Assembly (NCBI GenBank): GCA_014859175.1
Contig: JACUUQ010000006.1
Span: 1 to 36,854 of the forward strand
DNA length: 36,854 nucleotides
Direction of reading: 5' to 3'
Source: Lutibacter sp.
GTDB taxonomy: Bacteria > Bacteroidota > Bacteroidia > Flavobacteriales > Flavobacteriaceae
The translations under genes were made by a program, and so were the position numbers. Below the pieces are notes generated by a model. That model searched no databases and was not told where the DNA came from. It saw only the letters and a list, made by a program, of their open reading frames with translations. Below are positions 1 through 36,854 of the stretch, in pieces. Positions within the stretch are counted from its first letter, which is position 1; each line of letters begins with the position of its first letter.

Positions 1-302
1 TATTCCTCATAAGAACCCACATAAATTTTATTTTGGTAAACCAACAAAGAGCGAATGGTGGTTTTGTTGGGCATTTCCCACAGGTTCCAATTGATGCCGT
101 CAAACTCCAGAAGTCCGTTGTTATTTGCCACAAATAATTTTCCGTCTGCCGATTTGGAAATGTCCCAATTTTGATTTCCGGCTTTGTATTCATAGAGCGT
201 ATAATTATTTAAATAATGCCCATATTGCGCGTGAATAAGCGGAGATATTAAAACCGCAAGCAGCAAACAGAGGGAAAATTTAATGTTATTGGCGAACCTC
301 AT
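1..302 (-). CDS. Two-component regulator propeller protein, 5' end only
   Basis: This is the N-terminal ~100 residues of a leftward gene whose remainder lies outside the window. The start is the ATG at 302-300, followed by a hydrophobic signal peptide (MRFANNIKFSLCLLLAVLIS, cleavage probably after HAQ). The mature part begins a repeat of the two-component-regulator (Reg_prop) beta-propeller type: a blade with NNNGLLEFDGINW, then WEMPNKTTIRSL and KIYVGSYEE. In Flavobacteriaceae such extracytoplasmic propellers usually sit in front of a Y_Y_Y domain and either a histidine kinase or a LuxR/HTH output domain, making a one-protein periplasmic sensor. Which output domain is present cannot be seen. 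A TATATTTA box at 354-347 with TTG at 376-374 is a plausible promoter. Family assignment is fairly secure; the ligand is unknown. Confidence 0.75.
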   Translation of the reverse strand, partial: MRFANNIKFSLCLLLAVLISPLIHAQYGHYLNNYTLYEYKAGNQNWDISKSADGKLFVANNNGLLEFDGINWNLWEMPNKTTIRSLLVYQNKIYVGSYEE

Positions 303-346
303 AAATAATTTTAAACAACATTATTATTAATGCTAACAAAGCTAGG

Positions 347-376
347 TAAATATAGCAGAAAAATTATAGTAACCAA
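347..376 (-). promoter_or_regulatory. Candidate promoter of the propeller gene
   Basis: Read leftward, TTG at 376-374 is followed after 19 bp by TATATTTA at 354-347, one mismatch from the Bacteroidota -7 consensus TAnnTTTG. It lies about 45 bp upstream of the ATG at 302. This is motif matching only. Confidence 0.4.
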
Positions 377-571
377 GTAAAATGGAACTTTTAGTTAAAA
401 AATTGCTGCATTGATTATGCTGAAAAGCACACATTTATTTTTAAGGCGATTGACCCCAAAATATTTTTTCAAGCCACAAAATAAACACAAAACAAGAACA
501 AATTAAGAAAAGTTTAACAACATGAAATAAGGGAAAAACGATTATAAAACGACATACTGATTATTATTGTT
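377..571. other. AT-rich intergenic region
   Basis: This is the middle of a ~400-bp gap between the divergent propeller gene and dsbD. I see no convincing reading frame, hairpin or repeat in it. The promoter-like boxes flanking it and the duplicated leader element at 612-702 are listed separately. Confidence 0.5.
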
Positions 572-579
572 TAATTTTG
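572..579 (+). promoter_or_regulatory. Candidate -7 box for the dsbD transcript
   Basis: TAATTTTG matches TAnnTTTG exactly, but no good TTG lies at the expected -33 position. If used, transcription would start near 586 and include the whole repeated leader element (612-702) in the 5' untranslated region of dsbD. Confidence 0.35.
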
Positions 580-611
580 AAAATTCTTATAAAAGAAAAC
601 GAACTTTTAGT

Positions 612-702
612 ATGAACCGAGCATTACAAATTTTGACACATAAAGGAATGATTAATGGCAGGCAGCATCTGTTACCGCTAAAAAATAAAATTTAAACAGA
701 TG
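612..702 (+). repeat. Duplicated leader element, copy 1 (upstream of dsbD)
   Basis: About 75 of 91 aligned columns, with one 1-nt indel, are identical to 13078-13167. Both copies run from an ATG to the start codon of the downstream gene. Shared cores are ACAAATTTTGA, GAATGATTAATGGC, GCTAAAAAATAAAA and TTAAACAG. This copy can encode a 27-residue peptide (MNRALQILTHKGMINGRQHL...), stop at 693-695, 4 nt before the dsbD ATG at 700. The differences between copies are mostly amino-acid-changing, so selection on a peptide is not supported. A regulatory RNA or DNA element, or a dispersed repeat, is as likely. Function unknown. Confidence 0.7.
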
Positions 703-2739
703 AAAAAAATATTTTTCCTTCTGGCGTTTTTCACGCTGGTCAATTCAAGTTTTTCCCAAATTCACGACCCGGTAAAGTGGTCAACTTCCGCAGAAAAAAT
801 TTCAGATACAGAATACGATTTAATTACGACAGCAACCATTGAAGCAAAATGGCACTTGTATTCGCAAAATGTTCCTGCCGATGGGCCAATACCCACCTCT
901 TTTTTATTTAAAAAAGGTGCTGATTTTAAACTTGTCGGAAAAACTTCTGAAGAAAAGGGTGTTACCGTCCACGACCCTGTTTTTGACATGGAAATTAAGT
1001 ATTTTGAAAACAAGGCCGTTTTTAAACAGCGCGTTAAAATAAACAATTCAAAAGCTTTTAAAATTTTAGGTGAAGTTGAGTTTATGGTTTGTGACGATGC
1101 AAGTTGCTTGCCGCCAACAACAATAGATTTGACATTTTTAATTCCCGAAAATAAAGCAACTGCGGCGATTGCAAATACAGATGAAAGCAAAGAAGTTGCC
1201 GTAGATACAACTGACACGATAGAAGTTTCTGAAGCAACTGTTGTTCAAAACAAAGAAGTTGCCAAAGTTATTGCTGCAACAAACAGCAATAAAACATCAA
1301 ATAAAAGTCTGTTAACCATTTTTATCATTGCCTTCTTTTCCGGATTTGCGGCATTGTTAACGCCCTGTGTTTTTCCTATGATTCCTATGACCGTAAGTTT
1401 TTTTACCAAACAAAGCAAAAGCAAGGCCGAAGGAGTAAGGAATGCCATTATCTATGGAATTTCCATTGTGATTATTTATGTGCTTTTGGGCTTGCTGGTA
1501 AGCGCCATTTTTGGTGCCGATGCTTTAAATGCGCTTTCCACCAATGTTTGGTTTAACGTAATTTTCTTCTTGTTGCTGGTTGTTTTTGCGGTTTCCTTTT
1601 TGGGTGCCTTTGAAATTGTTTTGCCAAGTTCTTGGGGAACAAAAGTAGATGCGCAGGCCGACAGAGGTGGTATCATCGGCATATTTTTTATGGCATTGGC
1701 ACTCGCCATTGTTTCTTTTTCCTGCACCGGACCTATTGTTGGAACGCTGTTGGTTGAAGCTGCCGCAGGAGGAAACCAGATTGGCCCAATTGTAGGAATG
1801 TTAGGGTTTTCATTGGCGTTGGCCATTCCATTTGCTTTGTTTGCCGCTTTTCCCGGCTGGTTAAATTCGTTGCCAAAATCGGGCGGATGGTTAAATACCG
1901 TAAAAGTGGTGTTGGGATTTTTGGAATTGGCTTTGGCGTTTAAATTTTTGTCGAATGCCGATTTGGTGTTACAGCTTCATTGGCTGGAAAGAGAGGTTTT
2001 CCTGTCGATTTGGATTACCATATTTATGGCCTTGGCATTTTATCTCTTCGGAAAAATTCAATTGCCCCACGATTCTCCTTTAACGCATATTTCAGTGGGA
2101 AGGCTAAGTTTGGGAATGCTTTCCTTGGCTTTTGCCATTTATATGATTCCAGGTTTGTGGGGAGCGCCTTTAAATTTAATAAGTGCTTTTCCGCCAGCGC
2201 AACATTACAGTGAATCGCCATACGGAGTCGGATTTTCAAGAATGAATAGCGGCATATCTTTCGTTGAAAATATGGAAATACCGGATGGTGCGCATTTAAT
2301 GCCGCCTCACAATATTTTGGCTTTTAACGATTACGACAAAGGTTTGGCCTACGCTAAAAAAGTAAACAAGCCGGTGATGATTGATTTTACGGGCCATGCT
2401 TGCGTAAATTGCCGTAAAATGGAACAAAATGTTTGGCCAAAAGATGAAATTCTGCCAATACTTAAAAACGAGGTGGTTTTAATTTCGTTGTATGTGGATG
2501 ATAAAAGACCGCTTGCCGATGGCGAAGAAATTGAATCCAAATTGTATCCGGGGAAAAAGTTAAAATATATCGGACAAAAATGGAGCGAATTTCAAATTAT
2601 AAGGTACGGCGCCAACGCACAGCCATTTTATGTTTTGATGGACCATAACGAGGAAAATTTAACAGAACCGGTTGCCTATACGCCAAATGTGGAGGAATAT
2701 CACAATTGGCTGAAAAAGGGAATCGCAAATTTTAAATAA
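700..2739 (+). CDS. dsbD: Thiol:disulfide interchange protein DsbD-like
   Basis: This 679-residue protein moves electrons from cytoplasmic thioredoxin across the inner membrane to periplasmic reductases. A signal peptide (residues 1-19, ending SFSQ) is followed by a DsbD alpha-like domain (~25-150) with the cysteine pair C131/C136 in CDDASCLPP. The membrane domain (~203-490) carries its redox pair as C223 in [11 protein letters not shown] and C342 in [11 protein letters not shown]. The C-terminal thioredoxin-like gamma domain has CVNC at 568-571. All three cysteine pairs expected of a full-length DsbD are present. The start follows a duplicated leader element ending at this ATG. The next gene begins 20 nt downstream, so co-transcription is likely. 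Probable clients in this window are the TlpA-like lipoprotein at 19.5-20.6 kb and the TlpA-like protein at 22.7 kb, but that is inference. Confidence 0.92.
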
Positions 2740-2759
2740 ACCAATATTTTTCAATAGGG

Positions 2760-4262
2760 ATGCCAACAAAATCAGCAATCGAAAAACAAAGTCAACCTTC
2801 TGAACTAGAAACCTATTTTCAACAATTCAGAAAGCATATTGTAGGCGTTGACCAAACTTTTGAGTCTCCTTATGGGCAAAAGAAAATTATTTATACCGAT
2901 TGGACCGCAAGCGGCAGATTGTACCGGCCCATAGAGGAAAAATTACTGAATGAATTTGGACCCTTTGTGGCCAATACGCATACCGAAACTTCTGTCACAG
3001 GTTCGGCAATGACGATGGCGTACCACAAAGCACGGTCCATTATTAAAGCCCACGTAAACGCCTCCAAAGAAGATGTTTTAATCACTTCCGGAACAGGAAT
3101 GACAGGCGTTGTGAACAAGTTTCAACGTATTTTAGGGCTGCGGGTTTCAGAAAATATCAAAAAATATGCTGCAATTCCCCAAGATATAAAGCCCATTGTG
3201 TTCATAACACATATGGAACACCATTCCAACCAAACTTCTTGGCTGGAAACCATTGCCGATGTTGAAATTATTCCTTGTCAGGATTCGGGTTTAATTTGTT
3301 TTGACAGCTTTGAAAAGCTCCTGATACAGCATAAAGAAAGGCCTATAAAAATTGCTTCGGTAACGGCTTGTTCCAATGTAACTGGCATTGTGACCGATTA
3401 TCATAAAATAGCAAAAATAATTCATAATTATGGCGGATTGTGTTTTGTGGATTTTGCCTGTTCGGCGCCTTATGTTGAAATAAATATGCATCCTAAAGAT
3501 GAGGAAGCCTATTTAGATGCCATTTTCTTTTCCCCACATAAATTTTTAGGCGGTCCGGGATCTTCCGGCGTGTTAATTTTCAACAAAAAATTGTATAAAA
3601 ACATCGTACCCGACAATCCGGGAGGAGGTACTGTAAATTACACTAATCCTTGGGGAAACCACGATTATATTGATGACATTGAAACCCGTGAAGACGGCGG
3701 AACGCCAGGTTTTTTGCAAACCATCAAAATTGCTTTGGCCATTCAGCTGAAAGAAAAAATGGGCGTAAAAAATATTTTGGCACGCGAACATGAACTTATT
3801 GATTTGGTATTTGAAAAACTGGCCAAAATTCCGAATCTTCAATTATTGGCCGGACAGCACAAAGACCGACTTGGAATTTTTTCCTTTTTTATTGAAAATG
3901 TACATTTTAATTTGGTTGTTAAATTGTTGAACGACCGCTTTGGCGTGCAAACCCGAGGAGGTTGCTCATGCGCAGGAACTTATGGCCATTTTCTGTTGCA
4001 TGTAGATCAGCAAACTTCAAAAAATATTGAAGAAAAAATCATTGAAGGATGTTTGGTTGAAAGACCGGGATGGATTCGCATGTCCATTCACCCAACAATT
4101 ACCAATGAAGAAATACTGTATGTTTGCGAAAGCATCAAACAAGTTGCTCAAAATATTGAAGACTGGCGCAATGATTATCAATATGATGCCATAAAAAACG
4201 AGTTTACGCATAAAACTGCCCAGCCAACAGAAAATGAATTGGTAAATAATTGGTTCAGCTAA
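2760..4262 (+). CDS. Class V aminotransferase, cysteine-desulfurase-like
   Basis: A 500-residue fold-type I, PLP-dependent protein of the aminotransferase class V (NifS/SufS-like) group. The PLP lysine is K261 in FFSPHKFLGGPG, the pyridine-nitrogen aspartate is D231 in CFVDFACSAPY, and H154 in HMEHHSN is the likely ring-stacking residue. A cysteine-rich loop, TRGGCSCAGTYGH (C402, C404), falls where desulfurases carry the sulfur-accepting cysteine. The protein is longer than a typical SufS (about 400 residues), with an extra N-terminal ~40 residues and a C-terminal tail beyond 460. No suf or isc genes are nearby, so it is unlikely to be the housekeeping desulfurase. Its substrate cannot be read from the sequence. 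It starts 20 nt after dsbD. Family certain, function open. Confidence 0.85.
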   Translation: MPTKSAIEKQSQPSELETYFQQFRKHIVGVDQTFESPYGQKKIIYTDWTASGRLYRPIEEKLLNEFGPFVANTHTETSVTGSAMTMAYHKARSIIKAHVNASKEDVLITSGTGMTGVVNKFQRILGLRVSENIKKYAAIPQDIKPIVFITHMEHHSNQTSWLETIADVEIIPCQDSGLICFDSFEKLLIQHKERPIKIASVTACSNVTGIVTDYHKIAKIIHNYGGLCFVDFACSAPYVEINMHPKDEEAYLDAIFFSPHKFLGGPGSSGVLIFNKKLYKNIVPDNPGGGTVNYTNPWGNHDYIDDIETREDGGTPGFLQTIKIALAIQLKEKMGVKNILAREHELIDLVFEKLAKIPNLQLLAGQHKDRLGIFSFFIENVHFNLVVKLLNDRFGVQTRGGCSCAGTYGHFLLHVDQQTSKNIEEKIIEGCLVERPGWIRMSIHPTITNEEILYVCESIKQVAQNIEDWRNDYQYDAIKNEFTHKTAQPTENELVNNWFS

Positions 4263-4294
4263 TTGTTATTGGGCAACAAATTTTTCTATATTTG
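4263..4294 (+). promoter_or_regulatory. Promoter of the HupE-like gene
   Basis: TTG (4263-4265), a 21-bp spacer and TATATTTG (4287-4294) match the Bacteroidota -33/-7 pattern exactly, 22 bp before the ATG at 4317. It gives the gene its own promoter although it follows the aminotransferase closely. Confidence 0.6.
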
Positions 4295-4316
4295 GGCTTA
4301 AATAATAATTATATTG

Positions 4317-4901
4317 ATGGATAATTTTATGTTCTTTCTTAAAGAAGGGCTTTTTCATGTGCTTGATTGGAACGCCTATGATCACGTGCTTTTTTTAATC
4401 GCTTTGGTGGTAGTGTACGATTTTAAAAATTGGCAAAAAATATTGTGGCTCATTACATTGTTTACCCTTGGGCACACGCTTTCCCTTATTTTATCGGCCT
4501 ATAAAATTGTGTCGATAAACCAAAACTGGATTGAATTTTTAATTCCTGTAACCATTTTGATTACGGCTTTGGTGAATGTGTTTTTTGCGAAAAATGCCAC
4601 AAAACTGGCGAAAACAAACACCAATTTATTTTTCGCGCTATTTTTTGGGTTAATTCACGGCCTCGGATTCTCAGGTTATTTTAAAATATTGATAGGCGGC
4701 TCATCACAAAAATTAATTCCGCTATTGGAATTTGCGTTGGGAATTGAATTGGCGCAGTTGATTGTTGTATTTGTAATTCTTTTAATCGGACTTATTTTTC
4801 AAACCGTTTTCCGTTTCCCGAAGCGCGATTGGATTCTGATCATTTCATCCATAATAATCGGGTTGGTGTTGCCAATCCTAAAAGCATCCATATTTTGGTA
4901 A
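4317..4901 (+). CDS. HupE/UreJ-like integral membrane protein
   Basis: A 194-residue polytopic membrane protein with about six hydrophobic segments. The conserved polar and histidine residues inside them fit the HupE/UreJ_2 family: GLFHVLDWNAYDHVLF near residues 11-26, TLGHTLSL in the second or third helix, and GLIHGLGFSGYF in the middle. Characterised HupE/UreJ proteins are nickel permeases tied to hydrogenase or urease, but this subfamily is widespread in Flavobacteria that lack both, and no hydrogenase or urease gene is seen here. A metal substrate is therefore only a guess. The ATG at 4317 is preferred over the adjacent TTG at 4314 because it is the stronger start and lies just downstream of a clear promoter. 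Confidence 0.75.
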   Translation: MDNFMFFLKEGLFHVLDWNAYDHVLFLIALVVVYDFKNWQKILWLITLFTLGHTLSLILSAYKIVSINQNWIEFLIPVTILITALVNVFFAKNATKLAKTNTNLFFALFFGLIHGLGFSGYFKILIGGSSQKLIPLLEFALGIELAQLIVVFVILLIGLIFQTVFRFPKRDWILIISSIIIGLVLPILKASIFW

Positions 4902-4932
4902 AAAATTAACGTAGCGTTTATTAGAATCTTAG

Positions 4933-4940
4933 TACTTTTG
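4933..4940 (+). promoter_or_regulatory. -7 box for the dCMP deaminase gene
   Basis: TACTTTTG matches TAnnTTTG and lies 18 bp before the ATG at 4959. The TTG at 4938-4940, which could be read as an in-frame start, is the end of this box, which favours the downstream ATG. No clear -33 element is present. Confidence 0.45.
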
Positions 4941-4958
4941 AAATCACATAAAAAATTT

Positions 4959-5381
4959 ATGAACAAGAAACAATTAAAATACGACCAGGCTTATATGCGA
5001 ATGGCTTATGAGTGGTCTAAATTATCATATTGCGAAAGAAAACAAGTGGGCGCATTAATTGTTAAAGACCGAATGATCATTTCCGACGGCTTTAACGGAA
5101 CGCCAACAGGTTTTGAAAATCCGTGCGAAGATAAAGAAGGAAACACAAAGTGGTATGTGTTGCATGCCGAAGCAAACGCCATACTAAAAGTGGCGGCTTC
5201 AACACAATCCTGCAAAGATTCTACCTTATACATTACCTTGTCTCCGTGTAAAGAATGCAGTAAATTGATACATCAATCCGGAATAAAAAGAGTGGTTTAC
5301 GCCAATGCCTATAAAGATGAAACAGGCTTAGAGTTTTTAGAAAAAGCTGGTGTTGAACTTACCCATCTTAAAAATTTATAA
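4959..5381 (+). CDS. Deoxycytidylate (dCMP) deaminase
   Basis: A 140-residue zinc-dependent deaminase that converts dCMP to dUMP, feeding thymidylate synthesis in the cytoplasm. The zinc and catalytic motif is complete: H69-A-E71 (HAEANAIL) and C97/C100 in SPCKEC. The substrate-proximal segment SDGFNGTPTGFENPCED is typical of ComEB-type dCMP deaminases rather than cytidine or tRNA-adenosine deaminases. Length matches the family. An upstream in-frame TTG at 4938 is rejected because it forms part of the predicted -7 box. The stop overlaps the start of the S41 protease gene by one base (TAATG), so the two are translationally coupled. Confidence 0.88.
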   Translation: MNKKQLKYDQAYMRMAYEWSKLSYCERKQVGALIVKDRMIISDGFNGTPTGFENPCEDKEGNTKWYVLHAEANAILKVAASTQSCKDSTLYITLSPCKECSKLIHQSGIKRVVYANAYKDETGLEFLEKAGVELTHLKNL

Positions 5382-7027
5382 TGATAAAAAATAAAGTTTA
5401 TTTTCCCTTAATTATCGGTATTGCCATAGCCGCAGGGATATTTATTGGCAGCACTTTTAACTTTCAAAACAAATCGGTTGTATTCAGTTCCAATTCCAAG
5501 GAAGCAAAAATAAAGCGTTTGATAAATTATATACAGTATGATTATGTTGATAAGGTAAATACAGACAGCTTGCTAGATGATGCCATTACCACCATGTTGG
5601 CAAAATTAGATCCACATTCCGTTTATATTCCAAAAGACGAATTGCAGCGCGTTACCGAAAGCATGCAGGGAAAATTCGCAGGCATTGGGGTAAGTTTTAT
5701 TGTCCACGAAGATTCCGTTGCGGTGAGCAGCGTTATTAAAGGCGGGCCAAGCGAAAAGGCGGGAATAAAAGCCGGTGACCGAATTATTGTCGCCAATACC
5801 GACACCTTATTTGGCAAAAGTCTTATGAAAAAAGCTGGCATTGCTGAAATTGAACGCGGAACGATTGAAGGTAACAGAAAAATGAGTGACGCGGTGATGA
5901 AAGCCCTTAAAGGCGAACCGGACACCAAAGTGAATGTGTTGGTTTACCGGCGCACAACCAACCAAAAATTAAACTTTCCAATTACGCGTGGTGATGTTGC
6001 AATAACAAGCGTTTCAGCGCATTATATGATTAACAATACGTTGGGTTATATTAAAGTTGACCGTTTTGCAAGAACCACTTACCAAGAATTTAAAAAAGCA
6101 TTGGATGAACTAATTGGAAAAGGAATGACTTCTTTGGCGCTTGATTTAAGAGGAAATCCGGGCGGTTATATGGACATTGCCAACATGATTGTTGATGAAT
6201 TTTTAGAGGATGGCAAATTAATCGTTTTCACCAAAAATAAAAATGGCGCCGTTGACAAATCTTTCTCAACCGATAAAGGCGGTTTTGAACAAGGTAAAAT
6301 ATTTGTGCTAATCGACCAAAATTCAGCATCAGCAAGTGAAATTGTTGCGGGTGCGCTTCAGGACAACGATAAAGGCACCATTGTTGGTCGCCGCTCTTTT
6401 GGGAAAGGATTGGTGCAACAGGAAATGGAATTGGGCGACGGATCGGCTGTAAGGCTTACAACAGCAAGGTATTATACGCCAACCGGAAGGTCCATTCAAA
6501 AACCATACAGCAAAAATCATACAGACCAATATAACAATGATTATTTGGAAAGAATCCACAACGGGGAGCTTATTTCAAAAGACAGCATTAAAGTAAATGA
6601 TTCGTTAAAATATAAAACGCCAAAAGGAAAAGTTGTTTACGGCGGCGGCGGAATAATTCCCGATGTTTTTGTTTCCATAGATACCACCGGCACTTTTAGC
6701 GCGGCATTGTACAGCCAACTTAACCCATTTATTTTTAAATACATCGACAACAACAGAAAAGAAATGAACAAATGGGAATTGTACGATTTTGTTACTAATT
6801 TCGATAAAAATGACATAATTTTCAATCAATATATTAATGAACTCGATGTGAAATACCCAATTTCTCCAGCAGTCAGAAAAGATTTAAAACGCTATTTTAA
6901 GGCAATTATGGCCAGAAATTTATTCGACGAAACGGGTTATTTTATGATTATCCAGAAAAAGGACAATATGATTTTAAAAGTGATTGAGCTGGACAGCATT
7001 TCGAAAATATCAGAAAAAAAATTATGA
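5381..7027 (+). CDS. S41 family carboxy-terminal processing protease
   Basis: A 548-residue periplasmic serine protease of the CtpA/Prc type, which trims or degrades envelope proteins from the C terminus. An N-terminal membrane anchor or signal (PLIIGIAIAAGIFIG, residues 9-23) precedes the cap region. A PDZ domain follows (~90-190, with GKFAGIGVSF and KAGIKAGDRI). The catalytic core contains LRGNPGGYMD, the nucleophile S317 within NSASASE, and the general base K342 in RSFGKG; the 25-residue Ser-Lys spacing equals that of Prc and plant D1 protease. The C-terminal ~120 residues after IIPDVFVSID are an extension common in Bacteroidota homologues. It overlaps the dCMP deaminase gene by one base. 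Confidence 0.92.
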   Translation: MIKNKVYFPLIIGIAIAAGIFIGSTFNFQNKSVVFSSNSKEAKIKRLINYIQYDYVDKVNTDSLLDDAITTMLAKLDPHSVYIPKDELQRVTESMQGKFAGIGVSFIVHEDSVAVSSVIKGGPSEKAGIKAGDRIIVANTDTLFGKSLMKKAGIAEIERGTIEGNRKMSDAVMKALKGEPDTKVNVLVYRRTTNQKLNFPITRGDVAITSVSAHYMINNTLGYIKVDRFARTTYQEFKKALDELIGKGMTSLALDLRGNPGGYMDIANMIVDEFLEDGKLIVFTKNKNGAVDKSFSTDKGGFEQGKIFVLIDQNSASASEIVAGALQDNDKGTIVGRRSFGKGLVQQEMELGDGSAVRLTTARYYTPTGRSIQKPYSKNHTDQYNNDYLERIHNGELISKDSIKVNDSLKYKTPKGKVVYGGGGIIPDVFVSIDTTGTFSAALYSQLNPFIFKYIDNNRKEMNKWELYDFVTNFDKNDIIFNQYINELDVKYPISPAVRKDLKRYFKAIMARNLFDETGYFMIIQKKDNMILKVIELDSISKISEKKL

Positions 7028-7116
7028 TTTCCGATTCATTTTTGTTGTATTTTGTTAAATCAAAAGAATTTGAATTCTAGCTTTCACAAATTTATCAAAC
7101 AGGTAAAAAGTAAATT

Positions 7117-7863
7117 TTGACAACCAATAAAAAAATATATTTTGCTTCGGACCAACATTTTGGCGCTCCAACTGTTGAAGCAAGCAAAATACGCGAAGAA
7201 AAGTTTGTGAATTGGCTGAATTTTATCAAAAATGATGCGGATACACTTTTTCTACTGGGCGATTTATTCGATTTTTGGTTTGAATATTCACAAGCAGTTC
7301 CAAAAGGTTTTGTGCGCGTATTGGGAAAATTGGCCGAGTTAAGTGACCAAGGAATTGAAATCCATTTTTTTGTTGGAAACCACGACCTTTGGATGAACGA
7401 TTATTTTGAAAAGGAACTAAATATCCCCACTTATCACCAGCCAAAAGAATTTATGCTTAACGGCAAATCGTTTTTTATAGGCCACGGCGATGGTTTGGGA
7501 CCGGAAGATAAAGGTTATAAACGCATGAAAAAAGTGTTTACACATCCGGTTTCAAAATGGTTTTTTAAATGGTTGCACCCCGATATCGGAATTAAAATTG
7601 CACATTATTTATCAGTAAAAAACAAACTGATTTCTGGCGTTGAAGACGTTAAGTTTTTAGGGGAAGAAAATGAATGGCTGGTGCAATATGCCAAAATGAA
7701 ATTAACCGAAAAACATTACGATTATTTTGTCTTCGGACACCGTCATTTACCGCTTGAAATACCGCTTGCAGAAACCTCAAAATATATCAACACCGGCGAT
7801 TGGATTGTCCATTTTACCTACGGAGAATTTGATGGAAATCAATTTGTTTTAAAAAAATATTAA
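7117..7863 (+). CDS. lpxH: UDP-2,3-diacylglucosamine diphosphatase, LpxH-like
   Basis: A 248-residue calcineurin-like metallophosphoesterase that in lipid A synthesis hydrolyses UDP-2,3-diacylglucosamine to lipid X and UMP. The dinuclear metal motifs are all visible: D12-x-H14 in SDQHFG, GDLFDFW (48-54), GNHD (87-90), GHGDGLGPEDKGYK from 122, and GHRH (207-210). Length and motif spacing match LpxH and its Bacteroidota homologues. The start is a TTG at 7117: an in-frame TAA lies at 7111-7113 and the first in-frame ATG is far inside the conserved domain, so an uncommon start codon is forced. The stop codon lies inside the arm of the following terminator. Confidence 0.82.
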   Translation: MTTNKKIYFASDQHFGAPTVEASKIREEKFVNWLNFIKNDADTLFLLGDLFDFWFEYSQAVPKGFVRVLGKLAELSDQGIEIHFFVGNHDLWMNDYFEKELNIPTYHQPKEFMLNGKSFFIGHGDGLGPEDKGYKRMKKVFTHPVSKWFFKWLHPDIGIKIAHYLSVKNKLISGVEDVKFLGEENEWLVQYAKMKLTEKHYDYFVFGHRHLPLEIPLAETSKYINTGDWIVHFTYGEFDGNQFVLKKY

Positions 7864-7906
7864 ACATAAAAAAAAGAGGCAAAACTGCCTCTTTTTTTTA
7901 TGTTTA
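7861..7906. terminator. Perfect bidirectional terminator
   Basis: A 21-bp perfect inverted repeat (7861-7881 and 7886-7906) with a 4-nt loop separates the convergent lpxH and TonB receptor genes. Its core is GAGGCA-AAAC-TGCCTC flanked by 8 A and 8 T, giving a U tract in both directions. It includes the lpxH stop codon. Confidence 0.93.
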
Positions 7907-7919
7907 ATCCAATTTTAGG

Positions 7920-10604
7920 TTAAAATTTATAACTTAGTCCTGCTTTTAAAATTGTGCCATTAAATCCAAATTGGTTAACTTCCCAAGGATATTTAAAACG
8001 CCCACCTAAGTCAGTAACAAAATCACCTTTGGTATCTATTGCATCCGGGTACACGTTCAATAAATTGTTAACTGATAAATTCAAGGATAGTTTTTCGGAA
8101 AAAGTGTAATTAAAGTTAAGGTCAGTTATCACCTTACCGGCAAATGTTTGATCATATTCAGCATCATCTGTCGGCAACAAAGATCCGTTTGGTCCTAGTG
8201 GAGCCCCGTTAAGGCCATTGTTTGCGTGCCTCCAAGTAACCTCACCAAAATAAGTGTTGTTTAATTGCACACTAAAATCATTGATTTTATAATCAAAGCC
8301 TAAAAGTATTTTAGTTTTTGGGCGTGAATCTGTAATTCTGGCTTGTTCCTTCCTGTTAAAAATATCATAGCCATTTTCAGCCAACACTTGAGGCGTATTT
8401 ATCTGTCCCTTGATTTTGGTGTCATTCAAGTTTCCGGCCAAGTTAACGGCTAAAGTTCCGGCACCCAAAGCAATATTTGAGTAGTTGGCCACAAAATCAG
8501 CACCATAAGTTTCAGTATTAACAGCATTGATAAAAAATTTAATACTGGTTACATCATAGTCATTTAAAATCTGTTCAACAGGATTTGTGGTGTTGTCGTC
8601 TCCATCAAAACCAACTTCTCCTGAAAACAATACCCGGTCATCAACATTTATTTTATAAAAATCTAAAGAGAAAGACAAATTTTTAACTGGTTGGAGGGTA
8701 ATTCCGGCTGAAATGTTTTCTGATGTCTCAGCATGCAGTTGTGGCACTCCTAACCCTTCGCGAATCACTGGATCTACATTGTTAAAAGTTCCCTGATTTG
8801 ATATGGTTCCTCCTGAAAGCAACGTTTGAATATTGCTCAAAAATATTTGATGCAATGATGGCGCTCTAAAGCCTGTACCATAAGAAGCTCTAAGCGCACT
8901 TTTTTCGCCCAATTTATACCTTGAGTTAATTTTCCAGGAAGAATTGTCTCCAAAATCAGAAAAATCTTCATAACGTACAGCGCCACCAATTAAAAATGCC
9001 TCAGAAATATCCCAATCCAAATTTGCATATATGCCATAATTGGTTCTGCTTTCATCAACGGCATTTGATGGTTGGATTCCCGGAAAAGATTGTGCGCCGC
9101 CGCCAAAGTAGGAGTCTGGTTCACCTGTGGTGGCTTTAAAAATTTCTTTTCTGGCTTCTGCCCCAAAAGCCAAACTCAATTGACCAAAGTTTCGGCTTAA
9201 ATCAAAGTTTCCAATTAAATTGCTAAAAGAGTAGCCGCCTACTTCAAAACTTGTTGGACTTGCAGCGCCTAAATCACGATTAAGGGTATTCCCAACAGTA
9301 TAATCCACAGAATTTGAACCGAAAGTACCGCTTAAATCAGCGTTAAACCCTAACAAATCAAATTTTACGCCAGCACTATTGTTGAAGTCTTTTATGTCCG
9401 TTTCAAAAGTTGGTTGAAATCCATTATATTCATTGCCAGACTCATGCAATAAATTAAAAGGATCCGGAACCCAATAAGGAGTTCTATATAAAGCAAAACT
9501 GGTTCCTTTTCTAATACTTAAGCCTCCAAAGACATAAAATTCACCTGAATTATTTTTAAAAGGAAATGCGGCATTGTAAAAAATTTGCCCGTTTTTCATC
9601 TCTGGTTGTCCAATGGTCATTCCTAAATCAGGGTTTTTCTTCAGCCAAGGACCAAAAGTTGGGTCATTTGCAGAAACACCAAATAAAGTGTCTTCTCCCG
9701 GTTCTCCCGCTCTATTGGTAAGTTCTTGTTGCGAGTAGGCCAGTGTGAAATTTACATAGCCATTTTCCCCCACATTTAAAGAAGAATTTATGTCGGCGCC
9801 AACACTAAAACCATCGCCTTCAGTGGTAATTCCTGAATTAATGTTGAGGGTGGTATATTCAACATTTTCTTTTAAAACAATGTTAATCACGCCCGCAATA
9901 GCATCAGAACCATATTGGGCCGAGGCGCCATCTCTTAAAACTTCAATTCTTTCAATGGCTGCGGTTGGGATACTTTTCATGTCTGTTCCAACTTCCCCTT
10001 TTCCGGGAGTGTCATTGATATATACCAAAGAACTCTGATTTTTTCTTTTTCCGTTTACCAACACCAAGGTTCTGCTTGGACCCAAGCCTCTTAAATCAGC
10101 TGGATCAAAATGCGCGGTGGCATCAGAAATAGTTTGGTTTGAAGCATTGTAAGACGGAACCTTGTAGGTTAACATTTGGTCAATGCTTGTTTGTCCGCTC
10201 GATTTCAGTTCCTGAACGCCAATATTGTCAATTGGCACCGGAGAATCTAATACCGTACGTGGTTTTGCCCGGTTTCCTGTAACGATAACCTCATCTAATC
10301 CTACACTTTCTTCTTGCATGGTTATGCGAATGCCGGTTGCTGAAGCTACTTCTTGTTTCTTTGTTTCAAATCCTATAAAAGAAGTCATTAAAATGGTGGG
10401 TAATTTTGAAACCTTAAATTGAAAATTACCGCTGTCATCAGTGGTTGTTCCGTTTGAAGTGCCTTCTTCCAGAACGGTGGCAAAGGGAATTCCTTCACCT
10501 TTGACATTTACTACTTTTCCTGAAACAGGGGTTTGTGCCCAAGTAATTACAGGAATAAGAAACAGAAATGCCAAAAAATTAAATGTTGTCAATGATTTTT
10601 TCAT
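7920..10604 (-). CDS. TonB-dependent receptor
   Basis: An 894-residue outer-membrane active transporter. A signal peptide (1-23, ending TWAQ) is followed by a carboxypeptidase-regulatory-like beta-sandwich (~26-95) typical of Bacteroidota receptors and a plug domain (~115-245) containing LRDGASAQYGSDAIAGVINIVL. The 22-stranded barrel ends in the terminal aromatic signature GLSYKF. There is no susD partner and no adjacent hydrolase, so it is not a polysaccharide-utilisation SusC. The barrel resembles the general FepA/BtuB-like class, but the ligand (siderophore, cobalamin, peptide or other) cannot be read from the sequence. It is transcribed alone, with a -7 box at 10692-10685 and a strong terminator. 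I found no palindrome resembling the dtxR/feoA operator upstream. Confidence 0.9.
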   Translation of the reverse strand: MKKSLTTFNFLAFLFLIPVITWAQTPVSGKVVNVKGEGIPFATVLEEGTSNGTTTDDSGNFQFKVSKLPTILMTSFIGFETKKQEVASATGIRITMQEESVGLDEVIVTGNRAKPRTVLDSPVPIDNIGVQELKSSGQTSIDQMLTYKVPSYNASNQTISDATAHFDPADLRGLGPSRTLVLVNGKRKNQSSLVYINDTPGKGEVGTDMKSIPTAAIERIEVLRDGASAQYGSDAIAGVINIVLKENVEYTTLNINSGITTEGDGFSVGADINSSLNVGENGYVNFTLAYSQQELTNRAGEPGEDTLFGVSANDPTFGPWLKKNPDLGMTIGQPEMKNGQIFYNAAFPFKNNSGEFYVFGGLSIRKGTSFALYRTPYWVPDPFNLLHESGNEYNGFQPTFETDIKDFNNSAGVKFDLLGFNADLSGTFGSNSVDYTVGNTLNRDLGAASPTSFEVGGYSFSNLIGNFDLSRNFGQLSLAFGAEARKEIFKATTGEPDSYFGGGAQSFPGIQPSNAVDESRTNYGIYANLDWDISEAFLIGGAVRYEDFSDFGDNSSWKINSRYKLGEKSALRASYGTGFRAPSLHQIFLSNIQTLLSGGTISNQGTFNNVDPVIREGLGVPQLHAETSENISAGITLQPVKNLSFSLDFYKINVDDRVLFSGEVGFDGDDNTTNPVEQILNDYDVTSIKFFINAVNTETYGADFVANYSNIALGAGTLAVNLAGNLNDTKIKGQINTPQVLAENGYDIFNRKEQARITDSRPKTKILLGFDYKINDFSVQLNNTYFGEVTWRHANNGLNGAPLGPNGSLLPTDDAEYDQTFAGKVITDLNFNYTFSEKLSLNLSVNNLLNVYPDAIDTKGDFVTDLGGRFKYPWEVNQFGFNGTILKAGLSYKF

Positions 10605-10684
10605 CTGGTTGTTTTTATTTTTTCAAAGATTAAACAAAAATTTAAAATATACAATTAAACGTTAATATATTGTTAAATAAAGTT

Positions 10685-10692
10685 CAAATATA
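10685..10692 (-). promoter_or_regulatory. -7 box of the TonB-dependent receptor gene
   Basis: Read leftward, TATATTTG matches the Bacteroidota -7 consensus, about 80 bp upstream of the ATG at 10604. No clear -33 TTG is found, so the call rests on one box. Confidence 0.45.
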
Positions 10693-11016
10693 AGCTGAAT
10701 AACGTAATATTTAGGGTTTTTTGTTAGAGAAAAAACAGCAAATAAGGAAAAATTGTTGGAATTGCATATTTATGAAATACTTGGTTTTAAATCCGTTAAA
10801 ACAAAATTGGATGCAAGATTATTTTTTTTTTGTTGAATTTTAAATTCCACTTTTTGATGGTTTTTTTTTGTGAAAGGCAATAGGTGTTAAAATCTTACTA
10901 AACCACCCATTTTGTCAATATTTTTAACCAATTTTTAACAAGATTTCAGAAAATATTTATGCTATTTGCATAGCGAAATAAAGCATGGTAATTTCACACC
11001 TTTAAAAACAAAAAAT
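10693..11016. other. Intergenic region between receptor and moxR
   Basis: This divergent gap must contain the promoter of the Bat operon. It is rich in T runs (around 10823-10833 and 10860-10869). A small inverted repeat, GCTAT-TTGC-ATAGC, lies at 10961-10974. No exact TAnnTTTG is seen on the plus strand in front of moxR, so the start of that transcript is not located. Nothing else is recognisable. Confidence 0.4.
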
Positions 11017-12024
11017 ATGACTGAAGAAAATAACGTTTCTGTAGATATCAGGGCAATAAATGAAAAAATTGAAAGGGAAAGCGCCTTTGTGGATTTGTTG
11101 ATGATGGAAATGAATAAAGTGATTGTGGGCCAAAAACATATGGTTGAACGATTGCTTATCGGTTTGCTGGGTAACGGACATATTTTGTTGGAAGGTGTTC
11201 CCGGTTTGGCAAAAACGTTGGCCATTAATACCTTGGCAAAAGCGGTTCAGGGAAAGTTCAGCCGAATTCAGTTTACGCCAGATTTGTTGCCTGCTGATGT
11301 GATTGGTACCATGATTTACAACATTAAAGTCAATGATTTTTCCATAAAAAAAGGGCCGATTTTCGCAAATTTTGTGTTGGCGGATGAGATTAACCGTGCG
11401 CCTGCAAAAGTGCAATCCGCTTTGTTGGAAGCCATGCAAGAACGCCAAATCACCATTGGAGACACAACTTTTAAGTTAGAAGAACCATTTTTGGTAATGG
11501 CCACCCAAAACCCAATTGAACAAGAAGGGACATATCCGTTGCCGGAAGCGCAAATTGACCGTTTTATGCTAAAAACGGTAATTCACTATCCAAAACTGGA
11601 TGAAGAGCAATTAATTATGCGCCAGCATTTAAACGACACTTACGGACATATAAATTCGGTGGCTTCCATTGACCAAATTATCAGGGCAAGAAAAGCGGTG
11701 CGTGAAGTGTATATGGATGAAAAAATTGAAAAATATATCCTCGATATTATTTTTGCCACACGTTTTCCCGAAAAATATAATCTGCCGGATTTAAAAGGTT
11801 TGATTAGTTTTGGCGCTTCTCCCCGCGGAAGCATCAACTTGGCGCTTGCGGCCAAATGCTATGCTTTCATAAAACGCAGAGGTTACGTAATTCCTGAAGA
11901 TGTTCGTGCCGTTGTGCATGATGTTTTACGTCACAGAATTGGTGTTACCTACGAGGCGGAAGCAGAAAGCATTACATCAGAAGACATCATCAATAAAATT
12001 GTGAACGAAGTTGAAGTACCGTAA
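11017..12024 (+). CDS. MoxR-family AAA+ ATPase
   Basis: A 335-residue AAA+ chaperone-like ATPase of the MoxR class. These work with von Willebrand factor A (VWA) proteins to assemble or remodel envelope complexes. Walker A is GVPGLAKT (60-67), Walker B LADEINRA (121-128) and sensor 1 lies in ATQNPIEQEGTYPLPEAQIDRF (N165). The lid domain follows. The ATG at 11017 is preferred over an upstream in-frame TTG at 10966, because homologues begin close to this point and the upstream extension has no conserved character. It is the first gene of the Bat operon, 156 bp before the DUF58 gene. That gap contains direct repeats but no clear terminator. Confidence 0.92.
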   Translation: MTEENNVSVDIRAINEKIERESAFVDLLMMEMNKVIVGQKHMVERLLIGLLGNGHILLEGVPGLAKTLAINTLAKAVQGKFSRIQFTPDLLPADVIGTMIYNIKVNDFSIKKGPIFANFVLADEINRAPAKVQSALLEAMQERQITIGDTTFKLEEPFLVMATQNPIEQEGTYPLPEAQIDRFMLKTVIHYPKLDEEQLIMRQHLNDTYGHINSVASIDQIIRARKAVREVYMDEKIEKYILDIIFATRFPEKYNLPDLKGLISFGASPRGSINLALAAKCYAFIKRRGYVIPEDVRAVVHDVLRHRIGVTYEAEAESITSEDIINKIVNEVEVP

Positions 12025-12180
12025 AAAGTTTAATCGTTTATTTGATTTTTTAAATTTTTTAAATTCAACCCAAAAATTAATGCCAAGAACATAAAAGTTT
12101 AATCGTTTAATCGTTGAATTATTTTTTTGATTTTTCTCAAAAACTTTCAGCTTTCAGCTTTTAACTTTCAACTTTAATAA
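12025..12180 (+). repeat. Direct-repeat spacer between moxR and the DUF58 gene
   Basis: The 16-mer AAAGTTTAATCGTTTA occurs at 12025-12040 and again at 12094-12109, each followed by a T-rich stretch containing TTTGATTTTT. The final ~35 bp before the next ATG consist of degenerate CTTTCAGCTTTCAGCTTTT units. It is the one long gap in an otherwise compact operon, with no hairpin typical of a terminator. Confidence 0.6.
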
Positions 12181-13053
12181 ATGGAAACCAAAGAAATACT
12201 TAAAAAAGTTCGTAAAATTGAGATTAAGACACGCCGCTTGTCCAATCACATTTTTTCTGGCGAATACCACAGTTCGTTCAAGGGACGCGGTATGACTTTT
12301 TCTGAAGTACGACAGTACCAATACGGCGATGATATCAGGGCAATTGACTGGAACGTAACCGCACGATATAACGAGCCTTATGTGAAGGTTTTTGAGGAAG
12401 AAAGAGAATTGACGATGGTGTTGATGGTTGATATTAGCGGCTCCGAATATTTTGGGACCACACAACAATTTAAAAGAGATACCATTACAGAAATTGCGGC
12501 GACACTGGCCTTTTCGGCCATTCAAAACAATGACAAAGTTGGTTTGCTTTTGTTTTCAGACCAAATGGAATTGTACATTCCGCCGAAAAAAGGAAAAACC
12601 CATGTGTTGCGAATTATCAGGGAATTGATTGAATTTAAGCCAAAAAGCAAAAAAACAGACATCAATGAAGCCCTTAAGTTTTTTTCAAGCGTGATGAAGA
12701 AAAAAGCCATTGTTTTTATCCTGTCCGATTTTATGGATGCCCATTATGAACATACCTTAAAAATTGTTGGAAGAAAGCATGATGTAACTGGAATCAGGAT
12801 TTATGACGTTCACGACAGCGAAATTCCAAATTTAGGAATGGTGCCAATGCGCGATGCCGAAACAGGAAAAACAATGCTGGTAAACACGGCTTCAAAAAGC
12901 GTCAGAAATGGCTATAAAGCACATTATTTAGCATCGGTGGATTATTTTGAAAAATCTTTTACACATAGTGGCTCGGGCGTTATCAGTTCACAAATAGATG
13001 AAAGTTATGTTAAAAAATTATTGGGTTATTTTAAGCGAAAAGGCGCTAAATAG
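12181..13053 (+). CDS. DUF58 domain protein of the Bat operon
   Basis: A 290-residue cytoplasmic protein with a DUF58 region (IFSGEYHSSFKGRGMTFSEVRQYQYGDDIRAIDWNVTAR, about residues 24-62) followed by a VWA-like domain whose metal-binding motif reads D84-I-S-G-S88. It has no transmembrane segment. DUF58 proteins are regularly encoded directly after MoxR ATPases and are thought to be their adaptors or substrates. Here it sits between moxR and the membrane-bound VWA genes. The molecular role is not established, so the annotation rests on domain and neighbourhood. Confidence 0.88.
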   Translation: METKEILKKVRKIEIKTRRLSNHIFSGEYHSSFKGRGMTFSEVRQYQYGDDIRAIDWNVTARYNEPYVKVFEEERELTMVLMVDISGSEYFGTTQQFKRDTITEIAATLAFSAIQNNDKVGLLLFSDQMELYIPPKKGKTHVLRIIRELIEFKPKSKKTDINEALKFFSSVMKKKAIVFILSDFMDAHYEHTLKIVGRKHDVTGIRIYDVHDSEIPNLGMVPMRDAETGKTMLVNTASKSVRNGYKAHYLASVDYFEKSFTHSGSGVISSQIDESYVKKLLGYFKRKGAK

Positions 13054-13077
13054 CATTGGAATTTGAATGAATAATAA

Positions 13078-13167
13078 ATGAAACGAGCCTCACAAATTTT
13101 GATACACAGTAGAATGATTAATGGCGAACAGCAGCTGTACAGCTAAAAAATAAAAATTAAACAGGTG
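13078..13167 (+). repeat. Duplicated leader element, copy 2 (inside the Bat operon)
   Basis: This element is about 82 percent identical to 612-702, beginning at an ATG and ending at the GTG start of the next gene. It can encode 22 residues (MKRASQILIHSRMINGEQQL...) with the stop at 13144-13146. The downstream gene is in the same frame, 6 codons after that stop, so readthrough or reinitiation would be possible here. In copy 1 a 1-nt insertion puts the leader out of frame. Confidence 0.7.
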
Positions 13168-14076
13168 AAAAAACAGTTATTTTATATATTATTTTTAATC
13201 GGTTTTATAAGTTTTGCACAGGAAAATCCGGTGTCAACTGTTATAGATACTGCCGACATAAGAATTGGCGAGCAAATTCAGTATAAAATATCTGTGAAAA
13301 AGAACGGCGTGGTTATTTTTCCAAAATTTGAGTCGGACAGCTTGGGAAAAGTGGAGTTGGTGGAATCGTTGCCTGTTGATACTTTAAAAGACACCTATGA
13401 AAAAAAATATGTGCTCACAAGTTTCGACAGCGGTCGCTATACCATACCAAAACAACAAGTGCTCATAAACAACAAAGCATTTTTCACCGATTCATTGCTG
13501 GTAAGCGTTGCCACAGTTAAAGTGGATACATTAAAACAACAACTATTTCCCATTAAAGCAATTAAAAGCGAACCAAAAACATTCGACGATTACAAACCGT
13601 TGCTTTGGTGGATTTTGTTGATTTTAGCAATCATCGTTACCGCTTTGTATTTTATTTTCAGAAAGAAAGAGAAAAAAGAAGTGCCAATCATCGTTGTCGC
13701 GCCAATTCAGGAAGCCTTGCAACGACTTAAAGAATTAGACGAAAAACAACTGCTTCAGCAAAACAAAATAAAAACATATTATACGGAACTTACCGATATT
13801 GTAAGAACCTATATTGAAAAAGACATTTATATTCCTGCATTGGAATCGACCACAAATGAATTGATAGATACCATAAACGATTTTAATGAGTCGAGCAAAT
13901 TGGGAATTTCAAAAGAAACAATTCAAGAATTAAAAGAGGTTTTGGAAAGCGCCGATATGGTGAAATTTGCAAAATCGAAACCAATTGTTGAAGAAATAAA
14001 AGCGCACAGAAATTTATCTGAACGCATTTTACAAAATTTAAAACCTGCAAAAGAAACAAAAAATGAAGTGGAATAA
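13165..14076 (+). CDS. BatD-like membrane protein of the Bat operon
   Basis: A 303-residue protein with a signal peptide (1-19, ending SFAQ), an extracytoplasmic beta domain (~20-140, with DIRIGEQIQYKISVKKNGVV), one transmembrane segment (~147-165) and a cytoplasmic helical tail (~170-300, with YYTELTDIVRTYIEKDIYIPALESTTNEL). The layout is a short version of BatD, which recurs downstream, and the tail resembles DUF4381-type proteins found next to VWA genes. The start is GTG at 13165: it aligns exactly with the dsbD ATG in the duplicated leader element and begins a proper signal peptide. It overlaps batA by 14 bases. No specific function is known. Confidence 0.8.
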   Translation: MKKQLFYILFLIGFISFAQENPVSTVIDTADIRIGEQIQYKISVKKNGVVIFPKFESDSLGKVELVESLPVDTLKDTYEKKYVLTSFDSGRYTIPKQQVLINNKAFFTDSLLVSVATVKVDTLKQQLFPIKAIKSEPKTFDDYKPLLWWILLILAIIVTALYFIFRKKEKKEVPIIVVAPIQEALQRLKELDEKQLLQQNKIKTYYTELTDIVRTYIEKDIYIPALESTTNELIDTINDFNESSKLGISKETIQELKEVLESADMVKFAKSKPIVEEIKAHRNLSERILQNLKPAKETKNEVE

Positions 14077-15070
14077 TTTTGAGTTTTTACATCCGCAGTT
14101 TTTATGGTTATTGTTACTGATACCTTTATTGGCTATTTGGTATTTTTTAATCAGAAAAGAAGACAGTGCAGCATTAACTATTTCGAGCACAAAAGGATTT
14201 GAGGCAAAACCTTCAATTTTGGCAAAATTAAAACCGTTGCTCTATGTGTTAAGATTGCTGGCAATTGCCTCATTAATTGTTGCGATGGCGCGTCCGAGAA
14301 CTGTTGAGATGAGCAAAAACACCAAAACAAGCAAAGGAATTGATATTGTGATGGCCATCGACGTATCTGCAAGTATGTTGGCGCGCGATTTAAAGCCAAA
14401 CCGATTGGAAGCCTTAAAAGTGGTGGCGATGGAATTTGTGAACCAGCGTCCGAATGACAGAATAGGAATTGTTGTTTATGCAGGCGAAAGCTACACGCAA
14501 ACGCCAATTACCAGCGATAAACGCATTGTGATGGGCACGCTTTCCGAACTAAAATGGGGAGAATTGGATGGTGGAACAGCCATTGGAATGGGATTGGGAT
14601 CGGCAGTAAATCGATTAAAAGAAAGCAAAGCCAAAAGCAAAGTGATTATCTTATTGACGGATGGCGTTAACAATACCGGATTTGTAGATCCAAAAACAGC
14701 AACGGAATTGGCGGTTGGCCAAGGCATAAAAGTTTATACAGTTGGAATAGGCACAAACGGAACAGCACCTTTTCCTTATGCAAAAGATCCAACATCGGGA
14801 GAAATTTTGTTCAGGAATTCGCTTGTGGAAATTGATGAGCCATTGTTGAAATACATTGCAAAGGAAACCGGCGGAATTTATTTTAGGGCAACAGACAACT
14901 CAAAGCTAAAAGCAATTTATAACGAAATTAACAAGCTTGAAAGAACGGAAGTGGAAGAGTTTAAATATTACAATTACGAGGAAAAATACAGATTTCTGGT
15001 TTTATTGGCCGGATTGCTTTTGTTGATTGAATTTGGCTTAAAGCAGACTGTTTTTAGAAGTTTTATTTAA
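14063..15070 (+). CDS. batA: VWA domain protein BatA
   Basis: A 335-residue inner-membrane protein with the BatA/BatB layout: two N-terminal transmembrane segments (~12-29 and 58-75), a VWA domain with the metal-ion-dependent adhesion motif D100-V-S-A-S104 and a second conserved aspartate in LLTDGVNNTG, and a C-terminal transmembrane segment (~311-328). Bat proteins were named for Bacteroides aerotolerance; proposed roles are in envelope stress resistance and export, but the mechanism is unproven. It overlaps the preceding gene by 14 bases and is followed after 27 bp by batB. The label A rather than B is by gene order. Confidence 0.88.
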   Translation: MKWNNFEFLHPQFLWLLLLIPLLAIWYFLIRKEDSAALTISSTKGFEAKPSILAKLKPLLYVLRLLAIASLIVAMARPRTVEMSKNTKTSKGIDIVMAIDVSASMLARDLKPNRLEALKVVAMEFVNQRPNDRIGIVVYAGESYTQTPITSDKRIVMGTLSELKWGELDGGTAIGMGLGSAVNRLKESKAKSKVIILLTDGVNNTGFVDPKTATELAVGQGIKVYTVGIGTNGTAPFPYAKDPTSGEILFRNSLVEIDEPLLKYIAKETGGIYFRATDNSKLKAIYNEINKLERTEVEEFKYYNYEEKYRFLVLLAGLLLLIEFGLKQTVFRSFI

Positions 15071-15097
15071 ACAGTTAAATGATTAAACATTAAAAAA

Positions 15098-16132
15098 ATG
15101 TTTCAAATAGAAGAACCGACATATTTTTATTATTTGGCAATTATTCCTGCAATAATTGTGCTGTTTCTATTGGTGCTTTGGTGGAAAAAACGGACTCAAA
15201 AACAATTTGCGGACCGTAAATTAATTAAAAAATTAAGTCCGGAAAAATCAACGTTTAAATCGTTTTTAAAATTGACTGTTTTTTGTATTGCCTTGTTCTT
15301 TTTAATTATTTCATTGGCAAACCCTAAAATGGGAACAAAACTGGAAACCGTAAAACGCCAAGGTGTTGACATTGTTTTTGCCTTGGATGTTTCAAAAAGT
15401 ATGGTGGCCGAAGACATTGCGCCAAATCGTTTGGAAAAAGCCAAGCAAATTATCACAAAAGTGATAGAAAACTTAGGAAGCGACCGCATAGGAATTATTA
15501 TTTATGCAGGAAGTTCCTATCCGCTACTTCCAATTACAACAGATTATGCCGCGGCAAAAATGTTTTTGCAAAACGCAAATACAGAGATGGTTTCCAATCA
15601 GGGAACGGCCATAAATGACGCCATTGAACGCGCAATTTCCTACTATGACAACGACGAACAAACCAACCGATTTTTGGTGATTGTTTCAGATGGTGAAGAC
15701 CACGAAGAAAACACCTTGGAGCTGGCCAAAGAAGCCGCGGAAAAAGGAATAAAAATATATACTGTGGGAATTGGAACCGCAAAAGGAGGGCCAATTCCCA
15801 TAAAAGAAAACGGAAGGGTTGTTGCCTATAAAAAAACCAATGAAGGAAATGTGGTTGTTACCCAACTGAACGAGCAGATTTTAAGAGATATTGCCAATAC
15901 AGGAAAAGGGAAATACATCAATGGAAATAAAACCCAGGAAACCATTGAAATTATCAAAGAGGTTTTGGAAAAAGCAGAAAAAAGTGAATTTGAAACCAAG
16001 CAATTTTCTGATTTTGAAGATCAGTTTCAGTGGTTTGTAGGCATCGGTTTGTTGTTGTTAATTATTGATGTAACATTGTTTGAAAAGAAAACAAAATGGA
16101 TTCAAAAATTAAATTTATTCAATGAAAAATAG
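15098..16132 (+). CDS. batB: VWA domain protein BatB
   Basis: A 344-residue paralogue of the preceding BatA. It has two N-terminal membrane segments (~11-28 and 57-73), a VWA domain (D97-V-S-K-S101 and VSDGEDHEE) and a C-terminal membrane segment (~311-327). The two proteins probably form a membrane complex displaying paired VWA domains in the periplasm. Its 3' end overlaps batC by 11 bases, indicating translational coupling. Confidence 0.88.
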   Translation: MFQIEEPTYFYYLAIIPAIIVLFLLVLWWKKRTQKQFADRKLIKKLSPEKSTFKSFLKLTVFCIALFFLIISLANPKMGTKLETVKRQGVDIVFALDVSKSMVAEDIAPNRLEKAKQIITKVIENLGSDRIGIIIYAGSSYPLLPITTDYAAAKMFLQNANTEMVSNQGTAINDAIERAISYYDNDEQTNRFLVIVSDGEDHEENTLELAKEAAEKGIKIYTVGIGTAKGGPIPIKENGRVVAYKKTNEGNVVVTQLNEQILRDIANTGKGKYINGNKTQETIEIIKEVLEKAEKSEFETKQFSDFEDQFQWFVGIGLLLLIIDVTLFEKKTKWIQKLNLFNEK

Positions 16133-16931
16133 CATTTTCATCCTGTTTTTAGGAATTACATCTTTACTGTTTTCACAAGAAAAAAGTCCAAAAGATTTGG
16201 AACGGGAAGCAAGAAAAGAGGTAAGGGAAGGGAACGAATTATACAATAAGCTAAAATTCGAAGAGGCAGAAATTGCGTATAAAAAGGCGTTGGACAAAAA
16301 TCCGAATTACGCAAAAGCTTCCTATAATCTGGCGAATACCATTTACCAGAAAAACCAAAATAAAGAAGCGATTTTTCAATATGATTTGGCTGAAAAAATA
16401 GCGCCGAACAAAATGAGCAAAGCCGAAATTTTTCACAATATGGGCAATTCATTTATGAAAGAAAAGCAATATGACAAAGCCGTGGATGCCTATAAAAATT
16501 CGATGCGCAATAATTCCAAAGATGAAGAAACACGCTACAATTTGGCAATGGCGCAGGAATTACTGAAAAATCAGCAAGACAAAGACAATAAGGACAATAA
16601 AGACAATAAGGACAATAAAGATAAAAAGGACGATAATAAAGACGATAAAAACAAAGATCAAAAAGATAAGGAAGGCGACGATAAAGATAAAAAGGACGAA
16701 AAAGATAAAGATCAGGATAAAGGAAAAGACAAGGAAGATGACAAAGGCGATCCTAAAAAAGACAAAGACGATCCGCAAAACCAAAATCAGAAACCAAGAC
16801 CAAATCAGTTGTCGCCCGAACAAATGAAGCAATTGCTGGAGGCGATGAACAATGAAGAAAACAAAACGCAAAAAAAATTAAATGCCCAAAAAGCAAGAGG
16901 CCAAAAAATTAAAAACGAAAAGGACTGGTAA
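16122..16931 (+). CDS. batC: TPR protein BatC with a long Lys/Asp-rich tail
   Basis: A 269-residue exported protein. It has a signal peptide (1-18, ending LLFSQ), tetratricopeptide repeats (~35-148, with NPNYAKASYNLANTIYQ and AEIFHNMGNSFMKEKQYDKA), then an extremely charged low-complexity segment (~152-218) of alternating lysine and aspartate, and a short C-terminal helix (SPEQMKQLLEAMNNEE). Charged linkers are common in BatC, but this one is long. Its DNA starts with tandem 9-bp GACAATAAR units, so length may vary between strains. TPRs suggest a scaffold for the BatA/BatB VWA proteins. It is followed after 4 nt by batD. Confidence 0.85.
   Translation: MKNSIFILFLGITSLLFSQEKSPKDLEREARKEVREGNELYNKLKFEEAEIAYKKALDKNPNYAKASYNLANTIYQKNQNKEAIFQYDLAEKIAPNKMSKAEIFHNMGNSFMKEKQYDKAVDAYKNSMRNNSKDEETRYNLAMAQELLKNQQDKDNKDNKDNKDNKDKKDDNKDDKNKDQKDKEGDDKDKKDEKDKDQDKGKDKEDDKGDPKKDKDDPQNQNQKPRPNQLSPEQMKQLLEAMNNEENKTQKKLNAQKARGQKIKNEKDW
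16584..16619 (+). repeat. 9-bp tandem repeat inside batC
   Basis: Four consecutive GACAATAAG/GACAATAAA units encode repeated Asp-Asn-Lys, followed by degenerate GATAAAAAG-like units. The unit length is a multiple of three, so gain or loss would keep the frame. Confidence 0.8.
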
Positions 16932-16935
16932 AAAA

Positions 16936-18702
16936 ATGAATCTTGTAAAGTTTTACATAGTTGCTATTTTATTGTTTGTCTCCCAAACGATTTTCGCTCA
17001 GGTGGAGTTTAAAACTGCAGTGAGTAAAACCAATTTGGGTTTAAATCAGCGCTTTAGAATTGAGTTTTCTGTTGATAAACAAGGTGCAGATAATTTTAAG
17101 CCGCCATCATTTGCCGATTTTAAAGTGGTGGGCGGCCCAAGCTCCTCCGTAAGCCAATCCTGGATTAACGGAAAGGCAAGCTATTCACAAACCTACATTT
17201 ATATACTTGAGCCAAAAAGGGAAGGTGAATTTATCATTGAACCGGCTACTATTGAGTATGAGAATGAAATTGTAAAATCGAACGCCATAAAATTAACGGT
17301 ATCAAAAGCTGTAGAAGTCCCGAAAGACCCAAATAATCCTGAATATATCGCACAGCAAAACATCCATTTGGTGGCCGAAGTGTCTAATTTAAATCCGTAT
17401 GTGGGTGAAGGAATTTATGTGGTTTATAAATTATTTGTAAGTCAAAACATCAGCGTAAACGATTGGCGCGTTAGTGATTCTCCGCAGTACAATGGTTTTT
17501 GGAATCAAGATATTGAAGTGACTGACAGTAACGTCCAAAACGGAAAATACAATGGCGAGGATTATCGGTTTTTAGTGCTAAAAAGAGCGGTGTTGATTCC
17601 GCAACGTTCAGGCGAATTAATTATTGAACCTATGAAAATGGACTTTTCAGTGGGGATTCCAACAGGAAGAGGCGATTTTTTTGGAAATATGATCACCAGA
17701 AATATCAGTTATGCAACAGAATCAGCCATCAGAAAAGTAAGGGTAAAAGCCTTGCCTGAAGAAGGGAAACCTGAGGATTTTTCTGGAGCGGTAGGCGAAT
17801 TTGAGTTCAGCGTTTTGGCCGATAAAAATGTTTTAAAATCCAACGATGCAGCACAAATAAAAGTAGAAGTAAAGGGAAGCGGCAATTTAAAATTGTTTGA
17901 AATTCCTAAGATTGTCACACCTGCCGAATTGGAAGCTTATACGCCAGAACACAAAGAAAAGGTGACCACATCTTTAAGCGGTTTGCGGGGATCTATTTCT
18001 GATGCCTACACGGTTGTGCCGCAGTTTAAGGGAAAATATAAAATTCCGGAAGTTTCGTTTTCTTATTTTAACCTAAAAGACGAAAAATATTATACCATAT
18101 TGGCTGAAGCCGTTTTTGTGGAGGTAACCGACGGCAAAGAAATAGTTTCAACCAGCAATGACACTGCCGGTACTTTCAAAAAAAATGTCGTTTCAAATGG
18201 AAATAATTTTAGATTTATTGCCTTGGAAACGAAACTAAAACCCGCTGTGAAAAAGGATTTTCTGCATTCAACCGAATTTTACTTATTATTGTTGCTGCCA
18301 TTTTTAGCGATTCCTATTGGCATACTTATCGGCAAAAAACGCGCAAAACGCGCTGGAGATATTTTTGGAAACAGAATTAGAAACGCCAACAAATTGGCCC
18401 GCAAATATTTGTCGGAAGCCAAAAAGCAATTGGGCAAAAAAGAAGCATTTTATATTGCTTTGGAAAAAGCGCTTCATAACTTTTTAAAAGCAAAACTTCA
18501 GATTGAAACTTTGGAAATGTCTAAAGAAAAAATAACGGAATTGCTGCAGGATAAAGGGGTTGACAACAACACTATCAAGCAATTTATAACAGTCTTAAAC
18601 GATTGTGATTTTGCGCGCTACACGCCTACAACGGATGTGATGATGAAGAATGAGTATGAAAAAACAGTGGAAATATTAACAGAAATTGATAAACAGCTTT
18701 AA
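16936..18702 (+). CDS. batD: BatD family protein
   Basis: A 588-residue membrane-anchored protein. It has a signal peptide (1-21, ending TIFAQ), a large periplasmic region of beta-sandwich repeats (~22-440, with PKREGEFIIEPATIEYENEIVKS-type strands), one transmembrane helix (~447-466, YLLLLLPFLAIPIGILIG) and a helical cytoplasmic tail (~467-588). This is the standard BatD (oxygen tolerance protein) architecture. The ATG at 16936 is chosen over in-frame upstream codons inside batC because it starts the signal peptide directly and leaves a 4-nt gap after the batC stop. Presumed to work with BatA, BatB, BatC and BatE; no enzymatic activity is known. Confidence 0.88.
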   Translation: MNLVKFYIVAILLFVSQTIFAQVEFKTAVSKTNLGLNQRFRIEFSVDKQGADNFKPPSFADFKVVGGPSSSVSQSWINGKASYSQTYIYILEPKREGEFIIEPATIEYENEIVKSNAIKLTVSKAVEVPKDPNNPEYIAQQNIHLVAEVSNLNPYVGEGIYVVYKLFVSQNISVNDWRVSDSPQYNGFWNQDIEVTDSNVQNGKYNGEDYRFLVLKRAVLIPQRSGELIIEPMKMDFSVGIPTGRGDFFGNMITRNISYATESAIRKVRVKALPEEGKPEDFSGAVGEFEFSVLADKNVLKSNDAAQIKVEVKGSGNLKLFEIPKIVTPAELEAYTPEHKEKVTTSLSGLRGSISDAYTVVPQFKGKYKIPEVSFSYFNLKDEKYYTILAEAVFVEVTDGKEIVSTSNDTAGTFKKNVVSNGNNFRFIALETKLKPAVKKDFLHSTEFYLLLLLPFLAIPIGILIGKKRAKRAGDIFGNRIRNANKLARKYLSEAKKQLGKKEAFYIALEKALHNFLKAKLQIETLEMSKEKITELLQDKGVDNNTIKQFITVLNDCDFARYTPTTDVMMKNEYEKTVEILTEIDKQL

Positions 18703-18703
18703 T

Positions 18704-19459
18704 ATGATGAAGAGATTTATTTTAATTTTAGCGTTAATTATTGGCAGTTTTTCCTTCGCGCAAACTTCAAGCGAACTGTTTTCGAAGGCAAATGATTTTT
18801 ATAAAAACGGACAATATACGAAGGCCATTGAACTGTATTTAAACATTGAAAAAAGCGGACTCGAATCGGATGATTTGTTTTTTAATTTAGGGAACAGTTA
18901 TTATAAATTGAATAATGTGGCGCCTTCCATTTATTACTACGAAAAGGCCTTAAAGCTAAATCCGATGCACCAAGACGCTTCAAATAACTTGGTTTTTGCA
19001 AAACGGATGACCATTGATATAATTGAAGATTTGCCTAAAACATTTTTCCAGCGATTTTCTGTAAATGTGATTCAAAAATTAACCTACAATACTTGGGCGA
19101 TTATAGCGGTTACGGCTTCGTTTTTATCCGCGGTGCTATTTTTATTGTATTACTTTTCTGCCACTCCAAAAAGTAAAATATTTTATTTTAATACCACTAT
19201 TTTCGCTGTTCTTTTGATGGCAGTAACGGTATTTTTTGCATTCAGCAATTTTGAAAATACACAAAAAAACCGCAAAGCCATTGTGTTTTCCCAAAAAAGC
19301 GAGATAAAAAACGCTCCGTCTTTAGATGGCGAGACCGTTTTTGAACTTCATGAAGGAACTAAAGTGACTATTTTGGATGCACTTTCCAACTGGAAAAAAA
19401 TTAAACTGGCCGATGGTAAAATTGGCTGGATAAATGCCTCAGATATCAAAGAGATTTAA
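18704..19459 (+). CDS. batE: TPR and SH3 domain protein BatE
   Basis: A 251-residue protein with a signal peptide (ending SFAQ, residue 20), TPR units (~24-100, with DDLFFNLGNSYYKLNNVAPSIYYYEKALKLNP), two membrane segments (~131-151 and 162-180) and a C-terminal bacterial SH3 domain (~190-251, with IKNAPSLDGETVFELHEGTKVTIL and GWINASDIKEI). This is the typical BatE layout and ends the operon. The start at 18704 follows the batD stop by one base; an adjacent ATG at 18707 is equally possible. The stop lies 5 bp from the stop of the convergent TlpA-like gene, with no hairpin between. Confidence 0.85.
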   Translation: MMKRFILILALIIGSFSFAQTSSELFSKANDFYKNGQYTKAIELYLNIEKSGLESDDLFFNLGNSYYKLNNVAPSIYYYEKALKLNPMHQDASNNLVFAKRMTIDIIEDLPKTFFQRFSVNVIQKLTYNTWAIIAVTASFLSAVLFLLYYFSATPKSKIFYFNTTIFAVLLMAVTVFFAFSNFENTQKNRKAIVFSQKSEIKNAPSLDGETVFELHEGTKVTILDALSNWKKIKLADGKIGWINASDIKEI

Positions 19460-19464
19460 GCTCC

Positions 19465-20592
19465 TTAATTTTCAAGAAACAACGCATCAATTTTTTCTTT
19501 TAATTGCTGTCCGTGAATATTTGCGGCAATAATTTTTCCGGAAGCGTCAATCAAAAAATTTGTGGGCAAAGAAGTTATTCCATATTCCAAAGAAACAGGT
19601 GTTTTAAAGCCTTCAACCGTTGAAACATTAGCCCAAATTCTTTTGTCTTTTTCAATGGCGTTTAACCAATTTTCGCGTTTGGAGTCAAGCGAAATTCCGT
19701 AAATTTCAAATCCTTTTTCTTGATACGTGTGGTACAAATTGGCTAATAATTTGCTCTCGCTTCTGCAAGGCGGACACCAACTTGCCCAAAAATCAATTAA
19801 AGTGTATCTTCCTCGAATGTTGTTAAGTGCTATCATCTCATTTGATGAAGATGGCATTTCAATTCCAGAAATGGTTCCTCCAACACTTGTTTTTTCAAGC
19901 AAGCGCAATTTATCTTTTAACTTTTGGGTAATATTTAAACCAGGATTTTTTTCTTCAAATTCAGCAACCAGTTTTTGTAAAAAAGGCAAATTATTCTCGC
20001 CATTCCATCTTGTGGACGTTGGGTAAACAGCAATGGAAGTCCCCATTTTTTCTTTTACAAAAACCATCAATTCATTCAAATGCGTTTTATAGTTTTCAAC
20101 TTCAACCTCCCTTAATTCTGCAATTTTATCTTCGTTTGCGCTATCGCTTTGCAATGTTTTAATTTCTTTTCTTACAGAATTCACCAATCGGTCCAAAGAT
20201 TCGATTCTGAAAGCCTCATAGGCAATCAATAAATCGGTGTCAACAGAACCGCTGATTTCCAAATCATCCAATGAATTTCCTTTTACGGCAATATGCTGGC
20301 CTTTATCAATGGCGAGATTTATTGTTTTTATTCCGTCAAAAGTGAGGCTATAAATGCTTGGTTCTAAATTATAATCCGATTCAAATTTGCCTAAATCAGT
20401 CACTTTTATCGTGTCAACAATCCTTATTTTAGCGTTTTGAATGTCTTCAATCACCGAAAGCACAACAAAGTTTTCCTTTAAATTTAAAACACTTCCTTCA
20501 ATGGTAAAAGCTGGCTCTTTGTCTGAAGCGCAACCAAGAAACAAAATTGTAAAAAAAGATAAAATAAAAAAGTGGCGGTTATAATTTGGCAT
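19465..20592 (-). CDS. TlpA-like thioredoxin lipoprotein with DUF4369-type N terminus
   Basis: A 375-residue lipoprotein (lipobox LFLG-C21). The N-terminal beta domain (~27-115) resembles DUF4369. A helical linker follows (~120-235), then a TlpA/ResA thioredoxin domain with DFWASWCPPC, the active cysteines being C273 and C276. The cis-proline segment is SLPTNFLID. Such proteins are common in Bacteroidota and are thought to reduce or protect envelope thiols, with the DsbD family as electron source; the client is unknown. It follows cvpA by 54 bp and has its own -7 box. It converges with batE across a 5-bp gap. Confidence 0.85.
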   Translation of the reverse strand: MPNYNRHFFILSFFTILFLGCASDKEPAFTIEGSVLNLKENFVVLSVIEDIQNAKIRIVDTIKVTDLGKFESDYNLEPSIYSLTFDGIKTINLAIDKGQHIAVKGNSLDDLEISGSVDTDLLIAYEAFRIESLDRLVNSVRKEIKTLQSDSANEDKIAELREVEVENYKTHLNELMVFVKEKMGTSIAVYPTSTRWNGENNLPFLQKLVAEFEEKNPGLNITQKLKDKLRLLEKTSVGGTISGIEMPSSSNEMIALNNIRGRYTLIDFWASWCPPCRSESKLLANLYHTYQEKGFEIYGISLDSKRENWLNAIEKDKRIWANVSTVEGFKTPVSLEYGITSLPTNFLIDASGKIIAANIHGQQLKEKIDALFLEN

Positions 20593-20622
20593 AGTTGAAA
20601 TTTATTTTGATAAGTTGACGCG

Positions 20623-20630
20623 CAAATTTA
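20623..20630 (-). promoter_or_regulatory. -7 box for the TlpA-like lipoprotein gene
   Basis: Read leftward, TAAATTTG matches TAnnTTTG, about 30 bp before the ATG at 20592. A weak TTA at the -33 position lies in the 3' end of cvpA. Confidence 0.4.
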
Positions 20631-20646
20631 ATATTCTTACGGCAAA

Positions 20647-21162
20647 CTAATTAAAAAAACTTTTTTCATTTTCGGCTTCTTCAACTTTTACAAAATCAGG
20701 AAAAATGTTTGGCGCCAAGTTTTTAAGCGGTTCGTACAAAACAGCGCTTTCTTGCTGTTCTGCTGATAAAAATGGAATTTTATTATTCAATTTACTGAAA
20801 ACCAATAAAATAATGCTAAGTCCAAAACCAATTTTTAAAGCGCCAAAAATGCCGCCAAGCAATTTATTTAAGATTCCCAAACTCGCAAAATCGGCAATTT
20901 TTGTAAATAATTTTCCAATCAAAGTAATTGCCAACACGATGACAATAAAAGTGACGGCGAAGGAAACCAAGGTGATGTATTTTTCTTCCCAAGTTACAAG
21001 GGGAGCCAACAAATCTTTTATAAAATGAGAGAAATGCATGGCGCCATAAATCCCTGCAATAAGGGCAATAAATGAAGCAATTTCAAGAAATAAACCCTTA
21101 AACAAGCCCCTTATAAAACCAAATAACAAAAGTGCGGTGATAATAATGTCTAATGTATTCAT
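20647..21162 (-). CDS. CvpA family membrane protein
   Basis: A 171-residue inner-membrane protein with four hydrophobic segments (about residues 4-20, 26-46, 64-84 and 103-122), beginning MNTLDIIITALLLFGFIRGLF as CvpA-family proteins do, with a polar C-terminal tail. E. coli CvpA is needed for colicin V production and bile resistance; the biochemical activity of the family is unknown. An in-frame ATG at 21210 would add 16 charged residues, but those codons run through the divergent promoters, so the ATG at 21162 is chosen. Confidence 0.82.
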   Translation of the reverse strand: MNTLDIIITALLLFGFIRGLFKGLFLEIASFIALIAGIYGAMHFSHFIKDLLAPLVTWEEKYITLVSFAVTFIVIVLAITLIGKLFTKIADFASLGILNKLLGGIFGALKIGFGLSIILLVFSKLNNKIPFLSAEQQESAVLYEPLKNLAPNIFPDFVKVEEAENEKSFFN

Positions 21163-21171
21163 AGTTTGATT

Positions 21172-21205
21172 TTTGTAAATATACATGAATCGATTTGTAT
21201 ATTTG
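21172..21205 (+). promoter_or_regulatory. Promoter of the 117-aa hypothetical gene
   Basis: TTTG (21172-21175), a 22-bp spacer and TATATTTG (21198-21205) fit the Bacteroidota consensus, 21 bp before the ATG at 21227. It faces a leftward box (TATATTTA, 21183-21176) that could serve cvpA. Confidence 0.6.
21176..21183 (-). promoter_or_regulatory. Candidate -7 box for cvpA
   Basis: Read leftward this is TATATTTA, one mismatch from TAnnTTTG, 13 bp before the ATG at 21162. It lies in the spacer of the divergent promoter, so the two could not be occupied together. Confidence 0.35.
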
Positions 21206-21226
21206 CACACTAACTAAAGAATCAGG

Positions 21227-21580
21227 ATGTCAAGAGATCAAAATTTAAAAGAAGAGTGGGAGAAAGTTCTCAATATATTATCCGCTACTTTTAGCGAAGG
21301 AGAAGTGCTAAATTTAGATGCGATAATATATTTAATTGGGGTTCAGGAATTGGGGCAAGGCGCCAAAGAATTTAAAAAAGACGATAAATTAAATTTAATG
21401 CACATTGCAATTTGTCGCTTGCTGGAACCTTTTGGTTACTATGAATTTGACTTTTTCGACAGCGATGGATGGCCACATTATAAAGTTTTGGAAGCATTGC
21501 CTCCGCTAAAATCGGGCGAGCAAACCGTGTTGATGAAAGAGGCGATTGTATTATATTTCAAAAAAAACGAACTTATTTAG
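21227..21580 (+). CDS. Conserved-looking hypothetical protein, 117 aa
   Basis: I do not recognise a named domain. The protein is soluble and acidic, with an N-terminal helical part (EEWEKVLNILSATFSEGEVLNLDAIIYLIGVQELGQG) and an aromatic-rich middle (LEPFGYYEFDFFDSDGWPHYKVLEALPPL). It has no signal peptide, membrane segment or metal motif. A clean promoter and a starting ATG just downstream, together with ordinary codon use, support a real gene. The stop overlaps the stop of the convergent SDR gene by 4 bp. Small proteins of this kind next to cvpA may be Flavobacteria-specific, but I cannot assign a role. Confidence 0.75.
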   Translation: MSRDQNLKEEWEKVLNILSATFSEGEVLNLDAIIYLIGVQELGQGAKEFKKDDKLNLMHIAICRLLEPFGYYEFDFFDSDGWPHYKVLEALPPLKSGEQTVLMKEAIVLYFKKNELI

Positions 21581-22371
21581 GTTGCCGCCAGTTTTCGAAT
21601 CATTTTAGAAAGCAGTTTAGGGAAAAGCCGTTTTACATAAACCGCCAGTTTTTCTTTAAATCCGCCAATATAAACTTCCTGTTTTTCCTGCCGAACCGCT
21701 TTTAATAATTTTTCGGCAAACACTTCAGGCGTTAATCCGTTTTTGGTGGCACTGTCCATTTTATTTTGTGGCGTTCCATCGGCAGTTAAAGCGTTTAGGG
21801 AAACATTGGTTTGCACAAAACCCGGACAAGCAAGTGTAATTTTAATGTTATTTTGGTAAACCTCAGCCCGCAAACTGTCGAAAAATCCGTGCAATGCATG
21901 TTTTGAAGCGGCGTAAGAAGACCGCAAAGGCGTGCCAATTTTCCCGACAATGCTGGTAATTACCACAATATAGCCGCTATTTTTTTCAATAAAATGAGGC
22001 AATAAAGCTTTTGTGAGCGCCACCGTTCCCAAATAATTCACGTCCATTAGGCGTTTGTCCACTTCCATTGCAGTGTCTTTTGCCAAAGATCGCTGACTTA
22101 CGCCGCCGTTGTTAAACAATACATCAACACCGCCAAATAGTGTTAAAGCCTCATCAACTTTGTCCGACAAACTCATGTAGTTTTCCAAATCGACAGGTAA
22201 AATTTGTACGTTTTCAGGATTTTCGCAGGCATTTTTCACGGCATTCAGTTCCTTTTCATTTCGGGAAGAGAGAATTAATTTTGTATGCTGTTTTGAAAGT
22301 GCAATAGCCAAGGATTTTCCAATGCCCGATGACGCGCCGGTAATCCAAATTGTTTTATGGTCAAAATTCAT
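21577..22371 (-). CDS. Short-chain dehydrogenase/reductase
   Basis: A 264-residue classical SDR oxidoreductase. The dinucleotide-binding motif is TGASSGIG (11-18), the structural motif NNGG (87-90), and the catalytic triad S140, Y153 and K157 (YAASK). Arginine R37 in LILSSRNEKEL suggests a preference for NADP(H). The C-terminal basic helix (YVKRLFPKLLSKMIRKLAA) resembles membrane-associating SDRs of the DHRS7 type. The substrate is unknown. It is transcribed alone; the upstream region is the structured repeat at 22421-22535. Confidence 0.88.
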   Translation of the reverse strand: MNFDHKTIWITGASSGIGKSLAIALSKQHTKLILSSRNEKELNAVKNACENPENVQILPVDLENYMSLSDKVDEALTLFGGVDVLFNNGGVSQRSLAKDTAMEVDKRLMDVNYLGTVALTKALLPHFIEKNSGYIVVITSIVGKIGTPLRSSYAASKHALHGFFDSLRAEVYQNNIKITLACPGFVQTNVSLNALTADGTPQNKMDSATKNGLTPEVFAEKLLKAVRQEKQEVYIGGFKEKLAVYVKRLFPKLLSKMIRKLAAT

Positions 22372-22420
22372 AAGTTAACATTTAAGTAAAAAATTAATTT
22401 AATTGTATTTATTTTTTTGG

Positions 22421-22535
22421 TGTTCCCGTTTTTTTTCGGGGCCAAAACCCTCAAAAACCGGTCGGGCTTTCCGCGGCAATCTTTTTATTGGTGAAAAACC
22501 AATAAAAAGGATTTCTGCTGCAATCCCTAACACAG
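22421..22535. repeat. Structured intergenic repeat with hairpin and direct repeats
   Basis: The element lies between two divergent genes. It contains CCCG-T8-CGGG (around 22427-22440), then a direct repeat of the form TTTCYGCKGCAATC at 22468-22481 and 22512-22525 flanking a perfect 12-bp hairpin (CTTTTTATTGGT at 22481-22492, loop GAAAA, complement at 22498-22509). Its GC-rich segments stand out from the AT-rich surroundings. It resembles the dispersed GGGCTTTCCGCTGCAATC-type intergenic elements I recall from Flavobacteriaceae genomes, in which the hairpin sequence varies while the flanks are kept. It could be a structured RNA or a non-autonomous mobile repeat; I cannot tell which. Confidence 0.6.
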
Positions 22536-22600
22536 ATTTCAATTATATCAAAAATTCAACTGCTTATCGCAAAAATTCCAACTGAAATTGGATTTTTTTA

Positions 22601-22633
22601 TTTGTGCTTTCGGCTTAAAAATAGTTACTTTTG
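22601..22633 (+). promoter_or_regulatory. Promoter of the second TlpA-like gene
   Basis: TTTG (22601-22604), a 21-bp spacer and TACTTTTG (22626-22633) are an exact Bacteroidota-type promoter, 36 bp before the ATG at 22670. Confidence 0.65.
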
Positions 22634-22669
22634 GCGTGATTTATGAATAAATAATTCAAAAAAACGAAT

Positions 22670-24016
22670 ATGTTTAAAAAAATATTGATAGCGCTTTTAT
22701 TTATTTCTGTTGGTGCGCAAAGCCAACATTCAATTACGGGAATTGTGAGCCCGAAAAACGATTTGGTTACACGCGTTATTTTATATCAGTTAAAAGGAAC
22801 CAAACAAGTGTATATTTCAAATTCAAAAATAGACAATGACCAGTTTAAACTGGAGATCCCAAAAGGAACTGAAGCGGGAATGTACCGCTTGTCTTTTAGT
22901 CCGGAAGTATTTGGTTTTGTTGATTTGCTGTTTGGCCAAGAAAATGTTTCGCTGAAATTTGATTCCCGCAACCTTTCCAATTCCATAGAATTTTTAACTT
23001 CCGAAGAAAATAAATCCTATGCCAATTATATGCAAGAGGCTTTACAAACCCAGCAAAAATTGGATTCTTTGCAAATCGCTTTTTTCGGCCTGAAAGATAA
23101 AAAACAAGATGAAATTACCATTGATTTATATGTAAAAACGTTAAGTGATTATGCCAATATCCAAAATAAATATGAGGAAGAAACGAAAGGAAAATTGGCA
23201 AACCATTTTATAAAAGCAAGCCGTAAGTATTTTGCGCCCACGCTTTTTGTTTCACCGCAGGAATATTTAAACAGCGTAAAACAGCATTATTTTGATTTTA
23301 TAAATTTTGAAAACAATGCATTGAAAAATGCGACATTTTTTAGTGAAAAGGCCATTGAATATGTGTTTTATTTAAATGTTTCCGATGATTTTCAAGTTCA
23401 AAATGTGTTGTACAAAAATGCCATAAATGAAGTAATGCAAAAAGTTGGCGGAAATAATGAAGTAAAAAGCGAGATTTTAACTTCTTTAATTTACGCGTTT
23501 GAGCAATTTGAAAACCTGGAAATGGCTGGTTTTGTGATCGATGAATTCTACGGCAAATTGCCTGAGCATTTAAAAGATGAAGCGTTTGTTGATGAAATGC
23601 AGTCAAAAATAAAATTGGCCATTGGCAATAAAGCGCCCGAAATTACATGGGAAGAAAATGGCGTGCAAAAAAAATTGAGCGAACTCAATGTTGCCGACAA
23701 TTATATCCTTGTTTTTTGGAGCACAACCTGTTCACATTGTTTGCAGGAAATTCCTAAATTATATGAATTTTCCATCAAAAATGAGGCAATTCATGTGGTT
23801 GCGGTGGCTTTGGAAGACCACAAAAAAGACTATGAACAATTCGCTAAAAAATTATCAACTTGGACCAATATTTTAGGTTTGAAAAAATGGGAAAATGAGT
23901 TTGCCAAAGAGTACAAAATCAATGCAACGCCTACCTATTTTATACTTGACAAGGATAAGAAAATCATTGCAAAACCCGAACATTTTGAAGATTTAAAGGC
24001 TTATTTTGAAAATTAA
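22670..24016 (+). CDS. TlpA-like thioredoxin-fold protein
   Basis: A 448-residue exported protein with a signal peptide (1-19, ending GAQSQ), a DUF4369-like beta domain (~20-110), a long helical region (~115-310) and a C-terminal TlpA/AhpC-type thioredoxin domain with FWSTTCSHC (C354, C357) and the cis-proline segment NATPTYFILD. Unlike the 19.5-kb homologue there is no lipobox, so it is probably soluble in the periplasm. It is predicted to be a thiol reductase supplied by a DsbD-type transporter, with unknown client. Its stop overlaps that of the convergent yraN-like gene by 4 bp. Confidence 0.82.
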   Translation: MFKKILIALLFISVGAQSQHSITGIVSPKNDLVTRVILYQLKGTKQVYISNSKIDNDQFKLEIPKGTEAGMYRLSFSPEVFGFVDLLFGQENVSLKFDSRNLSNSIEFLTSEENKSYANYMQEALQTQQKLDSLQIAFFGLKDKKQDEITIDLYVKTLSDYANIQNKYEEETKGKLANHFIKASRKYFAPTLFVSPQEYLNSVKQHYFDFINFENNALKNATFFSEKAIEYVFYLNVSDDFQVQNVLYKNAINEVMQKVGGNNEVKSEILTSLIYAFEQFENLEMAGFVIDEFYGKLPEHLKDEAFVDEMQSKIKLAIGNKAPEITWEENGVQKKLSELNVADNYILVFWSTTCSHCLQEIPKLYEFSIKNEAIHVVAVALEDHKKDYEQFAKKLSTWTNILGLKKWENEFAKEYKINATPTYFILDKDKKIIAKPEHFEDLKAYFEN

Positions 24017-24372
24017 AAATGAAAAAAAGCGTCTTCAAGATGCTCAAGGGTAAGTTTGTTTTGGTTGATGATGATGGCAATAATGTCGAAGCGAACTTCA
24101 ACGTCCAAATCTTTTGAAATCACATATTCATTCACGGCTTCCACCAACATTTTAATTTTTTTTGGCGTCACGAAATCTTGCGGATTTCCTATATAGTCAT
24201 TAGAACGTGTTTTCACTTCAACAATGGCCAAAACCTCATTTTTTCGTGCAATAATGTCAATTTCCGCTTTTTTATAGCGCCAATTGCGTTCCAAAATTTC
24301 ATAGCCGTTTTTTTCGAGCTCTTCCACCGCAAGATCTTCTCCCAATTCCCCTAATTCGTTGTGTTTAGCCAT
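24013..24372 (-). CDS. YraN family (UPF0102) nuclease-like protein
   Basis: A 119-residue protein with the UPF0102 fold of the restriction-endonuclease superfamily. It starts MAKHNELGELGEDLAVEELEKNGYEILERNWR and carries the core acid-Lys signature AEIDIIAR (37-42) and VEVKTRS (51-57), the presumed metal-binding PD-(D/E)xK-like site. Its biological activity is not established. The ATG at 24372 fits homologue starts; an in-frame ATG at 24432 would add 20 residues without conserved character. Confidence 0.88.
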   Translation of the reverse strand: MAKHNELGELGEDLAVEELEKNGYEILERNWRYKKAEIDIIARKNEVLAIVEVKTRSNDYIGNPQDFVTPKKIKMLVEAVNEYVISKDLDVEVRFDIIAIIINQNKLTLEHLEDAFFHF

Positions 24373-24687
24373 TTTTTTAAAATTAGTTACCTTATTTAAC
24401 TGCCGAGTAGGCAAAGTTTTTATGCAAAGCACGCTATGATTCTTATTGGTTTTTAAATTTCTTGCGCCCTTTGCGCTTTTTCTTTGCGTTCCTTGCGGTT
24501 AAAAATAATAAGCCAAGGATTAATTGTGCTTTTAAACTTTGTGAATCTCTGTGTTTTTTTCTTTGTGAATCTTTGTGCAACGAATTTTAATCACACGGAG
24601 CTTCTCAAACAGCCACAAAGTTACACAAAGAAATATAGCGAACTTTTTATAAAACTTTTCTTGCGGTTAAGTTTTGATTATTTATTT
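24373..24687. repeat. Intergenic region of degenerate TTTGTG/TTTGCG repeats
   Basis: Several short repeats are packed here. CTTTGTGAATCTCTGTG (24537-24553) recurs with one mismatch at 24561-24577, a period of 24 bp. A reverse-orientation relative, CCACAAAGTTACACAAAG, is at 24613-24630. CTTTGCG/CTTGCGG units occur at about 24471-24500 and again at 24660-24668. No convincing gene is present. It looks like the remains of dispersed Flavobacteriaceae intergenic repeats. Confidence 0.55.
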
Positions 24688-25584
24688 TTACAGAAATGTG
24701 ATTTTACTTTTAATTTCCCCAACCTCCAAAGCTACTTTTCGCCCTAAAATCAGCGCTCGATTATCATCCAAATGTCCGGCAGGAAAATTAAAAACCACCG
24801 GAAAATCATATTCCGAAACGCAATCCAAGATAATTTCTTCCGCAGTTTTCCCAAAAGGAATTTCATTGTCGTGCATATCAGTCATTCCGCCAACAATTAA
24901 ACCCTGTAAATTGTCGAAATAACCGTTTCGCTTCAGGTTCATCAACATCCTGTCTATATGGTATAAATATTCATCCAAATCTTCAATAAACAGTATTTTG
25001 CCGGCTGTTTTAGTGGCCGATTTACTTCCCAATAAACTATATAAAACCGATAAATTTCCGCCTACAAGTTCACCCGAAGCATTTCCCAATTTATTTTTTT
25101 CGTCAGCAGGAATTTCATAAGATAAATTTTTTCCAAAGAGGCACTTTTTTAATGATTCTAAAGCTTTCTGACTGTTATTTTCAAGATTTATGGGCATCGT
25201 TGCGTGCAAAGTTTCAATCCCGAAATTGTGGATGTGGCTGTGCAAAACCGTAATATCGGAATAACCGATGATCCATTTTGGGTGCTTTTTAAACGCCGAA
25301 AAATCAAGTTTGTCAATTAGTCGAACAGTTCCATAACCGCCTCTTGCGCACCAAATCGCCTTTACTTTTGGGTTGTCAAGCATTTGTTGAAAATCGGCGA
25401 TTCTTTTTTCATCAGAAGCAGCAAATTGATTTTCTACAGAACCAATAGTTTCTCCAATAATTACATGCAATTCCCATTTTTCAAGCAATTTAATGGCAGA
25501 AATTATTTTATCCGAAGCTATTTTTCTGGCTGTGGAAACGATGGCAACGGTATCGCCTTTTTGTAAATAGCTGGGTTGAATCAT
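24688..25584 (-). CDS. LD-carboxypeptidase (peptidase family S66)
   Basis: A 298-residue serine peptidase of the muramoyltetrapeptide LD-carboxypeptidase family, which removes the terminal D-alanine from murein tetrapeptides during cell-wall recycling in the cytoplasm. The nucleophile is S109 in GYSDITVLH, and the remaining triad is E201 in FIEDLDE and H271 in PAGHLDDN, matching the S66 Ser-Glu-His arrangement. ARGGYG (80-85) is the usual neighbouring motif. There is no signal peptide, consistent with a cytoplasmic recycling role. The ATG at 25584 is preferred over an in-frame one at 25611. It is divergent from metG. Confidence 0.88.
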   Translation of the reverse strand: MIQPSYLQKGDTVAIVSTARKIASDKIISAIKLLEKWELHVIIGETIGSVENQFAASDEKRIADFQQMLDNPKVKAIWCARGGYGTVRLIDKLDFSAFKKHPKWIIGYSDITVLHSHIHNFGIETLHATMPINLENNSQKALESLKKCLFGKNLSYEIPADEKNKLGNASGELVGGNLSVLYSLLGSKSATKTAGKILFIEDLDEYLYHIDRMLMNLKRNGYFDNLQGLIVGGMTDMHDNEIPFGKTAEEIILDCVSEYDFPVVFNFPAGHLDDNRALILGRKVALEVGEIKSKITFL

Positions 25585-25657
25585 CTTGAAATTTAATAAA
25601 ACATACTGCAAATTACGAAAACCGAATCAACTATTCACTTTTCTGACAAACAATCCT

Positions 25658-25665
25658 TATTTTTG
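25658..25665 (+). promoter_or_regulatory. -7 box of metG
   Basis: TATTTTTG matches TAnnTTTG, with TTC (one mismatch from TTG) 21 bp upstream at 25634-25636. The box ends at the G of a TTG that would be an in-frame upstream start, which supports translation from the ATG at 25686. Confidence 0.5.
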
Positions 25666-25685
25666 TGGCTCTTAAACAAATTTTG

Positions 25686-27836
25686 ATGAGCAATTCCAAA
25701 AGTCCTGCCGCAAAGGCAACAAGATATACCATTACGGCAGCGCTGCCTTACACCAACGGGCCGGTTCATATTGGCCATTTGGCCGGTGTTTACGTTCCTG
25801 CCGATATTTATGCGCGCTATTTGCGTATGAAAGGAAATGATGTGATTTTTATTTGCGGATCGGATGAGCACGGCGTGCCAATTACCATAAAAGCAAAAAA
25901 AGAAGGCGTTTCGCCACAAGTTATAGTTGATAAATACCACGCCATCATTAAAAAATCTTTTGAAGATTTCGGGATTTCTTTCGATAATTATTCGCGTACA
26001 TCAGCAGAGATTCACCATAAAACAGCTTCTGAATTTTTTAGAAAATTGTACGATGAAGGAAAATTTATTGAAGAAACCAGCGAGCAATTGTATGATGAAG
26101 AAGCGAACCAGTTTTTGGCCGATAGGTTTGTGGTTGGCACTTGCCCCAAGTGCGGCAACGAAGAAAGTTATGGTGATCAATGTGAAAAATGCGGCACAAG
26201 CCATAATGCCACCGATTTAATCAATCCGAAATCGGCCATCACAGGCAATGTTCCTGCCAAAAAAATGACAAAACATTGGTATTTGCCATTGGAAAAATAT
26301 GAAAAATGGTTGCGCGAATGGATTGTGGAAGGCCATAAAAACGACTGGAAAGCCAATGTGTTGGGACAAGTAAAATCGTGGCTGGACGACGGATTAAAAC
26401 CAAGAGCGGTAACGCGCGATTTGGATTGGGGAATTCCGGTGCCTGTTGAAAATGCGGAGGGAAAAGTGCTTTACGTTTGGTTTGATGCGCCTATTGGCTA
26501 TATTTCTTCCACCAAAGAATGGGCAGCGCGTGAAGGAAAAGACTGGGAACCTTATTGGAAAGACAAAGACACAAAACTGATTCATTTTATTGGCAAAGAC
26601 AATATTGTGTTTCATTGCATCATTTTTCCGGCGATGTTAAAAGCCGAAGGCACGTATATTTTGCCCGAAAATGTGCCTGCAAATGAATTCTTAAACTTGG
26701 AAGGCAATAAAATCTCCACCTCAAAAAATTGGGCGGTTTGGCTGCATGAATATTTGGAAGATTTCCCAAACAAACAAGATGTGTTGCGCTTTGCCTTAAC
26801 GGCCAATGCGCCGGAAACAAAAGACAACGATTTTACCTGGAAAGATTTTCAGGCAAGAAACAACAACGAATTGGTGGCCATTTTTGGCAATTTTATCAAC
26901 AGGGTAGTGGTTTTAAGCGATAAATATTACAACGGCATTGTTCCTGAACCCAATGAGTTTTCTGATATTGACAATGAAACTTTGGAGAAAATGCACAAAT
27001 TTCCTTCCATTATTGGCAATTCCATCGATCGTTACAGGTTTCGTGAAGCTTCTCAAGAATTGCTGAATTTAGCACGGCTGGGAAACAAATATTTGGCCGA
27101 TGAAGAGCCTTGGAAAATGATTAAGGTTGATGAAGAACGCGTAAAAACAGTGATGTTTGTTGCCTTGCAAATTGCCACTGCTTTGGCGGTTTTGAGCGAA
27201 CCTTTTTTGCCGTTTACTTCAGCAAAATTGAAGGGGATTTTGAATATCACTTCGACTCCGCTCAGTGACCAATCAAATAATACCCTGAGCGGAGCCAGTG
27301 ACCAAACTGACAGCGCCCTGAGCGGAGTCGAAGGGTGGAATGATGTTGAAGACAAAGAAGAATTACTGCCGCCAAACCATCAAATTGGCAAAGGAGAATT
27401 GTTGTTTGCAAAAATAGAGGATGAAGAAATTCAGAAGCAATTGGACAGATTGGAAGCGACAAAGTTAACAAATGAAGCTGAAAATAAAATAACGGAACCA
27501 CAAAAACCAACCATCGAATTTGATGATTTCACGAAATTGGACATCAGGGTTGGAACCATTATTGAAGCAATTAAAGTTCCGAAAACCAAAAAATTATTGC
27601 AATTAAAAGTTGATGTGGGCATTGACGTTCGCACCATTATTTCGGGCATTGCAGAAAGTTTTAATCCGGAAGACATCATCGGACAAAAAGTGACGGTTTT
27701 GGTAAATTTGGCGCCACGTATCTTAAAAGGCATAGAAAGCCAAGGAATGATTTTAATGACCAACACACCCGACGGCAAATTGGCTTTTATTGAGCCGGAA
27801 AATGATGCTGTTGCCAACGGAGCGCAAATAAGTTAG
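25686..27836 (+). CDS. metG: Methionyl-tRNA synthetase with C-terminal tRNA-binding domain
   Basis: This 716-residue class I synthetase charges tRNA-Met. The ATP signature is PVHIGH (26-31), the zinc knuckle is C153-x2-C156 and C166-x2-C169, the KMSKS-type loop is K342-I-S-T-S346, and the anticodon-binding helices follow. The C terminus (~615-716, [14 protein letters not shown]...) is a Trbp111/EMAP-II-like tRNA-binding domain. Between the two parts, residues ~522-549 are encoded by a palindromic repeat inserted in frame, which reads LSDQ...LSGASDQT...LSGVEG. That is not expected in MetRS and sits in a linker, so the enzyme is probably functional. The ATG at 25686 is chosen because the TTG at 25665 is part of the promoter. 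Confidence 0.94.
27250..27333 (+). repeat. Palindromic repeat inserted in frame in metG
   Basis: CTTCGACTCCGCTCAG (27250-27265) and its exact reverse complement CTGAGCGGAGTCGAAG (27318-27333) bound an 84-bp segment. A third, partial copy, CTGAGCGGAGCC, starts at 27285, and AGTGACCAA is repeated at 27264 and 27297. It is markedly more GC-rich than its surroundings. The length is exactly 28 codons and contains no stop. The arm matches the CTTCGACTCCGCTCAG-type palindromes I recall as dispersed in Bacteroidota intergenic DNA. Confidence 0.85.
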
Positions 27837-27860
27837 TAATTGTTACTAATTTTTTTCAAA

Positions 27861-27928
27861 CGTCATGCTCAACTTGTTTTAGCATCTTACCATATTTAGC
27901 CAAATCCAGAAAGAAGCTCAGGGTGAAG
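27861..27928. repeat. Degenerate dispersed repeat between metG and tex
   Basis: A segment beginning CGTCATGCTCAACTTGTTTT and ending GAAGCTCAGGGTGAAG, with partly complementary ends. It resembles a decayed copy of the GTCATGCTGAACTTGTTTCAGCATC-type palindromic repeat common in Bacteroidota. It occupies most of the metG-tex gap. Confidence 0.5.
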
Positions 27929-28005
27929 ATTTTTAGTCAAAATTGGATAATTTAAAGAGTTGTATTGACTGCAAACTGAGATTACCAACTGAAAACCAAA
28001 TTAAA

Positions 28006-30129
28006 ATGCAACTAATACCTTATATAAAATCCTTTACCGACCTTCCTGATAAAAGCATTATTAATACCGTGCAATTGTTAAACGAAGATTGCACCATTCC
28101 TTTTATTTCACGCTACCGAAAAGAAATGACAGGCGATTTGGACGAAGTGCAAATTGGTGAAATTGTGAAGTACAAATTGCAATTTGAAGTTTTGGAAAAG
28201 CGCAAAACTGCCATCATTAAAGAATTGGCCGCCCAAGAAGTTTTAACCGATGAATTGAATGCGAAAATTATTGCCGCCAATGATTTAATCACTTTGGAAG
28301 ACATTTACCTTCCATTCAAGAAAAAGCGAAAAACAAAAGCCGAAATTGCGCGCAACCAAGGTTTGGAACCTTTGGCGAAAATTATCATGAGCCAACGTGC
28401 AGAGAATATTGCTTCTATTGCCCAAAAATATATTACCGCTGAAGTCAAAACTTTAGCAGAAGCATTTGAAGGCGCACAACATATTATGGCTGAATGGATC
28501 AATGAACGAACCGATATCAGAAACAGCATTCGCTATCAATTGGAAAAGTTTTCCATTATTGCAACCACTTTAATAAAAGCAAAAGTTGAAAATGAAAAGG
28601 CACAAAAATATCGCGATTATTTTGATTTTTCGGAACCGTTAAGCCGCTGTCCGTCTCATCGTTTATTGGCGATTTTACGAGCTGAAAACGAAGGGTTTAT
28701 TCGTGTGAAAATTGAAATAGATGACGAAAAAACCATTGCAAAAATAGAAGACAGAATCATCAATTCAAAAAATGATTGCGCCAACCATATTAAAATAGCG
28801 ATACAAGACGCCTATAAACGGTTGCTTTTTCCTGCCTTGGCAAATGAAAGGTTGAATTTGGCAAAAGAAAAAGCAGATGATGCCGCCATTCAGGTTTTTG
28901 CAAAAAACTTGAAACAATTGCTGTTGGGCGCGCCGCTTGGCGAAAAACACATTTTGGCCATCGATCCTGGATTTAAATCGGGTTGTAAAGTGGTTTGCCT
29001 GGGCGCTCAGGGCGAGTTGCTTTACAATGAGACAATTTATCCAAATGCGCCACAAAACGACTTAAAAGGTGCTTCCGGCAAAATAAGTTCTTTGGTGAAC
29101 GCCTATAAAATTGAAGCCATCGCCATTGGCAACGGAACCGCATCACGTGAAACGGAACAATTCATCAAAAACATCAAATTTTATACGGATATAGAAGTTT
29201 ATGTGGTGAGTGAAGCCGGTGCTTCCATTTATTCTGCTTCAAAAATTGCACGCGATGAGTTTCCAAATTATGATGTTACTGTGCGGGGTGCAGTTTCTAT
29301 TGGCCGAAGATTGGCAGATCCTTTGGCTGAATTGGTGAAAATAGACGCTAAATCTATTGGCGTTGGCCAGTACCAACACGATGTGGATCAAGTCAAATTG
29401 AAAATTGCTTTGGACAGCACCGTGGAAAGCTGCGTAAATATGGTTGGCGTAAATGTTAATACGGCAAGTGAATCTTTGCTGAGTTATGTTTCTGGAATCG
29501 GACCAAAATTGGCGGAAAACATTGTGGCGTTCAGGGCTGAAAACGGGGCATTTGCTACCAGAAATGACATTAAAAAAGTGGCCAGACTTGGAGATAAGGC
29601 TTTTGAACAAAGCGCTGGATTTCTGCGAATCAAAAATGGTAAAAATGCGTTGGATGATTCGGCAGTGCACCCCGAGAGTTATGATATTGTGCATAAAATG
29701 GCTGCAGACAATAATTTAACGGTTGCTGAGCTTATAGGAAATAAGATTGTTTTGCAATCAATTCAGTTGGAAAAATACGTTACTGCATCTATTGGATTGC
29801 CTACCTTAAAAGATATGGTTAAGGAATTGGAAAAACCCGGATTGGATCCGCGCAAAAAAGCGAAAGTTTTTACTTTTAACCAAAATATCACTTCCATCAA
29901 CGATTTACAAGGAGGTCAATTGTTGCCGGGCATCATAAATAATATCACCAATTTTGGTTGTTTTGTTGATATCGGCATTAAAGAAAGCGGCTTGATTCAT
30001 ATTTCCAATTTGTCGGATACTTTCGTGAGCGATGTTAATTCAGTTGTAACTTTACAGCAGCACGTGATTGTGAAAGTTTTGGAAGTTGATATTCCCAGAA
30101 AACGGATACAGTTATCATTGATGCGTTGA
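28006..30129 (+). CDS. tex: Tex family RNA-binding transcriptional accessory protein
   Basis: A 707-residue Tex protein, a conserved nucleic-acid-binding factor implicated in transcription and stress tolerance. In order it has the N-terminal Tex helical domain (LLNEDCTIPFISRYRKEMTGDLDEVQIGEI), a YqgF/RuvX-like RNase H fold (HILAIDPGFKSGCKVVCLG), helix-hairpin-helix modules (LLSYVSGIGPKLAENIVAFRAENGAF), and a C-terminal S1 domain (LLPGIINNITNFGCFVDIGIKESGLIHISNLS). The ATG at 28006 gives the usual N terminus MQLIPYIKS; an in-frame TTG at 27943 would add 21 atypical residues. It appears monocistronic after metG, from which a degenerate repeat separates it. Confidence 0.93.
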   Translation: MQLIPYIKSFTDLPDKSIINTVQLLNEDCTIPFISRYRKEMTGDLDEVQIGEIVKYKLQFEVLEKRKTAIIKELAAQEVLTDELNAKIIAANDLITLEDIYLPFKKKRKTKAEIARNQGLEPLAKIIMSQRAENIASIAQKYITAEVKTLAEAFEGAQHIMAEWINERTDIRNSIRYQLEKFSIIATTLIKAKVENEKAQKYRDYFDFSEPLSRCPSHRLLAILRAENEGFIRVKIEIDDEKTIAKIEDRIINSKNDCANHIKIAIQDAYKRLLFPALANERLNLAKEKADDAAIQVFAKNLKQLLLGAPLGEKHILAIDPGFKSGCKVVCLGAQGELLYNETIYPNAPQNDLKGASGKISSLVNAYKIEAIAIGNGTASRETEQFIKNIKFYTDIEVYVVSEAGASIYSASKIARDEFPNYDVTVRGAVSIGRRLADPLAELVKIDAKSIGVGQYQHDVDQVKLKIALDSTVESCVNMVGVNVNTASESLLSYVSGIGPKLAENIVAFRAENGAFATRNDIKKVARLGDKAFEQSAGFLRIKNGKNALDDSAVHPESYDIVHKMAADNNLTVAELIGNKIVLQSIQLEKYVTASIGLPTLKDMVKELEKPGLDPRKKAKVFTFNQNITSINDLQGGQLLPGIINNITNFGCFVDIGIKESGLIHISNLSDTFVSDVNSVVTLQQHVIVKVLEVDIPRKRIQLSLMR

Positions 30130-30273
30130 ATTGTTGAATCGTTTATTCCATGATACGTTTAGTTGTTGATTCCGACCTAAGATATATATACATTGTTGTC
30201 CGATAAAAAAGAAGCCAAATTAATGGCTTCTTAAAAGTTATCGTAATTTTATGTTGCAAAAAACTAAAATACG
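30130..30273. other. Spacer with a hairpin downstream of tex
   Basis: A 9-bp perfect hairpin, AAGAAGCCA (30209-30217) - AATTAA - TGGCTTCTT (30224-30232), lies 80 bp after tex. The run of A before it and only two T after it make it a better rho-independent terminator for leftward than rightward transcription. It may be a bidirectional terminator for tex or part of the adjacent insertion-sequence remnant. No gene is seen. Confidence 0.5.
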
Positions 30274-30623
30274 ATGAGTAAGGGTAATTATTTTTCTTGT
30301 AAATCTGTTTTCGGATAGCTGATTTCTTTAATTGATGATAAAATAATCAAAAGGAGTGTCAAAGAATGTGACTCTGGTCGATATACAAAGAAATTTAAAA
30401 CGAAAGGTCATTTGATAAGTATGCTTTTTTGTTCGTTTGCCAAATGCAATTCGCAACGGAAAATATCAGGAGCGATGCTTGGATTGTCTATAAAACAGAA
30501 CCTTTACAGTTAAATCACATACCAAAAAAAAGTACTTTGTCGGATGCAAATAATAACAGAGACGTTGAGGTTTTTGAAAAAATTTATCATAAGCTGCTAC
30601 AATTGTATGGTTCGGTTTTGTAG
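30274..30623 (+). pseudogene. Decayed IS4-family transposase N-terminal fragment
   Basis: Translation from the ATG at 30274 (MSKGNYFSCKSVFG) meets a TAG at 30316-30318 where homologues would continue. The same frame then reads LISLIDDKIIKRSVKEC, DSGRYTKKFKTKGHLISMLF and CSFAKCNSQRKISGAMLGLS. A frameshift near 30492 moves the homology to another frame, which reads QLNHIPKKSTLSDANNNRDVEVFEKIYHKLLQLYG and stops at 30623. These blocks are what I recognise as the N-terminal (DUF4372-like) region of IS4-family transposases. The catalytic DDE part is absent, as are recognisable terminal repeats. It is therefore dead on three counts: nonsense mutation, frameshift and 3' truncation. It lies 82 bp upstream of the dtxR operator. 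Confidence 0.8.
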
Positions 30624-30704
30624 GACATGAATGTTTTAATTTTTTTTTGAGCTAAAAAACTTCTATTTTAGAACTGCTTAATTGAGGTTTTTTGCAAACC
30701 TATT

Positions 30705-30720
30705 TTTAGACAAGTCTAAA
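30705..30720. promoter_or_regulatory. Predicted metalloregulator operator in the dtxR promoter
   Basis: TTTAGACAAGTCTAAA is a palindrome with 7-bp perfect arms around AA, 8 bp upstream of the -7 box at 30729-30736. A further GTCTAAA half-site lies at 30736-30742, exactly 22 bp (two helical turns) from the first. DtxR/MntR family repressors bind palindromes of this size, and a similar one precedes feoA, so autoregulation is predicted. Confidence 0.65.
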
Positions 30721-30728
30721 TATTTTAT

Positions 30729-30736
30729 TATATTTG
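30729..30736 (+). promoter_or_regulatory. -7 box of the dtxR-like gene
   Basis: TATATTTG, 16 bp before the ATG at 30753. The expected -33 TTG is replaced by TTT inside the operator, so the promoter may be weak. Confidence 0.5.
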
Positions 30737-30752
30737 TCTAAATAAACATTTT

Positions 30753-31412
30753 ATGTTATTGTCTCAAACCGAAGAAAATTACTTAAAAGCCATTTATAGT
30801 TTGGCTTATGCCAATTCGAATAAGGTTAGCACCACCCTGATTTCAGCAGCGCTAAAAACAAAAGCATCTTCTGTGACGGATATGATTAAAAAACTGGCCG
30901 ATAAAGATTTGGTTCATTACAAAAAATATCAGGGCGTTTCATTGACTGAAGTCGGTCAAAAAATTGCCGTGGAAATTGTTCGAAAACACCGATTGTGGGA
31001 AGTGTTTTTAGTGAATAAACTCAATTATAATTGGGATGAAGTGCACGAATTGGCTGAACAACTGGAGCATATCAAATCCGAAACTTTAATTGACAAGTTG
31101 GAAGCATTTTTGGAATTCCCCAAACACGACCCTCACGGAGATCCTATTCCCGACAAGAATGGCAATATTGAACATCATAAAAATATGATGCTTTCTTCCG
31201 TAGAAAATGGCGAATCCTGCGTTGTTATCGGCATTAAAGATTCTTCCGATCCGTTTTTGAAATTTTTGGACAAACTGCAAATCCAACTGGGAAGCAATTT
31301 AAAAGTGGTTTCAAAAGAATCGTTCGACAATTCAATGCTAATTGAAACCGCGACTGGATCAATCTCCATATCAAATCAAATTTCAAAAAATTTATTCGTA
31401 AAAAAAATATAA
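30753..31412 (+). CDS. DtxR/MntR-family metal-dependent transcriptional repressor
   Basis: A 219-residue regulator with the DtxR layout: a winged helix (1-65, with TEENYLKAIYSLA and KASSVTDMIKKLADKDLV), a metal-binding dimerisation domain (~66-140, with RKHRLWEVFLVNKL, VHELAEQLEHI and FPKHDPHGDPIP carrying the usual His/Glu ligands), and a C-terminal FeoA/SH3-like domain (~150-219). Whether it senses iron or manganese cannot be decided from the ligands. It is followed after 3 bp by a ZIP transporter gene and faces the feo cluster. The matching palindromes in its own and the feoA promoter suggest it represses both units when metal is plentiful. Confidence 0.9.
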   Translation: MLLSQTEENYLKAIYSLAYANSNKVSTTLISAALKTKASSVTDMIKKLADKDLVHYKKYQGVSLTEVGQKIAVEIVRKHRLWEVFLVNKLNYNWDEVHELAEQLEHIKSETLIDKLEAFLEFPKHDPHGDPIPDKNGNIEHHKNMMLSSVENGESCVVIGIKDSSDPFLKFLDKLQIQLGSNLKVVSKESFDNSMLIETATGSISISNQISKNLFVKKI

Positions 31413-31415
31413 AAG

Positions 31416-32237
31416 ATGGCACAAATTATTGATTATTTTAAAAGTATCGATCCCATTTTGGCTGCATTATATGCCACATTATTCACTTGGGGCTTAACTG
31501 CTTTGGGCGCCTCTTTGGTGTTTTTGTTCAAAGGAATGAACCGGGCACTGTTCGACGGAATGCTTGGATTTACGGGTGGCGTTATGGTAGCGGCCAGTTT
31601 TTGGAGCCTGTTGGCGCCGGGAATAGAAATGAGTTCGGGCGAAGGTTTTGTGAAAGTGATTCCTGCTGTTGTGGGTTTTGGGCTGGGCGCGATATTTTTG
31701 TTTGGATTGGACAAAATATTGCCGCATTTACACGTAAACTTTAAAGAATCGGAAAAAGAAGGCGTAAAAACACCTTTGCACAAAACCACTTTATTGGTGC
31801 TTGCAATCACCTTGCACAACATTCCTGAAGGATTGGCCATTGGCGTTTTATTTGGCGGTGTTGCGGCCGGTTTTGATGGCGCAACCATTGGCGGGGCAGT
31901 TGCGCTTGCCATTGGCATTGGTCTGCAGAATTTCCCTGAGGGATTTGCGGTTTCTATGCCGATAAGAAGACAGGGCGCAAGTAAATTTAAGAGTTTTATG
32001 TATGGGCAATCATCTGCAATGGTTGAACCGATTGCAGCCGTAATTGGCGCTTGGGCTGTGATGACGTTTCAGCCAATTTTGCCTTATGCGTTGGCTTTTG
32101 CGGCCGGTGCCATGATATTTGTGGTGGTTGAAGAAGTTATTCCAGAAACACAAAGAGACAAATATACCGATATCGCAACACTGGGTTTTATTGGCGGATT
32201 TATAGTTATGATGACTTTGGATGTGGGATTGAGTTAG
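31416..32237 (+). CDS. ZIP family metal transporter
   Basis: A 273-residue inner-membrane protein with about eight transmembrane segments and the two signature half-sites of the binuclear ZIP metal centre: HNIPEG (134-139) and QNFPEG (171-176). The short histidine-bearing loop DKILPHLHVNF (~99-109) lies before the fourth helix. This GufA-like group imports zinc, iron or manganese; the ion is not readable from sequence. The 3-bp gap after the dtxR-like gene makes a two-gene operon, so its expression probably follows that regulator. It ends opposite the feo cluster. Confidence 0.9.
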   Translation: MAQIIDYFKSIDPILAALYATLFTWGLTALGASLVFLFKGMNRALFDGMLGFTGGVMVAASFWSLLAPGIEMSSGEGFVKVIPAVVGFGLGAIFLFGLDKILPHLHVNFKESEKEGVKTPLHKTTLLVLAITLHNIPEGLAIGVLFGGVAAGFDGATIGGAVALAIGIGLQNFPEGFAVSMPIRRQGASKFKSFMYGQSSAMVEPIAAVIGAWAVMTFQPILPYALAFAAGAMIFVVVEEVIPETQRDKYTDIATLGFIGGFIVMMTLDVGLS

Positions 32238-32336
32238 GCTCCCTAACCCCCGAAGGGGGAATTGATAACTGGTAATGGAAAATTAGTCAATTTTAGTGAA
32301 AATTGACTAAAAAAACTAAACGATTAAACTCCTAAA
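32238..32336. terminator. Convergent intergenic region with two hairpins
   Basis: A short hairpin CCCCC-GAA-GGGGG (32247-32259) inside CTCCCTAACCCCCGAAGGGGG is followed by a perfect 12-bp hairpin (TTAGTCAATTTT at 32283-32294, loop AGTG, complement 32299-32310). The second is the probable terminator between the convergent ZIP and feo transcripts. Only a four-U tail is available leftward and an A tract rightward, so it is not a classical strong terminator. Confidence 0.55.
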
Positions 32337-32456
32337 CTAATGGCAACTGCCGCAATCTGGGTCGCAATTGCCTTTCTTCTTCGACTTAAAAAAATATTTT
32401 TTAACCAAAAATGCGACGGCAAGCCCTAAAGCAATATAAACCAAATAATCTTGCAT
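32337..32456 (-). CDS. FeoB-associated Cys-rich membrane protein, 39 aa
   Basis: A 39-residue protein starting at the ATG at 32456-32454, which overlaps the feoB TGA by one base (TGATG). It has one N-terminal transmembrane helix (DYLVYIALGLAVAFLVKKYF, residues 3-22), a basic stretch (KSKKKG) and a cysteine cluster CDPDCGSCH (31-39). This is the layout of the small FeoB-associated Cys-rich family, placed right after feoB in many bacteria. A role in accepting or shuttling ferrous iron at the cytoplasmic face is proposed from its position and cysteines, not proven. It is translationally coupled to feoB. Confidence 0.9.
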   Translation of the reverse strand: MQDYLVYIALGLAVAFLVKKYFFKSKKKGNCDPDCGSCH

Positions 32457-34567
32457 CAGCTTAAAATATTAAAGGTGATTACGGCAACAATATAAGCCAA
32501 AGCGCCCATTCCTGTGAGTTGTAAAATTGGCCATTTCCAACTTTTGGTTTCTCGTTTTACAATGGCCAGCGTGCCTATGCATTGCATGGCAAAAGCGTAA
32601 AAAAGCAATAAAGACATGCCTGTGGCAAAATTAAATCTTTTTTCACCGGTTACGGGATCCACTTCCGCTGCCATCCGTTCTTTTATAGTTGCGACATCTT
32701 CTCCTTCACTTTCCACATTGTAAATAGTTGCCAAAGCGCCAATAAAAACCTCACGCGCGGCAAAGGAACTTATTAAAGCGATACCAATTTTCCAATCGTA
32801 ACCCATCGGTTTAATAACAGGTTCAATTACTTTTCCCATAATGCCAATATAGGAATGTTCCAATTTGTAGGAAGCTATTTTTTTATTAAGCGATTCATCA
32901 GGTAAGTCATTGGCGGATTCTTGCGCGGTTACAAATTCAGCTGCATTTTTAAATTTTTCAGGTCCGTTCGAAGCTAAAAACCACAGAACGACAGACAAGG
33001 CTAATATTATTTTACCGGCACCAAATATAAAAGCCTTTGTTTTTTCAACAACTTCATAAAAAACATTTTTAAAAGACGGCAATTTATAGTTTGGCATTTC
33101 AATGATAAACAGACTTTTTGTTTTTATTTTTAACACATTGTGCAATAAAATTGCTGAAGAAATTGCTGCTGCAAAACCTAAAAGATACAAGCCCATCAGC
33201 GTTAGTCCCTGTAAGTTAAAAATACCAAAAACGCGCTTATCTGGAATTATCAAAGCAATTAAAATGGCGTAAACCGGCAATCGCGCCGAGCATGTTGTAA
33301 AAGGAACAACCAAAATGGTAATCAACCTTTCTTTCCAGTCGCTGATATTTCTTGAAGCCATAATTGCAGGTATGGCGCAGGCGGTTCCTGAAATTAAAGG
33401 AATAATGCTTTTGCCGCTCATCCCAAATTTGCGCATAATTTTATCCATTAAAAACACTACCCTGCTCATATAACCTGTTTCTTCCAAGGTTGCGATAAAC
33501 AAAAATAAAATGGCGATTTGAGGAATAAAAATAACAACGCCGCCAATACCGGGAATAACGCCTTCGGCAATTAAATTGGTAAATACACCTTGCGGAAAAT
33601 TGGTTTTGGCCAGTTCGCTTAAATTGGCAAACAAACTGTCTATTAAATCCATCGGCAAACTTGCCCATTCAAAAATAGACTGAAAAATAAGCATTAAAAC
33701 CCCAAAAAATATAATATATCCATAAATTTTGTGGGTTAAAATCCTATCGAGTTTAGAACGAATATCCGACGCCTCATTTTTATCAACTGAATATGTTTTC
33801 TTCAATATTTCATTGATAATCTGATACCTGTAGATGGTTTCTTTATGCTGGTATTTTTTTATTTTTTCGCTATCGGGATTAAATGCCGTTATTTTTTGAT
33901 GCAGCTCGCTTGACAGAAAACCGCAATTTTTTTGCTGGGTAATTAACAGCCACGATTTATATAAAGAAAATTCAGGGAATGTGGTTTTTATCGTTTCAAA
34001 AAATTCGGAATCAATTTTTTCTGAAATATTGGCGATTGGTTCGGTATTCCAGTTTTCGTAATTCTCAATTTCGCGTTTTAAGGCATCAATCCCCAAATTT
34101 TTTCTGGCGCTGATTAAAATTATTTCAGATTTTAATTCCCTTTTTAAGGCCTCAATATCAATGGTGATTCCTTTTCGAATCATTTGATCCGACATATTGA
34201 TGACCAATATGGAGGGAAATTGCAGGTCTTTTATTTGAGAAAATAAAAATAAGTTTCGTTTTAGGTTTTCAACTTCGGCAACAACAATAACCAAATCGGG
34301 AAACGAACTGTTATTTTCATCAAGTAAGGTTTCCAGCACAATGGTTTCATCCAAAGTGGTCGGATTGATGCTGTAGGTTCCCGGTAAATCGGTGATTTCG
34401 GCAGTTAAATGTTCGGAAACTTTACATTTGCCTTGTTTTTTATCAACAGTAATTCCAGGATAATTACCAACTTTTTGATTTAATCCCGTTAGTTGGTTAA
34501 ATAAAGAAGTTTTCCCTGTATTGGGGTTTCCAACCAAGGCTATATTTAAAAGCGAATTGCTTTGCAT
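32456..34567 (-). CDS. feoB: Ferrous iron transporter FeoB
   Basis: This 703-residue protein is the inner-membrane Fe(II) permease with an N-terminal G domain. G1 is GNPNTGKTS (13-21), the switch region has NYPGITVDKKQGK, G3 is DLPG (60-63) and G4 is NMSD; the guanine-nucleotide dissociation inhibitor-like helical region follows. The membrane domain from ~280 contains two Gate motifs (with VIPGIGGVVIFIPQIAILFLFI and TTCSARLPVYAILIALI) and the conserved SGTACAIPAIMASR. Length matches full FeoB. It overlaps feoA and the Cys-rich gene by one base each, giving a tightly coupled feoA-feoB-Cys cassette. Confidence 0.95.
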   Translation of the reverse strand: MQSNSLLNIALVGNPNTGKTSLFNQLTGLNQKVGNYPGITVDKKQGKCKVSEHLTAEITDLPGTYSINPTTLDETIVLETLLDENNSSFPDLVIVVAEVENLKRNLFLFSQIKDLQFPSILVINMSDQMIRKGITIDIEALKRELKSEIILISARKNLGIDALKREIENYENWNTEPIANISEKIDSEFFETIKTTFPEFSLYKSWLLITQQKNCGFLSSELHQKITAFNPDSEKIKKYQHKETIYRYQIINEILKKTYSVDKNEASDIRSKLDRILTHKIYGYIIFFGVLMLIFQSIFEWASLPMDLIDSLFANLSELAKTNFPQGVFTNLIAEGVIPGIGGVVIFIPQIAILFLFIATLEETGYMSRVVFLMDKIMRKFGMSGKSIIPLISGTACAIPAIMASRNISDWKERLITILVVPFTTCSARLPVYAILIALIIPDKRVFGIFNLQGLTLMGLYLLGFAAAISSAILLHNVLKIKTKSLFIIEMPNYKLPSFKNVFYEVVEKTKAFIFGAGKIILALSVVLWFLASNGPEKFKNAAEFVTAQESANDLPDESLNKKIASYKLEHSYIGIMGKVIEPVIKPMGYDWKIGIALISSFAAREVFIGALATIYNVESEGEDVATIKERMAAEVDPVTGEKRFNFATGMSLLLFYAFAMQCIGTLAIVKRETKSWKWPILQLTGMGALAYIVAVITFNILS

Positions 34568-34797
34568 TAGCGCAACTTGGTAATATTAATTTGTTTTGCC
34601 GTTTCTATTCTTATGGCTAAATGGCTTCCGTTTACTTTTATGTATAAAGGATCTTTTAGAGGAGCAATTTGTAACAATCTTACTTCTTTCCCTGGCAAAC
34701 AGCCCATTTCCAAAAGGTTTAATGGAATAGCATCCAGGCAAAAATCTTGAATAATTCCTATTTCACCAATCAATAAACTTGCTATAGTATCTCCCAT
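34567..34797 (-). CDS. feoA: FeoA ferrous iron transport accessory protein
   Basis: A 76-residue cytoplasmic SH3-like protein typical of FeoA (LLEMGCLPGKEVRLLQIAPLKDPLYIKVNGSHLAIRIETAKQI), needed for FeoB activity and thought to act on its G domain. The start ATG at 34797 lies about 25 bp downstream of a promoter with TATATTTG and a palindromic operator. The stop overlaps the feoB start by one base (TAATG). It heads the feo operon. Confidence 0.93.
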   Translation of the reverse strand: MGDTIASLLIGEIGIIQDFCLDAIPLNLLEMGCLPGKEVRLLQIAPLKDPLYIKVNGSHLAIRIETAKQINITKLR

Positions 34798-34823
34798 TAT
34801 TAAGAATAATTATAAATAATAGG

Positions 34824-34855
34824 CAAATATACTAAATTAGAATGATTCTAAACAA
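34824..34855 (-). promoter_or_regulatory. Promoter of the feo operon
   Basis: Read leftward, TTG (34855-34853), a 21-bp spacer and TATATTTG (34831-34824) match the Bacteroidota consensus exactly. The palindrome 34837-34851 fills the spacer, the classical position for a repressor. Confidence 0.65.
34837..34851. promoter_or_regulatory. Predicted metalloregulator operator in the feoA promoter
   Basis: TTAGAATGATTCTAA is a perfect palindrome (7-bp arms around one base). Together with the dtxR-promoter palindrome it gives TTTAGA-N3/4-TCTAA, centred in both cases just upstream of the -7 box. It is the likely target of the DtxR-like regulator encoded 4 kb away. Confidence 0.65.
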
Positions 34856-34867
34856 TGATAATTATCA
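34856..34867. promoter_or_regulatory. Second palindrome upstream of feoA, Fur-box-like
   Basis: TGATAATTATCA is a perfect 12-bp palindrome just upstream of the -33 element, between the stop codon of the SCO gene and the feo promoter. The GATAAT/ATTATC half-sites resemble Fur recognition hexamers, but the spacing is not that of a canonical 19-bp Fur box and the palindrome is short enough to arise by chance in AT-rich DNA. Confidence 0.35.
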
Positions 34868-34868
34868 C

Positions 34869-35543
34869 TTATTTAGATTCATTCTGCAATATTTTAATGT
34901 CCAAAATTAATCGTTCAATGTCTTCACTGTCTGTGCCGTCATAAAAACCGCGAATCTGACGTTTTTTATCGACCAAGATGAAATTTTCGGTATGTATAAA
35001 ATCCTGCAATCCGCCATCGCCTTCATCCAAAACGGCAAAATAGCTTTTGCGCGCCAGCTCGTAAATATGTTTTTTATCGCCGGTGGTGATGTTCCATTTG
35101 GCATCAATTACGCCTTTATTAATTGCATATTCTTTTAAAATTGGAATACTGTCCATTTCCGGAGTAACAGAAAGCGACAAAAATTTTATGTCGTCATCAT
35201 TTTTAAAAACTTCCTGCAATTTTCCCATATTATTGGTCATCACCGGGCAAATGGTCATACAACGCGTAAAGAAAAAATCTGTTACATAAATTTTGTCGTT
35301 ATAATCATTTTGGGTCACAATTTCACCGTTTTGATTGATGAGCTTAAAATCGGCCACCTTATGATTTCTTCGTATGTGAACCACACTTTCATCCACCAAT
35401 TTAGGATTGACGTCGGCCGGATTAAAAACAGGCAATTTTTTTTCAGGTGTTAGCATTGAATAAATGGCGAAAATCATTCCAACCGAAAAAACAGCCATTA
35501 TCAATAAGGTTGGAACAGATTTTTTGAAAAATTTTAGATTCAT
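34869..35543 (-). CDS. SCO1/SenC-family protein
   Basis: A 224-residue membrane-anchored thioredoxin-fold protein. An N-terminal helix (~11-29) anchors it, and the periplasmic domain has the copper or thiol motif C95-M-T-I-C99 (FFFTRCMTICP) and the conserved histidine H184 in FIHTENF. These three residues bind copper in SCO proteins, which deliver it to the CuA site of cytochrome oxidase; some homologues act as thiol reductases. No oxidase genes are in the window. It lies upstream of and in the same orientation as feoA, but 71 bp with a promoter and operators separates them, so it is likely a separate unit. Confidence 0.9.
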   Translation of the reverse strand: MNLKFFKKSVPTLLIMAVFSVGMIFAIYSMLTPEKKLPVFNPADVNPKLVDESVVHIRRNHKVADFKLINQNGEIVTQNDYNDKIYVTDFFFTRCMTICPVMTNNMGKLQEVFKNDDDIKFLSLSVTPEMDSIPILKEYAINKGVIDAKWNITTGDKKHIYELARKSYFAVLDEGDGGLQDFIHTENFILVDKKRQIRGFYDGTDSEDIERLILDIKILQNESK

Positions 35544-35562
35544 TTTTTTGAAAATTAAACCA

Positions 35563-35570
35563 CAAATTTA
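35563..35570 (-). promoter_or_regulatory. -7 box of the SCO gene
   Basis: Read leftward, TAAATTTG matches TAnnTTTG about 20 bp before the ATG at 35543. No clear -33 element is visible. Confidence 0.4.
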
Positions 35571-35666
35571 AGGCAAATGATTCTTTTAGTTGTTAAACTG
35601 ATTTAAAACTTTGTTAAATGAAGCATTAACCCAATATTTCGGTTTTTACAACTGTATTTAAAAACG

Positions 35667-35674
35667 TACATTTG
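35667..35674 (+). promoter_or_regulatory. -7 box of rseP
   Basis: TACATTTG matches TAnnTTTG, 30 bp before the ATG at 35704, with TTT (one mismatch) 21 bp upstream at 35643-35645. Confidence 0.45.
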
Positions 35675-35703
35675 TGCGATTTTAGTAATTTGAAGAAACA
35701 GAT

Positions 35704-36854
35704 ATGGACATATTGATTAAGGCCTTACAATTTATTTTAAGTTTATCATTTTTAATTGTACTGCATGAGTTGGGACATTTTGTTCCCGCAAAAATATTTA
35801 AAACCCGCGTAGAAAAATTTTACCTATTTTTTGATTATAAATTTTCATTGTTTAAAACGAAAATTGGGGAAACGGTTTACGGCATTGGATGGATTCCATT
35901 GGGCGGTTACGTGAAAATATCGGGTATGATTGACGAGAGCATGGATACCGAACAAATGAAACAGCCTGCGCAACCTTGGGAATTTAGATCGAAACCGGCC
36001 TGGCAGCGCTTAATTATTATGCTTGGCGGCGTAACGGTAAATTTTATTTTGGGTATTTTAATTTATATCATGATTGTTTTTGTTTGGGGGGTTGATTCTA
36101 TTAAACCAACTGACCTAAAATATGGTTTCGCCGTGAATGAATTGATGCACGAATATGGTTTTAAAGATGGCGACAAAATACTGAAATTTGATGGCGTTGA
36201 ACCTTTAGATGTTACCGCCATTAACAAACATTTATTTTTAAGGGGAATTACTTCCCTTGAAGTAATGCATGAAGACGGCACCATTGAAACTTTGGCGATT
36301 CCAGAAAATATTGGGGATGAAATGTGGGCAAAAGGAGTTATGGAACCTTTTTCTGTTAGAACCGAAGCCACTATTGATACTGTTGTGGCAGACTCTCCAG
36401 CAGAAAAAGCAGGATTGTTAAAAAATGACAAAATAATATCAGTAAACGGAAATCCTGTTGGTTACTGGCAAGATTTTACCAAATTGATTCAAAATTCAAA
36501 AGAGGGAGATATTGCCGTTGATGTTGAGAGAAACGGAACTGTTAAAACAATTGTTATAACCCCAAGAGAAGATAAAACCATTGGCGTATCAAATTCTCTT
36601 ATGAACAGCATTACTGTTGAACATAAAGATTATACTTTTATGGAAAGTATTCCAAAAGGAAACTCTTTGGCTATTTGGACCTTAAAAGATTATGTTACCC
36701 AATTTAAATATGTTTTCACCAAAAAAGGCGCAACTAGCATTGGCGGTTTTATTGCCATCGGGAATATTTTCCCGGCCACTTGGAGCTGGCAAGCTTTTTG
36801 GAGCATTACGGCATTCCTGTCAATTATGCTGGCCTTTATGAATTTATTGCCAAT
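35704..36854 (+). CDS. rseP: RIP metalloprotease RseP (site-2 protease), 3' truncated by window end
   Basis: The first 383 residues of an inner-membrane zinc protease that cuts within membranes, typically releasing sigma factors or trimming signal peptides. HELGH (21-25) lies in the first transmembrane helix with the two zinc histidines and catalytic glutamate. Next come GWIPLGGYVKISGM and a second helix (LIIMLGGVTVNFILGILIYIMIVF). Two PDZ domains follow, one degenerate (~140-205) and one clear (~225-300, with VVADSPAEKAGLLKNDKIISVNGNPV). The last visible residues, SITAFLSIMLAFMNLLP, begin the third helix, where the conserved N-x-x-P-x-x-x-LDGG aspartate should follow just outside the window. 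Confidence 0.93.
   Translation, partial: MDILIKALQFILSLSFLIVLHELGHFVPAKIFKTRVEKFYLFFDYKFSLFKTKIGETVYGIGWIPLGGYVKISGMIDESMDTEQMKQPAQPWEFRSKPAWQRLIIMLGGVTVNFILGILIYIMIVFVWGVDSIKPTDLKYGFAVNELMHEYGFKDGDKILKFDGVEPLDVTAINKHLFLRGITSLEVMHEDGTIETLAIPENIGDEMWAKGVMEPFSVRTEATIDTVVADSPAEKAGLLKNDKIISVNGNPVGYWQDFTKLIQNSKEGDIAVDVERNGTVKTIVITPREDKTIGVSNSLMNSITVEHKDYTFMESIPKGNSLAIWTLKDYVTQFKYVFTKKGATSIGGFIAIGNIFPATWSWQAFWSITAFLSIMLAFMNLLP

Follow-up and report, generated by a model that had tools for sequence, protein, structure and literature searches.

Several kinds of small element are known to settle beside or within genes. REP sequences are short, folded and interspersed, bacterial MITEs include Correia, RUP, ERIC and BrickBuilt, and IS200/IS605 elements rely on guide-to-target pairing. 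Cis-regulatory leaders of the Rfam collection are structured sequences in the 5' untranslated region beside a start codon. In mitochondria, translational bypassing elements (byps) lie within coding sequence and are bypassed in translation, as passages of PMC5009743 describe. Here we compare with these systems a repeat of about 88 nt from a Lutibacter genome. We consider it likely that this repeat is a structured, non-autonomous mobile element that targets start codons, enters ATGAAA translation starts in the sense direction and carries its own translation-initiation region.

A repeat family with empty sites in sister genomes

The window (the whole stretch of DNA that was analyzed, 36,854 nucleotides) holds two segments, 612-702 and 13078-13167, which the first-pass annotation had described as a duplicated element. 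The duplication is real: aligned over 91 columns, the segments have 75 identities, 15 mismatches and one gap column, a likeness far beyond chance. Their right ends coincide with start codons, ATG at 700 and GTG at 13165, exactly as had been proposed. The features of the two copies are given below.

612..699, + strand: element copy 1, at the dsbD start codon; left ATG at 612-614, right ATG at 700-702 (the dsbD start); 73.7 bits with covariance model R1; site empty in sister genomes, e.g. loci L103 and L104
612..617, + strand: left target-site copy of copy 1, ATGAAC (consensus ATGAAA), which now begins a short upstream open reading frame (uORF); the empty site in sisters reads ..TTTTAATATGAAAAAAATA..
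666..671, + strand: CATNTG box of copy 1 (CATCTG), the 5' arm of stem 2, covarying over 30 sequences; 108 arm combinations suggest that it may also pair with the left ATG
697..702, + strand: CAN'ATG of copy 1 (CAGATG), the 3' arm of stem 2, which includes the dsbD start codon
700..2739, + strand: dsbD-like gene with Pfam DsbD_N, DsbD_TM and thioredoxin domains; its start codon bears copy 1
13078..13164, + strand: element copy 2, at the start codon of a Bat-operon gene; 73.0 bits with model R1; site empty in sister genomes, e.g. L077 and L080
13132..13137, + strand: CATNTG box of copy 2, here CAGCTG, with one mismatch in stem 2 (from sequence and alignment)
13162..13167, + strand: 3' arm of stem 2 in copy 2 (CAGGTG), with GTG as the start codon; GTG also occurs in sister genome G030 (locus L070)
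13165..14076, + strand: Bat-operon gene bearing copy 2, flanked by DUF58/VWA and BatA-like genes; no Pfam match at E 1e-5

Model R1 was built on 30 sequences that included window copy 1 (as locus L001) and excluded copy 2, and its next-best match in the window reaches only 20.7 bits (E 0.21).

The duplication in the window is the tip of a large repeat family. A blastn search of the source genome (3.07 Mb in 354 contigs) with positions 580-720, in which 40 of 184 initial candidates were scored, gave at least 65 matches, including 50 at E < 1e-15, and the genome holds at least 60 distinct whole or partial copies, either single or in head-to-tail tandem. The covariance-model search added copies on contigs beyond the blastn matches. 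Arrays of the element probably break the assembly, because at least 18 contigs have a copy less than 250 bp from their end.

We compared the dsbD and bat-gene sites across the genus, where the locus was returned in 30 of 38 genomes for each gene. The dsbD site is filled in 8/30 and the bat-gene site in 6/30. An empty dsbD site reads TTTTAAT-ATGAAAAAAATA and a filled one TTTTAGT-ATGAACCGAGC...TTTAAACAG-ATGAAAAAAATA, i.e. about 88 bp are extra, with ATGAA at both ends and the right ATG serving as the start of the gene. This start codon is intact behind the A-rich 3' end of the element, which reads TAAAAAACAATAAATATAAAC-ATG in several families. In this comparison the insertion target is ATGAAA at dsbD and the bat gene alike. 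The insertions are confined to particular lineages and their sites are empty in sister genomes; the annotation's suggestion of a dispersed repeat that donates a 5' untranslated region was right in essence. The dsbD start of distant genus members (L099, L118 and L128) bears different element subfamilies, which points to repeated insertion at this one start codon.

Element length is about 88 nt, ranging from 64 to about 130 among the matches seen. The 64-base match (L446, G395:C1:1071414-1071477) has a very short stem 1 loop and lies directly before an ORF of more than 500 aa; from this example, the large first loop of the element may be dispensable. Of 119 sources (the window, 38 source-genome regions and 80 other loci, with the 34 loci L209-L242 excluded), 118 yielded arrays, 137 in total. 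One unit is present in 94 arrays, two in 34, three in 6 and four in 3, and the unit-to-unit distance is 87-89 in 33 of 42 cases. The joints between head-to-tail units are the same as the insertion joints (ATGAA). Units of a second family (B) have the ATGAAA joint in common with the first family and alternate with it in arrays.

The target hexamer and the bias toward gene starts

All array loci were chosen for carrying the element, and gene starts were judged by a crude ORF rule. On this basis, 92 of the 137 arrays abut an ORF of at least 100 aa, 4 an ORF of 60-99 aa and 17 a shorter closed ORF; the other 24 were set aside on account of a truncated locus or element or a missing ATG. Thus 96 of 113 judged arrays (85%) abut an ORF of at least 60 aa. 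This is well above the expected proportion of about 45% (p = 2e-18), which derives from non-coding ATGAAA sites, 127 at starts or small ORFs vs 155 elsewhere (127/282). The 45 arrays of the source genome divide into 28 at a start, 5 not and 12 set aside (28/33 judged), and those of other genomes into 68, 12 and 12. ATGAA stands in 94/96 right flanks, and codon 2 is AAA in 89/96 compared with 30% of 426 background ORFs.

The bias recurs in G200, a finished genome made up of a single 4.13-Mb contig, where 33 matching pieces, 30 of them with a locus, yielded 29 arrays. The best nine G200 copies are 98-100% identical to the query. Of these arrays, 27/29 (93%) lie at an ORF start vs 76/142 non-coding sites in a 400-kb sample (p = 6e-6). 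Among copies with at least 94% identity, 12/13 are at starts (p = 0.004), so the bias is present in young copies. The first-pass annotation had proposed to look for many matches ending at start codons, and the outcome is strongly positive in both sets; such matches do not by themselves show regulation, since they are insertion sites.

The minimal target is the ATGAAA hexamer, and a start codon as such is not required, because 17 of the 113 judged arrays abut no ORF of at least 60 aa and 8 of 30 class-wide loci lack one of 100 aa at the right ATG. Four of these 17 arrays (L022, L027 and two in L197) precede another likely start by no more than about 45 bases, in one case by eye, and four more are followed by a second-family unit (two in L150, L147 and L183). 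The L013 copy (2047-2138), also one of the 17, seems to interrupt a coding sequence (HepT-like by eye), with GATGAA as its site. The class-wide search found an ORF of at least 100 aa at the right ATG in 22/30 loci, and at least two of the eight loci lacking one precede another unit. An extended motif beyond the hexamer was rejected: 76 occupied and 98 free ATGAAA starts are much alike, with 5 of 140 uncorrected tests at p < 0.01.

These numbers bear on the alternative that starts are not targeted at all, in which any ATGAAA is entered, insertions in coding sequence are purged, intergenic ones are lost by deletion, and copies at starts are what remains. The clear target hexamer, the non-start copies and the one apparently intragenic copy would all fit such sorting. 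It would have to contend with the fact that non-coding ATGAAA sites away from starts are about as common as those at starts (127:155 and 76:66 for start vs other sites), but starts account for 85% and 93% of the arrays, and that the 13 most consensus-like G200 copies are biased as well. We therefore regard this alternative as unlikely. In the preferred reading of a start-codon-targeting element, start codons would be struck since ATGAAA is the commonest gene start in these genomes and its A-rich, presumably unstructured context favors insertion or retention.

Two stems, one CAT box and candidate movers

Two stems occur in all families: stem 1 near the left ATG, then stem 2 ending in the ATG of the gene. 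A consensus-like copy has a folding z-score of -3.3 as RNA and -2.0 as DNA. RNAalifold predicted no pair on alignment A1, and the named stems were scored by pair counting instead. Across 30 sequences collected without regard to pairing, stem 2 has a middle pair of C-G in 15, G-C in 12 and A-U in 3, with a covariation score of 0.211 vs 0.053 in shuffles (reached by 0/500). Alignment A2 combines 30 sequences from several families. Its members were selected for stem 2 pairing, as were the CATNTG scan sets and the arm combinations described below; stem 1 was unselected and changed on both sides in 6/6 pairs. The whole-structure covariation score of A2 is 0.300 vs 0.115 in shuffles, again reached by 0/500. 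Standard pairs fill only 66% of stem 1 cells in A2, and the number of further pair types is not above shuffles (446/500 in the first set, 485/500 in A2). Scanning 1.5 Mb of partly overlapping loci for CATNTG...CAN'ATGA gave 178 occurrences with complementary N and 16 with non-complementary N, a count that includes the same copy repeatedly where loci overlap, and uncovered further families. Many Lutibacter copies, window copy 2 among them, have a mismatch in stem 2.

Because of its distance from stem 1, the CAT box would also be able to pair with the left ATG, and a single box could close two mutually exclusive stems, one per ATG. Only positions beyond the ATG and CAT count as evidence for the left pairing, since both motifs were required by the search. 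The base opposite A4, which was not required, is G in 56, C in 32, A in 20 and never T among 108 arm combinations. Some of the non-standard stem 1 cells are G.A/A.G at two adjacent positions; these occur in about 65 of the 108 combinations, and the positions are Watson-Crick in about 30, from other families.

Two further kinds of palindrome occur within element copies. GGCAGG/CCTGCC palindromes are nested once or several times at one point, GCGAA^CAGC, between stems 1 and 2, a REP-like repeat within another repeat; elsewhere, copies carry another palindrome (TCCCGAA...TTCGGGA or close to it) in place of the stem 2 5' arm.

L014:115-227, L041:3626-3730, L133:280-417, L139:3301-3432, L172:1350-1480, L184:5663-5796: copies bearing GGCAGG/CCTGCC
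L171:3417-3617 (two in tandem), L111, L145:6947-7048, L130:1903-2009, L200:6021-6128: copies with a replaced stem 2 arm

From these features we infer a mechanism in which the element moves as a folded single strand and is mobilized by an unlinked enzyme, with its one CAT box, pairable with either the left or the right ATG, acting as a built-in guide for the ends and the target. After insertion, the gene would be translated from the element's own A-rich initiation region, and the old start codon would open a short uORF that ends before the gene. A broader proposal, to which we give a little less than an even chance, is that a class-wide, start-codon-reading family exists, in which one CAT box, common to two alternative hairpins, pairs with the ATG of the left end, the right end and the target. 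This would yield exact insertion at ATGAAA and replace the host initiation region with that of the element, allowing selfishness without breaking genes and leaving a ready-made start-codon switch wherever the element landed.

No mobilizing enzyme was found in the searches of Y1 genes, reverse transcriptases and partial copies. Among the partial matches and the G200 partial matches there was neither a longer autonomous copy nor a pair of separated left and right ends around a gene; partial matches off locus ends are single decayed or palindrome-interrupted copies. One candidate mover is a single-strand transposase of the Y1 (HUH) class, as in TnpA-REP/IS200, which would make the element REP-like, with end hairpins, fixed flanking target and no inverted termini. 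Folded ends, a fixed short target, a fixed orientation and tandem arrays all speak for such an enzyme, as does a Bacteroidetes subclass of Y1 genes, on either side of which PMC6006769 describes unusual structures that recur at other places in the genome. Within the genus, a PF01797 match is present in 14/17 element-rich vs 5/21 other genomes (p = 0.0008, kinship ignored; element-rich meaning at least 8 matches, with per-genome counts as lower bounds). Outside the genus, where element-rich means at least 5 matches, the association vanishes, with PF01797 in 10/11 element-rich vs 16/20 element-free genomes (p = 0.63). G411 (100% complete) has 10 element copies and no PF01797 match, and G018 and G028 (88% complete) likewise have copies and no such match.

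Physical linkage was assessed in 80 Y1-gene loci (251 kb), in which the model search detected three clear element copies:

L403: 1.3 kb from a RAYT gene
L243: about 10 bases beyond an IS200 copy
L405:1912-2005, - strand: at the GTG start codon of a RAYT gene, whose orthologue in L400 has no copy

Weak partial matches were seen in L361 (E 0.011) and in L359 = L408 (E 0.077). The element is not linked to Y1 genes, because three copies compare with about five expected at the density of rich genomes, one copy per 30-50 kb; the L405 copy at a RAYT start codon is perhaps there by chance. RAYT genes are flanked by other palindromes rather than by element copies (by eye), and the ends of the one IS200 family compared (four copies, from G043 and G200) are unrelated to the element. 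In the flanks of L399-L418, several RAYT genes of Lutibacter and its relatives each have their own long palindrome, e.g. GCGCGGATTTGCAATCCGTGCC and CGAAGTC..GACTTCG (by eye), which would fit a separate REP family for every RAYT. A replication-strand bias was rejected as well: G200 arrays are oriented 15:14 relative to replication (13/25 where the skew is clear, with the origin inferred from GC skew), compared with 191:107 for sampled genes, and this is unlike the lagging-strand habit that passages of PMC6006769 describe for IS608 and ISDra2. With association confined to the genus and no linkage, we set aside the Y1 transposase as the mover and consider a REP-like origin of this kind unlikely.

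RNA-mediated mobility fared no better, as reverse transcriptase (PF00078) matches occur in 4/14 genomes and are missing from the other 10, several of them carriers (G010, G163, G144 and G018). Separately, G200:C1 has 19 reverse-transcriptase matches, 13 with the same score and several clustered, which probably represent an expanding group II intron family.

Host genes, spread and comparison with known systems

Ten element-bearing genes could be identified and have no common function. Matches above model cut-offs comprise dephospho-CoA kinase (coaE), DapB, MiaA, MnmA, RlmH, Fmt and PheT; phosphoglycerate-kinase-like, cystathionine-beta-synthase-like and photolyase-like proteins fall below them. 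Several of these ten genes are essential in many bacteria, so expression of the host gene should survive insertion. The Bacteroidetes phylum is mostly without Shine-Dalgarno pairing, and an A-rich region before the ATG, like the 3' end of the element, suits initiation in it.

The ORF opened by the left ATG spans 4 to 37 codons across 90 copies, plus one running into the gene, and it stops before the gene start in 88/90. This variation led us to reject a leader peptide as the conserved unit: the peptide that the first-pass annotation had read in each copy is true of some copies and not general. Its guess that the nucleic acid, not the peptide, may be what is conserved gains support from the two covarying stems and the variable uORFs. 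Taken as a whole, its interpretation is partly supported; the other reading it offered, a leader family controlling envelope genes, is unsupported, the neighbors including cytosolic housekeeping genes.

A related alternative is that copies are kept because they regulate. The CAT box would pair with the left ATG, leaving the start free, or with the right ATG, masking it, and uORF translation or some cue would set expression. Such a switch would make sense of two mutually exclusive pairings that can use one CAT box, of a stem 2 that includes the start codon of the gene, of uORFs that end upstream of it in nearly all copies, and of an architecture that recurs across Bacteroidia. It sits poorly with sites that are lineage-specific (6/30 and 8/30 filled), host genes without a common function, near-identical copies at different genes in G200, the tolerance of old copies for a disrupted stem 2 and for GTG as start codon, and uORFs of unconserved length; we find it unlikely, slightly more so than either the unselective-insertion or the Y1 alternative. 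Descent of the dsbD and bat-gene copies from one ancestral 5' leader, or resemblance by chance, which the two copies seen in the window might have suggested, is refuted by the at least 60 genome copies and the exact empty sites.

By blastn, the first family is found in 44/100 genomes (the source genome included) and 11/48 genera. The covariance model, which covers several families and was run class-wide with a short calibration, matches at E <= 1e-4 in 39/247 Bacteroidia genomes (again including the source), spanning 24/142 genera and 20 family labels, with up to at least 17 copies per genome. Judged from these searches, the element appears to be widespread in Bacteroidia. One consensus query had no match among INPHARED phages or PLSDB plasmids, and one exact pattern none in IMG/VR.

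We know of no precedent in bacteria for a repeat that enters and doubles start codons and hands the gene a new initiation region, and a title search of the open-licence PMC literature returned no title on start-codon-inserted repeats. If the preferred reading of a start-codon-targeting element is true, many Bacteroidia genes, essential ones included, would be translated from an initiation region derived from a mobile element. The neighborhood of the start codon would be a safe harbor for mobile DNA. Orthologous starts with empty and filled sites would then offer natural replicate experiments on translation initiation, and the element may explain assembly breaks and tandem leaders.

By the features tested, the element is a small non-autonomous mobile repeat and is neither a REP, nor IS200-derived, nor an Rfam member. 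With REPs and their TnpA-REP (RAYT) enzymes it has in common a short, folded, high-copy, interspersed and non-autonomous sequence that is presumably moved in trans; REPs are palindromes with a GTAG/CGTC tag, whereas the element has two unlike stems with one common CAT box and lies at ATGAAA starts, and no conserved GTAG- or CGTC-tagged palindrome is present in alignments A1 and A2. Subterminal hairpins, a fixed short flank and orientation specificity are likewise found at the ends of IS200/IS605-family elements; the element differs in having no tnpA between its ends, ends unrelated to those of the one IS200 family compared, and no replication-strand bias.

Rfam cis-regulatory leaders resemble it as structured 5' UTR sequences beside the start codon, but the element is mobile, precedes many unrelated genes and has no Rfam match: none on any copy at gathering thresholds in 7 sources, where three Flavo-1 matches lie elsewhere, and, over window positions 560-760, nothing credible even at E values as high as 10. 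The Flavo-1 RNA (RF01705) of the window is at 22456-22535 on the - strand (59.2 bits), 85 bases upstream of an ORF starting at 22371 (- strand), and Flavo-1 also occurs in L034 and L014.

MITEs of DNA-transposon origin are similar in being small, non-autonomous mobile repeats near genes with a duplicated target, and the element is non-autonomous, interspersed and mobile (at least 60 copies, empty sites). It departs from them in its one fixed target, its one orientation and its duplication of the gene's start codon. Among the partial matches searched, including those of G200, no pair of ends pointed to terminal inverted repeats derived from an IS. A term count of a prokaryotic MITE review (PMC10969869) gave no occurrence of 'start codon'. 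Finally, byps resemble the element as short inserts that genes tolerate; they lie inside the coding sequence in the passages of PMC5009743, whereas the element lies before the coding sequence and supplies its start codon.
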